A stretch of 64,000 nucleotides of DNA from NCBI GenBank assembly GCA_024280835.1, contig JAJRPJ010000006.1, forward strand, positions 275,656-339,655, read 5' to 3'. A model generated the notes under the pieces. It worked only from the letters and a program-made list of their open reading frames with translations. It was not told where the DNA came from and made no database searches. Shown here one piece after another: positions 1 to 64,000 of the stretch (positions within the stretch are counted from its first letter, which is position 1; every line of letters starts with the position of its first letter). The position numbers were made by a program, and so were the translations under genes. This DNA is from Candidatus Zixiibacteriota bacterium. Lineage in GTDB: Bacteria > Zixibacteria > MSB-5A5 > GN15 > JACZUZ01.

Positions 1-1536
1 TGTGCAGATTCTATCTAGGAAAAATCTATCATGGCTGATTACCAAGACGCAACCTGCGAAATCTAGAATTGCTTCTTCGAGTAGGCGGAGTGTGTTGACA
101 TCTAGATCGTTGGTCGGTTCATCGAGTAGCAGGACATTGCCGCCGTCTTTGAAAATCTTTGCGAGGTGACAGCGGTTGCGTTCACCGCCAGATAATTCGT
201 TGGCCATCTTTTGTTGTGACCCGCCGCTAAAACCGAATTGCGCGAGATACTGACGAATTGGGATTTTGCGTGTGCCAATTATGATTTCTTCGGCGCCCTC
301 GCCGACATCCTCAATCAAAGTCTTGTCATTATCGAGTGAGCCACGCTCCTGATCGGCATAGGTTAGTTTCACCGACGAACCAATAGTGACGTCGCCACTT
401 TGTGCGTTGAGTTCCTCGGTCATCATTTTGAACATGGTGGTTTTACCAGAGCCGTTCGGGCCAACCATTCCGACGACAGCCGAGCGTGGTATAGAGAAGG
501 AAACATCCTCATAGAGCACGTTGTTATCATAACCCATCGCGACATCATTGAACTCGATAATCTGACTGCCAAGTTGCGGGCCAGGCGCGATACGAATTGC
601 GGCGCTGGCTGATTCGGACTTGGCGGTTCCGCGGGCGATTAGTTGCTCGTAATCAGAAACACGTTCGCGAGCCATTTTGGTGCGGTCACCTTGGCTCATG
701 CGAATCCAATGTAACTCACGTTGTAAGACTTTGGCTACAGGTGAGTTTTCTTTTTCGGCTTTTACTAGCTTGGTTAGTTTCTGTTCGAGCCATGAGGAGT
801 AATTGCCTTCCCATGGAATTCCTTGTCCCTTGTCGAGTTCGAGAATCCATTTGGTGATATTATCGAGGAAGTATCGATCATGTGTCACCACAATCACAGT
901 GCCAGGATAGTCACGTAACTGCATTTCCAGCCAGTCAACTGTTTCAGGGTCGAGATGGTTTGTTGGCTCATCGAGCAATAGCAAGTCAGGTTTCTCTAGT
1001 AGGACTTTGCAAAGCGCGACACGGCGTTTTTCGCCACCAGAGAGTGTGCCGATTTTGCGATCGTTCTCTGGCAAACAGAGTGCGTCACTAGCGACATCCA
1101 AATGTCGGTCGAGGTTCCAAGCGTCGAGCGCGTCAATTTTGTCCTGCAAGGCGCCCATTTTATCGAGCGCGGTTTGCATTTTGTCGTCGTCGGTGATTTC
1201 GCCAAGATTGTCGGCGACTGTGTTGTAATCATTGAGCAATTTCTTGGTGTCAGCAAAAGCAAGTTCGAGAGTTTCGAGGACTGTTAGTTCTGGATCGAGC
1301 TGTGGTTCTTGTTCGACAATACCGGATTTGAATCCTTGGGTAATTTCGGCGTCGCCTTGGAACTCGACGTCGAGACCCGCCATAATGCGTAGGACAGTTG
1401 ATTTACCAGAACCGTTGGTTCCGACGATGCCGATTTTGGCGCCTGGGAAGAAGCTGAGATTGATATTTTTGAGGACTTGCTTTTGGCCGTAAAACTTGTT
1501 TACGCCATGCATGTTGAATATGAACTGCTCTGCCAT
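1..1536 (-). CDS. ettA: ABC-F ATPase, energy-dependent translational throttle EttA (3' end outside window)
   Basis: Soluble ABC-F protein with two ATPase domains; family members bind the ribosomal E site and gate translation by energy state. I translated the minus strand from the ATG at 1534-1536; it reads 512 open codons to the window edge. The first domain has Walker A GTNGSGKST at residues 39-47, signature LSGGEKRR and Walker B LLLLDEPTNHLD. The second has GPNGSGKTT near residue 359, LSGGERNR and VLLLDEPTNDLD. Between them lies a charged linker like the P-site interaction motif. There are no membrane segments. E. coli EttA has 555 residues, so only about 40 C-terminal residues are missing. 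Assignment to EttA rather than Uup or YbiT rests on overall sequence feel and linker length. Confidence 0.9.
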   Translation of the reverse strand, partial: MAEQFIFNMHGVNKFYGQKQVLKNINLSFFPGAKIGIVGTNGSGKSTVLRIMAGLDVEFQGDAEITQGFKSGIVEQEPQLDPELTVLETLELAFADTKKLLNDYNTVADNLGEITDDDKMQTALDKMGALQDKIDALDAWNLDRHLDVASDALCLPENDRKIGTLSGGEKRRVALCKVLLEKPDLLLLDEPTNHLDPETVDWLEMQLRDYPGTVIVVTHDRYFLDNITKWILELDKGQGIPWEGNYSSWLEQKLTKLVKAEKENSPVAKVLQRELHWIRMSQGDRTKMARERVSDYEQLIARGTAKSESASAAIRIAPGPQLGSQIIEFNDVAMGYDNNVLYEDVSFSIPRSAVVGMVGPNGSGKTTMFKMMTEELNAQSGDVTIGSSVKLTYADQERGSLDNDKTLIEDVGEGAEEIIIGTRKIPIRQYLAQFGFSGGSQQKMANELSGGERNRCHLAKIFKDGGNVLLLDEPTNDLDVNTLRLLEEAILDFAGCVLVISHDRFFLDRICT

Positions 1537-1706
1537 TATGTACTGCTCCGTTATTCTATCTGAGAATTCTCTCTGAAGTTATGCCATTTGCAATTGGCTA
1601 TGTTTGGCGCATATAATCACGCGCTCAAGCGTAACATGCGAGAGGACAAATATCAAGCGTAATTCGACAGGGTTTATGGAGGTTGCTCCCGATAGAAGAA
1701 TCTGCC

Positions 1707-1742
1707 ACAAGAAAGGCGCCTCATGAACTGCATGAGGCGCCT
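1707..1742 (-). terminator. Hairpin terminator after the 1771-3087 lipoprotein gene
   Basis: Perfect 12-bp arms AGGCGCCTCATG / CATGAGGCGCCT (1714-1725 and 1731-1742) with a 5-nt loop. On the minus strand the stem is followed by TTTCTTG, a weak U-tract. It lies 29 nt after the stop of the lipoprotein gene and separates it from ettA. Confidence 0.6.
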
Positions 1743-1770
1743 GTGAATTTGAAGCACTGAGCGATCTAAC

Positions 1771-3087
1771 TCAATTTGGAGAGATTGCGAGGAACAGAAA
1801 CTCTTCCCAAGTGAAGTTCGGATCGGTGGTTCCAGGGTCGAAACCGTTGAACGTAACATCGGACACGAACAATTGACCTCCCGCTGCTGGTGAACCATCC
1901 AAGAATACTACTAGAGACCATTCGCCAGGCACCTGTGTTGGCGATGCGCCATCAATGACCTTGATGACATTGGGGGCGACCTCACTGACTGTCCAAAATC
2001 CTGACCATGGTCCTGCGGCGCTACCAGAGGCAGTTAGAGTTCCGTCTGCTTTGAAGACAATCGTTTCGGTTCCATTCGGATCTGTGATAGTGAATGATTT
2101 TGTTGAGGTTCCGCTTACGGTGATTGGCGCGCCGCTCATGTCTGTTTCTGTGACAGGAAGAGCTTTGAGTAAGGTGAGGACAACCGGCGCTGAGCCAGGT
2201 TCGGCTTCTACTCCTGTGATTGCGCGTGAGCTTGAACCAGACTTTTTGATAGAAGTGGTAGTGCCGTCTTCGAATGTGAGGTCTAAGCCTCCATTGGAAT
2301 TGATTACCCAATTGAAGTCCTCGCCAACACCAATACCGCCTTGGGCGACTGTCTCATCAAACGCAGTACTTGAACCGCTCGAACCTTGATCTCCAGCGTT
2401 TACGAGGTCGTTGAATTTCACGATTCCCAAGCCAGCGGCAAGCGGATCGCTGAGGACAAAGGCAAAGCCAGCCAATTCAGCGACATCAAATGTGCTGTCA
2501 GTGCCGTCTCTGAGGTTGGGGTTGGTTGTGGCTGTGTCAAGAAGTGTGTCACCAGTTGTCGCCAAAGCCCCGGTGATTGCTGTGTCGGCTGCAAAGCCAG
2601 TTGAACTTGGATTCTCGAATACGTCGCTGTTGACGTTCGTGCCTGCGAGTAAAGTAGAGGCGGCGCCGAGATCAATACCGTTTGATGGATCACCATCAGC
2701 GTCTAATGACTGAAGAAAGCGAGCAATATTTTCAGGGATGACAAAGTCAAACGGTGTGCAGACTGGCGCTCCATCGACCAGAGTTCCTAGCTGCACTCCA
2801 CCAACTGAAAAAGACAATGTCTCGCCAGGTGTGTATGTGAATGTGCCGTTTTCGTCGGTCTGTGCTGGAGGGTTATTACCAGATTGGTAGGTCAGGCCTT
2901 CAACTTCACAATCTAGGAAAACACCTGTTGCCGTGACTGTTCCAGGAGTTGTGCCACCATCTCCATCGTTACTGCTACAGCTAATGAAACCTTGCGTCAG
3001 TATCGCTGCGAAAGCGAATGCCAAGATGGATGTCCTAGATAGGAATCCTCTAGATAATAATATCTTTGATGTTCTTCTGATGTACAT
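1771..3087 (-). CDS. Secreted lipoprotein with adhesin-like repeat domain
   Basis: 438-residue predicted lipoprotein of unknown function. The N-terminus has a basic stretch, a hydrophobic core and a lipobox ending at Cys37 (FISC), followed by a Gly/Asp/Thr-rich linker. Residues about 55-110 carry a pattern, GLTYQSG then TDENGTFTYTPGE and SVGGVQLG, that I know from large lipoproteins of marine Gram-negatives. It is followed by a motif of the type NIARFLQSLDADGDPSNGI, with a Ca-loop-like DADGD. The rest is Gly/Thr/Ser-rich and probably beta. The start is supported by GGAGAAACACATG. It is a single gene with its own terminator. No enzymatic motif is visible; a surface or binding role is inference. 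Confidence 0.8.
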   Translation of the reverse strand: MYIRRTSKILLSRGFLSRTSILAFAFAAILTQGFISCSSNDGDGGTTPGTVTATGVFLDCEVEGLTYQSGNNPPAQTDENGTFTYTPGETLSFSVGGVQLGTLVDGAPVCTPFDFVIPENIARFLQSLDADGDPSNGIDLGAASTLLAGTNVNSDVFENPSSTGFAADTAITGALATTGDTLLDTATTNPNLRDGTDSTFDVAELAGFAFVLSDPLAAGLGIVKFNDLVNAGDQGSSGSSTAFDETVAQGGIGVGEDFNWVINSNGGLDLTFEDGTTTSIKKSGSSSRAITGVEAEPGSAPVVLTLLKALPVTETDMSGAPITVSGTSTKSFTITDPNGTETIVFKADGTLTASGSAAGPWSGFWTVSEVAPNVIKVIDGASPTQVPGEWSLVVFLDGSPAAGGQLFVSDVTFNGFDPGTTDPNFTWEEFLFLAISPN

Positions 3088-3947
3088 GTGTTTCTCCGAA
3101 TGGGGGTTAATAAAAAAGTGGATGACTTATTTCTTCAGCAATTGCATCAACCAAATTTACACGTTTGATGGGACCTTGCAGATAGACAGTCGGTACTAGA
3201 AATAGTGTATTGGGTTGTTTCTGTAAACATTGAAACGTTCAATTTTCCATAAAAGCGACTTAAAGGGTCTTTTTTAGGGGACGAGTTGTTGATTTGACCA
3301 AATTCTAGCCGATTTCAATTCATGGAGGTGTGTTGATGGCCATGAGACTCACTTGGCAGTGAGTCGGGATTAGCTAAGTATTTCTCCTGATAGAGAGTCT
3401 ATTCGCTTTGAGAACTACACTGGTCGCAAGCGTGGACGATGCAAAATTCGATCGATTTGACGCTTCTATTTTTCAGAAATTACCACTCTACAGCAGGAAA
3501 AGTATTCACAATTATCTGAAGCTCTAGGTTTGCTAGATCGGAGTATGCTCTGTTAGTCGGCTCATGTTTATCAGAGTTCGGTTCTGAAACTAACACCCTG
3601 CGAGAGCTCAAAAAAGTACATCATTGGGGTTGATGCCTATAGGCATGGACTCCGCTGGGCCTATAAAAGTTGCCCAGCAAAGTGGACTCCATAAGAAATG
3701 AGAAATTGAGGTAGAGGTTGGATTGGCTACATTGGACTATGGTTCAAGAGCTTATGCTTGTTTTGTCTCAGATTACAATTTCTCTTGGCGACCATCCAAG
3801 TACCAAAGAGGTCAATTGGCTCTTGCTACAAGTCTACTATGGATTATATTGGGCTAACATCATTTTTGTAGCAGTCAGCAAGATCAAGAGAATCTTTTTC
3901 AAGAAACATTTTGTTCAACAAACTCTTCTTTTAGAAAGGGAGCTGTT
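3088..3947. other. 860-nt intergenic region between divergent genes
   Basis: No convincing gene. A 92-codon frame at 3718-3996 only overlaps the next signal peptide and has no ribosome site. Small symmetric sites include TTGAAACGTTCAA at 3230-3242 and the palindrome and hairpin at 3633-3678. A weak promoter-like pair TTGCTA (3823-3828) and TATATT (3845-3850, 16-nt spacer) lies about 100 nt before the next gene. Confidence 0.5.
3633..3678. repeat. 14-bp palindrome next to a hairpin
   Basis: ATGCCTATAGGCAT (3633-3646) is a perfect palindrome. Directly after it, GCTGGGC (3654-3660) and GCCCAGC (3672-3678) form a 7-bp stem with an 11-nt loop, flanked on both sides by the direct repeat TGGACTCC. 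No U-tract follows, so it is not a standard terminator. A regulatory site is possible. Confidence 0.4.
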
Positions 3948-6626
3948 ATGCGTTCTATTAATCATACTAATGTATTGCTTGCTATTTTTGGCGTAGTAGC
4001 GCTGGCATTGGTTTCGCTTGCGTCACCCGTATCGAGCCGGCCACACTTCACATCGATGGATGGAATCAATCATCAATTCTACGGAACAACCTCCTCAGGT
4101 GATGCTGTTTCAGATGGTCAACACACACTCGAATTTTCAATTTGGGATGATGAAGTCGTAGGGTTACAGCTCTGGAGTGAGGTGCAAACTGTTGTTACAT
4201 CAAACGGCCTTGGCTCTGTTCATCTCGGTACTGTCACACCAATACCGCTGGATGTTTTCGGCACAAGGAGCTCGGACACGCTTAAGTCCTACTTTCTTGC
4301 CGTAACTCTAGACGGCGAAGTTATCACACCTCGTGTTCGCTTTATTCCTGTGCCTTATGCGCATGTCGCCGAACGTATACTAGGTGATGTCCTAACTGGT
4401 CCAGGCCAATTGGTTCTTTCTCAAACTTCGCTCTTGGGACAAGGAAGTGATTACGCAGTGACTGCGTCTGTTGACCCACCAATGGTGTCCGATACTTTTG
4501 TTGTTTCGGATCCTGGAGTGGGAATTCTCAAGGGTGGTTTTCATGCTGCAGATATTGATAGCGCCTATAGTGGGATTTTTTCGATAGAAGGTGGAAACAA
4601 TACTCGTGTACATATGAGAGTATCAAATAGCGGTGCAACGCATTCAGTTTCAAATTTAGGTTCATCTGGGGAAGATGGTGTGCGCACCACAGCCAGTAGC
4701 GGAACGATTCAGACTGAGATGGTCAGTCTAAGTTTGACTGGTAATACTTCAACGGTGTTGATGGGTACGTCTACATCTACGGAAAACGGAGAACTTGTGG
4801 TTTCGAATCTTGGCTCATCTGGACAAGATGGTGTTCGCACTACTGCGAGTAATGGAACAGTTCAAACCGAAATGGTGAGCCTGAGCTTAACAGGAAATTC
4901 ATCAACCATAAACCTTGAAACATCAACGTCAACCCAAAGAGCGCAACTCAAAGTATCCAATCTTGGTTCTTCTGGTGAAGACGGAGTTAGTATCGATGCC
5001 GGAACAGGAACAGTGGAAGTCAAACTCGGGATTGAACATGAGGACATTGGCGCTCGGCTTGTCGCCTCAGATGATGGAACAGGAGCTGGATTGATAGTAA
5101 TAGACACAGGGTTGAATGACAGTGGTCTAATAGATTTGAGAACCAGCATCGCAGGCGGCGGACGCTTAAGAATATCAAACCTCGGTTCATCAGGCGAAGA
5201 TGGAGTTTCAATAGTTGTTGGTCCACCTGGCCCCGGACTCGCACCAGGTTCTAGCCTTCGAATTGGCGGCTTGTCTCTACAGGGTAGAGGTATCCTTCAG
5301 GCATCAGGATCGGATTCATCGACACTTGATGTGTTCCATGACGGAGGCGGAGGTGGTGGCGGAGGTGGTGGTCGAATTCGTGTTAGAGCGAACGTTACAG
5401 GTGGGCATTTAAGTGTTTCCAATATTGGCTCCTCAGGCGATGATGGAGTTTCGATTGATGTAGGAGATGGTACGGCCGATCTTATGATGCGTAGCCCAGC
5501 AGCTCGGCTAGCCCTCAAAGACCTGTCGACAGGGCAAACTGTCGAAACTGAGATTCTCTCAATGAGTCTCTCTTCAGCCGAGCCGCTAATCTCCATTACT
5601 GAACGTGATGCAGCGCCTACAGATCTTCCGATCTTGCGTTTCGAATATGACGCTAATGGTCGAGTAGTTTCTAATTACAGATCAACTACAAGCGCTCCAG
5701 GTGATTCAGCAGAATTGCATTCATCGAGACTAACTTTCTATGACGGTCTTAGTAGAGTTATAGTGGAGGCCGATAATGGCGGCAAGGTAGCTTTGAAAAA
5801 ACTTCAAAGTGGTCAAACAGTCTCAACAGAGATTGTTTCAATGAGTCTGGTAAGTTCTGAGCCACTAATTTCGTTGAGACTCCCAGATGCGCTACCTACT
5901 GACTTACCACTGGTTGAATACGTCTATGATGCACTCGATACGCGAATCATTGAAACTAGACGGTCAGCCGCGGGAGAGCCCGGTGATTCAACTCAACAGT
6001 CATCTACTGGGCTAAGAATTTTTAGTGGCAATGATGATTTCCTGTATGACTTAGGTGGCATCCAATTCTCCGATGCCAGTGGGACAGCGTTTTCAGTGTC
6101 ACCGGGTGGCGATATGCAATTGCGTCAGAATGGTCTATTTGCAACTGACCTAGGTACTGGCGTTGGTGTCGGTGGCACATTCCCTGGAGTTAAGCTGTTT
6201 GTTGATGGTGATATATGCGCGACGGGAATCATTGGTCCATGCTCAGATATTCGTTACAAAAAGAACATTGAAACTATTGAAGATCCGATTGAGAAAATCT
6301 CAAAACTTCGAGGTGTGGCTTTCGATTGGAAGAGAGATGAATTCGCCGAGCGGAATTTCTCCGATGACCGTCAGCTAGGGTTGATTGCTCAAGAGGTCAG
6401 AGAGGTTTTGCCTGAAGTGGTCGGTCAAGGTGATGACGGATACTATTTCGTTGACTATAGTCGACTGACGCCTGTGTTGATAGAAGCAGTCAAAAAGCAA
6501 CAGGCAGAAATAGTTACTCAGAACACTCAGATACAGTCACTACAAAAACAAATTGATGAACTGAAGGGTATTGTCAATAAGTTTGTTATGGTGAAACAGG
6601 CAGATAAGACTCTTTCGATGAAATAG
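3948..6626 (+). CDS. Large secreted surface protein with C-terminal S74 (endosialidase-type) intramolecular chaperone
   Basis: 892 residues, with signal peptide at 1-30 and start supported by AAAGGGAGCTGTTATG. Residues about 35-145 resemble the beta domain common at the N-terminus of such bacterial proteins (HTLEFSIWDDE, LWSEVQTV, PVPYAHVAE). The middle has five copies of SNLGSSGxDGV and a second repeat pair (QTVxTEIxSMSL followed by EPLIS and PTDLP). A run of ten glycines lies near residues 465-475. The C-terminus is peptidase S74: SDIRYKKNIE with the Ser766/Lys771 dyad, LGLIAQEVREVLPEVV and a final coiled coil. In phage tail spikes this domain drives trimer folding and then cuts itself off before the Ser. 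I infer a trimeric beta-rich surface fibre; the ligand is unknown. Confidence 0.85.
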   Translation: MRSINHTNVLLAIFGVVALALVSLASPVSSRPHFTSMDGINHQFYGTTSSGDAVSDGQHTLEFSIWDDEVVGLQLWSEVQTVVTSNGLGSVHLGTVTPIPLDVFGTRSSDTLKSYFLAVTLDGEVITPRVRFIPVPYAHVAERILGDVLTGPGQLVLSQTSLLGQGSDYAVTASVDPPMVSDTFVVSDPGVGILKGGFHAADIDSAYSGIFSIEGGNNTRVHMRVSNSGATHSVSNLGSSGEDGVRTTASSGTIQTEMVSLSLTGNTSTVLMGTSTSTENGELVVSNLGSSGQDGVRTTASNGTVQTEMVSLSLTGNSSTINLETSTSTQRAQLKVSNLGSSGEDGVSIDAGTGTVEVKLGIEHEDIGARLVASDDGTGAGLIVIDTGLNDSGLIDLRTSIAGGGRLRISNLGSSGEDGVSIVVGPPGPGLAPGSSLRIGGLSLQGRGILQASGSDSSTLDVFHDGGGGGGGGGGRIRVRANVTGGHLSVSNIGSSGDDGVSIDVGDGTADLMMRSPAARLALKDLSTGQTVETEILSMSLSSAEPLISITERDAAPTDLPILRFEYDANGRVVSNYRSTTSAPGDSAELHSSRLTFYDGLSRVIVEADNGGKVALKKLQSGQTVSTEIVSMSLVSSEPLISLRLPDALPTDLPLVEYVYDALDTRIIETRRSAAGEPGDSTQQSSTGLRIFSGNDDFLYDLGGIQFSDASGTAFSVSPGGDMQLRQNGLFATDLGTGVGVGGTFPGVKLFVDGDICATGIIGPCSDIRYKKNIETIEDPIEKISKLRGVAFDWKRDEFAERNFSDDRQLGLIAQEVREVLPEVVGQGDDGYYFVDYSRLTPVLIEAVKKQQAEIVTQNTQIQSLQKQIDELKGIVNKFVMVKQADKTLSMK

Positions 6627-6770
6627 CGCTGGCGAAAGAACGCCGATGGATTTGTCTGTCTCATCTCGATTGGACTGCAACTCATGGGTTTAGCATGTTA
6701 GTGTATTGGTGTAGCTGCGCATAAAACTTGGACATTTGTTCGCATATTTGTTAGAGTTGGAAAATATCTG

Positions 6771-6799
6771 TTGACACAACTATTGTTGTAACGTATATT
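6771..6799 (+). promoter_or_regulatory. Promoter of the MarR gene with embedded operator
   Basis: TTGACA (6771-6776), a 17-nt spacer and TATATT (6794-6799). Within the spacer lies the dyad ACAAC-TATT-GTTGT (6776-6789). The sequence ATTGTTGTAAC recurs as ATTGTTGTGAC before the pirin gene, which points to autoregulation by the MarR protein. Confidence 0.7.
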
Positions 6800-6817
6800 C
6801 CAGCGCGAGGAGATGAA

Positions 6818-7261
6818 GTGAATAGAAAGCAGAATACACAAACCAAGGGACTCGCCAGGCAAGGAATAACAACTCTATTCAGAGTCAGGGAGCAGGTTTA
6901 TGGTGGACTTAATGAAGTTCTCAAGCCCTTTGGCCTGACCGAGCCCAAATATAATGTGCTAAGGATTCTTGGTGGGATAGGAAATGAAGGTCTCCCAACT
7001 TTAGAAATTGGGAGCCGGATGATAACGCGAATTCCCGATGTGACTCGGTTGATAGATCGACTCAAGGCCGACGGGCTGGTCGCTCGTGAGAGATGTCCTG
7101 TAGACCGGCGAATTGTGCGAGCAAAGTTGACTACTAAAGGTAAGAAGATTTTGCAGAAGTTGGATGGGCCAATCAATAAATTTCAATTGAAATACATGTC
7201 TTTTCTTACTGACAAAGAGCTCAATTCTCTAATTATGATTCTAGCGAAGTTTCCAAAGTAG
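6818..7261 (+). CDS. MarR-family transcriptional regulator
   Basis: 147-residue winged-helix repressor of the MarR family; members bind short dyads as dimers and release DNA on binding phenolic ligands or on oxidation. Visible features are an N-terminal dimer helix, a recognition region around TLEIGSRMITRIPDVTRLIDRLKADGLV and the wing ERCPVDRRIVRAKLTTKGK. The only Cys lies in the wing. Start is GTG at 6818 after GCGAGGAG; an ATG at 6813 is out of frame. It sits under its own promoter and operator and 89 nt before the pirin gene, whose upstream region carries a related dyad. Control of the pirin gene, and perhaps the channel gene after it, is inference from the shared site. Confidence 0.9.
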   Translation: MNRKQNTQTKGLARQGITTLFRVREQVYGGLNEVLKPFGLTEPKYNVLRILGGIGNEGLPTLEIGSRMITRIPDVTRLIDRLKADGLVARERCPVDRRIVRAKLTTKGKKILQKLDGPINKFQLKYMSFLTDKELNSLIMILAKFPK

Positions 7262-7303
7262 AGCAGATATTTATGGTTCCTGATTGTGAAAGCCTTTGTG
7301 ATA

Positions 7304-7320
7304 ATTGTTGTGACAACAAT
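7304..7320 (+). promoter_or_regulatory. Operator-like inverted repeat before the pirin gene
   Basis: ATTGTTG-TGA-CAACAAT is a perfect 7-bp dyad 30 nt before the pirin start codon. It shares ATTGTTGTxAC with the site inside the marR promoter. Confidence 0.65.
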
Positions 7321-7350
7321 CATTGTGCGAACAGTAAATAGGAGGACGAA

Positions 7351-8049
7351 ATGATTACTATCAGACGCGCAAATGAACGAGGCCATGCTGAACATGGTTG
7401 GTTGAATACCTATCATACTTTTTCATTTAATACGTACTACGATGAAAACCATATGGGTTTTCGAGCTTTACGTGTGCTCAATGATGACAGAGTGCAACCA
7501 GGGCGAGGGTTCGGCAGTCATCCACATCAGGATATGGAAATAATCACCTATGTCCTTGAAGGAGCTCTTGAACACAAAGATAGCATGGGGCACGGTTCGG
7601 TTATCCATTCAGGGGATGTGCAGATAATGTCCGCTGGCAAAGGAGTGGTGCATAGCGAGAAAAACGCTTCGCCAAGAGAGGCAGTTCATTTCCTGCAAAT
7701 ATGGATAGTTCCTGATGAAAAAGGAGCCGAGCCAAGCTATGCTCAAATCAGGTTTAGCCGTGCAGATAAGCTCGGCAAGCTCTGTCCAATTGCTTCCAAG
7801 AATGGTTTGGATGGGTCGGCTAGTATTCGTCAGGACGTCAATGTATATGCGACAATTCTTGAACAGAACATATCGCTTACTGTGCCTGTCATCTCTGGTA
7901 GGCACCTTTGGATCCATGTCGCACAGGGCGAGGCGCAGTTTGGCAACAGTATTCTGTTGGCCGGCGATGGCCTAGCGGTGAGTGGCGAGACAGAAGTTCA
8001 ATTGACTGGTATCGATGATGCGGAGATATTAGTTTTTGATTTGGCATAG
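7351..8049 (+). CDS. Pirin family protein (YhhW/quercetinase-like bicupin)
   Basis: 232-residue cytosolic bicupin of the short bacterial pirin type. The N-terminal cupin has all four metal ligands: His57 and His59 in GSHPHQDME, and His101 and Glu103 in GVVHSEKN. The C-terminal cupin lacks ligands, as is normal. Some family members oxidise flavonols such as quercetin; others respond to oxidative stress. The start has a clear AGGAGG at 7341-7346. It follows the MarR gene and an operator-like dyad, so induction by a phenolic or redox signal is a reasonable inference. The natural substrate cannot be read from sequence. Confidence 0.92.
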   Translation: MITIRRANERGHAEHGWLNTYHTFSFNTYYDENHMGFRALRVLNDDRVQPGRGFGSHPHQDMEIITYVLEGALEHKDSMGHGSVIHSGDVQIMSAGKGVVHSEKNASPREAVHFLQIWIVPDEKGAEPSYAQIRFSRADKLGKLCPIASKNGLDGSASIRQDVNVYATILEQNISLTVPVISGRHLWIHVAQGEAQFGNSILLAGDGLAVSGETEVQLTGIDDAEILVFDLA

Positions 8050-8112
8050 AACCGAACAAGTGGGGCTGGGTGAGATAGTAGTGCGACATGCATTCATATA
8101 GAGGAAACGAAA

Positions 8113-8697
8113 ATGACTTCAGTCAGACTTGAAGCTTTCAGTGACGCTGTCATCGCGATAGCGATAACAATCATGGTTCTTGAAATAAAAGTTCCTCATG
8201 GAACCGATTGGGGTGTGCTGCGTTCATTGTTGCCTGTGTTCCTTTCGTATTTGATGAGCTTCGTGTATCTAGGAATATATTGGAATAACCATCATCACAT
8301 GTTGCACACTACCGAGCGAGTAAACGGACGTGTGCTATGGGCTAATTTGCATTTGTTGTTCTGGCTTTCTCTGATTCCGTTTGTCACAGGTTGGATGGGA
8401 GAAAACAATTTTGCGCCGTTACCTGCGGCCCTATATGGCGTGACGCTATTGATGTCTTCGATTGCGTATAGCATTCTCCAGTCGACAATAATTCGATTGG
8501 ATGGTGGTAGCTCCAGTCTCCGAAAGGCCATAGGGAGAGACTGGAAAGGTAAGTCATCAATCGCTCTGTACGCAATCGCGATTGGGTTTGCGTTTGTCAA
8601 TCACTGGATAGCTGTCGGTATTTATGTTCTAGTGGCGCTGCTATGGATTGTCCCAGACAAAAGGATAGAATCCATCGAGCGCACAGACGAGACTTGA
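8113..8697 (+). CDS. TMEM175-family potassium channel-like membrane protein (DUF1211)
   Basis: 194-residue integral membrane protein with about six hydrophobic segments. The first carries the family signature RLEAFSDAVIAIAITIMVLE (FSDAV motif), which lines the pore of bacterial TMEM175 potassium channels. The paired HH in YWNNHHHML is also typical. Bacterial members have one six-helix unit and assemble as tetramers. Start is preceded by GAGGAAACGAAA. The gene lies 63 nt after pirin in the same direction and may be co-transcribed. Ion selectivity is known only from the family. Confidence 0.88.
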   Translation: MTSVRLEAFSDAVIAIAITIMVLEIKVPHGTDWGVLRSLLPVFLSYLMSFVYLGIYWNNHHHMLHTTERVNGRVLWANLHLLFWLSLIPFVTGWMGENNFAPLPAALYGVTLLMSSIAYSILQSTIIRLDGGSSSLRKAIGRDWKGKSSIALYAIAIGFAFVNHWIAVGIYVLVALLWIVPDKRIESIERTDET

Positions 8698-9105
8698 ACG
8701 ATCGGCTATTCAGCCAATTGCTCCAGTTTGGAATTCAACCTGTCTGTCAATCGCTCACAAAACCTCATGCATGAATAACCGCTTGCTGTGGTTTCGTAAA
8801 CAAAATCAGTTCTGTTGTCTAGACAGAAAGTTAGAAACTGGTCGAGCAATATTCTAAGTGAAACGTTTCACAATGAACATTTCATAGCGTTTCATGCCTT
8901 GGGCTAACTTGGTCCATCAATATAGTTCTGCCACTTCAAAGTAACTTTATTCAAATAACTACCGATGAAATAACATGGATATTCAATCCTGCTAGAGAAA
9001 ATATTACTGGCGCTTTTTGAGTTGAGTGACGGGGAACCAAGTGCAGGGATGTGAGATTTGTGGCCTAGCCACAAATCCAGAATCGCGCTTATTAGAGGAA
9101 TGTTC
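8698..9105. other. 408-nt intergenic region with a perfect palindrome
   Basis: No gene seen. GTGAAACGTTTCAC at 8858-8871 is a perfect 14-bp palindrome. Half-like copies (GAACATTTCAT, GCGTTTCATG) follow within 40 nt. It could be an operator for the downstream kinase gene, but no clear promoter boxes surround it. Confidence 0.45.
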
Positions 9106-11127
9106 ATGTTGTGTGACAACAAGAAAACCAAGCAACAACTAATCGAAGAGCTAGTCGCGCTACGCCGTCGAGTTAGTGGAATCTCTGAAGATAATAAAGA
9201 CAAGTGCAGTCTGTCTGATTTTGAAATGGACTCTTGGTCACTTCTGCAAAACGCACCTTTTGTGGCTATCAAGTGGAATCTCGACTTTGAAGTTGTTGAA
9301 TGGAACTTGGCGGCAGAGAGCGTTTTTGGTTATACCAAAAGTGAGGCCTTGGGAAGACATGCCGTCGGTCTGATAGTACCAGAGTCAGTCAGAGAGCAAG
9401 TCAATAAGATTTGGGATGACCTGCTCAAAAACTCAGGCGGATTCTTTAGCAGGAACGAGAACTCTACTAAGGATGGTCGTAAAGTTATTTGCGATTGGAG
9501 CAACACAACTCTCGTGGACAAGTCCGGTAAAGTTATTGGAGTAGTTTCACTCGTACATGACATCACCGATACTACAAAAACTCAAGAGGCGCTCATTGAG
9601 AGCGAGAACAAGTACCGAACCCTCTTTGAGAAATCCGCTGATGCGATTCTCATCATTGAGGGGGACCAGTTTGTTGATTGCAATTCTGCAACAGTCGCAA
9701 TGCTTGGCTACGAGAGCAGGGAAGAATTGTTGGAGACTCACCCATCTGAGTTATCACCCGAAAAACAGCCCGATGGACAAAGCTCATTCGAAAAAGCCAA
9801 TGAATTCATGTCAATCGCGTTTAGTCGTGGTAGTCATCGCTTTGAATGGGAGCATGTCAAACATGACGGGACAGTTTTCCCTGTTGAAGTTCTTCTGACA
9901 GCGGTGCCTTCTCATGGGAAGAATTTTCTCCATGTCGTCTGGAGAGACATCACCGAACGCAAGCGGCTTGAGGGGCTAGAGTCACGCGCCGCTCGGCTTG
10001 ATACCGCAGGAACAATCGCTGGACAGGTTGCGCATGACTTCAACAATCTGTTGGGACCCTTGGTTGCCTACCCAGATTTGATTCGCATGAAACTTCCTAA
10101 AGATCATCCGACATTGAAGTATTTAGCCAGAATTGAAAGTTCTGCCAAGAAAATTGCGGACATCAATCAGCAACTTCTGAGTCTAGGGAGACGTGGGCAT
10201 TACAATATGGAAGTGTTTGATTTGAATGATGTTGTCCAGCAAGCCATAAATGGGATGCCGCCTCTTGCTGATAACATCACTTGTTCGACAGAACTACAAG
10301 CAGATATTATGAAAACCTTGGGAGGTAGTTCTCAGGTTCATCGCGTAATTACAAATCTACTTTGTAACGCTGTTGATGCGTTACATGTCGGTGGTAGTAT
10401 TAGAGTCAGGACCGAGAATTATTATGCTGACGAAGTATCGGGTGTCTATGGCCGGGTCCCCAAAGGTGAATATGTCAAGCTCACAGTTTCCGACACAGGC
10501 TGCGGTATCTCAGATGAGATAGTCCAAAAGATTCTTGATCCGTTCTTTACTACCAAAGCTAGCGACAAAGTTCGTGGTTCTGGCTTGGGGCTTAGTGTTG
10601 TCGATGCAGTTCTCAAGGATCACGGTGGGTATTTGGATTTAGTGACTAAGGTTGGTGAGGGAGCTTCGTTCTATCTCTATTTCCCTGTCACTCGCAACAA
10701 GTTGATTACCGATAGCACAGAAAAAATTATTGGCGGTAATGAGTCAGTATTGGTGATTGATGATGATGAGATGCAAAGGGATGTATCCACCAATCTACTA
10801 CGTGGGCTTGGATACCGAGTCAGTGTAGCCGAGAGCGGTGAATCGGCGCTTGAGTTTCTAAAAGAGAATCCTCACGACCTACTGGTTTTGGATATGGTCA
10901 TGCCACCTGGAATTGATGGAACAGAAACATATCGGAGAATTCTCGAATTCTATCCAAATCAAAAAGCGATTTTGGCTTCAGGGTTTTCTGAATCAGACAG
11001 AGTTAGCGAAGCCCAAGCTCTGGGCGCTGGCGCCTTTGTCAAGAAGCCCTTGACCAGAAGGGCCCTCGCCGCTGCCGTCAGGCGAGAATTGGACAGGCGT
11101 GTTGAGCAAGAAGCAACCGCACATTAA
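9106..11127 (+). CDS. Hybrid sensor histidine kinase/response regulator (PAS-PAS-HisKA-HATPase-REC)
   Basis: 673-residue soluble hybrid kinase. Order: short coiled coil (LIEELVALRRRV), PAS (residues about 45-160), PAS (about 170-295, YRTLFEKSADAI), HisKA with phospho-acceptor His310 in VAHDFNNLL, HATPase with N-box NLLCNAVDAL, G1 DTGCGI and G2 GSGLGLSVV, then a receiver with DDDE acidic pocket, phospho-Asp596 in LVLDMVMP and conserved Lys in VKKPL. The open frame extends to a TTG at 9058, but GAGGAA sits well before the ATG at 9106, which I chose. It has no membrane segment, so the PAS domains sense a cytosolic signal. No DNA-binding partner is adjacent. Confidence 0.92.
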   Translation: MLCDNKKTKQQLIEELVALRRRVSGISEDNKDKCSLSDFEMDSWSLLQNAPFVAIKWNLDFEVVEWNLAAESVFGYTKSEALGRHAVGLIVPESVREQVNKIWDDLLKNSGGFFSRNENSTKDGRKVICDWSNTTLVDKSGKVIGVVSLVHDITDTTKTQEALIESENKYRTLFEKSADAILIIEGDQFVDCNSATVAMLGYESREELLETHPSELSPEKQPDGQSSFEKANEFMSIAFSRGSHRFEWEHVKHDGTVFPVEVLLTAVPSHGKNFLHVVWRDITERKRLEGLESRAARLDTAGTIAGQVAHDFNNLLGPLVAYPDLIRMKLPKDHPTLKYLARIESSAKKIADINQQLLSLGRRGHYNMEVFDLNDVVQQAINGMPPLADNITCSTELQADIMKTLGGSSQVHRVITNLLCNAVDALHVGGSIRVRTENYYADEVSGVYGRVPKGEYVKLTVSDTGCGISDEIVQKILDPFFTTKASDKVRGSGLGLSVVDAVLKDHGGYLDLVTKVGEGASFYLYFPVTRNKLITDSTEKIIGGNESVLVIDDDEMQRDVSTNLLRGLGYRVSVAESGESALEFLKENPHDLLVLDMVMPPGIDGTETYRRILEFYPNQKAILASGFSESDRVSEAQALGAGAFVKKPLTRRALAAAVRRELDRRVEQEATAH

Positions 11128-11369
11128 CTTCCGCAGAACAGTCGGAAAGCCCTGTTGAAGATCACATGATTATCAGCGGGGTTTTTTCGTAGGTACAAAG
11201 GTTCATGGTATTGAAGCATTATTGCCACTAATGCATGTTGGCTGAGTTGCGAGTCTTGAGCATTATTTCTGGGCCACTTATTTACAGTTTATTGCAGACT
11301 TGCTTGGTCCAGTTTAGCTATTGTTAGAATGACAATGATTTATTATGGGATACCCTAAAAGGAGATGTC

Positions 11370-11654
11370 ATGTCGCAAATTCTAATTAGACACAAAGTCA
11401 ACAGTTATGCCGAGTGGAAGAAGGCTTTTGATAACTTCGCTGGTTTTCGCAAGTCATCAGGAGAAAAATCCTACAGGATTTTTCATCAAGCAGATAACCC
11501 TAATGATTTGACACTAATTTTCGAGTGGGAATCACAGAGTAGCGCTGAAACTTTCCTCGCCTCCGAGGAACTGAAATCCGCGATGCAAGAGGCGGGAGTT
11601 GCTGAAGCCCCTAACGTTCAATTTCTCGTCAATATCGGTGAAGGTAGTTTTTGA
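11370..11654 (+). CDS. Small ABM-fold (dimeric alpha-beta barrel) protein
   Basis: 94 residues with the ferredoxin-like pattern of antibiotic-biosynthesis-monooxygenase or stress-barrel proteins: beta strand ILIRHKV, helix YAEWKKAFD, strand SYRIFHQ, strand LTLIFEWES, helix SAETFLASEELKSAM, and a final strand VQFLVNI. Start has AAAAGGAGATGTCATG. Proteins of this shape are often annotated as putative quinol monooxygenases or cyclases, but no catalytic residue can be named here. It stands alone, followed by a cluster of hairpins. Confidence 0.8.
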   Translation: MSQILIRHKVNSYAEWKKAFDNFAGFRKSSGEKSYRIFHQADNPNDLTLIFEWESQSSAETFLASEELKSAMQEAGVAEAPNVQFLVNIGEGSF

Positions 11655-11675
11655 TTTCGGGTGGCCACTTCTCTT

Positions 11676-11872
11676 GGGCTTGTTGAACAAGCCCGAAACT
11701 GTTGCGTCGGGTCTTGCGATAGCGCTTTTTGCTGTCGTGTGACCCGACGCTTTCCTTATGGAGACGTGTCGGGTCACAATTTTCACTGTTTCAATATCAA
11801 AACAGGCGAAAATCAAGACCTCACACAACAAATGGGACTTCATCAACAAGCCCTCTTGAGTGGGCTTCTTAT
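11676..11872 (+). repeat. Cluster of strong hairpins (structured non-coding element)
   Basis: Three stem-loops in 200 nt. First, GGGCTTGTT-G-AACAAGCCC at 11676-11694. Second, GCGTCGGGTC / GACCCGACGC (11704-11713 and 11741-11750) enclosing an inner 7-bp stem CGATAGC / GCTGTCG and a 7-nt loop. Third, AAGCCC / GGGCTT (11848-11853 and 11862-11867). No protein frame is convincing. It could be a small structured RNA or the remnant of a miniature mobile element. The adjoining region to 12147 holds only the terminator and promoter listed separately. Confidence 0.55.
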
Positions 11873-11906
11873 TTTGAACAAGCTCTAGCAACGTGAACAG
11901 GAACAA

Positions 11907-11945
11907 GAAGCCCCAGTGATTGACAGCGCTGGGGCTTTTTTATTT
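11907..11945 (+). terminator. Rho-independent terminator
   Basis: AAGCCCCAG (11908-11916) pairs with CTGGGGCTT (11929-11937) over a 12-nt loop, followed by a T-rich tract to 11945. It closes the transcript through the ABM gene and the hairpin cluster. Confidence 0.85.
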
Positions 11946-12068
11946 TGCTCCGTTTCTTGCACAATTTCACTATTCTATTGGGCAGTGAGAGAGCAGCCTG
12001 ATTGATCGCACGAACCGATCACAATAGAATGTCATGGGACTCAATGGGCAACTGTGCTTAAGTAACCT

Positions 12069-12096
12069 TTGACTTGGTCCTAATTTGGCGTATATT
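12069..12096 (+). promoter_or_regulatory. Promoter of the repeat lipoprotein
   Basis: TTGACT (12069-12074), 16-nt spacer, TATATT (12091-12096), about 50 nt before the GTG start. Confidence 0.6.
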
Positions 12097-12147
12097 ATAG
12101 ATGACAGACAATTGTATGTGTAATCCCTCAAAACCAAAGGGCAATTC

Positions 12148-13197
12148 GTGAAGAACTATAAAAATAGACTAGTATTGTCGGCTCTCGTTTCTTTGGCCTG
12201 CTTGACTGCATGTTCCAGTAGCAACAATCCAACAGAACCGCAACCACTTGACCTGACGATTCTCGATACCCAAGCAAAAATCGACGCTTTCGGCGCCCAG
12301 GGCGATACAGTTCTTACCGAACGTTTGGTAATCGGAATAGCGAACCAACCAAACAGTTCTATCACCAATCTGAATGCGTTGAGCAGGCTCACTTCGGTCA
12401 AGGGGTTGGCGATTTATGACAATGACAGTCTGGGCGACCTCAGCGGATTGGAGAACTTAACGACCATTGGAGTTGACGGGTTGATGATTGAGTGTAACCC
12501 GAGTCTCACGAGTATGAGCGGCTTGATCGGACTGCAGTCAGTTGGCGGCAATACCATAGTCGGGATGAATGAAATCGTAGCAACTCTGGATGGATTGAAT
12601 AGCCTAGTGACTATTGGCGGTGATTTTACCATCACCGAAAATCCACGTCTAATCAATATGAGTGGCCTGATAGGACTGCAGTCAGTTGGCGGTAATACGG
12701 TAGTCGGCATGAATGGCATCATCGCAACTTTGGATGGATTGAATAATCTGGCGACTGTTGGCGGTGATTTGATTGTCGACGAAAATCCAGCTCTCACCAG
12801 CATCGCTGGCTTAATAGGACTGCAGTCAGTTGGTGGCAATTTGGCCATCAGCATGAATGGAATTATTGAAAGTCTGAGTGGTCTCGACAATCTTGCCAGC
12901 ATTGGTGGAAACTTGGCAATAGATAAAAATCCCCGACTCCTGCGAGTTAATGGTCTTCTAGGACTGGTGAGTGTCGGCAGTACCGTTGTTATCACCGACA
13001 ATACACTCATCGCTGATCTCTCTGGCCTCTCCAATCTATCGAGTGTTGGGGGAGGATTGTTGCTTTTGAGAAACCCCGCACTCAATAATTTTTGCGGGCT
13101 AAAGACCCTCCTGTTAACTGGATACAACACGGGCTATGCGGCCGTGGGGAATGCCTTGAACCCGACTATAGATGAAATCAAGAACTGCGTTTTCTGA
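12148..13197 (+). CDS. Lipoprotein with receptor-L/leucine-rich-like solenoid repeats
   Basis: 349 residues, GTG start after AAAGG, lipobox LTAC with lipid Cys22 and a Ser/Asn/Pro linker. From about residue 60 it is made of roughly 24-residue units of the type LxGLxxLxSVGGxxxIxxNxxL, arranged as 48-residue pairs. At DNA level GGACTGCAGTCAGTTGGCGG recurs at 12529, 12673 and 12817, exactly 144 nt apart. This resembles the right-handed beta solenoid of receptor L domains and bacterial surface proteins. A C-terminal cap has NFCGLKTLL and a final Cys. Likely an exposed binding scaffold; the ligand is unknown. Confidence 0.8.
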   Translation: MKNYKNRLVLSALVSLACLTACSSSNNPTEPQPLDLTILDTQAKIDAFGAQGDTVLTERLVIGIANQPNSSITNLNALSRLTSVKGLAIYDNDSLGDLSGLENLTTIGVDGLMIECNPSLTSMSGLIGLQSVGGNTIVGMNEIVATLDGLNSLVTIGGDFTITENPRLINMSGLIGLQSVGGNTVVGMNGIIATLDGLNNLATVGGDLIVDENPALTSIAGLIGLQSVGGNLAISMNGIIESLSGLDNLASIGGNLAIDKNPRLLRVNGLLGLVSVGSTVVITDNTLIADLSGLSNLSSVGGGLLLLRNPALNNFCGLKTLLLTGYNTGYAAVGNALNPTIDEIKNCVF

Positions 13198-13649
13198 TAA
13201 TTAAATCATCTGTTTGAGAAAAATCTGCCGACTCTGACCATAGAGACGCATTCAAACGCAGATGTGCCGGCTGGTATAGCGCGAATTTTCAACACCCGCC
13301 CAGCTCGGATTTGTGAGACGAGTGTTCGTTACACAGATTTAGCGATTTTTTTGCACAGGTGGGTATGCGCACGACAAGACTAAGAGAGAACTATTCCTAT
13401 AATTACGGCCTCGAATACGATAATGCCCTATTGTCTATATCCACAAATACTCAGAGTTGACATTTTTTGAAGACCCAAGCCTTTCTATTATCTTCTTGCA
13501 ATTCAGTAGTTTACGTGCACAAACATAGCGCTTGACATACCCAAACTATTGCATACCTTTAGAGTGGTTGTATACCACCTATTTCATCTGTTTCGCCACA
13601 CGAAGCTCTCGTTCAACGAGTTGCTATAAACAACATACAAGGGGTTACT
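13198..13649. other. 452-nt AT-rich intergenic region
   Basis: No gene seen. Possible -35 boxes TTGACA at 13457 and 13532 lack good -10 partners at normal spacing. A small dyad GTGGT-TGTAT-ACCAC lies near 13565-13579. It most likely carries the promoter of the TSP3 protein, but I cannot place it. Confidence 0.4.
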
Positions 13650-15095
13650 ATGTCTTGCTCTAGAACTTTGCGCATGCTAATGTTTCTTTCGTTTTCGCTA
13701 TGCCTGTCGACTTCGGCATTTGCCGTAGATACAGATGGTGATGGTATTGACGATTCTCTTGATAATTGTCCAACAATTTTCAATCCCTCACAATCAGACT
13801 TAGATGGCGATGGTGTAGGTGATGCATGTGATATCTGTCCTGGTTTTGATGACACTATTGATTCAGATGGTGATGGCGTCCCAGATGGTTGTGATATTTG
13901 TGCTGCTGGTGATGACACAATCGATACAGACGGTGACGGAATCCCTGACGCATGCGATGTTTGTCCAACAATTTTCAATCCCTCACAATCAGACTTAGAT
14001 GGCGATGGTGTAGGTGATGCATGTGATATCTGTCCTGGTTTTAATGACACTATTGATTCAGATGGTGATGGCGTCCCAGATGGTTGTGATATTTGTGCTG
14101 CTGGTGATGACACAATCGATATGGACGGTGACGGAATCCCTGACGCATGCGATGTTTGTCCAACAATTTTCAATCCCTCACAATCAGACTTAGATGGCGA
14201 TGGTGTAGGTGATGCATGTGATATCTGTCCTGGTTTTAATGACGCTATCGATTCAGACGGAGATGGTGTCCCGAATGGTTGTGATATTTGCTCTCTTGGT
14301 GATGACACAATCGACACAGACGTCGACGGGATTCCAGATGCGTGTGACAATTGTCCTACAACATCTAACTCTACTCAAGCTGATGGTGATGGTGACGGAT
14401 TCGGGGATGCCTGTGATATTTGTCTGCTAGGCGACGATACGCTAGATGCAGACGCTGATGGTACTCCTGATGCCTGCGATTTGTGTCCGGGATTTGATGA
14501 CACGATCGACACAGACGGTGATGGGATTCCAGATGCGTGTGACAATTGCCCAGCGATTGCCAATCCAACACAAACAGACTCAGATGCCGATGGTGTTGGC
14601 GATGCATGCGATATCTGTCCTGGTTTCGATGATGCGCTTGATGGAGATGGAGATGGCGTTCCAAATGGTTGTGACATTTGCTCTCTTGGTGATGATACAA
14701 TAGATACAGATGGCGACGGAATCGCTGATGCGTGTGACAATTGTCCTACAACATCTAACTCTACTCAAGCTGATGGTGATGGTGACGGATTTGGTGATGC
14801 CTGTGATATCTGTCCTGGTTTTGATGATACAATTGATTTAAACAATAACAACATTCCAGATGGTTGTGAAGGATGCTGTGTTGTTTCAGGTGACTATAAC
14901 CATGACGGATCATTCAACATTGCCGATGTAACAGCGGGTATCGCACGTATTTTTGGAGGTGGTCCCCCACCCTTCTGCCAAGATGAAGCTGATGCCAACG
15001 GCGACAACACATTTAACATTGCCGATGTCACGTTTGGTATCGCCAGAATTTTCGGCGGCGGACCAGCTCCTGTTTGTGGAACTACTGGTATGTAA
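13650..15095 (+). CDS. Secreted thrombospondin type 3 repeat protein with dockerin-like C-terminus
   Basis: 481 residues: signal peptide (cut near AFA-VDTDG, residue 25), then about a dozen calcium-binding TSP3 motifs of the form [12 protein letters not shown] with paired Cys, to about residue 408. A CC pair then leads to two dockerin/EF-hand-like repeats: [26 protein letters not shown] and a second with [16 protein letters not shown]. Start is supported by AAGGGGTTACTATG. The first half contains 195-bp tandem DNA repeats (65 codons) starting at 13770, 13965 and 14160. TSP3 arrays are rigid calcium-loaded spacers. The paired C-terminal motif ending in GGPxP is common in proteins of Zixibacteria-like genomes and may be a sorting or docking module (inference). 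Confidence 0.88.
13770..14354 (+). repeat. 195-bp tandem repeat, three copies
   Basis: Copies begin at 13770, 13965 and 14160. The first two differ at only a few bases (for example GATGACACT versus AATGACACT); the third drifts in its second half. The unit length is a multiple of three, so copy number can change without breaking the frame. Confidence 0.85.
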
Positions 15096-15399
15096 TCCAG
15101 CTTGCAAGACTACTCGATAACTTGACTCATGATATAATACAAGAAAACCCCAGTGAGTATTCTCACTGGGGTTTTCTTAATCCAAGCTCCCTGTCTTGTA
15201 CGACTTCACTAACTTTTTGAGTAGTGAAGACGCGGACTTAGTGATTGGTCAATTACTGGAACTTGGTGAGAATCAATAGCTTGATCTAAGATAGAACATT
15301 CAAGCTTGGATTGGCCATAGACAGGGAATCACTCCATTCATTAACGACTCACTCACGCGGCTAAGAGGAATCATGTAGCATTAGGAGGATCCTTTTGTT
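15096..15399. other. Convergent intergenic region
   Basis: Holds the strong bidirectional terminator at 15141-15178. The remaining 220 nt show no gene or clear signal. Confidence 0.5.
15141..15178 (+). terminator. Bidirectional intrinsic terminator
   Basis: Perfect 17-bp arms AAGAAAACCCCAGTGAG / CTCACTGGGGTTTTCTT with a 4-nt loop. T-rich on the plus strand and, by symmetry, on the minus strand. It separates the TSP3 gene from the oppositely directed metal operon. Confidence 0.9.
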
Positions 15400-16320
15400 T
15401 TAGTTCAGCCGATATTGCAGGATACGATTATTCCCGAAGTCAACCACGTATATATATCCGTCAGTTGACACTGCCACATCAGTCGGCCTGTCCAATTTGT
15501 TCTCTCCCATATCCTGCGAACCGAAAGCGTACAAATACTTACCGTTTTCCTCAAATACTTGTATGCGTGAATTCTCAAAGTCTGCTATAAATAATCTACC
15601 ATCCGGTCCCTGCTCTATTGCATCAGCAACCTCGAATTCACCAGCGTCACCGCCTTTTTGGCCCCAAACCTGTGGTGATGCTCTGTCTGTGAATTGTTGT
15701 ATGCGGTTGTTATAGGCGTCGGCGACAAAGACCTGTCCCTTAGAGCCAATGGAGACGTCTGTAGGATAGTAGAATTCTCCTACATCATGTCCCTCAGAAC
15801 CAAATTGTGAGTTGAAGTCGCCTGACGAATCAAACACTTCAATTCGGTGATTGTAAAAATCTGCAACATAGATTCTACCGTCGGTCCCAAATCCAACTCC
15901 GGCGGGTGAATCAAACTCTCCAGCTTCACTTCCGCTTTTGCCAAATGTGAACAAGAAACTGCCAGAAGTATCGAACACGCTGATTCGGTCAGCGCCGTAC
16001 TCTGGGACATATATCCTGCTATTGTCGTCAATGGCGAGATGCATTGGTCTGTCAAACTCGTCAGACCCGCTGTTCCATTGCATGAGAAATGTCCCGTCTG
16101 GTCCAAATTTCTGTATGCGATTATTACCAGCGTCACTAATGTAGACATTTCCATTTCCATCAAGAGCTACACCGATCGGCTCGTTGAATTGTCCGGCGTC
16201 ATTACCCTGTTCTCCCCAAGTGGAAAGATATGTAACAGAGCCATCCATTTCGGAGGTACATCCGACAGGCAGAAGAGCCAACAGCGTTATCAGAGAGCAA
16301 AACTTTTGAAAAGGAATCAT
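15400..16320 (-). CDS. NHL-repeat beta-propeller lipoprotein
   Basis: 306 residues with lipobox LPVGC (lipid Cys21). The mature protein is a six-bladed NHL propeller; each blade has the pattern GEFxxPxGVAxDxxGxVYVADxxNxRIQxF, for example DAGQFNEPIGVALDG and VYISDAGNNRIQKF. NHL propellers bind proteins, ligands or metals and some are lyases, but no catalytic residues stand out. It is the last gene of the metal operon: its ATG overlaps the stop of the HMA gene by one base (TAATG), so translation is coupled. A role as an envelope partner of the HMA protein is inference from that coupling. Confidence 0.88.
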   Translation of the reverse strand: MIPFQKFCSLITLLALLPVGCTSEMDGSVTYLSTWGEQGNDAGQFNEPIGVALDGNGNVYISDAGNNRIQKFGPDGTFLMQWNSGSDEFDRPMHLAIDDNSRIYVPEYGADRISVFDTSGSFLFTFGKSGSEAGEFDSPAGVGFGTDGRIYVADFYNHRIEVFDSSGDFNSQFGSEGHDVGEFYYPTDVSIGSKGQVFVADAYNNRIQQFTDRASPQVWGQKGGDAGEFEVADAIEQGPDGRLFIADFENSRIQVFEENGKYLYAFGSQDMGENKLDRPTDVAVSTDGYIYVVDFGNNRILQYRLN

Positions 16321-16850
16321 TATTGCTCCTCGAACGTTTCCGTCTTGATCAAAAACTGATGCAAGCTCTTGTTGTTACTCGATCTCACATTATCAATATC
16401 GCCGATTATCCGTACGGCAGCTTTGGAGGAGATTGCCGATTTTGCGAATGACAAAAAGGCGGATTCCCCTGTCACTGCAAATCTTGTTACATCATCGGTT
16501 TGTATCAAATAAATTGTACCATCACGCTCTATGAGAAACCCGGTAACAGTGACTATCATTTCACGCGGCGTGAATCCAGCATCCTTGACAGCAGGTCGTA
16601 CCGCCGCGATGTTTATTGCAACTGAATCTTTTGCTATGAGCTTGGCGCTTCCCTTATCGATATTGATGACCAACTCATGTACACCTTCGATCTTTTTAAG
16701 TTTCTTTTCAAGACCATAGGCGCAAAAAGGGCACGACATACCATCGACTCTCACTTCTACGCTTTCAATCTGCGCTTGCGATGGTTTTGCAGTAAATAGC
16801 AATAGCAAAACTAGCAACGTTATGGCGAAACTTTTACTCCGATAATTCAT
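16320..16850 (-). CDS. Periplasmic heavy-metal-associated (HMA) domain protein
   Basis: 176 residues: signal peptide at 1-26 (PSQAQ), HMA domain at about 28-98 with the metal site GMSCPFC (Cys40, Cys43), and a C-terminal beta-rich domain from about 98 (VTVTGFL, GTIYLIQT, AVRIIGDIDNV) that looks like a small OB-type barrel. MerP-like proteins carry only the HMA domain, so the added domain is unusual. No close SD is seen; GGAG lies 9 nt before the ATG. Fourth function in the operon order after the outer-membrane protein. Likely binds Hg(II), Cu(I) or another soft metal in the periplasm; which metal is not decidable here. Confidence 0.85.
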   Translation of the reverse strand: MNYRSKSFAITLLVLLLLFTAKPSQAQIESVEVRVDGMSCPFCAYGLEKKLKKIEGVHELVINIDKGSAKLIAKDSVAINIAAVRPAVKDAGFTPREMIVTVTGFLIERDGTIYLIQTDDVTRFAVTGESAFLSFAKSAISSKAAVRIIGDIDNVRSSNNKSLHQFLIKTETFEEQ

Positions 16851-16915
16851 TTTTCAATTCTCCATTCTTTTCATTAGTACAAATGCTGGCTATGTTCACT
16901 GGAACAATCTTGTCC

Positions 16916-17824
16916 TTAGAACAACAACAATCGGCTTCCCAAAGAAACCGTCCAATCCTTTGCCAATTGCACACCATGTTGTTCATTAACAATTGGATAC
17001 TGAAGTGATGTTTCCAAGAGCCAGCGACGGCCGCCAATGAATTGTATCCCTGGCGAAAGGAATACCACTGTGCCTCCACTGTTATTCACAGCAACGCTAT
17101 TGAGTTGATTGCGATTTGTTGTTGAGCCATTTATCTCAAGATAGGCATTGAGTTGCGGCGAAGGATATGTTTCGTACCGTCCAGGAAACACTCGATAACC
17201 AAAGGCTAAATTAAAGTTGAACGCATCACCAAAATCGAGCGAATCATGTGTGGTATTGAGATTATATATTCCCTCAGCGAAAAGCCCCATTCGATTTTTT
17301 ACCCAGCCAAACACTGTAGAAAGAAAAATGTCTGTTGAGCCAGTTCCTAGCGCCAGCGAGGAGTTTTCGTCGCCAGTCGGTAGTTTGATTCCAACTTTGC
17401 TGGCGATTCTGAATGTTTCGTTGCGTCTGTCGTATTGATAGAGTAAACGTTTGACAAACAACTTTATGTCTCCAAGCCCAGAATTGGTAATTGAGCCACT
17501 ATTCCTGTTAAGATCAATATTCACAAACGGAGCAATTATTCCGATTTGCCATTTGTCAGAAAATAGATTGTAGGGAATTACTACTGGCGTTATCATGGCA
17601 GTTATCCTGCTATCGGAAGGGTCAGGTATTTTGTTGCCGTTCGATCGTAATGTACCCGTACGAATGATTTTCCCGAAGAATCTGATGCCACGTCCTTCAA
17701 GTCCGAGCATGATAGGAGTGTCTGTATTGATAGGTGGCCCCTGTGCGTTGACGATGTCGGTTGCAACTAACAATGTTGCTATACATACCACGCCAACAAA
17801 CACATATTGCTTTATCTTCATCAT
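16916..17824 (-). CDS. Outer-membrane beta-barrel protein (MetA/transporter-like)
   Basis: 302 residues with signal peptide (cut near VNAQG, residue 28). Alternating hydrophobic strands with aromatic ends, strand-turn motifs SGLGDIKLFVKRLL and VGIKLPTGDENSSLALGTGSTD, and a final strand ending in LLLF match the family of transporter-like barrels annotated as phenol_MetA_deg. In such proteins the GLGDxxL and KLPTGD motifs are diagnostic. No Cys in the mature part. It lies between the thioredoxin-like and HMA genes of the metal operon, 30 nt after the former. It could pass metal or small molecules across the outer membrane (inference). Confidence 0.78.
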   Translation of the reverse strand: MMKIKQYVFVGVVCIATLLVATDIVNAQGPPINTDTPIMLGLEGRGIRFFGKIIRTGTLRSNGNKIPDPSDSRITAMITPVVIPYNLFSDKWQIGIIAPFVNIDLNRNSGSITNSGLGDIKLFVKRLLYQYDRRNETFRIASKVGIKLPTGDENSSLALGTGSTDIFLSTVFGWVKNRMGLFAEGIYNLNTTHDSLDFGDAFNFNLAFGYRVFPGRYETYPSPQLNAYLEINGSTTNRNQLNSVAVNNSGGTVVFLSPGIQFIGGRRWLLETSLQYPIVNEQHGVQLAKDWTVSLGSRLLLF

Positions 17825-17854
17825 TCGCTCTCTTAGCTAGGCAATCCGTCGATA

Positions 17855-18133
17855 CTACAGCGACTGACCGAGTCCCAATTCTTTGAGAGTTTGGATGTTG
17901 ATACACTGCTTCTCACAGCATGAGGCAAGTTGGCCGTCAATGACAACAGCGGGAATCGATTTGATACCGTACTGCTTTGCCTTATCGCGACATTCGTTAG
18001 TTTCACATCCCTTATTCAAGTCATAGACAATGACTTCGCAGCTAGAGCACGCGGCTTCTCGAACCTGTTTAACTGTTTCTTCGCATACCAGACATCCTGC
18101 GGTAAAGACTTCAATTGTTCTTACTTGTGACAT
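17855..18133 (-). CDS. Cys-rich thioredoxin-like protein
   Basis: 92 residues without a signal peptide, so cytosolic. Thioredoxin-fold pattern: strand RTIEVFTAG, active-site CLVC (Cys14, Cys17), and cis-Pro loop in IKSIPAVVIDG. Beyond the active site there are seven more Cys (CSSC, GC, EC, CC, QC), nine in all, which is far more than a redox thioredoxin needs and suggests metal binding. Start has a clear GGAGG. It begins 2 nt after the MerC-like stop, so it is co-translated. Similar small proteins occur in some mercury operons of Gram-negatives and archaea (from memory). Confidence 0.85.
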   Translation of the reverse strand: MSQVRTIEVFTAGCLVCEETVKQVREAACSSCEVIVYDLNKGCETNECRDKAKQYGIKSIPAVVIDGQLASCCEKQCINIQTLKELGLGQSL

Positions 18134-18135
18134 TG

Positions 18136-18564
18136 TTACACCTCCAAAGGATTTGAACTACAGTTCGGACAAGCGGAGTTTCCGCGTGTCATTAAGTTGT
18201 TGTCTGTTTTCTTTTTCGGCCAGTTGTTCCACACGGAAGCCGTCACTAGGATTGCGGCAAAGAGATAGAAAATCACATCTGGCCACTCTGCGATTTTTCC
18301 AACGATAATTCCCACTGAGGCAATGCTACCGAGCATAAACGGCTTCAGTCCCCTGCGCGATGTAGCTTTGTAGAAAAGACTGAATAGTGACACCGCCAGC
18401 AAAGAGCCAATAATGAAGAAGAAGTACGTTCCCTGCATCAGGAATCCGAGTCCAAGAGAAGAAAGTACGCCAGCGTACACGGGCCAACACGCTGGACAGG
18501 TAGCGTTTGGTAACACGGCGGCAATCAAGCCAGGAGCCGCAGACAACATCTTCTTCTTATTCAT
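18136..18564 (-). CDS. MerC-like inner-membrane metal transport protein
   Basis: 142 residues with four hydrophobic segments. The first contains ATCPACWP, the paired Cys (Cys23, Cys26) that take up Hg(II) in MerC/MerT-type importers. A second Cys pair lies in the C-terminal tail (ACPNC). The frame opens at an ATG at 18576, but GGGGGAA stands 3 nt before the ATG at 18564, which I chose. That start overlaps the end of the regulator gene by 8 nt, so translation is coupled. Either import or export of a soft metal is possible; the metal is inference. Confidence 0.8.
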   Translation of the reverse strand: MNKKKMLSAAPGLIAAVLPNATCPACWPVYAGVLSSLGLGFLMQGTYFFFIIGSLLAVSLFSLFYKATSRRGLKPFMLGSIASVGIIVGKIAEWPDVIFYLFAAILVTASVWNNWPKKKTDNNLMTRGNSACPNCSSNPLEV

Positions 18565-18982
18565 ATGTTCCCCCATTTGAAAAACTTTCTATGATTGGAC
18601 AGTTGCAAATTGAACTCTCCGATTCGCATTTTTGAACAAGATTCGAGAGAACAGACCTAAGGCTCTGCAGTTGTTCGATCTGCTCTTCAATAGTTTCGAG
18701 CTTAAGTTTTGCAACTTTGCGAACATCTTCTCGATTCGTTATCTCTCCGTCCGCTATATCCAGCAGTGACTTAATTTCGGCGAGACTGAATCCCAACGAC
18801 TGCGCGTTCTTTATGAATTTTACTCGCTCAATATCCTTTGAACCATACATCCTGTAGCCAGCAGTTGTTCGTTTCGGCACATCCAAGAGTCCATTTCGTT
18901 CGTAGTATCGAAGCGTCTCTTTATTGACTCCGGCCATGTCTGCCGCCTTGCCTGTCTGAATTAGTGTGTTATTCTCGGTCAT
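18557..18982 (-). CDS. MerR-family metal-type regulator
   Basis: 141 residues: N-terminal winged helix (IQTGKAADMAGVNKETLRYYERNGLL), linker GYRMYGSKDIERVKFI, long dimer helix and a C-terminal metal loop KCESESSICNCPIIE. The loop keeps Cys equivalent to MerR Cys117 and Cys126 with MerR spacing and adds one more. The position of Cys82 at the start of the dimer helix (ADGEITNRED here) has none. So the site differs from classical Hg-MerR. The open frame extends to 19009, but AAGGAGG sits just before the ATG at 18982. First gene of the operon, directly under a MerR-type dyad. Confidence 0.9.
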   Translation of the reverse strand: MTENNTLIQTGKAADMAGVNKETLRYYERNGLLDVPKRTTAGYRMYGSKDIERVKFIKNAQSLGFSLAEIKSLLDIADGEITNREDVRKVAKLKLETIEEQIEQLQSLRSVLSNLVQKCESESSICNCPIIESFSNGGTYE

Positions 18983-19009
18983 ATTGCCTCCTTCTGATAA
19001 TATATACAT

Positions 19010-19027
19010 CCTGTACTTAGGTACAGG
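19010..19027 (-). promoter_or_regulatory. MerR-type operator of the metal operon
   Basis: CCTGTAC-TTAG-GTACAGG is a perfect 7-bp dyad. Read on the minus strand it lies between a -35-like CTGAAA and an AT-rich TATATATTAT region, giving the long spacer with central dyad that MerR proteins untwist. The exact -10 is ambiguous. Confidence 0.7.
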
Positions 19028-19222
19028 GTTTCAGAAAAAAGGGGATATTCTGAGAAAAGATTTCAACTCATTGAGTTACAATGTGTTGCCCAAGAGCATT
19101 AAGGAAGAACAAGACAGAAGTGAGAGTTTGAATGTTGTGACTGAATCAACGAGCGGTGGCAAAGTTCGAAGGAGGACGACACACCTCAAATTAACCGACT
19201 GATTGTCATGGAGTTACAAAAG

Positions 19223-19295
19223 CTCCTCGGGTAGGACTTGAACCTACGACATGCTGATTAACAGTCAGCCGCTCTACCAACTGAGCTACCGAGGA
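19223..19295 (-). tRNA. tRNA-Asn (GTT)
   Basis: 73-nt cloverleaf on the minus strand: acceptor TCCTCGG / CCGAGGA with discriminator G, D-arm AGCTCAGTTGGTAGAGC, anticodon loop CTGTTAA with GTT, and T-arm TAGGTTCAAGTCCTA. CCA is not encoded (GCT follows). A protein frame across it (containing SSVAQLVERLT) is the usual false translation of a tRNA. Confidence 0.97.
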
Positions 19296-19536
19296 ATATA
19301 TTTGTCCAGCATCTGGCGATGCAGGAGAATTATCAAAGTCTATCTTGAACCTGCGCTCGGAGCGCCGATTCGGTTTGGGAAATTCGGAAATAATTTGCCA
19401 AATGTAAAGAGCCAACCAGCAAAAAAATCAAATCTCAAATTACCACAATACTAAGCTGGCTCAGCGTCCTACTTTGACTAATCGTCATTGCCGTCAAGGA
19501 GTTTAGCCAAAGGACCACAATCTCGAATTCCGACTA

Positions 19537-20175
19537 TTATCCCTGCGCGCTTTTCAAACGATCGGCGACAGCGCTCCAATTGACAACATTCCACCAAGCC
19601 TTGATATACTCAGGGCGACGGTTCTGGTATTTCAAATAGTAGGCATGCTCCCAGACATCCACTCCCAGAATCGGAGTAGCGCCCCATTGCGCGACCTTAT
19701 GCTGATTTTCGGCCTGACAGATTATCAGGCGATTGTCGACTGGACGATAATGCAGCAATCCCCAGCCACTGCCCTCAACTGCGCCAGCGGCGGCTGAAAA
19801 TTGATTTTGAAAAGCCTCAAAACCACCGAAATCCTCGTTGATTTTGTCAGCTAGAGCGCCTGTTGGCTCGCCGCCACCACCTGAACCATTCGGGGCCATT
19901 GTCGCCCAGAACATCGAGTGCAGATAATGACCGCCAAAGTGAAAAGCCAATTGTCTGGACAAATGCTGAATTAAACCAAAATCTCCATTGGCGCGAGCTT
20001 TGGCCAAAGCCGCCTCGGCGCCATTGAGTCCGTTGACATAGCCCTGATGGTGTTTGCTGTGATGCAATTCCATAGTTTCTTTGTCAAGAAACGGCTCAAG
20101 AGCATCGTAGCCATACGGCAATTCTGGTAAAGTGTGTTTGGTGAGGGCGCCTAGGGAATCGTTTTCTGTGGACAT
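19537..20175 (-). CDS. sodA: Fe/Mn superoxide dismutase
   Basis: 212 residues, cytosolic, no signal peptide. It dismutates superoxide to oxygen and peroxide. Metal ligands are His38 (MELHH), His86 (YLHSMFW), Asp173 and His177 (DVWEHAYY). The outer-sphere Gln is in AENQ (Gln158) and residues before the second His are GGH, the pattern of Mn-type rather than Fe-type enzymes. A Gly-rich loop (GSGGGGEP) replaces the usual short turn after the second ligand. Start has AAGGAG. The leader is about 115 nt and the promoter overlaps an 8-bp dyad. Metal preference from motifs is not certain; cambialistic forms exist. Confidence 0.93.
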   Translation of the reverse strand: MSTENDSLGALTKHTLPELPYGYDALEPFLDKETMELHHSKHHQGYVNGLNGAEAALAKARANGDFGLIQHLSRQLAFHFGGHYLHSMFWATMAPNGSGGGGEPTGALADKINEDFGGFEAFQNQFSAAAGAVEGSGWGLLHYRPVDNRLIICQAENQHKVAQWGATPILGVDVWEHAYYLKYQNRRPEYIKAWWNVVNWSAVADRLKSAQG

Positions 20176-20292
20176 GAATCTTTTCTCCTTCTTAAATCAT
20201 TCCATGAATGTACAAATTGAGACAGGCCTAGTTGTAACTCGTTGTCTCTCAAATAGTAATGCTAATCCCACGGTTTGTGACCGTATATTTAC

Positions 20293-20325
20293 ATATTATA
20301 GTGAGGCTTGGGGATGTCAAGCCTC
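20293..20325 (-). promoter_or_regulatory. SOD promoter with overlapping inverted repeat
   Basis: Minus strand: TTGACA (20315-20320) then TAATAT with 16-nt spacer (20293-20298), or TATAAT with a short 14-nt spacer (20295-20300). GAGGCTTG (20303-20310) and CAAGCCTC (20318-20325) form a perfect 8-bp dyad over the -35 box, fitting a repressor site. Confidence 0.6.
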
Positions 20326-20442
20326 TATGAACAAATAAAATAGAGCGAATAAATCCAGTTTATCGGGCCAGTTTAGCTAGAGCTGACTTACTGGTATCTG
20401 TTGCTGTAAAAGACCGAATCCCCTAGAGACTCTAATCAGACG

Positions 20443-20470
20443 TTGACAAGAGACTCAGCGAGACTATATT
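20443..20470 (+). promoter_or_regulatory. Promoter very close to the 20480 start codon
   Basis: TTGACA (20443-20448), 16-nt spacer, TATATT (20465-20470). Transcription should begin near 20477, leaving about 3 nt before ATG, so the mRNA would be leaderless. Confidence 0.7.
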
Positions 20471-20479
20471 CCCGACCGC

Positions 20480-21379
20480 ATGGAAACCGAAAAAACATTG
20501 AATAAGAATTCGATTCTCGTCTCAAGTCAGCCCGAATTCAAGTCTTCGGCACTTTGGATTGGTTCGGTGTTGGGATTGTTCTTACATATAGTTGTATCGG
20601 CATCCTCGGTCAGCGCCGATGTGACTCTTTCTCCTGATGGAGCGATTGGTAAGCCGGGATTGCAGATTTGGGGATATAGGACTGATATTACTCTTGATGC
20701 AACTGATGCGCGTGGAGTTGATGGCGCTGAGTTCAGCAGTGGTCAGGCTAGAATCATGTTGCCGCTTTCCCAACGGGTTACTGTTTTTGCAGAGTACCGA
20801 GCTGAGAACCGATTGAACATACTGCATCAGTCACGAGTGGGAATTCGATTTAGAGCCTCTCAGCCACAAGAGGCTGAAAGCGATTTGGAGACAAATACTT
20901 TGACGACGAATACTTTGGCGGCCATCAATCCAGATGGGCCGCTTGGCCATCCCTACTTTACACTCTCTGGTGGTTTTGGACTTTATGAAAGTCAGACAGA
21001 TGCTCGCTTTGGAATAGTCGCGTTTGAAGTCACCTATCCTTGGACAACTCACTTCACTCTTAGCGCTGGAGCAGAGTTCAACGCCGATACTTCGCTTACT
21101 ATAGTCAATAAGTTCTTTGGCTCATTGAGTTTGTATACGTCGCGTTATTTAGCCAGTGAACCATATGCCAATCCAGATGGCCCAGTTGGTTATTTGAATT
21201 TCCGTATTTCTGGCGGCGGCTCTGGTGAAGGTGTCTTTGGTCAGCTTGATATTCTTTTTCCAATGAATGACCAAATGACTATCGGAGCTTTTGTTCGTGG
21301 CGAACGTGTGGCTTTTCCCTATGAAAGAAGCGCTGTCCTCGGCGCCCGTTTCCAGCTATACCCTGGCGTGATCCGCTGA
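20480..21379 (+). CDS. Putative outer-membrane beta protein with NPDGPxG repeats
   Basis: 299 residues, not recognised. A hydrophobic segment at about 24-46 ending in VSA looks like a signal peptide after an unusually long polar N-region. The mature protein has three similar segments, beginning SPDGAIGKPGLQIWG, NPDGPLGHPYFTLSGG and NPDGPVGYLNFRISGG, each followed by amphipathic strands; a membrane barrel with internal repeats is likely. No Shine-Dalgarno is visible, and the promoter ends 9 nt before ATG, consistent with a leaderless message. It precedes the PDZ protein by about 200 nt in the same direction. Function unknown. Confidence 0.65.
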   Translation: METEKTLNKNSILVSSQPEFKSSALWIGSVLGLFLHIVVSASSVSADVTLSPDGAIGKPGLQIWGYRTDITLDATDARGVDGAEFSSGQARIMLPLSQRVTVFAEYRAENRLNILHQSRVGIRFRASQPQEAESDLETNTLTTNTLAAINPDGPLGHPYFTLSGGFGLYESQTDARFGIVAFEVTYPWTTHFTLSAGAEFNADTSLTIVNKFFGSLSLYTSRYLASEPYANPDGPVGYLNFRISGGGSGEGVFGQLDILFPMNDQMTIGAFVRGERVAFPYERSAVLGARFQLYPGVIR

Positions 21380-21579
21380 GTTTGATTCTAGTCTGCGATT
21401 GCGGATTCTACAGATCTTCGAAGTCCCAAAAACAATTCCGAACTACATCAATATTCTTGAGTACAAGTACTTAGAGTCAAGCGAAGTATTTCTTGCAAAG
21501 TATGGCTTGCAAAAATACTGTGGGCGTGGCTCTCATGAATTATCCAAGTATAATCAAATCATGTATTGGAGAAATTGAA

Positions 21580-22767
21580 ATGAACAGAATCCTTAGTAGC
21601 TTATTCAGTAAGTCTAGTGTGGCAGTTTTGGCGCTGGCTTTGATTGCCGCTGGTCCAACATCGGTTAGCGCCGATGGTCTTGGTTCTGGCTTTTTTGAAG
21701 TTGGAAGCAAAGTTGATAGCAAAGTCAATTCCGAGGGCTCTTGGTTGGGAGTGCAAGTTCAGACAGTTAATGAGGCGTTAGTCTCAAGTCTGGACCTAAG
21801 AACTAATACTGGAGTTTATGTGACTTCAGTTGTGGACGCCTCACCTGCCGAGGATGCTGGTGTACATCCTGGCGATGTCATCGTCGAATACAACTACAAT
21901 CGAGTTGCTACCGCGGGGGCGTTGGTAAGTTTTGTTGCAGAAAACTCCGCTGGTGATGAGGTGGTTATCTTTGTTGATCGAGGCGGAAAAAAGAAGCGTC
22001 TTGTGGCGCATTTGAGCGCCAGACCTTTAGAGCAAAAAGCTCGAATCAGGAGTTTCCATAGGCCAACTGACAACGATGCAAGTGACAATGCTGCAAATTA
22101 TAGGCGTCAAGAACGGGACAATCGACCGCGTGATTTCCGTTTTCGTGTGCACACCGCTCCGTACATTGGCATCTCTCTGCAAACGATTCACGGGCAGTTA
22201 GCGGAATACTTCGCGATTCCTGAGGGCGCTGGGGCTTTGATTACTATGACCTTGCCAGACTCTCCAGCTGAAGACGCTGGCTTAAAAGCGGGCGACGTAG
22301 TCATAGCTGCTGATGGTGAACCGATACTGGTCCTAGAAGACTTACAACGTGTGGTTCGCGGGCGTCAGTCAGGTGACAAAATCGAAGTGACAGTCATTCG
22401 GAACAAACGCAAGACAAAGTTTACTGTGACAGTGGCTGAGCGTGAAGCTGAACGCAGTGAACTTAGAGATCGTCTCGGTTCGCGTGTCTTCGGTTTGGCT
22501 CCATCATCAGGAGACAATCACTTCCCTTTCGGAATGAAAAATGGATTTGGAGTAGACAGGGGTGGGGGTTATTTCGACGCTGACCGAGGTGAAAGAAGCG
22601 ACCGTCGAGGACGCGGTTTAGATCCGATAAGTTTGCCAGCTGTAATCTACTCAGGCAATCAGGAAAAGAGTCAGCGTATTGAAAGTCTCGAAAAGAGAAT
22701 CCAAGAGTTAAAAAAGCAAATTGAAAACATGCGTTCAGAAGACAATTTGGAGGAAAATGACAAGTAA
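21580..22767 (+). CDS. Secreted protein with two PDZ domains and C-terminal coiled coil
   Basis: 395 residues from the ATG at 21580, chosen because GGAGA lies 7 nt upstream and a signal peptide (MNRILSSLF to VSADG) follows directly; the open frame runs further up to 21493. PDZ1 covers about 40-130 (WLGVQVQTV, SPAEDAGVHPGDVIVEYN) and PDZ2 about 170-260 (YIGISLQTI, SPAEDAGLKAGDVVIAADG). There is no serine protease domain, so it is not DegP/HtrA but a stand-alone adaptor. The tail (residues 365-395) is a charged coiled coil. Likely a periplasmic scaffold that binds C-termini of clients; the partner is unknown. It has its own terminator. Confidence 0.85.
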   Translation: MNRILSSLFSKSSVAVLALALIAAGPTSVSADGLGSGFFEVGSKVDSKVNSEGSWLGVQVQTVNEALVSSLDLRTNTGVYVTSVVDASPAEDAGVHPGDVIVEYNYNRVATAGALVSFVAENSAGDEVVIFVDRGGKKKRLVAHLSARPLEQKARIRSFHRPTDNDASDNAANYRRQERDNRPRDFRFRVHTAPYIGISLQTIHGQLAEYFAIPEGAGALITMTLPDSPAEDAGLKAGDVVIAADGEPILVLEDLQRVVRGRQSGDKIEVTVIRNKRKTKFTVTVAEREAERSELRDRLGSRVFGLAPSSGDNHFPFGMKNGFGVDRGGGYFDADRGERSDRRGRGLDPISLPAVIYSGNQEKSQRIESLEKRIQELKKQIENMRSEDNLEENDK

Positions 22768-23168
22768 ACATGTGCTTTGAGAATTGATTGCGTAGTAACC
22801 AATGTTCTACCTTAAATCTTCTAACCTCTCTGTTTGACGACAAACAGAGAGGTTTTTTTGTTATGTGTGTTTCGAAATAAAATAGACTACTGCCTCAGAC
22901 GGAATTGTTGCTGTCGACTAACCTGAGCAGTTTCAAAGCCCGCTTTCCATGCTTTTCTACTTACGTTTGAGTTATCTCCACATTGTTCCATAGTAAACCT
23001 TACACTACCTAACCGTTTCAAAATGAAGTTCCTGAAATTACATTCAATAGTGTGAACAAAAGAAATACTTTCTTATAGGGCTAGATTACTCTATCACTCG
23101 CTCTGTGAGACCGATACTCAATAGTAGACGCTATCGCTGCTAAATCACTTTGGCGGCCGTGTGAATAA
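22768..23168. other. 401-nt intergenic region
   Basis: Begins with the terminator at 22823-22860. The remaining 300 nt are AT-rich with no gene or firm promoter recognised. Confidence 0.45.
22823..22860 (+). terminator. Rho-independent terminator
   Basis: AACCTCTCTGTTTG / CAAACAGAGAGGTT, 14-bp perfect stem with 4-nt loop (22823-22836 and 22841-22854), then seven T. Confidence 0.93.
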
Positions 23169-26100
23169 ATGAATCATTTTTTCATGTTGGAGCAGTCTCA
23201 AATTGGATCGGTCAAAAACACTTCTCTGATAGGTGTCATGTCTTCTACAGCAAATACAATACATAGACTACCAAGGTCTATAATCAATCTAACACTTGTT
23301 GCAAGTTTTGCGCCATTGGCGTTGATGTTATTGGGCGTTGATCTAAGTAGCGCTATGCCGCAAGTGACAATTGATGCGCTTCAAGGATTGACTGGAGGAG
23401 AGTTTGCAGATGCAATTCATCACTCGCTCCGTGGAAGCTATATACATACGCTATTAGAATGGTCAGCGCTTTGTGTGGCTTTGTTCACAGTTGGTTTGGC
23501 TTTCGTCCATTACCGAATTGTCAAAGATGTCACAACTCCTTTAATAGCGATGGCGTTGTTGGCCTCTGGAGCGATGGATGCCTTCCATACTCTGGCTGCT
23601 GATAGACTAATTGAGACAGTTGCCGACAATCAGAATTTGATTCCGTTTACTTGGGCTATCTGCCGAGTATTCAACGCTTTGATACTCATGATTGGCGTTG
23701 GACTCTTGTTATGGAGAAAACGAGAGCGCATCAATGTGAAGTCAACTTCAAATTTTCTGCTTATCACGTCGGTGGCCTTCATGGGGCTGGCCTACGCAGT
23801 TATTCACTATTCAGCGGTTAGCGCAAATCTACCACAGACTCAGTTCCCTGATTCATTCATAACCAGACCGTGGGATTTGGTACCACTGGTGTTGTTTATT
23901 ATCAGTGGTCTATTCCTCTATCCTAAGTTCTACAAAAGCAATAGAAGTGTCTTTGCTCACGCTCTGTTGATTGGAGCGATTCCTGAGATAATGACACAGG
24001 TGCACATGACTTTCGGTTCAAGTTCTCTCTTTGATAGTAATTTCAATGCGGCGCACTATTTGAAAGTTGTTTCCTATCTTGTGCCAATGGCTGGACTCTT
24101 GTATGACTACGTAAATACGTACAAAGTCAAAGAGGAAATCGTCGTCCAACTTGAAGACGAAATCATGGAGCGCCGCGCCTCACGAGAAAAACTCCTACGG
24201 GTGAGTAGAGAGTTGCGAGAAAGTGAAGAGGAATCTGCCCAACGAACTGCGTATTTGGAAGGAGTATTCAATTCTTCTAACTCCGGAATGATTCTGACGA
24301 CAAACACTGATGGTGTCATAATCATGATGAGCTCGGGTAGTGAGGGGTTGTTGGGATTTGGTAGCTCTGATGTTTGTGGTAAGATGAATATAGTTGACTT
24401 TCTTCACTTCGAAAGCGCCGTGGAAAATGAACGCTGGGTGACTCTGACCGCATTGGCGAGAGTTGGCCTAACCGATAGAGCTGAAAGACAAATTGTCACT
24501 AGGTCGGGACAACTCATTCCTACCGACCTGTCAATCTCAGCGGTATTCATCTCCAGTAAGGGAGATCAGGAACTAACAGGATTCCTCTTCAATGGTCTCG
24601 ATATCCGAGAGTCTAAAGAGCGTGAAGCTCTAGTTGTGAGCGCCGGACAAGAAGCAGAAAAGGCGCAGAACGAGGCGCTAATAGCAGCCGAAGAAAGCGA
24701 ACGTCAAAGGCAACTGCTTGAAGAAGCGATGGCTCAAGTAGAGATGGCAGAGATGGAGCTAAACACTTCACGGAAGCGCATTGAGGAAGTGACTAGCACC
24801 ATCAATGAAGCAATTTGGAGCATGGATGCAGAGACACAAGCCTTTACCTATCTCAGTGAGGCCTGTGAAGTAATTTTTGGATTCCTTCCAAGTGACTATA
24901 TTGTTAGACCTGACTTGTTGGAAGACGCTATCCATGCTGAAGACAAAGAAATCTATTTTGGTAGTCTGGATGCCTTAGGTCGAGGGCAACGAGTGGATTT
25001 TGAATTTAGAGTTATCGATGCCAATGGTGTGACTAAGTGGATCAAGGCAATTGCTTCACCAATCGAGTTCGTTGGTGATAGAGCCACCCGATTCTCAGGT
25101 TCATTTAGTGACATAACAGAGCTACATGAAGCCACCGACGCTCTTCTTGAAAGTGAGGCAAAAGTTCGCGCCATCCTGGAGAATGTTGGAGATGGAATAG
25201 TCACGCTTGATTCTTCAGGTCGAATTCAAATGTCGAACCCTGCGATGTTAGCCCTCTTTGGCTATTCTTCAGAGGAATTTAGCCAGAAGCATATCACAGA
25301 GATTATCCCATTGGTAAATACCGATTCTTCTGAGCGTTCAACTCTTGATATTGATACAATCGACTTTATGCAACAAGCGCTTAGATGCTCACTGGAAAGT
25401 GAAGACTGCGAGTTGCTGGCCAAGCATAGTGATGGCAGAAAGTTTCCTGTTGAAATTGCATTCAATGAGTTTCGACTTGTAGACAGTCAATTTTATATTG
25501 CTGTCATTCGAGACATCACCGAATTGAACGCTCAGAAAGAGTTTTTTGCTCAGGCCGAAAAAAACACAGCCATCAGCGCTCTTGCGGCGGGAGTTGCCCA
25601 TGAGTTCAAAAACTGTCTCGGTGGCATCATGGGAAATGCTACATTAGCATTGGACTATCCTGGAGAAGAAAAATTGGTGTCAGAATCGCTTGATGAAATA
25701 GTAAAAATTTCAGATAAAGCGAATCGTATCGCGCTGTCTTTGCTAAGTTACGCTCAAACCGAAGAAATTTCTGAGGCGATATGTTCTGCCAATTCAGTTC
25801 TCCAAGAAGTGAAGATACTGCTAGACAATGAATGCCGTGAAAAAAATGTACGCCTAAAAATGGACATTGATCAGGACCTTGTCGTAACTGTAGATTCTGC
25901 AAACCTACAGCAAGCGATAATAAACATTTCGCTGAATGCAATTCAGGCCTCTGAGTCTGGTGGAGTTGTGCAGGTGAGAGGTTTCAAAGAAAAGGATATG
26001 ATAATTCTGGAAGTCCGTGATAGTGGTTGTGGCATGACAGATGAAGTGGTCAAGCGCGCATTTGATCCTTTCTTCTCCAGTAAAGGTGTCTGGGGAGATG

Positions 26101-26660
26101 ATGCTGCTGTCGGACAGGGGCTGGGCCTAACTACTGCCAAGAACATGATTCAAAAATCAGGTGGTTCTATCGAATTACGTAGTCGTAGAGGAAGCGGTAC
26201 AACCGTAGAAATACGACTGCCAATTGGTCAAGAAGATGTTGGTCGCGAGGAAGTCCAGAAATATGCCTCTGCAGAGGAATTACCAGAAATACTGTTACAT
26301 CGCTTTACATCCTCATCGCTATCAAGTGTAGCCGAGTTTCTTGATGAGTTGCAAGTCAATTGGAATAGCGTGAGTCACATCGAAGATTTGACGGAGAATC
26401 TCAGCGCCAAAGTCGGAATCATTATTCTCGATGGGATGTCGCCGTCAAAAATTGATTTTGCTAGAATGTTTGATATTGTCCGTGAACAACGACCAGACAT
26501 AAGGGTTGTTGTCTCGGTCGAATCTGTCTATGACTACTACGTAACAGACTATGTCAACGGCGCCGACTGTGTGCTCAAGAGCCCCATAACCAAGTCCGGC
26601 CTATGTCAGGCGCTGGATCTCGCAAATCCAAGTATTACCACTGCTTCGGCAATCACTTAG
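23169..26660 (+). CDS. Membrane-bound PAS histidine kinase with degenerate receiver
   Basis: 1163 residues. An N-terminal region (about 40-320) has seven or eight membrane helices with a DAFHTLAADR motif, similar to MASE3-type sensor domains. A coiled coil follows, then PAS near 365-480, a Glu/Gln-rich coiled coil to 545, and PAS domains at about 545-655 and 665-795. HisKA has His811 in GVAHEFKNC; HATPase has NISLNAIQA, DSGCGMTD and GQGLGLTTA. The last 125 residues look like a receiver: IIILDGM keeps the Asp and VLKSP the Lys, but the N-terminal acidic pair is missing. The start is uncertain; an ATG 24 codons on has AGG upstream. Confidence 0.85.
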   Translation: MNHFFMLEQSQIGSVKNTSLIGVMSSTANTIHRLPRSIINLTLVASFAPLALMLLGVDLSSAMPQVTIDALQGLTGGEFADAIHHSLRGSYIHTLLEWSALCVALFTVGLAFVHYRIVKDVTTPLIAMALLASGAMDAFHTLAADRLIETVADNQNLIPFTWAICRVFNALILMIGVGLLLWRKRERINVKSTSNFLLITSVAFMGLAYAVIHYSAVSANLPQTQFPDSFITRPWDLVPLVLFIISGLFLYPKFYKSNRSVFAHALLIGAIPEIMTQVHMTFGSSSLFDSNFNAAHYLKVVSYLVPMAGLLYDYVNTYKVKEEIVVQLEDEIMERRASREKLLRVSRELRESEEESAQRTAYLEGVFNSSNSGMILTTNTDGVIIMMSSGSEGLLGFGSSDVCGKMNIVDFLHFESAVENERWVTLTALARVGLTDRAERQIVTRSGQLIPTDLSISAVFISSKGDQELTGFLFNGLDIRESKEREALVVSAGQEAEKAQNEALIAAEESERQRQLLEEAMAQVEMAEMELNTSRKRIEEVTSTINEAIWSMDAETQAFTYLSEACEVIFGFLPSDYIVRPDLLEDAIHAEDKEIYFGSLDALGRGQRVDFEFRVIDANGVTKWIKAIASPIEFVGDRATRFSGSFSDITELHEATDALLESEAKVRAILENVGDGIVTLDSSGRIQMSNPAMLALFGYSSEEFSQKHITEIIPLVNTDSSERSTLDIDTIDFMQQALRCSLESEDCELLAKHSDGRKFPVEIAFNEFRLVDSQFYIAVIRDITELNAQKEFFAQAEKNTAISALAAGVAHEFKNCLGGIMGNATLALDYPGEEKLVSESLDEIVKISDKANRIALSLLSYAQTEEISEAICSANSVLQEVKILLDNECREKNVRLKMDIDQDLVVTVDSANLQQAIINISLNAIQASESGGVVQVRGFKEKDMIILEVRDSGCGMTDEVVKRAFDPFFSSKGVWGDDAAVGQGLGLTTAKNMIQKSGGSIELRSRRGSGTTVEIRLPIGQEDVGREEVQKYASAEELPEILLHRFTSSSLSSVAEFLDELQVNWNSVSHIEDLTENLSAKVGIIILDGMSPSKIDFARMFDIVREQRPDIRVVVSVESVYDYYVTDYVNGADCVLKSPITKSGLCQALDLANPSITTASAIT

Positions 26661-26838
26661 TGCGACAATATCCCAATCCAGCGGCTCAGCAGGGAGATCA
26701 ATTCCAATTGGTTGCGAATGCCACAGATTTAACAAAGCTTTTCTAGAGATTAAAATTGAATACCGCCTCTCAATCTACTATTTTCTTCTGGTGTTGATTC
26801 CCTAATGGACATCACTTTGCTATAGTGAGTCAACGTTT

Positions 26839-26861
26839 GTTTCTGAATTACAATCAGAAAC
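26839..26861 (+). repeat. Inverted repeat before hprK
   Basis: GTTTCTGA (26839-26846) and TCAGAAAC (26854-26861), perfect 8-bp arms with a 7-nt loop, 34 nt before the hprK start codon. Possible operator or leader hairpin. Confidence 0.45.
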
Positions 26862-26895
26862 TTGTGCGAACTGATAGACAACGGAAGATTGGCAA

Positions 26896-27864
26896 ATGCC
26901 TACATTGACAGTTGGAAAGCTCTATGAAGAGCGAAAATCGGAATTTGAACTAACGCTTCTAAATGGCGAAGCTGGTCTCAAGCGCGATGTACTCAATGCA
27001 GAGCTACACAGGCCCGGACTGGCGCTGGCGGGTTTCTACAAACGTTTTCCCCGAAAAAGAACGCAAGTTGTCGGCGAAACTGAGTTGGCCTATTTTGCCG
27101 AAAAAGACGATGAAAGCATTAGAGCTATCAGTCGACGACTGTTTTCTGAAAATGTACCGCTAGTGATTGTTGCCAAAGGTTTAGTACCGCCAGATATCTT
27201 TCTGGCTGAGGCAGACGAAGCGCATACCACCGTTCTCTCTTCAAGACTAACAACCTCAGAATTGACTAATCGACTGACTTCCTATCTGGATATGGTTTTT
27301 GCGCCGTCTATTTCGGTGCATGGAACTTTGGTTGATGTCTATGGTGTTGGTCTGATGTATACAGGAAAATCTGGCGTGGGCAAATCAGAAATCGCTCTGG
27401 ATCTAGTCGAGAGAGGGCATCGTTTGGTGGCTGATGATGTTGTGAAAGTCACTCGCAAGGCCAAGGATATTGTTGTTGGTAGTGGCTCGGATTTGTTGGG
27501 TCATCACATGGAAGTCCGCGGAGTGGGGATTATCGATATTGAGGCGCTTTTTGGAATTCGCGCGATTCGTATGCAAAAGAGAGTGGAAGTTGAAGTGCGT
27601 CTGACATTATGGTCCGAAACCGCCAGCTATGAACGACTTGGCATTGATGAGCGAACCACGCAAATTTTGGGGGCGACAATCCCGATTGTCAATGTGCCGA
27701 TTTCTCCAGGGAAGAATATCACAGTTATTAGTGAAGTTATCGCCATGAACCATATGCTCAAAGTCTACGGTGAAAACTCAGCCGAAGAGTTTAGCCGACG
27801 CCTCAACGAACGCCTCATGCGTCAACGGCTAACCCGAGAATATCTCGAATCTGACTACGAATAA
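26896..27864 (+). CDS. hprK: HPr kinase/phosphorylase
   Basis: 322 residues, close to the usual 310-320. HprK phosphorylates and dephosphorylates HPr or NPr on a serine in response to metabolite levels. The N-terminal domain covers about 1-130. The C-terminal kinase has P-loop GKSGVGKS at 157-164, LVADDVV, and the family signature MEVRGVGIIDIEALFG near 205. No ptsH, EI or EIIA gene lies in this window. In bacteria outside Firmicutes HprK usually sits near nitrogen-type PTS genes or acts in signalling. It is preceded by an 8-bp dyad. SD is weak (GGAAGATTGGCAAATG). Confidence 0.93.
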   Translation: MPTLTVGKLYEERKSEFELTLLNGEAGLKRDVLNAELHRPGLALAGFYKRFPRKRTQVVGETELAYFAEKDDESIRAISRRLFSENVPLVIVAKGLVPPDIFLAEADEAHTTVLSSRLTTSELTNRLTSYLDMVFAPSISVHGTLVDVYGVGLMYTGKSGVGKSEIALDLVERGHRLVADDVVKVTRKAKDIVVGSGSDLLGHHMEVRGVGIIDIEALFGIRAIRMQKRVEVEVRLTLWSETASYERLGIDERTTQILGATIPIVNVPISPGKNITVISEVIAMNHMLKVYGENSAEEFSRRLNERLMRQRLTREYLESDYE

Positions 27865-28307
27865 TCCGCCGAGCTATTCACGATAGCGTCGCAATTTTAC
27901 TGCGACTATACTTAGACGACAATAGATAGATACTTAGCAGGCTGAGAGTGAAAGTCTGGTTGTTCTTGCTTAACAGTTGGCTTGGCCGCCAGAGCTTGCC
28001 AGAGGGTGGGTCAGCGCTTATATTTGCAATCCGACGTTTCGCTAACTGTCATATAGGCAAGAGGATGGACGTCGCTAGGTATTTTTTGGGGAGTCGCAGT
28101 AACCAATCGCAAGCAATAGTTTATCAGCAAAACAATACTAACAATATCACGCTCTCTCACGAACAAACTACGGTAACCCGTCGCATTGAGCTGTAATTCG
28201 TTGATCAACAACGAGTTGGGCTTGGAACTTCACGGGCTCTTTCCTGTACAAGTTCGAGGTAGAGGGACATCGGCGATATTGAAGTGTCAATAAGGTAAGA
28301 AAAGCAA
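27865..28307. other. 443-nt intergenic region
   Basis: Frames present (for example 27948-28196) have no start signal or recognisable product. A dyad TCGTTG-ATCAA-CAACGA lies at 28198-28214. The more GC-rich first half might hold a structured RNA, but it matches no RNA family I know. Confidence 0.4.
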
Positions 28308-30152
28308 ATGCAAGAAATGTTAAAAGTCATCGATTTACAGCCAACCGAGCCAAAGGGTTCACCACGTGGTTTCTTCAAGACCGCCTTTTCCAAAGCCATC
28401 ATTGCTTCTGTCGTGGTTGCGACCTTCAGCGCCTGCGGTAGTTCGGGTGGCGATTATGTTGCAATCGTCAATGGTGATCGGATTCCACTCGAAGAGCTAA
28501 ATGCCCAAATGGGTATGTCCAATAAGAAGTTCTTTCAGTCATTTGAAGAAGAACTCGCAGCAAGAAAAATTATCACCGACACGCTAATCATCCGTCAGTT
28601 GTTGGTGGCGGAGGCCTATAAGAAGAACTTTGATGACCTAGAAGACGTTGCCAGAATAGCGTTGTTCAATAAAGAGAAGTTCTTGTTGGATGTTCTCTTT
28701 GACCGAGAAATCGGCATGGAGTCAAATATTAGTGAAGCTGAAGTTCAAGATTACTTCGAAAAGCTAAAGTACAAGTACCGCGCCAGCCATATTCTAGTGA
28801 AAACGCAAGACGAAGCTGAAGCGCTAGTTGATTCTCTGGAGGCTAATGTACCGTTCGGGCGTTTGGCGTTCAAATTGTCTCTTGATCGCAAGTCTGCCAA
28901 AGACAACGGTGATTTGGGATATTTTTTCTGGGGACAGATGGCGGATCCATTTCAGCATGCCATCATCAAAATGTCTCCTGGCGAGATTTCGTCACCTGTG
29001 AAGACTCGTTTCGGTTGGCACATAATCAAACTATCCGAGAAACTCCCCAACACGCTCAGAACGACACTGAAGCAGATGCGTTATGGTATAAAGCAAGATA
29101 TGGGCGCTGCACAACGCAACAGGGATGTGCAGAGTTATTTCGATAGAATGAAAGAAAAATATCCGATTTCAATCGAAGAGAAAACGGTTGAGTTTTTGAT
29201 GAACAAACGAGCGGATTTGTATCCTCCTTTTTACCTTGAGCAATTGCCAAAGAACGACTTTGACATTGAACAGCTTGATCGTGATGAAGTGGCTTTGCCG
29301 CTGGCGACATGGGACGGTGGTCAGGTTTCTATTGGTCAGTACTTAGCGATGATTCGCAAGACGCCACCTGCTTCACGCCCTGACTTAGATGATAGTGACG
29401 GTCTTGAAAACATTATCTTCAGTCTCAAGTTCAATGAGATATTGGGTCTTGAAGCGCGTCGACAGGGGCTTGAGAGTTCTGATGCGTTCAAAACTAAGAT
29501 GAAACGTTTCCGTGAATTTACCATGGCGGAAATCATGCGTGACTCTATCCCTCAGCCGCCACCACCAGATGAAGATGAAATAATCGCCTATTACAATACT
29601 CATCAAGCAGAGTTTACTGTTCCAGAGAAAATCCATCTCTTTGAAGTTTTGGTCAGTGACAAAAGTCAGGCTTTGGAATTGCGCAAGAAAATCAAAGGTC
29701 TCAATCAATTGAAAAGCATCGCCGCTGAACTGACCGAACGAGGCGGAATCCGCGCTAAGAGGGGTGACCTAGGACAGATTGAGCGCAAATGGTTCCCAAA
29801 TGTATTTGATGCTGCCAAGAAAGTGGCTGTCGGTGGTATCGGAGGGCCAATCAAAGCTCGCTTGGGCAAATGGTCTGTTTTCTATGTCGTTGAGAAGCGT
29901 TCCGAAGAGATTAAGAATCTTGATGCAGTCAGACGGAAGATCACAGGGACAATCATCAATTCAAAGAAAAGTGTTTCATTTGCGGAGTGGGCTTCGCGAG
30001 TTAAAGAAGCGGCTGATATCACTATTGATGACGACCTTATTAGCTCCTCTATTGATCCTGATAAATATCCCGGTCCTGCTTCAGCGGCTGTAACTGAAAG
30101 CGCCGTCAACAGCGCTGAGAATAATCAAACCCTGCCAGATAGCTCAAAATAA
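28308..30152 (+). CDS. Periplasmic peptidyl-prolyl isomerase lipoprotein (PpiC/SurA-like)
   Basis: 614 residues: a long N-region, hydrophobic segment and lipobox FSAC (Cys43), SurA_N-like helices (VAIVNGDRIPLEELNAQM), then a parvulin domain at about 155-250 (YRASHILVKTQ, NGDLGYFFWGQM, FGWHIIKL). After a second helical region, a more divergent parvulin domain spans about 440-530 (KIHLFEVLV, RGDLGQIERKWF, LGKWSVFYVVEKR) and seems to have lost much of the active site. It acts on folding of envelope proteins. It lies 37 nt before a SurA-type gene and is probably co-transcribed with it. A membrane-anchored partner of SurA is the simplest reading. Confidence 0.87.
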   Translation: MQEMLKVIDLQPTEPKGSPRGFFKTAFSKAIIASVVVATFSACGSSGGDYVAIVNGDRIPLEELNAQMGMSNKKFFQSFEEELAARKIITDTLIIRQLLVAEAYKKNFDDLEDVARIALFNKEKFLLDVLFDREIGMESNISEAEVQDYFEKLKYKYRASHILVKTQDEAEALVDSLEANVPFGRLAFKLSLDRKSAKDNGDLGYFFWGQMADPFQHAIIKMSPGEISSPVKTRFGWHIIKLSEKLPNTLRTTLKQMRYGIKQDMGAAQRNRDVQSYFDRMKEKYPISIEEKTVEFLMNKRADLYPPFYLEQLPKNDFDIEQLDRDEVALPLATWDGGQVSIGQYLAMIRKTPPASRPDLDDSDGLENIIFSLKFNEILGLEARRQGLESSDAFKTKMKRFREFTMAEIMRDSIPQPPPPDEDEIIAYYNTHQAEFTVPEKIHLFEVLVSDKSQALELRKKIKGLNQLKSIAAELTERGGIRAKRGDLGQIERKWFPNVFDAAKKVAVGGIGGPIKARLGKWSVFYVVEKRSEEIKNLDAVRRKITGTIINSKKSVSFAEWASRVKEAADITIDDDLISSSIDPDKYPGPASAAVTESAVNSAENNQTLPDSSK

Positions 30153-30189
30153 GTTAGAGACGCTAAACAAGGCCAAGTGGCAAAATCCA

Positions 30190-31545
30190 ATGAAGAATAT
30201 TGTGCGGCTCAATAAGATGAAATTCAAAAGTTCTAACAATACTGTTACCAATATTATACAGGCTGGAATGTTAGCGGCGATTGTTGTGCTTTCTCTACCG
30301 CTAATTACAATGGCGGGAATCGAGAAAGCCGAGCCATTAGAGAAGATTGTCGCTCGTGTCGGCAATTATCCGATTCTGGTTTCGGAGCTGGCAACTCAAG
30401 TGCAACTCTTGGCGATGCAAACAGGATTTAACCCGACGACACAAGCAGAAGTAGACAAGTTTCAAGAGGAAGTTCTCCAGCAATTAGTTAATGAGAAACT
30501 GTTTCTAATTGCCGCTCAGCAAGACACAACCTTGCGTGTGTCGGAACAGGAAATAACTCAGGACTTAGATCGTCAAGTTGAGCAAATTTCATCGCGTTTT
30601 CCTGATGAAGAAACGTTTCTGAAAGCTCTTGCAAAAGAAGGGCTAACAGTTCGTGAGTTACGACGTAAGTTTTATCCAGAAATCGAAAACAGGATTCTCA
30701 AAGATAAGTTTGTGTCGAGAAAACTAACTTCAATCAGTGTTTCTAGGCAAGAAGTGACGGAGTTCTACAACGAATACCGCGATTCAATCCCCAATCAACC
30801 TCCCAGTATTCGTATTGCTCATATCTTGCTACGTGTTGAAGCTTCAGATGAAGAAGCTAAATCGGTTCGAGATGTTGCGCGTAGAATTAGAAAAAAAGCT
30901 GTCGCCGGTGATGATTTCGATAATTTGATAAATGTCTACAGCGCTCCTGGTGGCGGAGATTTGGGTTACTTGCGCAGAGAAGAAGTGACACCCGAGTTTG
31001 CCTCAGCTGCATTTGCTTTGCGCGTTGGTGATATTTCGGGCGCTGTGCGCACTGGAGTTGGTTACCATATTTTCAAATGTATTCGACGTTCTGGTGACAG
31101 CATCAATGTCAAACAAATATTTTTTCCTGTGGCTTCGACACTTGCCGATACAATTCGCACTCGTCAATTGACTGATTCACTAATTCAAGAATTGAAAAAC
31201 GGCGCCTCATTTGCCGAATTCGCAAAAGAGTTTTCTACCGATGATGACACTCGTCGCACAGAGGGTGAGCTGGGTTGGTATGCGCTCAACGATTTGCCCG
31301 AAGAATTCAAAGAAGTTTTGGAGGGGAATTCTGATGTCGGCAGTATTGTCGGCCCTGCCGAATCCGCTTTCGGTTTCCACACTATAAAAGTTTTAGAAAA
31401 GAGAGACGGAAGAGACGTCAGCCTCGAAAATAGCTATGATCAAATCCGTGAATTGGCGCGTCGACGGGAAACCGATATGCTGATTACTCAATGGGTGGAA
31501 AAGCGCAAGAAAGATACTTTTATCGAGATTCGACCTATCAACTAA
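30190..31545 (+). CDS. surA: SurA-type periplasmic chaperone and prolyl isomerase
   Basis: 451 residues, close to E. coli SurA (428). Signal peptide to about residue 43 (TMAGIEKA), SurA_N chaperone domain (VARVGNYPILVSELATQ, LVNEKLFLIAA), parvulin 1 at about 205-300 (IRIAHILLRVE, GGGDLGYLRREE, VGYHIFKC) and parvulin 2 at about 305-410 (INVKQIFFPV, EGELGWYALNDLPEEF, FGFHTIKVLEKRDG), then the C-terminal helix. It escorts outer-membrane proteins to the BAM complex. The gene follows the lipoprotein isomerase closely and is followed by an S4-domain gene, a sensible envelope-biogenesis group. Confidence 0.9.
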   Translation: MKNIVRLNKMKFKSSNNTVTNIIQAGMLAAIVVLSLPLITMAGIEKAEPLEKIVARVGNYPILVSELATQVQLLAMQTGFNPTTQAEVDKFQEEVLQQLVNEKLFLIAAQQDTTLRVSEQEITQDLDRQVEQISSRFPDEETFLKALAKEGLTVRELRRKFYPEIENRILKDKFVSRKLTSISVSRQEVTEFYNEYRDSIPNQPPSIRIAHILLRVEASDEEAKSVRDVARRIRKKAVAGDDFDNLINVYSAPGGGDLGYLRREEVTPEFASAAFALRVGDISGAVRTGVGYHIFKCIRRSGDSINVKQIFFPVASTLADTIRTRQLTDSLIQELKNGASFAEFAKEFSTDDDTRRTEGELGWYALNDLPEEFKEVLEGNSDVGSIVGPAESAFGFHTIKVLEKRDGRDVSLENSYDQIRELARRRETDMLITQWVEKRKKDTFIEIRPIN

Positions 31546-31609
31546 GTTGCGCCTGGATCCAATAAACACTAATCCAACAAAAACTAAGTGTAGGACATAA
31601 GGTAATAGA

Positions 31610-31849
31610 ATGCGCCTAGATCAAATACTACCGCTATTGGGCGTTATCAAACGCCGCACAGTTGCCAAGCAAATGGCCGACAACGGATTGATTTCTATCA
31701 ATAATGCTGCCGCCAAAGCTGGAAAAGGTGTCAATGTTGGTGACACTATTCACATTGGTGGGACAAATCCACAAACAATCAAAGTTCTCCAACTTCCTGG
31801 CAAATCATTGTCCAAAGAGCAACGTCAAGATTATTACGAAGTTCTTTGA
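31610..31849 (+). CDS. S4-domain RNA-binding protein (Hsp15/RqcP-like)
   Basis: 79 residues, essentially one S4 domain: MRLDQILPLLGVIKRRTVAKQ, NGLISINN, AKAGKGVNVGDTIHI. Small S4 proteins of this size bind stalled 50S subunits (Hsp15, RqcP). The start codon follows AAGGTAATAGA. It lies 64 nt after surA in the same direction and could be in its transcript. The choice between Hsp15 and RqcP cannot be made without alignment. Confidence 0.82.
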   Translation: MRLDQILPLLGVIKRRTVAKQMADNGLISINNAAAKAGKGVNVGDTIHIGGTNPQTIKVLQLPGKSLSKEQRQDYYEVL

Positions 31850-32098
31850 GTCAATGCCTTTTGATCTAACGATCGTGTTTGCCTCAGGAATATATTGTTT
31901 CGCCTCTCTTCGTCAGCTACATTAGAACCAGAAGTAGTTTCACAAATATTGAGCGGCGTGACGTATAACCGTCGACCCTCTTGTGGAACCGTCTCTTGAA
32001 GATAACTGTTCTAAGTGATGGACAGCGATGAGCGAAAGTTTGCTCTACTACCATTCAAATTGAATAAGAGTACAAAAGTTTAAAGGAAACATTTCCTA

Positions 32099-33526
32099 AT
32101 GCCCAATACAAAAAATACTTCCAAAGTTTCCACGAAATCTACACCGAAGATGTCGCCCAAGTCATTACCAAAGACTCTCGGCGAGCTCAATAAGTTTGGC
32201 TACACCCATCGAACAGTGAAGATGGAAATGCGTGAGAATCTTTTGCAATTTCTCCGCGATAGCAAGTCTCCTTTCACTGGAATCATCGGCTTTGACCAGA
32301 CCGTCTTGCCGCAGATATATAACGCTATTCTTTCTCAGCACAATTTTATTTTGCTGGGTCTGCGCGGACAGGCCAAGAGCCGTATTTTGCGTCAACTGCC
32401 GCAGTTGTTGGATGAGTATGTGCCTGCGATTATTGGAAGCGCTCTGAATGAATCACCGCTGGCGCCAGTGACCAACAAGTCACGGGCGTTAATCGCAGAG
32501 TATGGCGCCGATTTGGAGCTAAGATGGATACATCGCGACGAGCGCTATCAAGAAAAACTTGCCACCCCTGACGTTTCGATTGCTGATTTAATTGGTGATA
32601 TTGATCCTATCAAAGCCGCGCGCGAAAAACGTGACATCTCCGACGTAGAGGTTATCAACTGGGGCATTATTCCGCGAACCAATCGGGGAATCTTTGCTAT
32701 CAATGAAGCTCCAGATTTACAGCCGCGAATTCAAGTTGGCTTGTTGAACATTCTTGAGGAAAGCGATATTCAAGTGCGTGGTTTTCCGTTTCGCGCTCAA
32801 TTGGATATACAATTAGTTTTCACAGCCAATCCTGAGGATTACACCAATCGTGGAAACTTAATTACACCTCTCAAAGACCGAATCGATTCGCAGATAATCA
32901 CCCACTATCCAAAGTCGGTTACAGAATCTGCAAAAGTCACCGCGCAAGAAGCTTGGGTCAATCGTCCGACAAAAGTCACCATCCCTGATTTTATCAAGGA
33001 GTTGGTCGAGGAAGTGACAGTTCTGGCGCGCGAGTCAGAGTATGTAGATCAAAGTTCGGGTGTCTCGGCGAGAGTCTCTATCACTTCCTATGAAAACTTA
33101 ATCTCGGCGGTTGAGCGTAGAGCGGCAATTAACAATGAAGATGACACTTATCCGCGAATTTCGGATTTGTATGCTATGCTCCCGTCACTAACTGGAAAAA
33201 TTGAACTGGTCTATGAGGGAGAGCTAGAGGGGCCAACAATAGTGGCTACCAGCATGATCGGCAAAGCCATCAAAGGTCGTTTCAAGCGTTCTTTCCCTTT
33301 GCCGCAAAAAACAGGGCGTAAATCAGCAAGAAGTGACTCTGGTTATAATGAAACGCTTTCGCCTGTGGAGCAATTACAAGCAGAGTCCGCATCAGCTAGT
33401 CCCTATGAAGCTGTCACCGACTTTTTTGGTAGTGGTATGAAGCTGGAACTGTCGGATATGGCCACGCTCAAAGGTTATCGCGCCGCTTTGGATTCAATCT
33501 CTGGATTAAAAGACATAGTTAATTAA
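32099..33526 (+). CDS. AAA ATPase, Mg-chelatase subunit I/MoxR-like, ending at an in-frame TAA
   Basis: 475 residues to the TAA at 33524-33526. A Lys/Thr/Ser-rich N-tail is followed by a chelatase-type AAA core: modified P-loop GLRGQAKSR near residue 86, Walker B GIFAINEAPDL near 200, sensor 1 LVFTANPEDYTNRG and LKDRIDSQI. These match the ChlI-like proteins that work with a VWA partner, here the next gene. The stop appears premature: the same frame continues for 54 codons beyond it with a sequence that looks like the family C-terminus. Start has AAAGGAAAC upstream. The substrate of the pair is unknown; these systems usually load metals or remodel proteins. Confidence 0.85.
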   Translation: MPNTKNTSKVSTKSTPKMSPKSLPKTLGELNKFGYTHRTVKMEMRENLLQFLRDSKSPFTGIIGFDQTVLPQIYNAILSQHNFILLGLRGQAKSRILRQLPQLLDEYVPAIIGSALNESPLAPVTNKSRALIAEYGADLELRWIHRDERYQEKLATPDVSIADLIGDIDPIKAAREKRDISDVEVINWGIIPRTNRGIFAINEAPDLQPRIQVGLLNILEESDIQVRGFPFRAQLDIQLVFTANPEDYTNRGNLITPLKDRIDSQIITHYPKSVTESAKVTAQEAWVNRPTKVTIPDFIKELVEEVTVLARESEYVDQSSGVSARVSITSYENLISAVERRAAINNEDDTYPRISDLYAMLPSLTGKIELVYEGELEGPTIVATSMIGKAIKGRFKRSFPLPQKTGRKSARSDSGYNETLSPVEQLQAESASASPYEAVTDFFGSGMKLELSDMATLKGYRAALDSISGLKDIVN

Positions 33527-33691
33527 CATTTCCGCCCAGCCGACAAAAATGAAATGTATTTGCGGATGGAGTTTGTGCTTGAAGGTTTGCATCAATACAA
33601 CATGCTCGCCAAAGAAATCAAGGAAGCTAACTTCCAGTATAGTGACATGCTGGCCAATATGTTGCGTGATGTTGAGGTCGACACTGATTGA
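33527..33691 (+). pseudogene. In-frame C-terminal remainder of the AAA ATPase beyond the TAA
   Basis: Fifty-four codons in the same frame as 32099-33526, directly after its TAA, ending with TGA at 33689-33691. It reads HFRPADKNEMYLRMEFVLEG, then LHQ and a helical tail with YSDMLANMLRDVE. The motif MEFVLEGLHQ and the final DMLANML resemble the C-terminal helix bundle of this ATPase family as I remember it. One base change (TAA to AAA, Lys) would join the two into about 530 residues. Three explanations remain: a nonsense mutation, a sequencing error, or read-through. Confidence 0.75.
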
Positions 33692-33729
33692 GCTATTGCT
33701 CAGCGCCATTAAGATGCCATGAAAACGCT

Positions 33730-34821
33730 ATGAAAATACTGTACTCAAATTGGGATGATGCACTAGCAAAACAGATTGGTCAGTATGACAGTCTGAAAGA
33801 GCTCTTTAACCATTTGCTTATGCAGCTCAATGGTGACGTTGGCAGAGCATTGGATGCAATGCGTCAATTTCAAAAAATGGGTTACCTAGACCCAGATGTT
33901 GATCTTGCAGAATTTGAACGTCGACTGATGAAGGATGCTATCATTGAGGTCTCGCCAGAGGGCAAAGCGCTAACCCGCAAAGGTGAACGTCTCTTGCGAC
34001 GTGACGCTCTCGAAAAAGTATTTGGCGCTTTGCGTAAAGCGGGTCGTGGCAATCATGCCGTTCCACAAGAAGGCGGCGGCGCCGCAGAAATATTACCTGA
34101 GAAACGCGCCTTCCGTTTTGGTGATGACACAGCGCATATAGACTACACTGGCTCAATGTTTAATTCAATCACTCGCACTTCTAGTTTGGATTTAACTCTC
34201 GCCGAGGAAGACCTCGAAGTTTATGAAACCGAGAAAACTACATCGACTGCCACAGCTCTATTGCTGGATGTTTCGCATTCGATGATTCTCTATGGCGAAG
34301 ACAGAATCACGCCAGCGAAACAAGTTGCGATGGCTATCGCCGAATTAATTACCACAAAATATCCGAAAGACTTTTTGACAGTCATACTTTTTGGTGATTT
34401 TGCGCGAGAAGTGAAAATCGAGGATTTGCCATATTGCGGAGTGGGTCCTTATCACACCAATACAAAAGCTGGCCTGCAAATGGCGCGCAACATTCTGCTG
34501 ACACGCAAACACCCTAACAAACAAATTATCATGATCACTGATGGCAAACCATCGGTAATTCGCAAGGACAACGGCCAAATGTACAAGAATCCAATTGGTC
34601 TAGATCCGGTGATAGTCAATCGCACACTAGATGAAGCTGTGATTTGCCGTAAGAAACGTATTCCGATTACCACCTTCATGGTTACCGAGGACCCCTATTT
34701 ACGCCAGTTTGTTGAGCGTCTCACCGAACTCAATCACGGCCAAGCCTATTTCAGCTCCCTTGATCGCCTTGGCGAATTCGTAATTTCAGACTTCCTCAAC
34801 AAGCGCAAAGGTCGCAAGTAA
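33730..34821 (+). CDS. VWA-domain partner of the AAA ATPase (Mg-chelatase subunit D-like)
   Basis: 363 residues from the ATG at 33730 (the frame is open up to 33688). The N-terminal helical half includes a Gly/Ala-rich linker. The C-terminal VWA domain starts near residue 170: MIDAS motif LLLDVSHSM (DxSxS), later Thr in NTKAGLQ and Asp in MITDGKPS. It is soluble. It follows the ATPase gene by 38 nt after the TGA, in the MoxR/ChlI plus VWA pair arrangement. The VWA partner recruits the substrate in known pairs. The intact state of this gene suggests the pair is, or was until recently, functional. Confidence 0.88.
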   Translation: MKILYSNWDDALAKQIGQYDSLKELFNHLLMQLNGDVGRALDAMRQFQKMGYLDPDVDLAEFERRLMKDAIIEVSPEGKALTRKGERLLRRDALEKVFGALRKAGRGNHAVPQEGGGAAEILPEKRAFRFGDDTAHIDYTGSMFNSITRTSSLDLTLAEEDLEVYETEKTTSTATALLLDVSHSMILYGEDRITPAKQVAMAIAELITTKYPKDFLTVILFGDFAREVKIEDLPYCGVGPYHTNTKAGLQMARNILLTRKHPNKQIIMITDGKPSVIRKDNGQMYKNPIGLDPVIVNRTLDEAVICRKKRIPITTFMVTEDPYLRQFVERLTELNHGQAYFSSLDRLGEFVISDFLNKRKGRK

Positions 34822-34844
34822 CTCAAAGGAGACTTTTGCGCCAC

Positions 34845-34872
34845 TTTACCTGCTTGAGCTTTTGGCTATATT
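34845..34872 (+). promoter_or_regulatory. Promoter-like site abutting the GTG at 34879
   Basis: TTTACC (34845-34850), 16-nt spacer, TATATT (34867-34872). The predicted transcription start falls on the GTG, so a leaderless mRNA is possible. The -35 is weak. Confidence 0.45.
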
Positions 34873-34878
34873 GCCTCA

Positions 34879-36045
34879 GTGAATCCCGAAGCTCGAACCA
34901 TATCCACCACAAAGCCAATCGGCCTACTTTGCAATTCCTCCGCATGGGGTGGATTGGAAATGAATGTTCTTAGTCTGGCGGAGCGCATGAAGCAGCGAGG
35001 TTGGCCGATGGTCATCTATGGGCGCTCTGATTCAATTCTAGCAGAACAAGCTCACTTATCTGGAATCAAATTCACTCACATAGGTTCAGAATTCAAATTC
35101 GGTGATCTTGTCAATGCCCGTCGTTTGGCGCGAGAGTTTGCTATCGATGGCGTAGAAGTCTTGATAAACTATCTCAACCGCGATATTTTTCTCTCGGTAT
35201 TGGCGAAACGTTTTTTCAAAACCAAATCTAAAGCGCCTCTCAGTTTATTCTATTATCAACATGAGCAGCTCGGAATTGATAGACGTGATACGTTCCACAG
35301 CTGGCTCTACAATAATTTGGACTGCTGGATAGCGCTATTGCCGAGTTTCATTAACAGCCTAAAAGCCCGAACCAAGCTGGACATCAGCAAAGCGCTTGTT
35401 ATTCCTTTTGGAATAGATGTGGAGCGTTTCACAACAAATCTTCCCACAAGCAGTGAAGCGCGTCAAGCGCTCAACCTGCCACAGGATGCTACAATAGTTG
35501 GTGTCATCGGTCGACTGGACCAGAAGAAGAGCCAGCATACACTCATCGAAGCCCTAGCCGAGTTCAAAACCAAGTGCACTGACATACATGTCCTGATTCT
35601 TGGGGATAAAACGCATGGTGAAGCAGAAAAATACGAACAGCTTCTGCATGATTTTGCCTCTGATTTAAGTCTCACTGACCGCGTTCATTTTCGTCCACAT
35701 CGAGAGGATGTCCAAATTGGTTTTGCCGCATTGGATGTTTTCGTCTTGACCTCCGAGTCCGAGACCTATGGCATGGTGACACTCGAAGCGCAGGCCTCTG
35801 GGGTTCCGACAATCGGCACGAACGCTGGAGGAACTAGGGAGCTAATCGACGATGGAGTCACTGGACTGCTTTTTGACTATCAAGCCGCCAACGGTCTTGC
35901 CAAATGTATCGAGCGCATAGTCGCTGACAAAGAATTTGTCGCGAAGCTAAGTGAGACTGCACGGGCCCGAATTGAGAGCGATTTCTCCTATCAAAACCAA
36001 TGCGCCTTGCTCGAGAACGCCATAAAGAAATTGTCGAATATTTGA
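34879..36045 (+). CDS. GT4-family (group 1) glycosyltransferase
   Basis: 388 residues, GT-B fold, cytosolic or peripheral. The N-domain has the acceptor-loop pattern SSAWGGLEMNVLSLAERM. The C-domain begins at about residue 193 with VGVIGRLDQKKSQHTLIEAL and carries the donor-site ESETYGMVTLEAQASGVPTIG followed by GGTRELIDDGVTGLLF, including the two conserved Glu. These retaining enzymes build envelope glycans from nucleotide sugars. GTG start, no SD, with a possible promoter directly upstream. No polysaccharide cluster surrounds it, so the acceptor is unknown. Confidence 0.88.
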   Translation: MNPEARTISTTKPIGLLCNSSAWGGLEMNVLSLAERMKQRGWPMVIYGRSDSILAEQAHLSGIKFTHIGSEFKFGDLVNARRLAREFAIDGVEVLINYLNRDIFLSVLAKRFFKTKSKAPLSLFYYQHEQLGIDRRDTFHSWLYNNLDCWIALLPSFINSLKARTKLDISKALVIPFGIDVERFTTNLPTSSEARQALNLPQDATIVGVIGRLDQKKSQHTLIEALAEFKTKCTDIHVLILGDKTHGEAEKYEQLLHDFASDLSLTDRVHFRPHREDVQIGFAALDVFVLTSESETYGMVTLEAQASGVPTIGTNAGGTRELIDDGVTGLLFDYQAANGLAKCIERIVADKEFVAKLSETARARIESDFSYQNQCALLENAIKKLSNI

Positions 36046-36084
36046 GGCAACTATTTGTAAGCACGAGTAGTATGTAAGAGACAT

Positions 36085-36834
36085 ATGACAGATTCCAAGC
36101 CAACAAAAGACAGTTCGATAGCAGACACTGCTTGGATAAGAACATCAAAGCTCAGTCGTCATTATGTACGTGGCCCGCAAGAAGTTCGCGCTCTCGATGG
36201 AGTTGATTTGACCATCTCTCATGGTGAGTTTGTCGCGGTGGTTGGCTCCTCGGGGTCAGGAAAATCCACGCTTCTAAATCTACTGGCGGGACTAGATACA
36301 CCCACCGAAGGACAAATATTCATTGCAGGGGAAGAGCTAAATACATTCTCTCGCAAAAGACTCTCGCGTTATCGCGCCGAACAAATCGGCATGGTTTTTC
36401 AGTCATTTAATTTAATTTCGCACAAAACAGCCCAAGAAAATGTCGAAACCGCTTTGTATTTCAATGAGACCCCCAAAAGTGAACGGCGAAAACTATCCCG
36501 CGAAATGCTCTCACGTCTTGGACTAGCTGAGCGATTAGACCATCACCCCGCTGATCTCTCTGGCGGTGAGCAACAAAGAGTAGCGCTGGCGCGAGCCTTG
36601 GTGAAAAATCCGCAAATACTATTTGCCGATGAACCCACTGGAAATTTGGATCGTGAGAACACCGCCGCAATTTCCGCAATGTTGAAATCTTTCAACCAAA
36701 ACGGCGTGACAGTTGTGATGGTCACTCATGACTCAGAGCTGGCAAACACCTGCGCTCGAAGAATAATCAGCATGGATTACGGCAAAATTGTTACTGATGT
36801 CGCCACAGATGTTGACGCAGGAGGCGCAAAATGA
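36085..36834 (+). CDS. ABC transporter ATPase, LolD/MacB type
   Basis: 249 residues, one ABC domain: Walker A GSSGSGKST near residue 54, Q-loop MVFQSFNLI, signature LSGGEQQRVALARAL, Walker B ILFADEPTGNLD and switch His in VMVTHD. The sequence belongs to the LolD/MacB/FtsE group that energises mechanotransmitting exporters rather than importers. It overlaps the permease gene by 4 nt (ATGA), so translation is coupled. Confidence 0.93.
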   Translation: MTDSKPTKDSSIADTAWIRTSKLSRHYVRGPQEVRALDGVDLTISHGEFVAVVGSSGSGKSTLLNLLAGLDTPTEGQIFIAGEELNTFSRKRLSRYRAEQIGMVFQSFNLISHKTAQENVETALYFNETPKSERRKLSREMLSRLGLAERLDHHPADLSGGEQQRVALARALVKNPQILFADEPTGNLDRENTAAISAMLKSFNQNGVTVVMVTHDSELANTCARRIISMDYGKIVTDVATDVDAGGAK

Positions 36835-38456
36835 CAATTAGCGATCTCCTACAAAATGCTGCTGGTAATCTATGGCGCATGAAACTACGCGCACTGCTCA
36901 CTGTCTCTGGAGTAGTGATTGCAATTGCCGCATTTGTCGCGATGCTTTCATTTGGCGCGGGAATGCAAGAGACGATTTCTGATAGATTCGAGCAATTGGG
37001 CTTGTTTTCAACGATGTATGTCTACCCAACTAAAGATGGTCAAGTTGACGAGACACCGATGGGCCGCAGAGAGCGTCGGGCGCAAAAGGAGTCTGATGAC
37101 GGAGTTACTAAATCGGATTCAACTTCGATAGATTCGGAAAAGACAGACTCATCACAAGTCGATTCATCAGAAGTAGACTCAATAGCGCTAGATTCTTTGC
37201 CAACAGAGTCACGTCTCCTAGATTCTGCGGCCGTGGAATTGCTGGGATTAATCCCTGGTGTCAATTTGGCTTACCCCTATGAGACTCTAGATATCACGGT
37301 TACTTTTGCTGATTCAACGTTTGAATCTCAGGCGCGAGCGGCGCCAATGTTAGCGATCAAAACCAAATTATTTTCACAATTCAAAGCTGGCAAGGCCTTT
37401 GAGTCAGACAGTTCGCAGAGTGTCATGGTCACCGATAGATTCTTACGCAATGCAGGGATAGATTTGGATTCATCCGAAATCGTTATCGGCGAAACCATAA
37501 TTGTTTCAGTAGATATTATTTCAATTGACAGCGCTCTCACTCGCGCACTTTTCAATAAAGACCTTGATTCAGTCAAAGAGCATTTCAAAGATGTACATTT
37601 TGATTCACTGCTGAATTCAGATTATCGCAGTCGCTTGATTAGCGCCGAACTTGGCGGAGCTTTCTCGAGATTCATCGACGGCTACCTAAGCTCCCGTGTA
37701 CAAATCGCTGAGACTTTGACTATTGTCGGTGTTATCGAAGGCGGAATGAGTGGCAACCTAGTCAAGCCAGTTGTCCTGCCTCTTGAAATTGGCAAACACC
37801 TTTCCGAAGCGGGATTCTCTGGCTCCAAACAAGATCTCTTCACGTCACTGGCCTCGGGTCGTATTCCAGGGTTGGGTTCATCGGAGAGCAATGATTCATC
37901 CCAGCAATACAGTCGTGTCACTTTGGACTTAGATCAAGGGACTCCTTACGAGTCAATTAAGGATTCAGTCGAGGCGCTGGGATTTAGAACATTTTCCTTC
38001 GCCGAAGAGTTCACCGAATTGCAATCAATATTCCTTTTCTTCAATATGGCTCTGGGAATGATTGGTCTAATAGCGTTAGTGACAGCTGGCTTAGGAATTG
38101 TCAACACTATGGTCATGTCGATACTCGAACGTCGTCGCGAGATTGGGGTTCTCAAATCTTTGGGAGCTGATGACTCTGATATAAAGTTGATGTATCTCTT
38201 CGAATCGGGTATGATTGGTTCGGTCGGGGCGCTAGGTGGCATAATGGTCGGGTGGCTGATAACTCGTGGCGCATCTCTAATAGCCGCTTGGTATATGAGG
38301 TCAAAAGATATTCCAGAAATGGAGTTCTTTTCACTACCGCCTTGGTTGGTTTTGATTGCTTTTGGAATTGGTTTAACTATTAGTGTCCTAGCTGGACTTT
38401 ATCCTGCGGCGCGAGCGGCAAAAGTTGATCCAGTTCAAGCCCTGCGCAATGACTAA
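36831..38456 (+). CDS. MacB/FtsX-type ABC transporter permease with Asp/Ser-rich periplasmic region
   Basis: 541 residues: helix 1 at about 20-45 (RALLTVSGVVIAIAAFVAML), a large periplasmic domain, and three C-terminal helices from about 400 (FtsX domain: GLGIVNTMVMSILERRREIGVLKSLGA and PARAAKVDPVQALRND). It has one N-terminal helix, so it follows the MacB/LolCE topology. Residues about 85-130 hold a low-complexity stretch with many Asp-Ser pairs, absent from typical MacB; Asp-Ser pairs are frequent throughout the periplasmic part. The pair probably moves lipoproteins, peptides or other envelope clients. No MacA adaptor gene is adjacent. Confidence 0.9.
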   Translation: MTISDLLQNAAGNLWRMKLRALLTVSGVVIAIAAFVAMLSFGAGMQETISDRFEQLGLFSTMYVYPTKDGQVDETPMGRRERRAQKESDDGVTKSDSTSIDSEKTDSSQVDSSEVDSIALDSLPTESRLLDSAAVELLGLIPGVNLAYPYETLDITVTFADSTFESQARAAPMLAIKTKLFSQFKAGKAFESDSSQSVMVTDRFLRNAGIDLDSSEIVIGETIIVSVDIISIDSALTRALFNKDLDSVKEHFKDVHFDSLLNSDYRSRLISAELGGAFSRFIDGYLSSRVQIAETLTIVGVIEGGMSGNLVKPVVLPLEIGKHLSEAGFSGSKQDLFTSLASGRIPGLGSSESNDSSQQYSRVTLDLDQGTPYESIKDSVEALGFRTFSFAEEFTELQSIFLFFNMALGMIGLIALVTAGLGIVNTMVMSILERRREIGVLKSLGADDSDIKLMYLFESGMIGSVGALGGIMVGWLITRGASLIAAWYMRSKDIPEMEFFSLPPWLVLIAFGIGLTISVLAGLYPAARAAKVDPVQALRND

Positions 38457-38531
38457 AGTGTCACTGGCTAAAAGTTCATCATAAACTCATGGCCAAATCC
38501 AAAAGAACACTAACCATGACTGTGAAAACCT

Positions 38532-39002
38532 ATGTCTGACAAAAAGAAAGATCGAGCAGGAGTGATTGCTCCGCCTCCAGTAATTTACTTTGTCGTTTTT
38601 GGACTCGGTTATGCGCTTAACTATCTGCAGCCACTTGTCCTACCGCCGCATAGCGCTTGGACTGTAGTCGGTTGGGGACTTATCGGACTCTCAATTATGG
38701 TTGCCGCCAGTTGCCTGTTGAGTATGAAACGAGTTGGAACCAATGTAGATGTCTATAAGCCATCCACAGCAATCGTCACAGATGGCGCCTACGGTTTCAG
38801 TCGCAATCCGATTTATCTATCTCTGACCACTTTATATATCGGTGTGGCTTTCCTAATATCAATGATCTGGCCCCTGTTGGTTTTGCCAATCGCTTTGCTG
38901 ATAATGCAGTCAGGAGTTATTAAACGCGAAGAGCGTTATCTGGCCGAGAAATTTGGCGCTGAGTACTTGCAATATAAAGCCAAAGTCAGACGCTGGATTT
39001 AG
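38532..39002 (+). CDS. Isoprenylcysteine carboxyl methyltransferase (ICMT)-family membrane protein
   Basis: 156 residues with about four helices. The C-terminal half has the SAM-binding signature of the ICMT/PEMT family: GAYGFSRNPIYLSL and EERYLAEKFGAEYLQYKAKVRRW. Bacterial members methylate small lipids or unknown acceptors in the membrane. It lies 75 nt after the ABC permease in the same direction. Confidence 0.87.
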   Translation: MSDKKKDRAGVIAPPPVIYFVVFGLGYALNYLQPLVLPPHSAWTVVGWGLIGLSIMVAASCLLSMKRVGTNVDVYKPSTAIVTDGAYGFSRNPIYLSLTTLYIGVAFLISMIWPLLVLPIALLIMQSGVIKREERYLAEKFGAEYLQYKAKVRRWI

Positions 39003-39210
39003 ACCATCGTTGTTTCCTCAATAGGGACGTATTACCATCACAATCATCCTTAACAAAATCCATCTCGAAAAATTACTTTACTTCTGATAATTTCGTATTA
39101 CTTTCATCCCGTGAGCTCTGTCGCAGTTATCCGCATTAGGAAAACTCCTCATCAAGCGCAGTAATAAACAGAACACAACAATCGTTATTCCCGAAAGACT
39201 CATTAAGCAG

Positions 39211-39720
39211 ATGGCCACAGAAAACATTGCAAAACATCCATTCGAAGTTCGCAACTCAGTTATCCAAGGTAGCGGTGTTTTTGCTCTACGCAGAATAAGA
39301 CCTGAACAGAGATTGATTGAATACGTCGGGGAACGTATTACCCATGACGAGGCCAATGAACGCTATGACGATGAAAACATGGAACGCCATCATACATTCT
39401 TGTTTGAAGTCGACGAAGAAAATGTCATTGATGCAGGTCGGGTCGGAAATGACGCTCGCTATTTCAACCACTCTTGCGACCCGAATTGCGAAGCAGTCAA
39501 CGAAGGCGGACGAATTTATATTGAATCTATCAAGAATGTTCAACCAGGTGTTGAACTAACATACGACTACTCATACGAGCACATCGGTGAACTCCCTGAG
39601 GAGTTGCGTTTGCAATACCTGTGTCTTTGTGGGGCTGAGAAATGTCGCGGAACTATTTTGAAAGTCAAAAAGCCACGCAAGAGTCGACGCAAATCAACCA
39701 AGACATCTTCTGCGAAATAA
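39211..39720 (+). CDS. SET-domain lysine methyltransferase-like protein
   Basis: 169 residues, a complete small SET domain: ASN-type N-strand FEVRNSVIQGSGVFALRRI, YVGERIT, the pseudoknot motif RYFNHSCDPNC, LTYDYSY, and a post-SET Cys cluster (YLCLCGAEKCRGTI), which with the Cys of NHSCDPNC can bind zinc. A Lys/Arg/Ser-rich tail follows, like that of DNA- or RNA-binding proteins. SET enzymes transfer methyl from SAM to protein lysines; in bacteria some target DNA-binding proteins or are of unknown role. Neighbours (ICMT-like gene and rsmE) do not point to a substrate. No clear SD. Confidence 0.9.
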   Translation: MATENIAKHPFEVRNSVIQGSGVFALRRIRPEQRLIEYVGERITHDEANERYDDENMERHHTFLFEVDEENVIDAGRVGNDARYFNHSCDPNCEAVNEGGRIYIESIKNVQPGVELTYDYSYEHIGELPEELRLQYLCLCGAEKCRGTILKVKKPRKSRRKSTKTSSAK

Positions 39721-39764
39721 CTCTAACGGCAGCGCCGAAGTCTTTTTCTTTCTAAGAAATACCG

Positions 39765-40532
39765 ATGAATATCATCATACTAACAGAAGAAGACAAACTT
39801 AGTGACGATCTCTACGAGTTAGCAGACAAACGCGCAACTCACATTCGCTCCGTACTAAAATCAGAGGCCGGTGACACTGTTGAAATCGGTTTACTCAATC
39901 AATCAATCGGAAACGCCACGATTGAGTCTGTCGCTGATTCGGTAGTTCGACTCTCTGTAAATCAAACGAACCCTCCGCCAAATTATCAGCCGATAGTCGA
40001 CATCATCTGTGCCGTTCCTCGCCCACAAACGCTCAAAAAGATTCTACTACCCTCAGCGATGATGGGAGTGCGGCGTTTACATTTGGTGCGAGCCAACCGC
40101 ACAGAAAAGAGCTATTTGCAGTCCCCGATGATGGCGCCAGAGAACCAATTGCCGCATTTGATTGAAGGCCTCTCGCAGGGCAAACGAATCGCTCTACCAA
40201 CTGTCACTTTGCATCCCCTGTTCAGACCTTTTGTTGAGGATACTTGGCCGAGTATTCAGTCCGAGTCAGAATCACTAGTAAGCGCCGACAAACAAGTCCT
40301 ACTATTGCCAGATATGGAATCTGCTCGTAGCGCTAAGAAAATTTCTGAGCTAGCTGAGGCAGAGCGAGTGGTTATTGCCATCGGTCCTGAAGGTGGTTGG
40401 ATTGATTACGAATTGGAGCATTGGAGTCGTTTGGGATTTGCCTCAATAACTCTAGGACCTTGGGTCTTGCGTGTTGAGCATGCTCTAACAGCCTCTCTTG
40501 CTCAAGTAAGTATGCTAACCACCAAGAGCTAG
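39765..40532 (+). CDS. rsmE: 16S rRNA (uracil1498-N3)-methyltransferase RsmE
   Basis: 255 residues, near the usual 240-250. The N-terminal PUA-like part (ATHIRSVLKSEAGDTVEIG) is followed by a SPOUT knot: KKILLPSAMMGVRRLHLV, IAIGPEGGW and LGPWVLRVEHALTASLAQ. The last motif is normally LGxRILRTETA; Trp for Arg and Glu-His for Glu-Thr are variations in the SAM loop. It methylates U1498 in the ribosomal decoding region. No strong SD. Confidence 0.88.
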   Translation: MNIIILTEEDKLSDDLYELADKRATHIRSVLKSEAGDTVEIGLLNQSIGNATIESVADSVVRLSVNQTNPPPNYQPIVDIICAVPRPQTLKKILLPSAMMGVRRLHLVRANRTEKSYLQSPMMAPENQLPHLIEGLSQGKRIALPTVTLHPLFRPFVEDTWPSIQSESESLVSADKQVLLLPDMESARSAKKISELAEAERVVIAIGPEGGWIDYELEHWSRLGFASITLGPWVLRVEHALTASLAQVSMLTTKS

Positions 40533-40585
40533 TTATTTCAGATTAAGAAACCGAGAAAAACCACTAGGAAAAACACTAAGACATT

Positions 40586-41173
40586 ATGCACTACTGGAGA
40601 AAGAGAATAAAGTCATGGCGCCTGCCGCGCATTATGCTCTTTTCATTTGCGGGAGTGTTTGTCTTTCTCGGACTATTCACATTACAAGAAGCGTTAAACG
40701 CAGATCAAATCAGTGAAGACCAAACAATAGTCTATCAGGGCAGTATCAACAAAATGGGGCGCACATTTTTTAAGTCAGCGATTTTGCTGACATTCGAAAT
40801 TGACGGCTACTGCTCTGAATTTGTCTGCACCGGATTCAGACCTTTTCATTATCAAGATTTTAAGGATGATTTTGTCTCTGGCATGAAAGTAGAATTTGCA
40901 ATACGCAAAACAGAGCAAACTAAGTTCGACTCCTGCCAACGTTGCGAGATAGTCTCCCTCAAATCTGAGAACAAAACATATTTGTCCCTCTCCGAACATA
41001 ATAGCAGTTCCTATACAGCCAAACGCATAGTCGCTGGCGGTATCACAGGGGCGCTATTCACAGCAGGGTTTATCTCGCTTATCCTTGCCCTTTTCTCAGC
41101 CAGAGAAAGCGAGCAGACAGCTGAAATTTGGGAGCGAAACAATGTCTTTAGACGGTCACTTTTTCGGAAGTGA
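40586..41173 (+). CDS. Two-helix membrane protein of unknown function
   Basis: 195 residues, not recognised. A basic N-terminus precedes a membrane helix (IMLFSFAGVFVFLGLFTL). Then comes an extracytoplasmic domain of about 100 residues with four Cys (GYCSEFVC, DSCQRC), and a second helix near 150-173. The domain has beta character like DUF3592-type proteins. It lies 54 nt after rsmE in the same direction and ends 13 nt from a convergent gene. Confidence 0.6.
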   Translation: MHYWRKRIKSWRLPRIMLFSFAGVFVFLGLFTLQEALNADQISEDQTIVYQGSINKMGRTFFKSAILLTFEIDGYCSEFVCTGFRPFHYQDFKDDFVSGMKVEFAIRKTEQTKFDSCQRCEIVSLKSENKTYLSLSEHNSSSYTAKRIVAGGITGALFTAGFISLILALFSARESEQTAEIWERNNVFRRSLFRK

Positions 41174-41185
41174 TTGTGGGCATAG

Positions 41186-43096
41186 TTAATCTGTAAGCGA
41201 ATCCTGAAGGACATCCTCAACAAGGACATCTTCAACAATTCGCAAGTTTTGCATGGCGGGTTTAAATCCTGGGTTTAGTTGCAATACTCGATTGTATTTC
41301 TGTCGTGCCAATTCATAATGTTCCTGTAAATGATACACCAAGCCCAAACGGTAATGAATATTGTAGTCTATTGGACTAATTTTCAAAGCCCGCTCAAGTA
41401 ATTGTTGTGATTCGGTGTATTCGTCCCGTTGCATCAACGACACAGCCAGATTCGTTAGCGCCAATGAATTATTCGGTTCGGCGCGCAAAACCGCTAGGAA
41501 GTGGCGTTCGGCGTTGACTGCATCTTGGCGGGCCGCCGCCATCAATCCCAAATTAATATGAGCGTCAAGAAAACCGGGGTAAGCCTTCAAAGAGGACTCG
41601 TACTCACGTTCAGCATTAGGAAAATCTCGTTGGTCTTGATAAGATTTTCCTAGCATGCAATGATCGCCTGCCAATTGTCGTTCTATTGGAATTCCGACAA
41701 AATCATAATTGGTAAACACAAATAGACCAATCAGCGCTAGCATATAAGGAGCAAATGACTTCCATTTCTTGCATTTATACATGTCCAGCAATTCATAAAA
41801 GCCATAAGCGCCCAGCAAAATGGCAAAGGGAATTAGTGGTTGACGATACCGAGTGCAAACAAAGAACAACACCATACTGAGAGAGTAACTAGCAATAAAA
41901 AGCAACAAAGGTAGATGCTCTCTGGCGCGACGCATGATAAAAAACAAGCCCAACAAGGCAAATGGCGCAACTAATCCGAACGGAACAAAGAGAGGTGTGC
42001 GCGCGAACAGAGCCTCAGCGATAGGGCTAAAGGGCTCTACAATGTACAAACTTTGATTGTTAGGAATCTCAAAGCCATTGACCAAGAATCTGAGCTTCTT
42101 TAAGAACAATGTAAATGTAGCGCCAGGGCGCTCTCTAACCTCATCCCAACCGCGCCCCCACCAGTACTCGTCAATCTCCTTTTCGTTGAGTCTGCGGCCC
42201 GCCTCAGTTTGAGCAATATTGATTGCGTCCAAATAACCGCCCTGCCAACTGGACTGTATCCCTGGCGCTGTCGCTGACCAGCCTGTGGCTTGATGATTAT
42301 TCCCCAGATAAAAATTGTAACCCCCTTGCCAACTAATCGGAATGAACTCACCTGATGTAACCCAGTTGTGAACGGTAACAGGGGCTATCACCACTATGGC
42401 GCTAAAAACCACGAAGACATAAGAGACCAAGGCATTGGTAAGTTTGTTGTGAAATTGTTGACGAATAACAAACCAAAACCAAAGTGAAAGAGCGGGCAAA
42501 TAAAACAAAACATTTGGCCGCGCCAACGCAGTTAAGCCTATCAGTAGCCCGAGACCTACGAAACGACCTAGAGTAGGGCGACGCTCCGCGCGTAAGGTTT
42601 GCCAGACAACTAATACAGATAGGATTGTCATCAGCGAGGTAATTAACAAACTGGCGTCATAGTATATAAATGTTGGATAGAACACCGCTATAATAGCCGC
42701 AGTCAAAGCCACTTTACGTCGGAACATACGCATGCCAAACAGAAAAAGTATCACTGGCAGAAGTGATCCTAAAGTTGCCTGAATCACTCGCACCGCAAAT
42801 AGATTATCATCAGTGGCTAAGCGCAACAGCGCGAGTGAATACGGATAAAGCGGAGCGCGATAAAAAGGTGATTTAGGAAGTAACTCTCCAGAGAGAATAT
42901 CATCGGTCAATTGAATATGATAACCCTCATCCATCAGTGGCTGATCGAAAGTTGGCATATCGGATATGTTATAGATGAAAATCAACCGCAAAATTAACGC
43001 CGCCGCAAACAAACCAAGCGCAATTCTTCGATTATTGGAGCTCGCCTTGTCAACGGCAGACGCAGTCTCGGCCGAAATGTCTTTTGTCGCATTCAT
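41186..43096 (-). CDS. Membrane glycosyltransferase (GT39/PMT-like) fused to TPR repeats
   Basis: 636 residues from the ATG at 43096 (the frame runs up to a TTG at 43132). The N-terminal two thirds form a multi-pass GT-C enzyme: first helix ALGLFAAALILRLIFI, then the acidic loop DQPLMDEGYHIQLTDDI and FYRAPLYPYSLALL, and about ten further helices to residue 455. Such enzymes use polyprenyl-phosphate sugars. The last 170 residues carry about four TPR units (FPNAEREYESSLKAYPGFLDAHINLGLMAA, NSLALTNLAVSLMQR, YNIHYRLGLVYHLQE). The TPR part probably faces the periplasm and could bind the protein acceptor (inference). Confidence 0.85.
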   Translation of the reverse strand: MNATKDISAETASAVDKASSNNRRIALGLFAAALILRLIFIYNISDMPTFDQPLMDEGYHIQLTDDILSGELLPKSPFYRAPLYPYSLALLRLATDDNLFAVRVIQATLGSLLPVILFLFGMRMFRRKVALTAAIIAVFYPTFIYYDASLLITSLMTILSVLVVWQTLRAERRPTLGRFVGLGLLIGLTALARPNVLFYLPALSLWFWFVIRQQFHNKLTNALVSYVFVVFSAIVVIAPVTVHNWVTSGEFIPISWQGGYNFYLGNNHQATGWSATAPGIQSSWQGGYLDAINIAQTEAGRRLNEKEIDEYWWGRGWDEVRERPGATFTLFLKKLRFLVNGFEIPNNQSLYIVEPFSPIAEALFARTPLFVPFGLVAPFALLGLFFIMRRAREHLPLLLFIASYSLSMVLFFVCTRYRQPLIPFAILLGAYGFYELLDMYKCKKWKSFAPYMLALIGLFVFTNYDFVGIPIERQLAGDHCMLGKSYQDQRDFPNAEREYESSLKAYPGFLDAHINLGLMAAARQDAVNAERHFLAVLRAEPNNSLALTNLAVSLMQRDEYTESQQLLERALKISPIDYNIHYRLGLVYHLQEHYELARQKYNRVLQLNPGFKPAMQNLRIVEDVLVEDVLQDSLTD

Positions 43097-43465
43097 CAAG
43101 CCAATAGTATTGACCGAATAAGCGCTGGGCAAGAAAAACTGTACCGAAGTAACTTCTAATCCAGCTCTTCCCAGTCGAACAAAATCAATTTGGGTGACTT
43201 CGCCAGAGGATTTGATTGAGTGTTTCGAGAGTTTATTTGGCAGACCAGCGAAAATCTAACGCCTTGGGAAAGACGGTTACTCTTCTAAAATCAACAGTTT
43301 TTCCTCTAACCGTTTCTTATCTTACTTGCTACCTATCACTTTTCTAACCATCTTTTGTCTTACCCATCAAATTGTCATTTATAAGAAGTATTGAGTTATG
43401 ACCTATGCTATATTGACCATTGTAGTTTATGGTGTTGCTACTCTGACATGTTGTCGGTAACTACT
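43097..43465. other. 369-nt region without a supported gene
   Basis: AT-rich; no firm gene, promoter or terminator seen. Confidence 0.4.
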
Positions 43466-43609
43466 TCAAACGTCCACGGCGCATCGTATGTAAACGCTTC
43501 CAGGGCCTCCTCCAGTCGACGTATCACTGTCCTGACTGGAACAGCCAGCAAGCGTTTCAATCAGCAACACCATCGCAGAACAAACAAAAATCACTCGAAT
43601 AAACCGCAT
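43466..43609 (-). CDS. Very short or truncated lipoprotein
   Basis: 47 residues: MRFIRVIFVCSAMVLLIETL then lipobox LAGC (Cys23), then Ser/Asp/Thr/Gly-rich residues like the linker of the other lipoproteins here, stopping after ten more residues. GGGGGATT stands before the ATG and TATAAT lies at 43626-43631 on this strand. It is either a small lipoprotein or the 5' end of a decayed longer gene; no continuation is obvious in the other frames downstream. Confidence 0.45.
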   Translation of the reverse strand: MRFIRVIFVCSAMVLLIETLAGCSSQDSDTSTGGGPGSVYIRCAVDV

Positions 43610-43703
43610 AATCCCCCGCCCATAAATTATAAGTGAGATCTCGATATTTCTGGGATGGAATACATGCGCCATATCCTTCGTAGCGAGCCAATCACTCGAA
43701 AAA

Positions 43704-43739
43704 GTCATTGCGAGGAGCAAAGCGACGCGGCAATCTCGC
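43704..43739. repeat. Dispersed palindromic repeat of the CATTGCGAG type
   Basis: GTCATTGCGAGGAGC at 43704-43718 runs into AAAGCGACGCGGCAATCTCGC to 43739. ATTGC (43707-43711) pairs with GCAAT (43730-43734). This is close to a short imperfect palindrome I recall as widely dispersed in many unrelated bacterial genomes. One copy in this window; no RAYT transposase gene nearby. Confidence 0.65.
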
Positions 43740-43901
43740 TGCGACAAAATCCCATTTTGAGATCACATAATTGGATACAAGTATCACTTTCTCTGCTAGG
43801 ATTGTCTATATTCCTTCGCAGGAAAGCCGTATCTAAATTCGCTGATACAAGTAGTAAATATGCAAATTGCTTGTAGCATGACTTTTTGAGGGAGGTAATT
43901 G

Positions 43902-44453
43902 ATGGATTGGCAAGTAATTGCAATTATAGTAATACCGTTAGTGTCGGTTATTCTTGGGGCTTGGCTACAGCGTGGTCTTGAACGAAAGCCCAATTTAATT
44001 GCGTATGTAGGAAATATATCAAGCTTTGATGTTCAAAAAACAATGGTTTACACACACATTTTGGTTGTTAGAAACTCTGGCAAACTAGCGGCTAATAACG
44101 TAAGAATCTCTCATTGGAAACTGCCAGAATTCTTTCAACTGAGTCCCGCTCTTAAGTATCATACTGAGGACAACGAAGATGGTACCAAGGACATAATTAT
44201 TGAAAAAATGGTTCCGTCAGAGCAGGTGACAATTTCCTATCTCTATCTTGAGCCTTTCACGATTAATAACATACACAAAGATATCAAGTCTGATGAAGGG
44301 TACGCAAAAATACTTTCCGTATTTCTCAGCCAACAGTATCCTCGATGGATTCGGAATTCATCGGCGATTTTGATTGTAATGGGAGTGTTCGCAACTATTT
44401 ACATTCTCTTTCTATTGGTTCTATGGCTATACAAGTTATCGAATATAGTATGA
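43902..44453 (+). CDS. Membrane-anchored protein of unknown function
   Basis: 183 residues from the ATG at 43902, with GGGAGG 7 nt upstream. One helix at each end (IAIIVIPLVSVILGAW and AILIVMGVFATIYILFLLVLWLY) flanks a domain of about 120 residues with a beta sandwich feel (THILVVRNSGKLAANNVRISHW, PSEQVTISYLYLE), similar to domains of membrane-linked proteins that carry an N-terminal NSG...A..V motif. Base composition is more AT-rich than its neighbours. Stand-alone gene after a dispersed repeat; possible accessory gene. Confidence 0.6.
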   Translation: MDWQVIAIIVIPLVSVILGAWLQRGLERKPNLIAYVGNISSFDVQKTMVYTHILVVRNSGKLAANNVRISHWKLPEFFQLSPALKYHTEDNEDGTKDIIIEKMVPSEQVTISYLYLEPFTINNIHKDIKSDEGYAKILSVFLSQQYPRWIRNSSAILIVMGVFATIYILFLLVLWLYKLSNIV

Positions 44454-45040
44454 CTCCAATAATCGACACTTCACTATGCTCCCGATTTTGATTAACTGGC
44501 AGGTCAACTCTCCAGAAAACGGTTTCACCACAAGCTTGCCCTAAATCCCAACCAACACCCAATAGCATGAGCCAGAGACTAGGAGTTACAAAAGAACTGC
44601 AGGATTCGACTTCGGCAAAACCATATATGCAAAACGAACCCATTTTCAGGCCAACTTTTTGCTCTATATGGGCGATATTGTGGCGATAACCTTAATAGTC
44701 CATAATATAGACAATAATGTGGAACTACCTTGGAACCCAATGGGGCTGTGGGGCGTTTAAACGGGTAACTGCTGGGCGGGGGTCGGGCAGAAATATTCCT
44801 CACATTGAAGACTGGTGAAGGCGTTGCTTGGGAGTGTGTTTGGCGTAACTAGTTGAAATACAAAACGTTACGAAACGGAAAAGACTTCTTGAACATCGAA
44901 TGACGATACTATATATTCAATCTGTAGCATCGAAGCGCTGATGTTTACCATAAGCAATTACAAGCCGTATAGAAAAATCACATAGAAATAAATAAACAAT
45001 AATTAACGATTCTTAATTAACCGCTCAAAAGGAGTACCCC
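44454..45040. other. 587-nt region without a supported gene
   Basis: Frames here are short and lack start signals. A GC-rich patch lies near 44745-44790. The last 60 nt before the next gene are strongly AT-rich and probably hold its promoter. Confidence 0.4.
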
Positions 45041-45883
45041 TTGAAAAAACTAACCTCAATGTTCGCAATCGCCGCTTTGGCTTTTGCGTTCACCAGCGCA
45101 CCGGTTTCGGCTTGCGACGGCTCAACAGCCTCAGCCAATGGCAAGACTTGCAACAAGCAGGTCTCTGCCAGCTCTACCTGTAGTAAGGGTACTTCGGCCA
45201 CAACTGCCTCTGCGGACGGCGAAGCCTGTAATTCTTCCAAAAAAGATTGTCCTCTCGCTAATGGCAAATTTTCAGTCGCTTCTTTCAATGTCGAAGGCAT
45301 GACCTGTGGCGGTTGCGAAACTGGTTTGACCTCCGCTTTTGAGGCGGTTAATGGGGTCGTTATGATTCCGAATATGTCTTATGCTGCTGGCACGGCCAAA
45401 GTAATCTACGATCCGACTTTGACTAATGTCGACGCATTGACAAAGGTTGTTAGCGATGCTGGTTTCAAAAGCAACATTATGACCGCTGGCTTTACCACCA
45501 GCGACGCTGGCTCAAAGTCCAATGGCTCTTGTTGCGCCTCAAAAGGCGCCAAAGCCACCAAGACAGGCGCTTCAGCGTCCTGTTCAATGAGCAAAGACAA
45601 AGCGACAACAGCTAGCGCCGATGGCAAAAGCTGTAACGCTTCAAAAGGCGCCAATGCCACAACCACTGGTTCTACGGCCTCTTGCTCAATGAGCAAAGGC
45701 TCCGCGACCACCGCTTCCTCAGGGCAAGCCTGTCCGCATGCAACCAACGGCGATATGATTACCGCATCGGCTGATGGCACAGCAAGCTCTTGTTCACAGC
45801 TGACCTCAGTTGAGCGCAAAGCTTTCTGTAAGAAGTTTTGCAAATCAGAAATGAAATCAGACAAAAAGAGCACCGACATATAG
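45041..45883 (+). CDS. Secreted Cys-rich HMA-domain protein (metallothionein-like)
   Basis: 280 residues, TTG start with AAAAGGAG 6 nt upstream; signal peptide cut before CDGST (residue 24). One HMA domain at about 86-150 (VEGMTCGGCETG) is embedded in Ser/Ala/Thr/Lys-rich sequence with 14 further Cys. After the HMA domain a unit of about 35 residues repeats: CASKGAKATKTGASASCSMS and NASKGANATTTGSTASCSMS, each followed by a TTAS stretch. The mature chain thus has about 16 Cys, two Cys-Lys pairs at the end, and no aromatic-rich core outside the HMA. I infer a periplasmic or secreted soft-metal sink. It ends with its own terminator, so it is monocistronic. Confidence 0.8.
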   Translation: MKKLTSMFAIAALAFAFTSAPVSACDGSTASANGKTCNKQVSASSTCSKGTSATTASADGEACNSSKKDCPLANGKFSVASFNVEGMTCGGCETGLTSAFEAVNGVVMIPNMSYAAGTAKVIYDPTLTNVDALTKVVSDAGFKSNIMTAGFTTSDAGSKSNGSCCASKGAKATKTGASASCSMSKDKATTASADGKSCNASKGANATTTGSTASCSMSKGSATTASSGQACPHATNGDMITASADGTASSCSQLTSVERKAFCKKFCKSEMKSDKKSTDI

Positions 45884-46184
45884 TCAGTAGTTCTTCTTAG
45901 CTGTACCAGATATATAAGATTCGGGCAGGCCTCTCATGGCCTGCCCGTTTTCTTTTCTCAAGCATAGTTTTTCTGGTTATCTTCTCAAGAATTGCTTTGT
46001 CGAAAGAATCACTTTCTTGGTGAAATCTAATCAAGGAAGTTTTTTATTTCTGAAGGCAATAGGATTGTTTCTAGAATGCCGATATATTAGTAGAGGCAGT
46101 GAGCAGAGCACGGTTAGCCCATAAGTAACTAAAAATAGTCAAATGCCAAAGACACAGACAATCAAGAGATTTAGGAGTTCATCC
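45884..46184. other. 301-nt intergenic region
   Basis: Terminator at 45922-45957; otherwise nothing recognised before the ribosome site of the PorV-like gene. Confidence 0.45.
45922..45957 (+). terminator. Rho-independent terminator
   Basis: CGGGCAGGCC / GGCCTGCCCG (45922-45931 and 45938-45947) with a 6-nt loop, then TTTTCTTTTC. Confidence 0.92.
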
Positions 46185-47150
46185 ATGCTCCAGCTAAAGC
46201 GTTGCTTTGCTTCAGCGACGTTGGCAGGACTGCTAGCGCTGGTCTCTTTTTCTGCCGTCAAAGCCGAAAAATTCGCCGGTGAGTTTTTTGATCTCGGTGC
46301 TGGCGCTCGTGCCTTAGCTCTAGGTGGCGCGGTCGCCGCGGGGCCTTTCGACGGCACGGCTGCTTATTGGAATCCCGCAGGCATGAACTTCTTGAAGAAG
46401 CGTTCGCTAGCGGCCATGCACTCTGAGACTTTTGGGTCACTACTCAATCAAGAATTTGCCGCCTATGTTTCCCCACGCAACGGAAATGACGAAAGCGCAT
46501 TTATTCGTAGTGTCGGGGTTTATGGCTACTATCTCGGCGGCGACGGAATCAATCTGACAGCCCTTGATGGCTCTGGCAGAGCAATAGTCACGGGCGAAGT
46601 TACACACGGCGATTTCGTGCTCGGACTTAGTGTTGGTGCGCGCAAAGGCAAGTTCAATTTTGGATTGACACTACGTCCAATCTATCGAGATTTGGGTGTG
46701 CGCAATGGCTACGGTGGGTCACTCGACTTGGGTGTCATTTATCAACATGATTCCCATCTCCGTTTTGCTCTAGCGATGAAAGATGTAACTTCGGGATTCA
46801 TTAACTATTCCGATGGACTAACAGAAACAATCAACCCGACTATTACACCTGGGTTTATGTATCTGCGTCGCCACAATGAATTCACTCTTAGAGCCTTGGC
46901 TTCAGCGGATTTACGATTCGAAAATCGCAGTGTTTCAGCGCAATACGATACTGGTGATCTGTCACTTGATACACACTATGGGCTTGAAGTGGCTTTCAAA
47001 GATGCTCTCTTTGGGCGCGTTGGTTCTGACGTCGGAGATTTGACTTTTGGAGCTGGTGTCAGCGCCGAATCATTTACCGTGGATTTCGCTTTACTCTTGC
47101 ATGAGTCGCTCGATGATAGTTATCGTCTTAGCGCTGGTTGGTCGTTCTAG
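46185..47150 (+). CDS. PorV/PorQ-family outer-membrane protein
   Basis: 321 residues from the ATG at 46185 (AGGAG 7 nt upstream), starting directly with the signal peptide MLQLKRCF to SAVKA; the frame is open further up. The mature N-terminus has the family motif LGAGARALALGGAVAAGPFDGTAAYWNPAG, and the rest is a FadL-like barrel of alternating strands ending in YRLSAGWSF. In Bacteroidetes relatives PorV is the shuttle of the type 9 secretion system; lone members also occur widely in the FCB group. No other T9SS genes are in the window, so a secretion role is not claimed. Confidence 0.85.
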   Translation: MLQLKRCFASATLAGLLALVSFSAVKAEKFAGEFFDLGAGARALALGGAVAAGPFDGTAAYWNPAGMNFLKKRSLAAMHSETFGSLLNQEFAAYVSPRNGNDESAFIRSVGVYGYYLGGDGINLTALDGSGRAIVTGEVTHGDFVLGLSVGARKGKFNFGLTLRPIYRDLGVRNGYGGSLDLGVIYQHDSHLRFALAMKDVTSGFINYSDGLTETINPTITPGFMYLRRHNEFTLRALASADLRFENRSVSAQYDTGDLSLDTHYGLEVAFKDALFGRVGSDVGDLTFGAGVSAESFTVDFALLLHESLDDSYRLSAGWSF

Positions 47151-47233
47151 TTTTTTTAGAGAACTTTTTTCACAGAGCAGATAAACAAGAGCAAGTAATT
47201 ATCTGTGTAACAATCTATTCAATTGCAAAGATT

Positions 47234-47716
47234 ATGATTCACTCCCTCACAGTTGGCATAATGTTCGGATTAACCTCTGGAGTCATCACCACTCTAGGGC
47301 TAATAGTCGGACTCAATGCTGGCACACACTCTCGCGCAGTTATCATTGGCGGCATTGTCACTATAGCGATTGCCGATGCGCTCTCCGATTCCTTGGGGAT
47401 TCACATTTCAGAAGAGTCGGAGAACGTTCATACAGCCAAAGAGATTTGGGCCGCGACCCTTTCTACATTCGTCTCCAAAGCGCTAATGACATTGAGCTTC
47501 TTGATTCCTGTTATTTGGCTTGAGATGACAACAGCGATAACTGTCAGCATAATTTGGGGATTTGTAGTACTATCGCTATTGAGTGTCAGGCTCGCCGCGA
47601 ATCAAAGAACCGCCGCTTGGAAAGTCATTGCCGAGCATCTTGGTATCGCCGCTCTTGTGATTGTCGCCACACATCTCGTTGGAGAGTTTGTGGCAAGTTT
47701 GCTAACTGGCAATTAA
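47234..47716 (+). CDS. VIT/CCC1-family-like membrane protein
   Basis: 160 residues from the ATG at 47234; the frame opens at 47138 but would overlap the PorV gene. About five helices. The first two match VIT1/CCC1 iron and manganese transporters: GLTSGVITTLGLIVGLNAG and IAIADALSDSLGIHISEESE, with the conserved acidic residues ADALSD. The protein is shorter than yeast CCC1 and lacks the cytosolic metal-binding insertion. A vacuolar-type divalent metal exporter is likely by family. It converges on the LRR-type gene with a 31-nt gap. Confidence 0.75.
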   Translation: MIHSLTVGIMFGLTSGVITTLGLIVGLNAGTHSRAVIIGGIVTIAIADALSDSLGIHISEESENVHTAKEIWAATLSTFVSKALMTLSFLIPVIWLEMTTAITVSIIWGFVVLSLLSVRLAANQRTAAWKVIAEHLGIAALVIVATHLVGEFVASLLTGN

Positions 47717-47747
47717 TGCGAAGTTGTGTCGTGACTGGGCAGTGTAA

Positions 47748-49415
47748 TTACTTGTTTTGTTGTGCGTATTGTTTTTGAAAATATGACACTCGCGCACGTT
47801 TGCTCCAACCATTAACATCAATAGTTCGTCCGCTGTAGTTTATCAAGTTTGTGATATCACTATCAGTGAGCGCTCGTAGCCCACTCAGACGCAAGGTTCC
47901 ACAATTGAAAGCGCTTAACGTTGCGGATTGTTCGGGAAGTAATTCACGCACTCCATCGAAATGCAGTGCGCTTCCCTCCCAAGCCGACAAAGCGGGCATA
48001 AATAATTCATCAAGTTCTGTGATATGTGAAAACTCAAGACCACCCTGCCAACTCATCAGCAATTGCAAAGGAACACGGCGCAATGAAGTCACTTGCGGCA
48101 AAACCAGCCCAACAGAGTCCGACTCACGCAAGGTCGCAAAGTTTCTATCACTAACATTGACTCCAATATTCAACCAAATCATCCCTGCGTGACATTCCAA
48201 GAGCGCCGCGATTTTCTTGGCCGTCAATTCTGTTAGACCAGTCAAATACAAGTTCTCCCCAGAGAAACTGCTAAATGCAGAAACATCAATCTTGTTCAAC
48301 GAAGTTAGAGACAGTGTTTTTTGTGATTCTGGTTGGCTCGCAAAGAGTGACAGGCTTCTTATCTGAGTGTCACTAAGCCAAGTGATATTGTCGAGATACA
48401 GTGCTTGGGAATTGGCCTTGCCGAAAGCTTTGGCTTGTCCATCACTTAAATCCGCAAGACCCGCAAGACGCAGTTCTGCGCCAGAGTAGTTGGCCAGAAC
48501 TTTTGCCTGACCCTCACTGAGATAACGCAAACCGCTTAAGTCTAGAACACGACCACGAAACTGTGACAGCTCCGACATGACAGCATCATCAGTTATCTCG
48601 AGACCTCGCAAGGAAAGAGCATCTCCTGAGAAATTTGCCAGAGACCGCGCTTGCAAGGTGGTAATTGATTCAAGAGCCGAAAATGAAAGTGATTCACCAG
48701 AGAACGCTCCCAAATTCCGGGCTTGATTTAGGGACAATTGCCTGAGGCCATTTAGGAAGAGCGCTCCGCATTGTGATTCCTTGAACGCGAGTGAAACTCG
48801 GTCGTCGATTTTTGTGAGGCCGTCGAGAACAAGTTGATCGCCGGGAAACTTCGCCAACGCCCTAGCGCTCTTTTCAGAAAGTGTTTTCAAACCACTCAAA
48901 TCAAGTTCGGCGTAATTCCAGTCCCCTCGAAATCTTGCCAGCGCTTTGGCATGTGATTCAGTGAGCGTCTGCAGACTCCAGAGAAGAAGTGTGTGTCCTT
49001 GAAAGTAGGAAATACTTTCGGCTTGTTTGACAGTCAAAGTTTTCAATGAAAAAAGTGGCAGAACTGCGCGTGCGCCAAGGAAATTACCTAGCTTGGGCGC
49101 TAGACTTGCAAATAGTTCTAGTTGGGTATGTGTAGGATTTTTGGTGTGACTACTATTATCTGCAATCGTCTGATAGCGTGATATGAACCTCTCATCAATA
49201 TTGATTCCAGCATAGTGACTTAATTGTAGCGCCTGTTTATCAGTAAGCGCTGTTATGCGCTCCCATCCCCGACCAGACTCCAAAACTTGCACAAATTCAG
49301 AATCAGATAGTGGAATTGGTACAAATTCTTCTTCGACTTGGGTCGTCTTGGCAGAGAGCGCTTGAAAAGAAGCGCTCAACGCCAAAGTGAAAATCATGCT
49401 AAAGACAAAGTGCAT
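47748..49415 (-). CDS. Secreted leucine-rich-like repeat protein
   Basis: 555 residues from the ATG at 49415, chosen since a signal peptide (MHFVFSMIFTLALSASFQAL) follows and GGTGAG lies upstream; the frame is open to 49649. From about residue 50 it is made of some 20 units of 23-25 residues, pattern LSxxQAxxLAxFxGxxLxLxGLxxLT, for example ARSLANFSGDALSLRGLEIT. These form a solenoid as in other LRR-type proteins of Planctomycetes, Verrucomicrobia and FCB bacteria. No Cys, no anchor. Possibly a surface or periplasmic binding scaffold; partner unknown. Confidence 0.8.
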   Translation of the reverse strand: MHFVFSMIFTLALSASFQALSAKTTQVEEEFVPIPLSDSEFVQVLESGRGWERITALTDKQALQLSHYAGINIDERFISRYQTIADNSSHTKNPTHTQLELFASLAPKLGNFLGARAVLPLFSLKTLTVKQAESISYFQGHTLLLWSLQTLTESHAKALARFRGDWNYAELDLSGLKTLSEKSARALAKFPGDQLVLDGLTKIDDRVSLAFKESQCGALFLNGLRQLSLNQARNLGAFSGESLSFSALESITTLQARSLANFSGDALSLRGLEITDDAVMSELSQFRGRVLDLSGLRYLSEGQAKVLANYSGAELRLAGLADLSDGQAKAFGKANSQALYLDNITWLSDTQIRSLSLFASQPESQKTLSLTSLNKIDVSAFSSFSGENLYLTGLTELTAKKIAALLECHAGMIWLNIGVNVSDRNFATLRESDSVGLVLPQVTSLRRVPLQLLMSWQGGLEFSHITELDELFMPALSAWEGSALHFDGVRELLPEQSATLSAFNCGTLRLSGLRALTDSDITNLINYSGRTIDVNGWSKRARVSYFQKQYAQQNK

Positions 49416-49974
49416 TCTCACCAAAGGCCGATAAGCCGCTAATTTGTTGAGTTCTAATAACATATATAACATATCGGACGTTCCATTCGTGATTTTCCAT
49501 GAATCTCCAATTATGACCACCAATAGAACAAACTTTTGCAGGAATACATGTCGTTGTCTTGTTGTTTTGGTCAAAATCGTAGTTTTGCGGAAGATCATAA
49601 GGGCGGTAATCCAAAAGCATCTTGGGATTAACTTTATTGATAGAGCCATGTGGTTGCTAGCAAAGAAAACATTGTGAAATATGCCACAAGTTCACCGGCG
49701 CTTAGAAAATGACCTCAGAAATGGATGCAACATGTAACCTGTTGTTATGCAGTAGTATAGGATAGTTAAGGCTGTATTGTTGGATGGTCTTGGAGTCAAA
49801 TAGGATTATTATTCTCTATAAAGTTGCTTCAATACACAGAAATGCCTTGACATGTGAAAGTGTCCGAATATATTCGGCCACTGACCCCCTAGTGGGCTAG
49901 TGGGGATGTGTGCCTCCCGATGGAGGAGAGCCAATTTGTGGCGGGGAGATTACTTTGGAGAATTATTTCAAATT
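49416..49974. other. 559-nt region before the atp operon
   Basis: Contains the atp promoter (49847-49877). CCTCC-CGAT-GGAGG at 49913-49926 may form a small leader hairpin. No gene supported. Confidence 0.5.
49847..49877 (+). promoter_or_regulatory. Promoter of the ATP synthase operon with palindrome over the -10
   Basis: TTGACA (49847-49852), 16-nt spacer, TATATT (49869-49874). The -10 lies inside the perfect 14-bp palindrome CCGAATATATTCGG (49864-49877). Confidence 0.75.
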
Positions 49975-50364
49975 ATGCCGCCAGAAAAAGATTCACAGCG
50001 TCAAGATAATGACGGCCAGGGCAAGAAATCTGGAGAAGTAGACCAGTCGAAGAACAGAACTGCTGGCTATATGAGAGCTCGCTCTCAAAAGCATTCTCCA
50101 GCGACAAAACTAGGTGAACGATTTAACACAATCGGCTCACTAGGAATGATTCCGATTTTGTTGGCGGTTGGGCCAATAATCGGAATTTTTGTAGGACAGT
50201 GGCTAGATGATAAGTTTGAGACCTCTCCTTGGTTGACAGTAATTTTTGTCATTCTGGGATTTGTCGCAGGTTCACGAGAGATGTATTTGTTGCTCAAACG
50301 TGAAAACGCAAAAGAGAAGCAAAAGAACAAAACAGAGAATACAGAGAACAAAGAACAAGACTAA
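49975..50364 (+). CDS. atpZ: AtpZ/AtpI-type F0F1 assembly protein
   Basis: 129 residues from the ATG at 49975; the frame is open to 49900 but that stretch lies in the leader. Polar N-third, then two helices (LGMIPILLAVGPIIGIFVGQWLDD and PWLTVIFVILGFVAGSREMY) with the family pattern GxxLD..F...P...I, and a charged tail. AtpZ and AtpI help c-ring assembly and may move Mg or Ca. First gene of the operon. SD is not obvious (GGAG 14 nt upstream), so the start is less certain. Confidence 0.8.
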   Translation: MPPEKDSQRQDNDGQGKKSGEVDQSKNRTAGYMRARSQKHSPATKLGERFNTIGSLGMIPILLAVGPIIGIFVGQWLDDKFETSPWLTVIFVILGFVAGSREMYLLLKRENAKEKQKNKTENTENKEQD

Positions 50365-50417
50365 CATTCACTTCTCCTAGCATTTCATTCTCACTGACTA
50401 AATCTCCCAGAAAATCC

Positions 50418-50891
50418 ATGAAGACTCCCTCAACCATAAATCAGACTGACAAGGCTGCCCCTGAAAGTGGCTTTGGTGCGGATGCCCTGACAGAAGGGTT
50501 CCTGAGAAGGTCGATGAGAATGACTGCGGCCTTGATTGGTTTGGGTTCAATCTATTGTTTGGTCTATGTTGGGCAGTGGCAAGCGCTTGCGTTTCTCTCA
50601 GCTGGTGTTTGGGGATTGGTTAACATTCTGTTTCTCAAAGCCATTGTCGAGGCCGCGCTGAAGACTGGAAAAATTGACAAAATAACTGTCTACGGATTGC
50701 TGTTAGTCAAGTTTCCTGTCTTGTATTACTCTGGGTACGGACTCTTGTCGTTTGAGTATTTTGATGTAAAATATTTGATGGCTGGATTTTCACTCTTCTT
50801 TGCAGTAGTGGTTCTCAAGGCTATGGGACGAGCTCTGATGAAAATCGACAGCCACCCGACTGGGGTAGAACGAGAAAGTTTTCTGAATTAG
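50418..50891 (+). CDS. atpI: ATP synthase protein I (AtpI, c-ring assembly)
   Basis: 157 residues with a polar N-terminus of about 30 and four helices in two pairs (MTAALIGLGSIYCLVYVGQW, ALAFLSAGVWGLVNILFLKAIVEA, LVKFPVLYYSGYGLL, LMAGFSLFFAVVVLKAM). This is the size and topology of subunit I, a membrane chaperone of the c-ring. Situated between atpZ and atpB, its normal place. Identification depends more on position and topology than on motifs. Confidence 0.8.
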   Translation: MKTPSTINQTDKAAPESGFGADALTEGFLRRSMRMTAALIGLGSIYCLVYVGQWQALAFLSAGVWGLVNILFLKAIVEAALKTGKIDKITVYGLLLVKFPVLYYSGYGLLSFEYFDVKYLMAGFSLFFAVVVLKAMGRALMKIDSHPTGVERESFLN

Positions 50892-50925
50892 AAGATTCTG
50901 AATTACCAAGAAGATAGAATACGCT

Positions 50926-51957
50926 ATGGTGTCACGCACAACACAATATACTAAACAGCATATTAAGACTGCAAAATCGTCGAGAACATCGATTTGGCTT
51001 ACGCTCGGTCTATTGTCTCTGCTGACACTGTCATTATCGCTATCGTTGTATGGTGTCTCTTCTGCCGATGAGTCAAAATCACACACTGCTGATTCGATGA
51101 TGACAACATCTGCAAGCACGGACGCGGGGCATGAGCATGGTTCCACCGATGGACACGCAACTGATGCAGGACATGCTACCGAGGGTGAGCACGCCGAAGG
51201 TGAGCACGGCGAAAGCCATGAGCTTCCGAATATTATCTCAATTATTTTCGGTCACAAAGCCAATCCGACAATCACTGATATTCAGTATTGGGAAAATGTT
51301 ATCTTCGCTTTCTTGGCGGGATTGTTTCTGGTTGTCGTCGCCCAACGCGCGCATTCCAAGCGAAAAATGATTCCAGGCAGACTGCAAAATGTCGTTGAGA
51401 TGATGGTCGAGTTCTTTTACGACTTTTTCTACGGTATGCTTGGCAAAGAAACCAAGAGAATGATGCCTCTTCTCGGATCGCTGTTCTTCTATATCTTGAC
51501 GATGAACCTGATGGGTCTAATTCCGTTCTTGAAATCTCCGACGACCTCAATCAACATTACAATCTCCTTGGCCATCATTATCTTCTTATACTCGCAATAT
51601 GTAGGTCTGAAAGGACTCGGATTTATGGGTTGGGTGGATCACTTGGCTGGTTCTCCGCGCGATGTCACTGGTTGGGTTCTGGTGCCGTTGATGTTGCCGA
51701 TTCACATCATCGGTGAGTTCGCCAAACCGTTCTCTCTGGCCGCGCGTCTCTTTGGTAATATCACAGGTGAAGACATTGTCATATTTGCTTTGGTGGGAAT
51801 AGGATTGTCACTGACAGGCGATTCTCTCAATGTTGGCATTCCATTTCAGGTTCTTTTCATACCGCTTGGCTTGCTGTTTTCGGTAATCCAGGCCTTAGTG
51901 TTCACAATCCTTTCAACCATCTATCTGTCACTGATGCTACCACAAGAGGGACATTGA
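50926..51957 (+). CDS. atpB: F0 subunit a, with His-rich N-terminal extension
   Basis: 343 residues, about 70 longer than E. coli subunit a. After an N-terminal hydrophobic segment (about 20-45, possibly a signal peptide), residues about 60-95 are rich in His, Glu, Asp and Gly (GHEHG, GHATDAGHATEG, HAEGEHGESHE; nine His). The core is normal: helices from about 125, the essential Arg274 in FSLAARLFGN and the C-terminal FTILSTIYLSLMLP. Subunit a forms the half-channels for protons. A similar extension is known in Bacteroidetes. It may bind Zn or buffer protons (inference). Confidence 0.93.
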   Translation: MVSRTTQYTKQHIKTAKSSRTSIWLTLGLLSLLTLSLSLSLYGVSSADESKSHTADSMMTTSASTDAGHEHGSTDGHATDAGHATEGEHAEGEHGESHELPNIISIIFGHKANPTITDIQYWENVIFAFLAGLFLVVVAQRAHSKRKMIPGRLQNVVEMMVEFFYDFFYGMLGKETKRMMPLLGSLFFYILTMNLMGLIPFLKSPTTSINITISLAIIIFLYSQYVGLKGLGFMGWVDHLAGSPRDVTGWVLVPLMLPIHIIGEFAKPFSLAARLFGNITGEDIVIFALVGIGLSLTGDSLNVGIPFQVLFIPLGLLFSVIQALVFTILSTIYLSLMLPQEGH

Positions 51958-52034
51958 ACACACTCTTGATTGAATTATAGTTTCGCAAAAAAAAATCATA
52001 AACAAATCAACTCATTGTACTATTTGGAGGAATT

Positions 52035-52271
52035 ATGGATTATCAAACAGCACTTGCATTTTCACTGCCGATCTCGGTAGGTATCGCGGCGATTGGTTCT
52101 GGTATCGGACTTGGTCGCGCCGTTGGACAGGCTATGGAGGCGATGGGACGTCAGCCAGAAGCTCACGCCAAAATTCAGACAAGCATGATTATCGGCGCTG
52201 GATTGTGCGAAGCGCTGACTATTTACGCTCTGGTTGTGTTCTTTATGCTGTTTTCTGACATTACCGGCTAA
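52035..52271 (+). CDS. atpE: F0 subunit c
   Basis: 78-residue hairpin of two helices joined by the polar loop GRQPEAHAKI. The ion-carrying carboxylate is Glu59 (GLCEALTIYALVV). The residues that complete a sodium site in Ilyobacter (Gln32, Ser66, Thr67) are Leu, Ala and Leu here, so the ring should be proton-driven. SD TTTGGAGG is strong, as expected for the most abundant subunit. Confidence 0.96.
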   Translation: MDYQTALAFSLPISVGIAAIGSGIGLGRAVGQAMEAMGRQPEAHAKIQTSMIIGAGLCEALTIYALVVFFMLFSDITG

Positions 52272-52347
52272 CAGCAACGCAATAGGCGTCGTGTTGTCTA
52301 ACGACGTATTGATTGGGAACGAACAGAATTGTGAACATGGGTAGTTA

Positions 52348-52830
52348 ATGGAACTTATCTGGCAACAAATAGCCACACACGCACTTGGTTTTCTGATTGT
52401 CGTCTTGCTCCTCAAGAAATTTGCTTGGGGACCGGTGATGGAAATGCTTGAGGAGCGTCGCGAAAAAATCGTTAATGATTTCCGCGAAATCGAACTGGGC
52501 AAACAGGGTATTCGCCAACAAGAAGAGCTGTATCAGCAGAAGATCAAAGATATCGAAGCTGAACGCCGTCAAAAACTTCTTGAAGGTGTCAATGAAGGGC
52601 AGAAAATGGCCGCTGAGTTGAAGTCCACTGCACAGGATGAAGCCAAAGAAATTATTGTCAAAGCCAAAGAAGAGACCGTGCGCGAAGTGGCCAAAGCCAA
52701 AGTCCAATTAAAAAAGGACATGGTTGAAATCACAATGAGCGCCGCTGGAAAAATTCTCTCAGAGAAGCTCAGCGCCGATAAGGATCGTGAGCTGGTGGCT
52801 GGTTTTATTGATAAATTGGAGAAAGTCTAA
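52348..52830 (+). CDS. atpF: F0 subunit b (peripheral stalk)
   Basis: 160 residues: one N-terminal membrane helix (IATHALGFLIVVLLLKKFAW), motif WGPVMEMLEERREKI, then a long charged helix rich in Glu, Lys and Gln that forms the dimeric stalk. Only one b-type gene is present, so the stalk is probably a homodimer. Confidence 0.95.
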   Translation: MELIWQQIATHALGFLIVVLLLKKFAWGPVMEMLEERREKIVNDFREIELGKQGIRQQEELYQQKIKDIEAERRQKLLEGVNEGQKMAAELKSTAQDEAKEIIVKAKEETVREVAKAKVQLKKDMVEITMSAAGKILSEKLSADKDRELVAGFIDKLEKV

Positions 52831-52914
52831 CGATTAAACTGTCTTGTTTATGTTGGCCCATTTATTGGGGTTCATCATTGTGATAGTCATGACTAGATCG
52901 TTAACAATAAGCTA

Positions 52915-53463
52915 ATGCTTGATAGAGAAGTAGCGATACGATATGCGCAAGCGCTCTTTGACTCTGCCAAAGAGAGAAACTATCTCGATGCTGCCGACGA
53001 ACAGTTGGCTGTGTTGCAGGTGGTCTTTGAACGTGATCGTTCATTAATCAACTATCTGGCGGCGCCTCAAATTGATGACGCTAAAAAAGATACTCTGATT
53101 AGAAAAGTTTTCGGCTCAGATTTTGAGCGAGGTATTCTCGAATTTACTCTCCTAGTCGCGCGTAAGCGTAGAGTTGAGTATCTGCCATTGATGATCGAAG
53201 AGTTTCGTGACTTGGTGGCCGATGAGCGTGGCATCGTCAAAGCCGAAATCATCGCGGCGCATCAACTGTCTGCCGACCAGCGTGAAGCTCTGGTGAAGAA
53301 ATTGCAAGAGAAGCTTGGCAAAACAGTTGAGCTTTCCGAGAGGCAGGATACTTCTGTCATCGGTGGTGTGATGGTTTGTCTTAAGGATGAAGTCATCGAC
53401 GGAACAGTAGAAAATGATTTGCGCAAATTGCGCGAGCGCTTAGAAGCGCTAGAAGTGAATTAA
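52915..53463 (+). CDS. atpH: F1 subunit delta
   Basis: 182 residues with helical N-domain (EVAIRYAQALFDSAKERN) and C-terminal motif ELSERQDTSVIGGVMVCLKDEVIDGTVENDLRKLRE, which links the stalk to the top of alpha3beta3. It begins 84 nt after atpF without a clear SD. Confidence 0.94.
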   Translation: MLDREVAIRYAQALFDSAKERNYLDAADEQLAVLQVVFERDRSLINYLAAPQIDDAKKDTLIRKVFGSDFERGILEFTLLVARKRRVEYLPLMIEEFRDLVADERGIVKAEIIAAHQLSADQREALVKKLQEKLGKTVELSERQDTSVIGGVMVCLKDEVIDGTVENDLRKLRERLEALEVN

Positions 53464-53595
53464 TTAGTAGCGCTGGAAGTAAATTAAGTAGCGCGTGTCG
53501 AGATAGTCTTAATATCTATTTGCATAGCGCAGTATTCTGTGAATTGTCACAGGTGAAATAACGAAAGTTTGTAGAAGTTTTTAAGGAGTGACGCA

Positions 53596-55110
53596 ATGGG
53601 TTTGAATCCCGAAGAAGTCTCGTCAATCATCAAGCAAGAGCTTGAGGCCTACGATACTACTCTAGAGATGGAGTCGGTCGGAACGGTTTTGCAAGTTGGC
53701 GATGGAGTTGCGCGTATCTGGGGATTGCGCGACGTACAAATGTCGGAGCTGATTACGTTCCCGGGTGATGTTGTCGGATTGGTGATGAACCTTGAAGCCG
53801 ACAATGTCGGCGCTGCTATTTTTGGCAGTGACTCCGCTATTAAAGAAGGTGACCCAGTCAAACGAACTGGAAAAGTTGCGCAGGTGCCAGTTGGTGAAGC
53901 GCTACTTGGTCGTGTTGTCAATGCGCTCGGTGAGCCGATTGACGGTAAAGGCCCAATTGTGACTGATAAGAGTCGTCCCCTAGAGCCAGTTGCGCCATCA
54001 GTGGTTGAGCGCCAGCCTGTGAAAGAGCCAATGATGACTGGTCTCAAATCGATCGATTCGATGATTCCGATTGGTCGCGGACAGCGCGAATTGATTATTG
54101 GTGATCGTCAAACAGGCAAGACTGCTATCGCAATTGATGCAATCATCAATCAGAAAAATACCGATGTCTATTGTTTCTATGTCGCAATCGGTCAGAAGCA
54201 ATCCAATGTCGCTCAAGTGATGCAAAAACTTGAAGAAGTTGGCGCGTTGGAGTATACGACTATCATTTCCGCTTCTGCGGACGATCCAGCCCCGATGCAA
54301 TTTATGGCTCCGTACACTGGCTGTGCGATGGCCGAAGAGTTCATGTACAACGGCAAGCACGCGCTGATTATTTATGATGATCTCAGTAAGCAGGCTGTGG
54401 CCTATCGTCAGTTGTCACTGTTGCTTCGTCGCCCTCCGGGTCGTGAAGCTTATCCTGGTGATGTTTTCTATCTACATAGTCGCTTGCTTGAGCGCGCGGC
54501 GAAACTATCAGATGCAAAAGGCGGCGGTTCATTGACTGCGCTACCGATTATTGAAACACAGGCGGGTGACGTTTCAGCGTACATCCCAACTAATGTAATC
54601 TCAATTACTGATGGTCAGATCTTCCTTGAAGGTGACTTGTTCTACTCTGGCATTCGTCCAGCGGTAAACGTTGGTATTTCGGTATCACGAGTTGGTGGTA
54701 ACGCTCAGACAAAAGCGATGAAGAAAATCGCTGGTTCATTGCGACTTGATCTAGCACAGTATCGTGAGATGGCTGCTTTTGCGCAGTTCGGCTCCGATCT
54801 TGATGAAAAGACTCAAAAGCAATTAACTCGCGGCGCCAAGATGGTTGAGATTCTCAAGCAGGGTCAGTATGTGCCACAAGAACTCTCGGCGCAAATTCTG
54901 ATAATCTGGGCTGCTAGTGAAGGGCATCTTGATGATGTTCCAACAGAATCACTGAAACGCTTTGAAGTTGAGTACAATGCTTTTGTTGCTAGTGACTTCC
55001 CTGATCTAATCCATGCGATTGATAAGGAAAGAGCTTTGTCCGAGACAATTGTCTCCAAGCTGAAAGAAGCTATCACCCAGTTTAAGGCCAAGTTCAAGGC
55101 TGACGCCTAA
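53596..55110 (+). CDS. atpA: F1 subunit alpha
   Basis: 504 residues, full length. P-loop GDRQTGKT at 169-176, same position as in E. coli, and signature [17 protein letters not shown]. Binds non-catalytic nucleotides and supplies the arginine finger in the SVSRVG region. SD AAGGAGTGACGC before ATG. Confidence 0.98.
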
Positions 55111-55186
55111 GCGTTTTAGGTTTTGAGAATCGCTAGAAACATTAAGCAAAACAAGAATTAGACGGACGAGAATAGAGTTCTAACGC

Positions 55187-56080
55187 ATGGCAACACTGAA
55201 AGAAATACGCAACCGAATTAAGTCGGTCAAATCCACACGCCAGATAACCAAGGCGATGGAAATGGTTGCGGCGGCAAAGTTACGCCGCGCACAGCAACGT
55301 GTCTCCGAAGCGCGGCCGTATGCGGATAGAATGAATGAGATGCTTGAATCACTTGCCGCTGGTTCCAGTGGTGATATTTCGCATCCATACTTCGAAAGCC
55401 GCACGGTCAAGAAACGCACTCTCGTGATTGCAGTTTCGGATCGTGGGCTATGTGGTTCATTCAATTCTCGTTTGCTTAGGGAATCTGATGAATGGTTGGC
55501 CAAACATTCAGATTGTGAAGTCGAGCTTGTAGTTGTTGGAAAAAGAGCTCTTGCGTACTATAGCAGTCGCTCTTTCCCAATCGCCGCTAGCTATGTTGAT
55601 TGGAGTGGTGGCTTGGATTATGAAAAGGCGAAGTCTTTGGTTTCGTTCTTGACTAGACGTTTTGTCTCTGGTGAAACTGACTCGGTGAACATTATGTATG
55701 CGCACTTTGTTTCGACTGCCAAAAACGTTGTCACTAATGAAACGTACTTGCCTATCGAGAACCCTACATCTGATACAGCCTCAGCAAGTGATAGTAGTAG
55801 TGAGACAAAAAGCGCACGTAAAGAGTATATCTTTGAGCCGAACCCTGAAGACATCTATGCTAGTTTGTTACCTAGCTATGCGCTAACTCGCATGTTGACT
55901 GCGCTTCTGGATTCGTTCGCTAGTGAACATAGCGCGCGTATGGTGGCGATGAACACAGCTACTATTGCCGCAGGTGATATGATTGATGATCTGACTACGA
56001 CTTACAACAAAGCCAGACAAGAAAAAATTACCAAGGAATTATTGGAAATCGTCTCAGGAGCCGAAGCGCTCAATGCGTAA
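55187..56080 (+). CDS. atpG: F1 subunit gamma
   Basis: 297 residues. N-terminal shaft helix ATLKEIRNRIKSVKSTRQI followed by TKAMEMVAAAKLRRAQ and C-terminal helix ARMVAMNTATIAAGDMIDDLTTTYNKARQ form the rotating coiled coil; SDRGLCGSFN marks the middle domain. An Asp/Ser-rich insertion (SDTASASDSSSETKSARKE) near residue 200 lies in a loop that varies between species. Confidence 0.97.
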   Translation: MATLKEIRNRIKSVKSTRQITKAMEMVAAAKLRRAQQRVSEARPYADRMNEMLESLAAGSSGDISHPYFESRTVKKRTLVIAVSDRGLCGSFNSRLLRESDEWLAKHSDCEVELVVVGKRALAYYSSRSFPIAASYVDWSGGLDYEKAKSLVSFLTRRFVSGETDSVNIMYAHFVSTAKNVVTNETYLPIENPTSDTASASDSSSETKSARKEYIFEPNPEDIYASLLPSYALTRMLTALLDSFASEHSARMVAMNTATIAAGDMIDDLTTTYNKARQEKITKELLEIVSGAEALNA

Positions 56081-56167
56081 TTCGACTACGGGAATTAGTT
56101 ATAGCATATAGAAAATATTGTAAAACAGACGTGTTGGCGATAAGTTGTTTAGCCGCAAAGTCATTAA

Positions 56168-57628
<1,461 letters not shown>

Positions 57629-57675
57629 GTGCGTGTCGGACTTGCTGTCCAAGAAGTAAGCAAGGAATAGAGTGA

Positions 57676-58089
57676 ATGTTTAAGCTTTCAGTTGTCACAC
57701 CGATTGCGGTGTATTTTGAAGATGAAGTTAGCAGTGTTGTTGCTCCTGGCGCCGATGGGTATCTTGGTATACTCACCAGCCATGCTCCAATTATTACTTC
57801 CCTTGAGCCAGGCTTGCTGACCATCAAAGACGGAAACCAAGTCGAAACCGAATTCGCCATCGGCGGTGGTTTCTTAGAGGTTTCCGATAACAAGGCCACT
57901 ATCCTTGCCGAGTCTATTGAACCGCTTAGTGATATCGACCTCGCAAGAGCCGAAGCAGCGCGAAAGCGTAGCGAAGAGCGCATGGCGGGCATGATGGCAG
58001 ACGAAGATGTCGATATGGATAGGTCGCGCCATGCTTTGTCCAAGGCCGTCAACCGTATCGCCCTAATTCGCCGCTCTGGTCGCAATTAG
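57676..58089 (+). CDS. atpC: F1 subunit epsilon
   Basis: 137 residues: N-terminal beta barrel (FKLSVVTPIAVYFEDEVSSVVAPGADGYLGILTSHAPIIT) and C-terminal helical arm DIDLARAEAARKRSEERM, which can insert and inhibit ATP hydrolysis. SD AAGGAATAGAGTG. Last gene of the operon; no classical terminator follows. Confidence 0.96.
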   Translation: MFKLSVVTPIAVYFEDEVSSVVAPGADGYLGILTSHAPIITSLEPGLLTIKDGNQVETEFAIGGGFLEVSDNKATILAESIEPLSDIDLARAEAARKRSEERMAGMMADEDVDMDRSRHALSKAVNRIALIRRSGRN

Positions 58090-58243
58090 TAAGGACCTAG
58101 AGGAATCTTTTTCTGCGGGATTTTCCTAACCTAGAGAGATTATTGTTCAAGTATAGCTGTCGATTGGCCTGATTCTCTGGAGCGTCTGTGCATCTCGCCA
58201 TGTAATGTGTTGCGTTTCAGCAGGTTGTAAGTGACGGATTATC

Positions 58244-58272
58244 TTGACTTTGGGTGGGAAACTGCATAAATT
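58244..58272 (+). promoter_or_regulatory. Promoter adjoining the yceD start codon
   Basis: TTGACT (58244-58249), 17-nt spacer, TAAATT (58267-58272). Transcription would begin about 2 nt before the ATG at 58281. Confidence 0.55.
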
Positions 58273-58280
58273 ATCGGGCT

Positions 58281-58781
58281 ATGAAGATTGAGCTTAAGGA
58301 AATAGGTGAATTTCCAGTCGAAGTCTCAATCTTCGAGGATAAGAAGGAAACAAAATTTGTCATCGAGGGGCTAACGCTAGTTGATGGTGTTAACGCTCAT
58401 CTTTCGATTCAACAAACTGACACAGAGTATTATCTCAATGGCGTTTGCACAGCCGACGTTGAATTGGTTTGTGCGCGTTGCTTGGAAGCCGCTAAAATGT
58501 CGCTTGCGGGTGAGATTGAAATAATAGTTATTCGCGAAACTGGTTCAGCCGAACGTTTTGAGGATACTGATGATGTCATTGAAATCGATGATAAAGAGAT
58601 TTTGGATTTTTCCGAACAAGTGCGTCAGGCGCTTCTAGCGGCTATTCCGCTAAAGCCATTGTGCAGTCCAGCGTGTTTGGGACTCTGTCCGACGTGCGGC
58701 GGAAACAGAAACACTTCACCTTGTGTTTGTCCGGCCCCAAGTGGCGATAACCGTTGGGATGCTCTTAAGGGGCTTAGTTAA
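58281..58781 (+). CDS. yceD: YceD/DUF177 family protein
   Basis: 166 residues from the ATG at 58281 (MKIELKEIGEFPVEV); a start 27 nt further up would put the promoter inside the gene. The family motif VCARCLEA lies in the middle, and the C-terminus has CSPACLGLCPTCGGN plus a final CVC, probable zinc ligands. The protein is involved in 23S rRNA handling in E. coli and plants and almost always precedes rpmF, as here. No Shine-Dalgarno is seen, consistent with a leaderless message. Confidence 0.9.
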   Translation: MKIELKEIGEFPVEVSIFEDKKETKFVIEGLTLVDGVNAHLSIQQTDTEYYLNGVCTADVELVCARCLEAAKMSLAGEIEIIVIRETGSAERFEDTDDVIEIDDKEILDFSEQVRQALLAAIPLKPLCSPACLGLCPTCGGNRNTSPCVCPAPSGDNRWDALKGLS

Positions 58782-58858
58782 GAAGCCGTAAACAGAATTG
58801 TAGCAGTAAGCAGTACACCCATAAAGAGAATATAGCAGAACTATAAAAGGAGTAACTC

Positions 58859-59041
58859 ATGGCTCATCCGAAACGACGGAATTCTCGTAGCCGAGGTAAA
58901 AAAAGACGCACAAACTGGAAGACATCATTACCGAATGTTGTCCCATGTAAGCAGTGCGGCCAAAAGAAAATGCAGCACTACATTTGCCCGAATTGTGGAC
59001 ATTATCGTGGCGCTGGCGTAATTGACGTTAGCGACAATTAA
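58859..59041 (+). CDS. rpmF: Ribosomal protein bL32
   Basis: 60 residues: basic N-terminus AHPKRRNSRSRGKKRRTNW and zinc ribbon CKQCGQ ... CPNCGHYRG (Cys-X2-Cys twice), the zinc-bearing form. SD AAAGGAG. Linked to plsX and fab genes in many bacteria. Confidence 0.98.
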   Translation: MAHPKRRNSRSRGKKRRTNWKTSLPNVVPCKQCGQKKMQHYICPNCGHYRGAGVIDVSDN

Positions 59042-59080
59042 GCTATTGCCATTAGAGTATTTTCTTTTGCTTCCCCTTTG

Positions 59081-59203
59081 ACCGGAATCCAGCCGGTTAT
59101 AGGTTGGAGGTGGCTTTAAGAGCCACCGCTCCTGCGCTACGGAATACCACCTATATCGCCCTGAGAAGCGCCTAGAATACAGTTCTTCTAGAATACAGTC
59201 TTG
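59081..59203. repeat. Hairpins and a tandem 16-bp repeat between rpmF and plsX
   Basis: ACCGG / CCGGT (59081-59085 and 59093-59097), then GGTGGCT-TTAAG-AGCCACC at 59109-59127. Two adjacent copies of CTAGAATACAGTTCTT-like sequence start at 59172 and 59188. No U-tract, so this is more a leader structure than a terminator. Confidence 0.5.
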
Positions 59204-59254
59204 TTGTCATTCGGATCTTCTCGTAATTCAGAATAGCTTTCAGGGTCTCGTAAA

Positions 59255-60394
59255 TTGAACACAATCGCCCCAAAAAATATTGCTGGCAAAATCGCTGAAA
59301 ACATCGCCAACAAAGGCGTTGAATCAAGCGATTCTAGAGCGTCTGCCCAAGGTCAATCTTCAACAAGACCAGTCAGAGTTGCTTTGGATGTTATGGGATC
59401 CGACCATGGGCCAGAGCAAATCGTCTCTGGCGGGGTCAGCGCGGCCCGTGCGCTAGGCGATGAGGTGGAGTTAGTTCTTGTCGGAGATTCAGAAGCCATA
59501 GAAAACAGCTTGCGAACTCTGGGGAAGCGTCCGAATAACATAACCTGTTTACATGCGCCCAATACCATCCTGATGAGCGACTCTCCAGCCGAGGCGATAC
59601 GTAAATCCAACACTTCTGTGGCCTTGGGTCTTGAATTGCAACGCGAGGGCAAAGTCGACGCTTTCATTTCCGCTGGTAATACTGGCGCAATTATGGCTGG
59701 GTCGCTACTGAAGCTAAAGCGTATACCTGGAGTTAATCGTCCAGCGATTTGCGCGTTGTTTCCCACAAAAAATTTCAAAACCACTCTAGCGCTCGACGTT
59801 GGCGCCAATTTGGAATGTAAGCCTTTGAACCTGCTACAGTTCGGCGCTATGGGTTCGGCCTACGTCTCTGCTATGTATAACATAGAGCGCCCCAAGGTCG
59901 GTTTGCTTTCAATTGGTCAAGAAAAAGTTAAAGGCAATGCTCTGATTACTGACAGCCATGAATTAATGGAGCGATCTAATCTTAATTTTATTGGCAATGT
60001 TGAGGGTAAAGATATTCTTTCTGGGGATGTCGATGTCGTGGTTACCGACGGGTTCACTGGCAATACTATCTTGAAATTCGCCGAATCAATCGAGCCGTTT
60101 CTCACCTCGCGCATTCGTCATCAGGTTTCGACAAATGTCTTCTCACGCGTGGGCGCAGCTCTGATGTCGCCGTTCTTGGGAAGACTCAGGCGTGCATTTG
60201 ATTATGCTGAAGCTGGTGGAGCGCCCTTGCTTGGAATCGAAGGAGTCACTATAGTTTGCCACGGGGCCTCATCACCCCGAGCGATAAAAAACGGACTTTC
60301 GCTAGCGGTGCGCATGGTCAGAACAGAGACATTGGAAAACACTCGTAGAGAAATGCGCAAAAGCGATTTGTTACAAACAGCGCAAGATAAATAG
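59255..60394 (+). CDS. plsX: Phosphate acyltransferase PlsX
   Basis: 379 residues, TTG start. PlsX turns acyl-ACP into acyl-phosphate for phospholipid synthesis. The family N-terminus RVALDVMGSDHGPEQIVSG appears only at residue 42, so there is a polar extension of about 41 residues, unusual for PlsX, which normally begins at this motif. Other motifs: SAGNTGAIMAGS, DVGANLECKP, VTDGFTGNTILK, GGAPLLGIEG. No ATG, GTG or TTG lies close before residue 42, so the extension is likely real or the start is non-standard. First of the plsX-fabHDG-acpP set. Confidence 0.93.
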   Translation: MNTIAPKNIAGKIAENIANKGVESSDSRASAQGQSSTRPVRVALDVMGSDHGPEQIVSGGVSAARALGDEVELVLVGDSEAIENSLRTLGKRPNNITCLHAPNTILMSDSPAEAIRKSNTSVALGLELQREGKVDAFISAGNTGAIMAGSLLKLKRIPGVNRPAICALFPTKNFKTTLALDVGANLECKPLNLLQFGAMGSAYVSAMYNIERPKVGLLSIGQEKVKGNALITDSHELMERSNLNFIGNVEGKDILSGDVDVVVTDGFTGNTILKFAESIEPFLTSRIRHQVSTNVFSRVGAALMSPFLGRLRRAFDYAEAGGAPLLGIEGVTIVCHGASSPRAIKNGLSLAVRMVRTETLENTRREMRKSDLLQTAQDK

Positions 60395-60476
60395 TGTGTC
60401 AGATTAGGAAGTATACAAAAGCTATACGCAGTGACACAAGTCGATTGATACAAACTTTGTAGGACAAAGAACTAAC

Positions 60477-61490
60477 GTGAGTAATTCTACCCAACCAAAA
60501 TACCGTGCAAAAATTGTCGGCGCGGGTTCATATGTGCCACCAGATATTTTGACAAATGCGGATTTGGAAAAAATCGTGGACACATCTGACGAATGGATTT
60601 TGACACGCACAGGAATCAAAGAGAGGCACATTTGCACACGCGAGATGAGCGGTGTGGATATGGCGGCTCATGCTTGCCGAGCGGCTATAGAAAAAGCCAA
60701 TTGGAAGGCTGAAGACGTCGAGATGATAATCGTTGCGACTGTCACCCCTGATTATCGCTTGCCATCGAATTCGTGCATGTTGCAAGAACGCTTGGGACTT
60801 GTCAATGCAGGTACTATGGATGTTGCGGCGGCTTGCGCGGGTTACATACACGGCCAATCAATTGCTTCGGCTTATATTGAATCAGGACAGTACCAAAAAA
60901 TACTGGTCATTGGTGTCGAAAAACTAAGTACTATTACAAATTACAAAGACCGAGGCACATGTATTCTCTTTGGTGACGCCGCAGGGGCAGTAGCGCTTGA
61001 GCGAACCACAGACGATACTGGAGTCTTGGCAAGTTTTCTCAAGTCCGATGGACGTCTCGGTAAACTACTTTGGATACCTGTCGGTGGCACACATTCGCCA
61101 TATTCTGAAGCACATGAAGCTGGTGACATAGATAACGGTGAAGACTGCTTAAACATGGTCGGCTCTGAAGTCTTCAAACATGCGGTGCGTCAAATGGGAG
61201 ATGCGGCCCTCAAAGTAATTGAGATGGCTGGAATGACCACTAGTGATGTCGATATGGTGGTGCCGCATCAGGCTAATATTCGCATCATTGACGCTCTCAG
61301 AAAGCGTCTTGGTTTACCAGAAGAAAAAGTGTATGTCAATATTGACCGCTTCGGAAATACGTCATCGGCTTCAGTGCCGCTGGCCCTTGATGAAGCGTTA
61401 ACAACCAAGAAAATCAACGCGGGCGATAATGTTTTGATGTTGGCTTTTGGCGGCGGACTAACATGGGGCGCGTCACTAGTTCGCATGTAG
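60477..61490 (+). CDS. fabH: 3-oxoacyl-ACP synthase III (KASIII)
   Basis: 337 residues, GTG start. Catalytic Cys120 in DVAAACAGYIHG, His264 in VVPHQANIRI and Asn294 in GNTSSASVPLAL. It condenses acetyl-CoA (or a branched starter) with malonyl-ACP to begin fatty-acid synthesis. Motif SDEWILTRTGIKERH at the N-terminus is standard. Confidence 0.97.
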   Translation: MSNSTQPKYRAKIVGAGSYVPPDILTNADLEKIVDTSDEWILTRTGIKERHICTREMSGVDMAAHACRAAIEKANWKAEDVEMIIVATVTPDYRLPSNSCMLQERLGLVNAGTMDVAAACAGYIHGQSIASAYIESGQYQKILVIGVEKLSTITNYKDRGTCILFGDAAGAVALERTTDDTGVLASFLKSDGRLGKLLWIPVGGTHSPYSEAHEAGDIDNGEDCLNMVGSEVFKHAVRQMGDAALKVIEMAGMTTSDVDMVVPHQANIRIIDALRKRLGLPEEKVYVNIDRFGNTSSASVPLALDEALTTKKINAGDNVLMLAFGGGLTWGASLVRM

Positions 61491-61536
61491 ATTGTTATCG
61501 GTAACATTCAACGCGATTACTTAAAGAAAAAACAAT

Positions 61537-62487
61537 ATGAACGATTATACAGCCGAACAAACCGTCTTTCTTTTCCCTGGGCAGGCCTCACAATATGTTG
61601 GCATGGGGCAAGATATTTTTGATTCATCAGCGCCTGTACGTGAACTCTATGCTTTTGCGAGCGAAGAAATCGGCGAAGACATCGCCAAGATTTCTTTCGA
61701 AGGCCCAGCCGATGTACTCAAGCAAACACGTTTCACCCAGCCAGCAATTCTTCTGCATTCACTAGCGGCACTGACTGTTCTAGATGGCGCTTTGGAAGCA
61801 AAGTACGCCGCTGGACATTCGTTGGGTGAATACGGCGCTTTGGTTGCCGCAGGTTCTCTGACAGCCAAAGATGCAATTCGTTTGGTGGTCAAGCGCGCCT
61901 CGCTGATGGAAAAATCATCTCAGGAAACTCCGGGGACGATGGCGGCTATTGTTGGACTTGATTTGCAAACAGTTGAGAAACTTTGCGCTGAGGTTTCAGG
62001 CGCTCATGGATCAGTTTGCGCGGCTAATATAAACTCAGCTATTCCAATAGTCGTGTCTGGTAATTTTGCCACTGTCGAAAAACTTGCCGAAATCGCCAAA
62101 GAGAACGGAGCCAAACGAGCTATTATGCTTGAAGTCGGTGGGGCATTTCATAGCGTTTTGATGCAATCAGCCAAAGACGGCATGGCCGCAGCGCTTACTG
62201 GTGTTGAAATTGAATCACCAGCGCTAACCTTTATTCCAAATGTCTCCGCCGAAGCGGTAAACTCACCTGCGGATATTCGCTCCTTACTGAAGAGACAAAT
62301 CACCGCTCCAGTTCGCTGGGGGCAGACGATGGAATTACTCAAGAGCGCCGGTATTAAACAAGTATTTGAAATTGGCCCCAATAAAGTTCTGATTGGTTTG
62401 GCCAAACGTTCTATTGCTCCTGAAAAAATGATTTCTCTTGATAAGTTGTCAGATATCGAAAAGGTTCTTTCACCAGCGACAACCTAG
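61537..62487 (+). CDS. fabD: Malonyl-CoA:ACP transacylase
   Basis: 316 residues. N-motif FLFPGQASQYVGMG, nucleophile Ser95 in GHSLGEYGALVAAG, and catalytic His in GGAFHSVLM. Moves malonyl from CoA to ACP. Starts 46 nt after fabH without a clear SD. Confidence 0.97.
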   Translation: MNDYTAEQTVFLFPGQASQYVGMGQDIFDSSAPVRELYAFASEEIGEDIAKISFEGPADVLKQTRFTQPAILLHSLAALTVLDGALEAKYAAGHSLGEYGALVAAGSLTAKDAIRLVVKRASLMEKSSQETPGTMAAIVGLDLQTVEKLCAEVSGAHGSVCAANINSAIPIVVSGNFATVEKLAEIAKENGAKRAIMLEVGGAFHSVLMQSAKDGMAAALTGVEIESPALTFIPNVSAEAVNSPADIRSLLKRQITAPVRWGQTMELLKSAGIKQVFEIGPNKVLIGLAKRSIAPEKMISLDKLSDIEKVLSPATT

Positions 62488-62561
62488 TGCGCTAGATTAT
62501 TTACTGGCTAGGACATTGAAGTCCTACAGTCCGATAATTCGATTATAGGAAGTTTGCCACC

Positions 62562-63329
62562 ATGAGTTTAGTACATACATTTGAAAACAAAACAGCCGTA
62601 ATCACAGGTTCCGCTAGGGGTATCGGCAAGGCTATTGCCACCGAATTTGCAAAACTTGGCGCTAATGTTGTTATCTCTGATATCAATGCTGAGATGTGCG
62701 AAGAAACTGCCAAAGAATTGAACGCAGGAATATTGAAGTCCTCGGAAAATTCTGCGATTGCTATTGCCGCTGATGTGACCGACTCCAGCGCGGTTGAGGC
62801 GCTTGTCAAAGGCGCTGTTGAAAAATTCGGCTCTTTGGATGTAGTCGTCAACAACGCTGGAATAACCCGTGACACACTATTAGTGCGTATGTCCGAAGAG
62901 GACTGGGATACAGTTATCCGTATCAATTTACGCGGTTCATTCAATGTCACTCGCGCTTCGGCGAAAATCATGATGAAACAGAGAAGCGGCAGGATTGTGA
63001 ATATCGCTTCGGTGGTCGGTATGCGTGGCAATGCAGGGCAAGCAAACTATTCAGCCAGCAAAGCGGGTCTGATAGGCCTAACCAAGTCAGCGGCGCTCGA
63101 ATTAGCTCCGCGCGGCGTTACGGTAAATGCTGTGGCTCCCGGCTTTATCAACACCGAAATGACCGATGCCATGACCGAACAGGCCACAGAGGCCTTCCTC
63201 AAGACCGTTCCACTGCGCCGCAAGGGTGAGCCAGAGGATGTTGCTGCGGCAGTGTTGTTTTTGGCCTCAGAGTCGGCTAGCTATATAACTGGCCAGACCA
63301 TCAGTGTTTGCGGCGGAATAAATATGTAG
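62562..63329 (+). CDS. fabG: 3-oxoacyl-ACP reductase
   Basis: 255 residues, classical short-chain dehydrogenase: NADP site GSARGIGKAIA, NNAG, catalytic Ser150, Tyr163 and Lys167 (YSASKAG), then PGFINTEMT. Reduces 3-oxoacyl-ACP with NADPH. Position between fabD and acpP confirms the fatty-acid role over other SDR functions. Confidence 0.97.
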   Translation: MSLVHTFENKTAVITGSARGIGKAIATEFAKLGANVVISDINAEMCEETAKELNAGILKSSENSAIAIAADVTDSSAVEALVKGAVEKFGSLDVVVNNAGITRDTLLVRMSEEDWDTVIRINLRGSFNVTRASAKIMMKQRSGRIVNIASVVGMRGNAGQANYSASKAGLIGLTKSAALELAPRGVTVNAVAPGFINTEMTDAMTEQATEAFLKTVPLRRKGEPEDVAAAVLFLASESASYITGQTISVCGGINM

Positions 63330-63525
63330 AGATCCTCAGTAATGGCTGATAACCAAGCTGGGATTTACTGAGAAAGTAGTCCAAAAAGTAAGCAAAAAAA
63401 CTTTTCATTCTGGCGCTTGCGTTACGCCACGCTAGAGTGTCATATTTGGCGAAAGCCTTACAATGGTAGGGCGTTACTAGAAAAATAAGCAGCAGTATTC
63501 AATAACCAAACAGGAGTAACAAATC

Positions 63526-63774
63526 ATGTCCGCAGAAATCGAACAAAAAGTAAAAGACATTATTATCGAACAGCTAGGTGTCGACGCCGCTCAGATAACC
63601 CCTGAAGCCAAGTTCGCCGAAGACCTCGGAGCCGACTCACTCGATACTGTTGAATTGGTAATGGCCCTCGAAGAGAGTTTCGGACTTGAGATTCCAGATG
63701 ATGAAGCCGAGAAGATTACTTCTGTCGGTGAAGCCATTAAGTACATCACCTCACGTAATGAGGCGACCGCCTAA
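63526..63774 (+). CDS. acpP: Acyl carrier protein
   Basis: 82 residues, acidic. Ser38 in [16 protein letters not shown] takes the phosphopantetheine arm. SD AGGAGTAAC. It lies 196 nt after fabG; this gap holds a weak promoter-like pair TTGCGT (63417-63422) and TCATAT (63440-63445). Confidence 0.98.
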
Positions 63775-64000
63775 GCGAATCTATTTTTTCTTTAGTGAAA
63801 CAACTCAAGCAAGTTGTCTCTAGCGAATTGTTTCTAGAGGATTGAGTCTTGAGTGATTGTATCACTTGGGCAGTAACAATTTGTATTACTTAGATAGTAA
63901 TATTAAAAAATTAACACATAACTAAATGCAATATCGGTTTCTGTAGCTGTCGAGTGTGATGGACTGCACGAAGGCGATATTGGATTATTGTCTAATTTGA
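63775..64000. other. Intergenic end of window
   Basis: No gene start seen in the last 226 nt. Small dyads ACAACT / AGTTGT (63800-63817) and AGTGAT-TGT-ATCACT (63852-63866) without U-tracts. fabF would commonly follow beyond the window. Confidence 0.4.

Follow-up and report, generated by a model that had tools for sequence, protein, structure and literature searches.

Closest described systems

MarR proteins usually bind palindromes of 16-20 bp, as stated in the available part of a review of the family. MarR, SlyA, HpaR and MexR are autorepressors, and the MarR protein considered here has in common with them a winged helix, a palindrome over its own promoter and the probable control of a neighbouring gene. 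Its predicted operator, TYGTT-NN-AACRA, differs from the operators of MarR, SlyA, HpaR and MexR. MhqR, a quinone-sensing MarR-type repressor of Staphylococcus aureus, represses its own operon, mhqRED, a layout like the one here going by the accessible description of that system. YetL of Bacillus subtilis, a flavonoid-responsive repressor, would suit a quercetinase-type pirin, a likeness drawn from the title of its report and not from sequence; it differs in its divergent arrangement with yetM, as far as the available text describes it. MgxR, a regulator adjoining yceI, was considered and discarded, as the operator given in the accessible part of its report is unrelated to the 20-bp dyad described below (PMC4349456). 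Pirin-like genes of Streptomyces are treated without a link to MarR in the available portion of the corresponding paper (PMC13118837). No report of the 20-bp operator or of a MarR repressor of pirin was found in the accessible text of the open-access literature, subscription papers being outside this scope. By sequence profile only, the closest solved structure is PDB 3u2r, "Regulatory protein MarR": chain 3u2r_A is matched by the profile of A1, the alignment of the MarR protein, with an E-value of 8.8e-43 over positions 5-152.

The marR-pirin locus

The locus lies in a 64-kb stretch of DNA from a Candidatus Zixiibacteriota bacterium, analysed as a whole and called the window here; the operators, the promoters and the marR, pirin and TMEM175-like genes given below are on its forward strand. 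The marR gene (6818-7261, GTG start) encodes a 147-aa MarR-family repressor with a MarR-type winged helix-turn-helix domain (PF01047, E 5e-10; 39.6 bits against a cut-off of 24.6). All 13 NCBIfam equivalog families listed for it score below their cut-offs, including HpaR, the best of them (TIGR02337, 48.5 vs 121.2), and SlyA (44.8 vs 120). The invariant columns of A1 include no cysteine, which makes a conserved thiol switch improbable.

After a gap of 89 bp follows pirin (7351-8049, with its ATG at 7351), a bicupin with a quercetinase-type C-terminal domain. Both the Pirin N-domain (PF02678, E 1.1e-35, 122.3 bits) and the C-terminal cupin (PF17954, E 2.3e-23, 82.6 bits) are recognised, and PF02678 is matched once in the whole genome, by this gene. 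The protein sequence shows an HPH motif and, further on, an H-S-E motif; these are presumably metal ligands, and quercetin 2,3-dioxygenase activity is putative. The next gene encodes a TMEM175-like channel (8113-8697; PF06736, E 2.4e-33). Directly upstream of marR, positions 3948-6626 encode a repetitive 892-aa protein with a C-terminal Peptidase_S74 intramolecular chaperone domain (PF13884), and downstream of the channel gene, positions 9058-11127 encode a hybrid sensor kinase containing HATPase, receiver and two PAS domains.

Predicted operators in the window

Across related MarR loci of other genomes, the operator has a common form, the 20-bp dyad ATA-N-TYGTT-NN-AACRA-N-TAT. A symmetric weight matrix was built from 21 hand-picked training sites, all from other genomes and none from the window. 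Acidobacterial loci among them (L075 to L091) had been selected for matching the pattern, so the independent tests of the matrix are G021, G087, G088 and the plasmid loci. Within the window, the matrix ranks positions 6764, 7301, 6779 and 7304 highest (19.0, 15.0, 14.4 and 13.5), followed by 6247 inside the upstream gene (11.9) and then by a score of 6.0; random sequence of equal dinucleotide make-up gives such scores 0.3 to 1.7 times per Mb. At up to three mismatches the dyad matches six places in the window against 0.98 expected, a number reached in 0 of 100 shuffles, and four of the six fall in the marR and pirin promoters. The sites are imperfect, with 2-3 mismatches and scores of 13.5-19.0, where the training sites range from 17.5 to 28.9.

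The marR promoter is of the sigma-70 type (6771-6799), with TTGACA at 6771-6776, a 17-nt spacer and TATATT at 6794-6799, matching 11 of 12 consensus positions. Two candidate operators lie head to tail across it, their centres at 6773.5 and 6788.5. P1a (ATATCTGTTGACACAACTAT, 6764-6783) covers the -35 element, has two mismatches to ATANTYGTTNNAACRANTAT and is the top-scoring site of the window. P1b (ACTATTGTTGTAACGTATAT, 6779-6798), which ranks third, occupies the spacer and covers the -10 element, its centre 15 bp from that of P1a; its position relative to TTGACA is that of the sites in acidobacterial marR promoters. A palindromic operator in the gene's own promoter is characteristic of the MarR family, and P1a and P1b, conserved in orthologues, are predicted to be such operators. 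The first-pass annotation had drawn the dyad ACAAC-TATT-GTTGT as an operator inside this promoter. The dyad is indeed there, at 6776-6789, but it joins the right half of P1a to the left half of P1b: the 20-mer centred on it scores -53.5, where the real sites reach 13.5 to 19.0. It is thus the junction of two tandem operators and not an operator itself.

Tandem pairs at 15-bp spacing are also present in G021 (20.6 and 14.6) and on the pirin side of L076 (14.7 and 13.5), and a weak one in G088 (27.1 and 3.5). In many acidobacterial promoters the -35 hexamer itself contributes part of the signal at -15, so the pairing is firm for the window, G021 and L076 only. Such an arrangement suggests that two dimers may bind side by side. 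The 15-bp distance between operator centres is seen in more than one promoter: at 6764-6798 of the window, in L045 and in L076.

On the pirin side, the annotated dyad ATTGTTG-TGA-CAACAAT is a perfect 17-bp palindrome (7304-7320) that ends 30 nt before the pirin ATG, and the string ATTGTTGTxAC that it was said to share with the marR dyad is real. It is centred on the single base 7312, its arms 3 bp wider apart than those of the conserved dyad, and read in the conserved spacing it amounts to two overlapping imperfect sites. The candidate operator P2 (7301-7323) accordingly fits the 20-bp form at 7301 and at 7304, with two and three mismatches, the second and fourth matrix scores of the window. 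A possible extended -10 element, TGtGATAAT, read from the sequence at 7297-7305, overlaps P2; a promoter scanner calls no promoter there. In relatives, -10-like hexamers stand at the same edge of the second site, as in G087 (TAGACA-16-TATACT), L042, L043 and L044.

The first-pass annotation had extended the regulon, tentatively, to the TMEM175-like gene. Direct control finds no support: the 63-bp gap before that gene (8050-8112) contains no operator (best site score -8.7), and a TMEM175 match adjoins pirin in none of the related loci fetched. At most, the gene may be co-transcribed with pirin by read-through.

The motif in the genome

Genome-wide scanning had been proposed as a check. In the window, 10 places match the literal motif TTGTTGTNACAAC at up to two mismatches where 7.4 are expected, which is not significant, and its exact match there is at the pirin site only. 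TTGTTGTNACAACA occurs at nine distinct places in the genome at up to one mismatch and exactly only at the pirin site. The conserved register stands out in the window, as given above, and does not in the whole genome at three mismatches, where 75 places compare with 85 in a backward control. As the literal motif is weak in both window and genome, the conclusion had to rest on comparison with relatives.

At up to two mismatches the dyad is found at seven places in the genome, two of them in the marR-pirin locus. Outside it, four places (L052, L053, L054 and L057) reach 14.1-17.9, comparable to P1b and P2. These were rejected as further regulon members for want of a convincing promoter site (C12:438994 was left out of this assessment): three are within a reading frame or at its beginning, and only L053 is between genes, in a 44-bp gap. 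CTGTTGTGACAACA, a near match to the literal motif between groES and groEL (G000:C13:304976; L032 2477-2490), was taken as chance. The two YceI genes of this genome have no good site nearby (best scores 8.2 in the L111 stretch and 2.7 in L110). The motif alone is not unique in its own genome, and context is needed. Because other places score alike and three mismatches give no excess, the window sites are best read as degenerate members of the class, whose assignment rests on place and conservation.

Conservation across phyla

No match at E <= 0.001 is found in the same-genus genome G001. In the phylum as a whole, 6 of 132 genomes, the window's included, have a match at 1e-20, and in four of these the gene adjoins pirin: the window's, G021, G087 and G088. 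The latter three loci were found by protein and their sites examined afterwards. G087 and G088 carry the dyad before both marR and pirin with 0-1 mismatches, and these are the top two matrix places. In G021 the top two places are a pair of dyads at marR whose centres are separated by 15 bp; the pirin site ranks third and is weak (5.2). L049, L050 and L051, MarR-type loci with no adjoining pirin, have no dyad at up to one mismatch in the marR promoter.

Five acidobacterial homologues with 38-47% identity were recovered from the genome collection. In all five, the marR promoter has TTGACA and, in the spacer after it, a CGTT/TGTT-NN-AAC dyad. The second site in Acidobacteriota precedes yceI or pirin: in L041-L044 the gap between marR and yceI contains a second copy, and pirin comes after yceI, while marR and yceI overlap in L040, leaving no gap for one. 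In the phylum of G135, 61 of 297 genomes have a homologue at 1e-25. Among the 30 loci listed for that phylum (L074, the same locus as L044, is counted within them), the dyad occurs at up to three mismatches upstream of marR in nine, downstream in seven and on both sides in five; many of the remaining loci have other dyads with the same 5-2-5 spacing. L095 has a 1-mismatch operator at position 660, about 230 bp before yceI, which in this locus precedes the MarR homologue instead of following it as usual.

Whole-genome scans of eight relatives (3-11 Mb) at up to two mismatches return 2-4 places each. Both of two places are in the locus in G132, G134 and G087, and two of three in G133, G135 and G088; G136 has one of two in the locus, and G021 one of four. 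In six of the eight, therefore, two genome places are the marR site and the next-gene site. The second place in G136, L067, was set aside; an oxidoreductase-like reading frame has its 5' end there.

On Deinococcus plasmids, MarR homologues precede doxX and VOC genes. Three of the five loci fetched (L104, L106 and L108) carry the dyad upstream of marR (0-2 mismatches) and again upstream of doxX (1-2 mismatches); the other two (L105 and L107), which adjoin VOC genes, have GTGTT-NN-AACAC-like sites. Gemmatirosa locus L109 has a site with two mismatches before marR and a poor second site (four mismatches). Conservation upstream of orthologues, offered in the first-pass annotation as a way of checking the sites, thus extends from G087, G088 and G021, with its weak pirin site, to Acidobacteriota and Deinococcus plasmids.

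Recognition helix and operator class

Recognition helices and operators were compared at 47 loci, with L074 left out. With helix TR-PD, 13 of 15 marR promoters, that of the window among them, carry TYGTTNNAACRA at up to one mismatch and 0 of 15 carry TTGACNNGTCAA. With helix PG the corresponding figures are 1 of 10 and 8 of 10, and with helix RR-PD, GTGTTNNAACAC is found in two of three. In background windows at the same tolerance the three patterns occur in 28, 6 and 9 of 2061, respectively. The 19 rows with other or unread helices are mixed. On a tree in which class labels were assigned by hand and 10 of the 47 rows have no operator class, the three operator classes need two changes; as the classes sit in few clades, the counts are not independent. 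Helix and operator class change together, as would be expected if MarR reads its site.

A sister group with helix PG (L087, L088, L093, L098, L099 and L101) has TTGAC-NN-GTCAA-like dyads in the marR promoter, and a yceI match adjoins marR in all six loci.

Proposed mechanism and alternatives

The proposal that one MarR protein regulates both itself and pirin is supported by the comparison, as the operator is conserved in orthologous loci of several phyla, both at marR and ahead of the gene that follows it, and, by the helix comparison, operator class and recognition helix change jointly. MarR very probably controls both genes through one conserved site type. A MarR dimer would bind the 20-bp dyad and repress. 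Two tandem copies covering the -35, spacer and -10 of the marR promoter would exclude RNA polymerase, while the third site, overlapping the probable extended -10, would repress a second, predicted promoter before pirin. A small ligand would release MarR so that marR and pirin are induced together, with TMEM175 following by read-through only. The ligand would most likely be aromatic, quinone-like or flavonoid-like. The neighbouring genes, for pirin, YceI, DoxX and VOC proteins, suggest a detoxifying role against aromatic or quinone-like compounds, by analogy with known MarR systems such as MhqR. This explanation as a whole, a ligand-released autorepressor with tandem operators at its own promoter and a third at pirin, is held with high confidence.

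Part of the scheme might be built differently: the marR promoter might be the only one serving pirin, and P2 an auxiliary site or a road-block. The short marR-pirin gap and the silence of the promoter scanner at P2 speak for such a variant, yet the -10-like hexamer overlapping the second site in the window (GATAAT, with TG upstream), G087, L042, L043 and L044 makes it rather doubtful. The operators could also be real but read by another regulator, such as a global MarR-type protein, with this MarR a mere neighbour. Dyads of the general MarR form are common, as this would have it; its improbability follows from the six of eight relatives in which the pattern occurs 2-3 times per genome with two occurrences at the MarR locus, and from the change of operator class with the recognition helix of that very protein.

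That the sites are chance inverted repeats in AT-rich intergenic DNA is very improbable. The literal motif count in the window is no higher than chance and other places in the genome score alike, as this reading would have it, but the sites are the top four of 64 kb under an independent matrix and stand at equal positions in orthologous loci of several phyla. Hardly credible is a role of the pirin-side palindrome as RNA, in an attenuator or stability hairpin: the palindrome is perfect over 17 bp, and transcription from the marR promoter probably does run through it, but the 89-nt gap folds no better than shuffles (z 0.06), and in relatives the pirin-side site matches the promoter-side operator. 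Operator-based repression by the adjoining MarR is the preferred reading.

Significance

The regulation is of an ordinary kind, in an uncharacterised MarR subfamily. On balance, the subfamily is probably widespread and has a fixed layout, a tandem-prone marR operator with a copy at the next gene, whose targets (pirin, yceI, doxX with VOC) are exchanged between phyla and in which a few helix residues (TR-PD, PG, RR-PD) set three 5-2-5 operator types. For this subfamily, the operator would then be defined, the predicted regulon minimal and the specificity code open to test. Bacterial proteins of poorly understood role (pirin, YceI, DoxX/VOC) would also be tied to a single type of signal. What deserves specialist attention is a layout that stays fixed while its targets are exchanged.

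Follow-up and report, generated by a model that had tools for sequence, protein, structure and literature searches.

A putative accessory mer-type operon without its own mercuric reductase gene in a Candidatus Zixiibacteriota genome

What does a mer-like operon do when it reaches from the cytosol to the outer membrane and encodes no mercuric reductase (MerA)? This question is raised by six minus-strand genes (15400-19009) in a 64,000-nucleotide stretch of DNA, referred to here as the window, from a Candidatus Zixiibacteriota genome (G000:C8:275656-339655; 20 contigs, 3.31-Mb, 96% complete). They encode, in order, a MerR-type regulator, a MerC-like protein, a Cys-rich thioredoxin (Trx), a Phenol_MetA_deg barrel, an HMA protein and an NHL propeller (Table 1). 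A first-pass annotation had described tightly packed genes of these families, and gene calls and Pfam matches confirmed this, with junctions ranging from a 20 bp overlap to a 65 bp gap. The merR and merC genes overlap by 20 bp as called, merC and trx are 2 bp apart, the barrel gene lies 30 bp from trx and 65 bp from the HMA gene, and the HMA and NHL genes overlap by 1 bp. A strong minus-strand terminator is found at the end of the operon. Weaker terminator-like sites within the operon are intragenic only, and their count is near that in shuffled sequence. A sequence scan found no convincing terminator or promoter between the six genes. The spacing and the one strong terminator suggest a single transcription unit, and the six genes are likely carried on one transcript. 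Their products are predicted for the cytosol, inner membrane, periplasm and outer membrane, in agreement with the span across the envelope proposed earlier.

Table 1. Features of the operon and its control region, in window coordinates.
Feature	Position	Strand	Basis
-35 element CTGAAA	19029..19034	-	sequence; conserved TTGAAACCCTGTA...TACAGGGTGT 5' of merR in relatives
MerR-type operator CCTGTACCTAAGTACAGG	19010..19027	-	GTAC-N4-GTAC core 19013-19024; within 20-bp -35/-10 spacer
-10 element TGTATA (putative)	19003..19008	-	sequence and comparison with relatives
MerR-family regulator	18557..18982 (ORF as called 18557-19009)	-	family models, alignment
MerC-like inner-membrane protein	18136..18576	-	PF03203; Cys pairs aligned with Tn21 MerC
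Cys-rich thioredoxin-fold protein, 9 Cys	17855..18133	-	PF13192 (Thioredoxin_3); alignment of 15 homologues
Phenol_MetA_deg outer-membrane-barrel-type protein	16916..17824	-	PF13557 1.2e-11; signal-like N-terminus
Secreted HMA protein (GMSCPFC) with C-terminal OB-like domain	16320..16850	-	PF00403; predicted structure
NHL beta-propeller, possible lipoprotein	15400..16320	-	PF01436 4e-44
Intrinsic terminator, 18-bp stem, 3' of NHL gene	15140..15179	-	terminator scan

The MerR-type dyad noted in the first-pass annotation, CCTGTACCTAAGTACAGG, is real. Its GTAC-N4-GTAC core occurs once in the whole window against 0.25 expected, a lone match that is weak by itself. The operator-type motif is conserved 5' of merR in relatives, as a TGAAACCCTGTA...TACAGG pattern, and the exact GTAC-N4-GTAC is present in some of them only. 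The -35 hexamer is TTGAAA in most relatives, compared to CTGAAA in the window. The -35 and -10 elements are 20 bp apart, an over-long spacer as expected for a MerR promoter, and the GTAC-N4-GTAC placed in it also forms the core of the Hg operator of Tn501/Tn21. The control region of the operon has an Hg-type operator within an over-long spacer, as in mer operons. As the called ATG at 19009 directly adjoins the -10 element, merR probably starts at 18982, where an ATG follows AGGAGG.

The second gene encodes a Mer-family inner-membrane transporter with paired Cys residues. It matches PF03203 with 32.6 bits, over the gathering cut-off of 27.6, and scores far below the NCBIfam MerC equivalog cut-offs. 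Its two CxxC pairs, at 27/30 in the first membrane segment and 136/139 at the C-terminus, are conserved in the 15 aligned proteins. The 27/30 pair falls exactly over the Tn21 MerC pair and 136/139 over or near the C-terminal pair (Tn21, Tn501 and CueR sequences served as references in our alignments). A plasmid search returned no match to the MerC-like protein. In the neighboring thioredoxin, Cys 14, 17, 29, 32, 72 and 73 are near-universal among 15 homologues, and two more Cys residues are found in most. Its homologues are present in 15 of the 132 genomes that make up our survey of the phylum. Eight of these are within merR-merC cassettes, and in two further genomes (G008 and G124) the gene is directly 3' of a merR. 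Plasmid homologues adjoin MerR and MerF, or MerR, MerT and MerP. Others adjoin a heavy-metal-responsive or MerR regulator, or other or unnamed regulators; in three plasmid records that we viewed, no MerR gene adjoins the thioredoxin gene.

Parts of the operon recur in other genomes. MerC-like matches are found in 11 of the 132 genomes. The merR-merC-trx core is found again in the phylum, as well as in MAGs of Proteobacteria, Planctomycetes and Nitrospirae, and a DF-family gene or domain usually comes with it. In the phylum, a DF-family (seleno)protein gene is located between merR and merC in all labelled cassettes except those of the window and G074 (the intervening gene in G049 is unlabelled and falls outside this count). 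In the MAGs from the other groups, DF and MerC form a single fused protein. The cassette in G074, which belongs to the same genus as the window genome, contains merR, merC and trx and nothing further.

The barrel and HMA genes form a second recurring module. A close pair of barrel and HMA-OB genes is found in five genomes, those of the window, G033, G034, G072 and G073, where it sits at a contig end. In all four in which the upstream side is visible, the pair is 3' of a MerR and a Mer-type transporter gene. In G033, G034 and G072 the transporter is a MerT-like protein, a weak assignment with a best model score of 16.6 bits that rests on a Cys-Cys in the first hydrophobic segment. In G059 and G049 the last cassette gene encodes a more distant barrel, and another such barrel adjoins merR-trx in G008; these are suggestive only, since they are borderline or below the Pfam cut-off and were in the training set of the labelling model. 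Phenol_MetA_deg barrels are scarce in the phylum (31 matches in 26 of 132 genomes), and, assuming 2,700 genes per genome, the chance that a given locus has one no more than four genes away is about 0.07%. For three barrel lineages among 15 loci the chance is about 1.5e-7, a rough figure that treats the lineages as independent. Beyond the phylum, plasmid matches to the barrel-HMA-OB pair are weak.

A conserved six-gene operon can be rejected. Within the phylum searched, the six-gene order, the combination of MerC with the close barrel-HMA pair, and the NHL gene, which has no counterpart at 1e-50, are found in the window genome only. The co-occurrence of NHL and HMA-plus-barrel genes with a MerC-like gene, on which the first-pass annotation had staked its proposal, is not borne out as stated: MerR and Mer-type transporters do have barrel and HMA genes beside them in other genomes, but the close pair elsewhere accompanies a MerT-like protein, MerC is found only with the distant borderline barrels of G059 and G049, and NHL is unique. 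Mainly openly accessible literature yielded no report of merA-less MerC cassettes, or of this barrel family in connection with metals.

The AlphaFold model of the barrel (pLDDT 46.5) is strand-rich only and too poor for use. In the model of the HMA protein (pLDDT 79.5), the HMA domain at about 26-97 is followed by a strand-strand-strand-helix-strand-strand region. This is the order of an OB fold, so the region, which has no family match, is described as OB-like. In a fold search whose output was dominated by HMA domains, MerP, CopZ and copper-ATPase domains were about equally good matches to the HMA part, which thus does not name the metal. Its score with the MerP model is 33.5 bits against a cut-off of 92.55, and the OB-like domain is additional. 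The last gene product was previously called an NHL propeller lipoprotein. The NHL repeats are evident, but its lipobox, PVGC, is imperfect and the lipoprotein part of the claim is unproven.

The absence of mercuric reductase holds for the six operon genes and not for the genome. A genuine MerA is encoded on another contig (G000:C10:266763-268145). It scores 563 bits, over the curated cut-off of 454, and its last residues, SCCAG, include the C-terminal Cys-Cys. It is part of a second mer operon, together with a MerR that has Cys82 and a MerT-HMA fusion, and carries an N-terminal HMA domain. The idea of an organism without MerA was rejected on this ground. G074 also has a MerA over the cut-off and no other genome among the 132 does; in G063, G034, G033 and G072, four relatives that carry a cassette or the barrel and whose matches were read, the best MerA-like match has no C-terminal Cys pair. 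Judged by sequence, the operon is MerA-less and the organism is not, and the cassettes in other genera of the phylum are located in genomes without a recognized MerA.

On balance, we favor with moderate confidence an accessory mer-type role for the operon: it would handle a thiophilic metal, most probably Hg(II), for which MerA would be the sink. This is suggested by the MerC-like, thioredoxin and MerR families, the conserved Cys pairs, the Hg-type operator, the recurring modules, the location of the thioredoxin beside Mer genes, and the MerA encoded in trans. We infer the identity of the metal, the direction of transport, the hand-offs and the function of the barrel as follows. A dimer of the MerR-family protein would hold the 20 bp spacer at the GTAC-N4-GTAC dyad, and metal binding would lead to activation. 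The secreted HMA-OB protein may catch metal in the periplasm in the manner of MerP. The MerC-like protein would then pass it inward, from the CxxC in the first segment to the CxxC at the C-terminus. The Cys-rich thioredoxin may be the cytosolic acceptor, which would hand the metal to thiols or to the MerA of the second mer operon. The barrel probably serves as a channel in the outer membrane or anchors the periplasmic carrier. The NHL protein appears to be a local add-on, for which we propose no role.

The regulator makes the inducing metal uncertain. It retains the equivalents of Cys117 and Cys126, and alignments to solved structures agree with the reference alignment for MerR on this assignment. 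However, it does not have the complete set of Cys82, Cys117 and Cys126, and an Arg is aligned at the Cys82 position. Cys82 completes the trigonal Hg(II) site in Tn501 MerR, in which the C82Y variant is seriously impaired (PMC5027573). The regulators of G074 and of the barrel-type operons have no Cys82 either; those of all DF-type cassettes and the second MerR of the window genome have it. The MerR tree fits either one or two losses. The missing Cys82, and MerC and HMA scores that fall well short of the NCBIfam MerC and MerP cut-offs, cast doubt on Hg(II).

A rival reading is a retuned sensor that answers to a monovalent soft metal (Cu(I), Ag(I) or Au(I)). The operon would then handle that metal, as a cue/cop-like system built from Mer parts. 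Regulators in the window, G074 and the barrel-type group all combine the loss of Cys82 with retention of C117 and C126, and CueR has a Ser at the Cys82 position, which is reported to exclude divalent ions (PMC10028694). HMA domains of the type found in the window also serve copper. Yet the aligned residue is Arg or Pro and not the Ser that, with a C112/C120 pair, marks a CueR-type sensor, and the regulators of the window and G074 have an extra Cys in a CNC motif that could serve as a third ligand and compensate for the missing Cys82. The window regulator scores best with the Hg MerR model TIGR02051 (141.8 bits, below the cut-off of 150.85), compared to 103.9 bits for the CueR model TIGR02044 (cut-off 147.4). 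In addition, the operator is Hg-type and common to relatives with Cys82, and no CopA-type ATPase or multicopper oxidase is encoded within the operon. We consider retuning unlikely. A soft metal outside the mer, cue and cad systems, as initially suggested, is unproven: the operator and transporter point to mer, and the loss of Cys82 leaves the inducer ambiguous.

With no MerA over the cut-off in the cassette-bearing relatives of other genera, inward transport of Hg(II) there would have no known sink. It is conceivable, if improbable, that the operon is a MerA-independent route across the envelope, in which a Cys82-less sensor, a MerC/MerT-type transporter, the thioredoxin, the HMA-OB protein and an outer-membrane channel would sequester or traffic the metal and not reduce it. 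Less probable still is a device for sequestration or efflux, by which the metal would be withheld from the cytosol or leave the cell through the barrel. MerA would then be dispensable, with MerC and the thioredoxin either running in reverse or serving thiol repair. Such cassettes do occur in near-complete genomes that have no MerA above the cut-off, where import by itself would do harm, and a barrel and an HMA carrier are repeatedly found next to Mer transporters. However, known MerC proteins are described as carrying Hg(II) into the cytosol (PMC3466566, PMC8261052), and the operon has no energized exporter such as an ATPase or RND pump. Finally, the gaps on either side of the barrel gene, the end of the G074 cassette after trx and the uniqueness of the NHL gene could indicate two unrelated neighbors, merR-merC-trx and a barrel-HMA-NHL envelope unit that is not co-regulated, but this is very unlikely given that the rare barrels occur with HMA behind MerR and MerT-like genes in three other genomes and that no convincing terminator or promoter separates the two parts.

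The published mer surveys that we consulted center on MerA and MerB or on genes near merA, and in one of them merC was reported from no mer operons other than those of Beta- and Gammaproteobacteria (PMC3466566, PMC8261052). The MerC-like cassettes, mostly MerA-less in this phylum, extend to Zixibacteria, Planctomycetes and Nitrospirae; a Cys-rich thioredoxin repeatedly accompanies them, and in some cases an outer-membrane barrel does as well. Should Hg(II) be the metal that they handle, they would represent a class of mercury-handling genes overlooked by merA-based counts. If Hg(II) is imported without MerA, the question of its destination arises.

The operon would work in the manner of a mer transport operon. 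The CopA ATPase or multicopper oxidase of the cue regulon is not among the six genes, nor are the RND pump, membrane-fusion protein and TolC-type channel of Cus/Czc efflux. The second mer operon (G000:C10) also combines a MerR-family regulator, a Mer-type membrane protein and an HMA domain, but differs in its MerT-HMA fusion, HMA-bearing MerA, Cys82-containing MerR and operator. The classical mer operon (Tn21/Tn501 merRTPCAD) has in common with the window operon a MerR-type regulator and operator, MerC-family Cys pairs and a periplasmic HMA protein. Unlike it, the window operon has merR as its first gene and not divergent, and adds the Cys-rich thioredoxin, the barrel, the OB domain on the HMA protein and the NHL gene. 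By sequence, two classical mer features, MerA in the operon and Cys82 in the regulator, are missing, and two others, the operator and the transporter, are present. The merR-DF-merC-trx cassettes have merR, merC and trx in the same order, and within the phylum they share the operator motif with the window operon. They differ from the window in the DF gene and in a MerR that keeps Cys82, and most have no barrel, HMA or NHL gene. The operons of G033, G034 and G072 have an equal order, barrels 58-60% and HMA-OB proteins 37-38% identical to those in the window, and a MerR without Cys82; a MerT-like protein replaces MerC and the thioredoxin, and NHL is missing. The window operon is best read as a mosaic of a G074-like merR-merC-trx unit, a barrel-HMA pair found in other genomes beside a MerT-like protein, and a local NHL gene.

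A second type of operon occurs at the loci L094, L095, L096, L098 and L101-L104, where the gene for a small secreted HMA protein (~111 residues, with a lipobox-like motif) lies immediately upstream of one for a Phenol_MetA_deg-type barrel. This arrangement suggests that metal-linked barrels are concealed under the family name 'phenol degradation'. Some of these operons also contain a HupE/UreJ-like membrane protein.

Additional genes are found in the window and in the second mer operon of the same genome. In the 280-aa HMA-domain protein of the window, the HMA domain is followed by a long repetitive tail rich in Cys/Ser/Thr/Ala, and the protein is possibly a metal binder in its own right. The secreted protein convergent to the six-gene operon carries many thrombospondin-type-3-like DxDGDG repeats and a dockerin-like end. 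The 225-aa protein located between the MerT-HMA fusion and MerA has no Pfam match.

Additional genes in the window and in the second mer operon (locus L115)
Feature	Sequence	Coordinates	Strand
Secreted repeat protein	window	13650-15095	(+)
HMA-domain protein, 280 aa, secreted-looking	window	45041-45883	(+)
225-aa protein	L115	9445-10122	(-)

At loci L025, L026, L027, L028 and L029 from other phyla, the MerC-like protein carries the DF-family (seleno)protein domain as an N-terminal fusion, whereas Zixibacteria encode it in a gene of its own, in the order merR, DF, merC. The Cys-rich thioredoxin gene is located directly 3' of a putative CsoR/RcnR-type metal repressor gene, assigned by eye, at L157, L158 and L160. 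On a Burkholderia contaminans plasmid (L112), trx-merR-merT-merP and a GDCCVxC (seleno)protein directly follow DUF2282-DUF692-DNA-binding-DoxX, an order that is gig-like.

Follow-up and report, generated by a model that had tools for sequence, protein, structure and literature searches.

A single in-frame TAA interrupts an AAA+ ATPase gene with a VWA partner in a Zixibacteria genome: probably a young nonsense mutation

The gene of an AAA+ ATPase in a metagenome-assembled Zixibacteria genome is interrupted by an in-frame TAA, and the sequence behind this codon, about a tenth of the full length, is the conserved end of the protein family. The most likely explanation, to which we give a probability of about 0.7, is that one nonsense substitution of recent evolutionary origin, carried by the sampled population, truncates the product to a 475-residue, likely impaired protein. 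The gene lies in a 64-kb window, by which we mean the whole stretch of DNA that was analysed and which spans positions 275656-339655 of contig C8. The source genome (G000) measures 3.31 Mb in 20 contigs and is 96% complete, and among named genomes its closest relatives are MAGs assigned to Candidatus Zixiibacteriota. The AAA gene was compared with 111 relatives from Zixibacteria, Bacteroidota, Ignavibacteria and other groups; below, G001 is a genome of the same genus, and G002 and G003 are genomes of the same family. In window coordinates, the features of the locus are:

32099-33526, + strand: AAA+ ATPase gene as read, with an ATG start and 475 codons; the ATPase core is complete (model residues 56-392) and the C-terminal domain is shortened
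33524-33526, + strand: in-frame TAA, a sense codon in every aligned relative that has sequence there
33527-33691, + strand: homologous tail of 54 codons with its TGA (33689-33691), untranslated if the TAA is obeyed
33730-34821, + strand: VWA-domain partner gene, intact, 363 aa, with a MIDAS-type DVSHS motif, 88% identical to that of G001

Two adjoining genes of SurA/PPIC-type peptidyl-prolyl isomerases (28308-30152 and 30190-31545) are found just 5' of the AAA-VWA pair. Elsewhere in the window, the segment 12068-13198 aligns with several adjoining places in the syntenic region of G001, a pattern that suggests an internally repeated gene. No relative turned up in the viral contigs searched, a PADLOC search gave 0 matches, and a promoter and terminator scan returned matches no more numerous than in shuffled sequence.

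A sequence-only reading of the window had placed the end of the frame at TAA 33524-33526 and had followed the same frame for 54 more codons to a TGA, which we confirmed: the tail reads HFRPADKNEMYLRMEFVLEGLHQ...RDVEVDTD up to the TGA at 33689-33691. Since an open run of 54 codons arises by chance in about 5% of cases at the given composition, the openness of the tail is weak evidence and only homology can decide. In G001, G002 and G003, a single unbroken frame crosses the stop site and the ends of the proteins are closely similar. The same holds more broadly, as 110 of the 111 relatives have 46-70 residues past the position of the stop. The codon at the site varies among the aligned relatives, with 0 stops. 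Several near-invariant family residues, including an invariant Glu and an invariant Asp, are located in the tail, and all of them are kept in the window copy. That the tail is the conserved end of the family, as had been proposed from the sequence, is thus borne out by its identity to G001 (see below) and its presence in the relatives. Two of the checks proposed with it were run: alignment with homologues showed homology for the tail and no intact relative ending near residue 475, which rules out a family with a natural end there, and comparison of the same locus in related genomes showed no relative with a stop at the site.

The one exception among the 111 relatives is G083, in which the frame is broken earlier in the gene. 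Its copy (L113, contig C83, about 2980) has a frameshift near residue 312, is the only other broken AAA gene among the relatives and is followed by an intact VWA gene. Other apparent stops were rejected on inspection of the alignments. Two TGA codons in G094 disappeared in an alignment that runs without a stop across residues 25-526, and the stops in L052 and L063 come into view only when the alignment is pushed out to query residues 9-10, which in each locus is ahead of the gene's first start codon.

The tail is as conserved as the rest of the protein. Compared with G001, it is identical at 46 of 54 positions and the body at 373 of 445 (p = 1.0 for the difference), and no second lesion was found in the AAA gene. 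Hence, the stop is probably young. The amino-acid changes that could be assigned to one branch or the other number 2 on the G000 branch versus 1 on the G001 branch in the tail and 15 versus 22 in the body (p = 0.56). As silent sites are saturated in this comparison, the age of the stop can only be bounded: judging by the alignment, either it is younger than the split from G001, or else the tail is still under selection. Of the three readings first offered for the stop, a recent nonsense mutation is the best supported, with intact relatives and an undecayed tail.

The protein had been labelled as a ChlI/MoxR-like AAA+ ATPase with a VWA partner, and this label holds only in the broad sense. The core matches the AAA_5 profile with 28.2 bits against a curated cut-off of 22, whereas the score for TIGR02030 (magnesium chelatase subunit I) is 20.2 bits against an equivalog cut-off of 466.95, so that by this curated threshold the protein is not magnesium chelatase subunit I. 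A PDB sequence search gave weak matches to ChlI and Lon only. The predicted structure of the full-length protein, folded with the stop taken as a residue, has a mean pLDDT of 80.7 and resembles both BchI/ChlI (1g8p; Z 18.0, rmsd 3.2, 256 residues) and RavA (3nbx; Z 14.3, rmsd 4.3, 270 residues). The P-loop reads GLRGQAK without exception in 43 family members and has Ala in place of the second Gly of the Walker A motif GxxxxGK[ST]. According to this alignment, the atypical P-loop is a trait of the whole family and not a lesion of the window copy. Because it departs from the standard Walker A, we limit our claim to the fold and the likely kind: the model and the profile match point to a likely AAA+ ATPase of the ChlI/MoxR kind. 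The AAA_5 match, the fold and the VWA linkage uphold the broad label, and the P-loop does not.

An extra C-terminal domain is appended past residue ~420, and the stop (position 476) sits where one predicted helix (470-477) ends, ahead of the next one (483-499). A model of the C-terminal region folded alone is chiefly helical (mean pLDDT 85) and has no hairpin of the kind present in the full-length model. The two models agree on both of these helices and differ past residue 500. Compared with PDB structures, the C-terminal region alone gave no significant match. The combination of an AAA+ ATPase carrying the extra domain with a VWA protein occurs in Zixibacteria, Bacteroidota and Ignavibacteria.

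The partner VWA gene had been described as intact, which we confirmed. By homology, its start is ATG 33730 and not TTG 33688 of the raw list of open reading frames, so that it begins 38 nt behind the TGA of the tail. A VWA relative is linked to the AAA gene in 93 of 108 loci; it is found downstream of the AAA gene and within ~110 nt in nearly all Zixibacteria loci, and upstream in many Bacteroidota loci. The source genome contains other AAA_5 ATPases, and a search for a second, intact copy of this family found none. The family was not detected in 56 of the 98 relatives searched, some of which are incomplete genomes, so its loss seems survivable.

The pair resembles NorQ/NorD and RavA/ViaA (a MoxR AAA+ ATPase with a VWA partner), in which an AAA+ ATPase is likewise linked to a VWA gene with a MIDAS-type motif, and RavA is among the structural matches of the window protein. 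The window family differs from both in its own C-terminal domain and in its low sequence similarity, and its role is assigned by analogy alone. Compared with BchI/ChlI, the core fold is alike, but the score far under the TIGR02030 cut-off, the invariant P-loop and the additional C-terminal domain set the family apart. By analogy with NorQ/NorD (PMC9976466, PMC13036017), remodelling of a target protein is the probable activity of the pair, and it may serve to insert a metal.

A point against the nonsense reading is that several other conserved genes of the genome have like stops, none of them clearly TGA, and that frameshifts are few, a combination that plain mutation does not specially predict. 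Our tally covered 1.03 Mb of G000 (about a third of the genome; 320 sense-like orthologue pairs, ~115,000 codons) and 1.70 Mb of G001 (323 genes). In G000, six of the 320 genes are interrupted by one in-frame stop with matched sequence on both sides, and all six stops are TAA. They are listed here by contig position, the five genes outside the AAA locus being named from reading of their sequences and not from a profile search:

C8:162654: in-frame TAA, 788-residue relative, RND-type transporter
C8:181881: in-frame TAA, 907 residues, surface-type protein
C8:309179: in-frame TAA, the AAA ATPase gene of the window
C12:39157: in-frame TAA, 497 residues, multihaem-cytochrome-like
C12:88147: in-frame TAA, 226 residues, membrane methyltransferase-like
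C12:98604: in-frame TAA, 554 residues, 92% identical to G001, methylmalonyl-CoA-mutase-like

These five further genes sit in loci L125, L126, L254 and L257. In G001, three of the 323 genes contain four such stops (TAG, TAG, TAA and TAA, none of them a clear TGA), located at C1:317368, C1:310646 and 309734, and C7:336994, with two stops in one gene. Clear frameshifts number about one in each genome. Other listed stops, which fell at alignment ends or in short, probably spurious frames, were set aside by eye. A control of 403 gene pairs from other loci and other phyla yielded 0-1 clean cases, and as it comprises other lineages and was filtered slightly differently, it is a rough yardstick. The Fisher p-value is 0.05 for 6/320 versus 1/403, and 0.10 with both genomes pooled. 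Two further regularities were noticed post hoc. Codon opportunity predicts shares of 39% TAA, 37% TAG and 24% TGA; at these shares, finding TAA in all six cases of G000 has p ~0.003, and the lack of TGA among the ten stops has p ~0.06. The stop sites are not common to G000 and G001, and the orthologues of two other interrupted genes in further Zixibacteria have no stop at those places. TAG codons seen in the transporter gene of G030 and G038 were discounted, as they fall beyond the aligned region or close to its C-terminal end. The numbers are small, and we take them as a faint sign of an unusually large number of single in-frame stops in the genus. Both G000 (C12:471565-471660) and G001 (L143, 806-901) have a predicted tRNA-Sec gene, and some in-frame TGA codons in the genus may encode selenocysteine.

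The strongest competitor, which we regard as unlikely, is that the TAA is a consensus or assembly error, or an allele of a minority strain captured in the metagenome consensus, and that the gene is intact in most cells. The genome is metagenome-derived according to the records of its relatives, the tail shows no decay, and errors of the substitution type would likewise produce stops with few frameshifts. On the other hand, contigs of 400-500 kb suggest good coverage, and six nonsense codons in ~115,000 codons would require about one substitution error per 2 kb (at a nonsense share of 3.6%).

Considerably less probable is leaky termination, in which the genus reads through UAA and UAG, with full-length protein still being made, and single stops are tolerated in about 1-2% of conserved genes with no dedicated suppressor tRNA. 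It would account for the excess of interrupted genes over the control in both genomes (all TAA in G000, TAG or TAA in G001), for the scarcity of TGA and of frameshifts, and for the uniform TAA of G000. The termination machinery speaks against it. Release factor 1 of the source genome is complete and retains both the PAT and the GGQ motif. All three stop codons serve as terminators, TAA being the commonest and TAA and TAG the usual ones, which also rules out a reassigned genetic code as a simple account. No UAA-reading anticodon was found among the tRNAs read (a part of the 43 tRNA places in the genome). A genome-wide search with a pattern that combines a UAA-reading anticodon and a standard T-arm returned only tRNA-Lys, tRNA-Leu and one further place (C14:141610), which was considered as a suppressor candidate and is not recognised as a tRNA. 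Besides, the stop sites differ between the two genomes, the stop-free orthologues of two interrupted genes offer no parallel, and the absence of TGA among so few stops is only marginal.

The two remaining accounts apply to the AAA gene alone. Re-initiation could in principle yield a two-piece protein, with the tail made separately and bound to the truncated ATPase: the tail is conserved and contains an in-frame ATG at 33554, 28 bases past the stop. We find this very improbable, given that no ribosome-binding site is evident by eye and no relative is split in this way. Programmed read-through particular to this gene, giving a short and a long form, had been proposed in the sequence-only reading from the intact, in-frame tail, and it is scarcely credible with a stop at a site where no relative, including the same-genus G001, has one, with a normal release factor 1 and with no UAA-reading tRNA found among those read.

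We return to the young nonsense mutation and its expected consequences. The substitution would have arisen recently in the population behind this genome, and we infer that the stop is present in living cells. Translation would end at UAA 33524-33526 and release a 475-residue AAA+ ATPase that keeps its whole core and roughly half of the additional domain, which is cut between the two predicted helices. The shortened protein is probably impaired. In addition, the untranslated stretch before the VWA start would grow from 38 to 203 nt, and VWA expression may fall. As a result, the AAA+/VWA remodelling machine, which by analogy with NorQ/NorD would serve as a chaperone or help to insert metal, is likely to be impaired or lost.

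Isolated in-frame stops that are short-lived have previously been described in conserved genes of bacteria (Belinky et al. 2021, PMC7918605). Those stops and the one in the window have in common that one in-frame stop interrupts an otherwise intact and conserved gene and is young relative to species divergence. That study retained stops common to at least two genomes, whereas the window stop is known from a single genome only. Taken alone, the stop is an ordinary lesion, and many relatives do without the AAA gene altogether; the gene should be annotated as interrupted and not as a natural short form. Together with the other stops of the genus, it raises a testable question: are single in-frame UAA and UAG codons in conserved genes of uncultured lineages consensus errors, short-lived mutations or sites of tolerated read-through?
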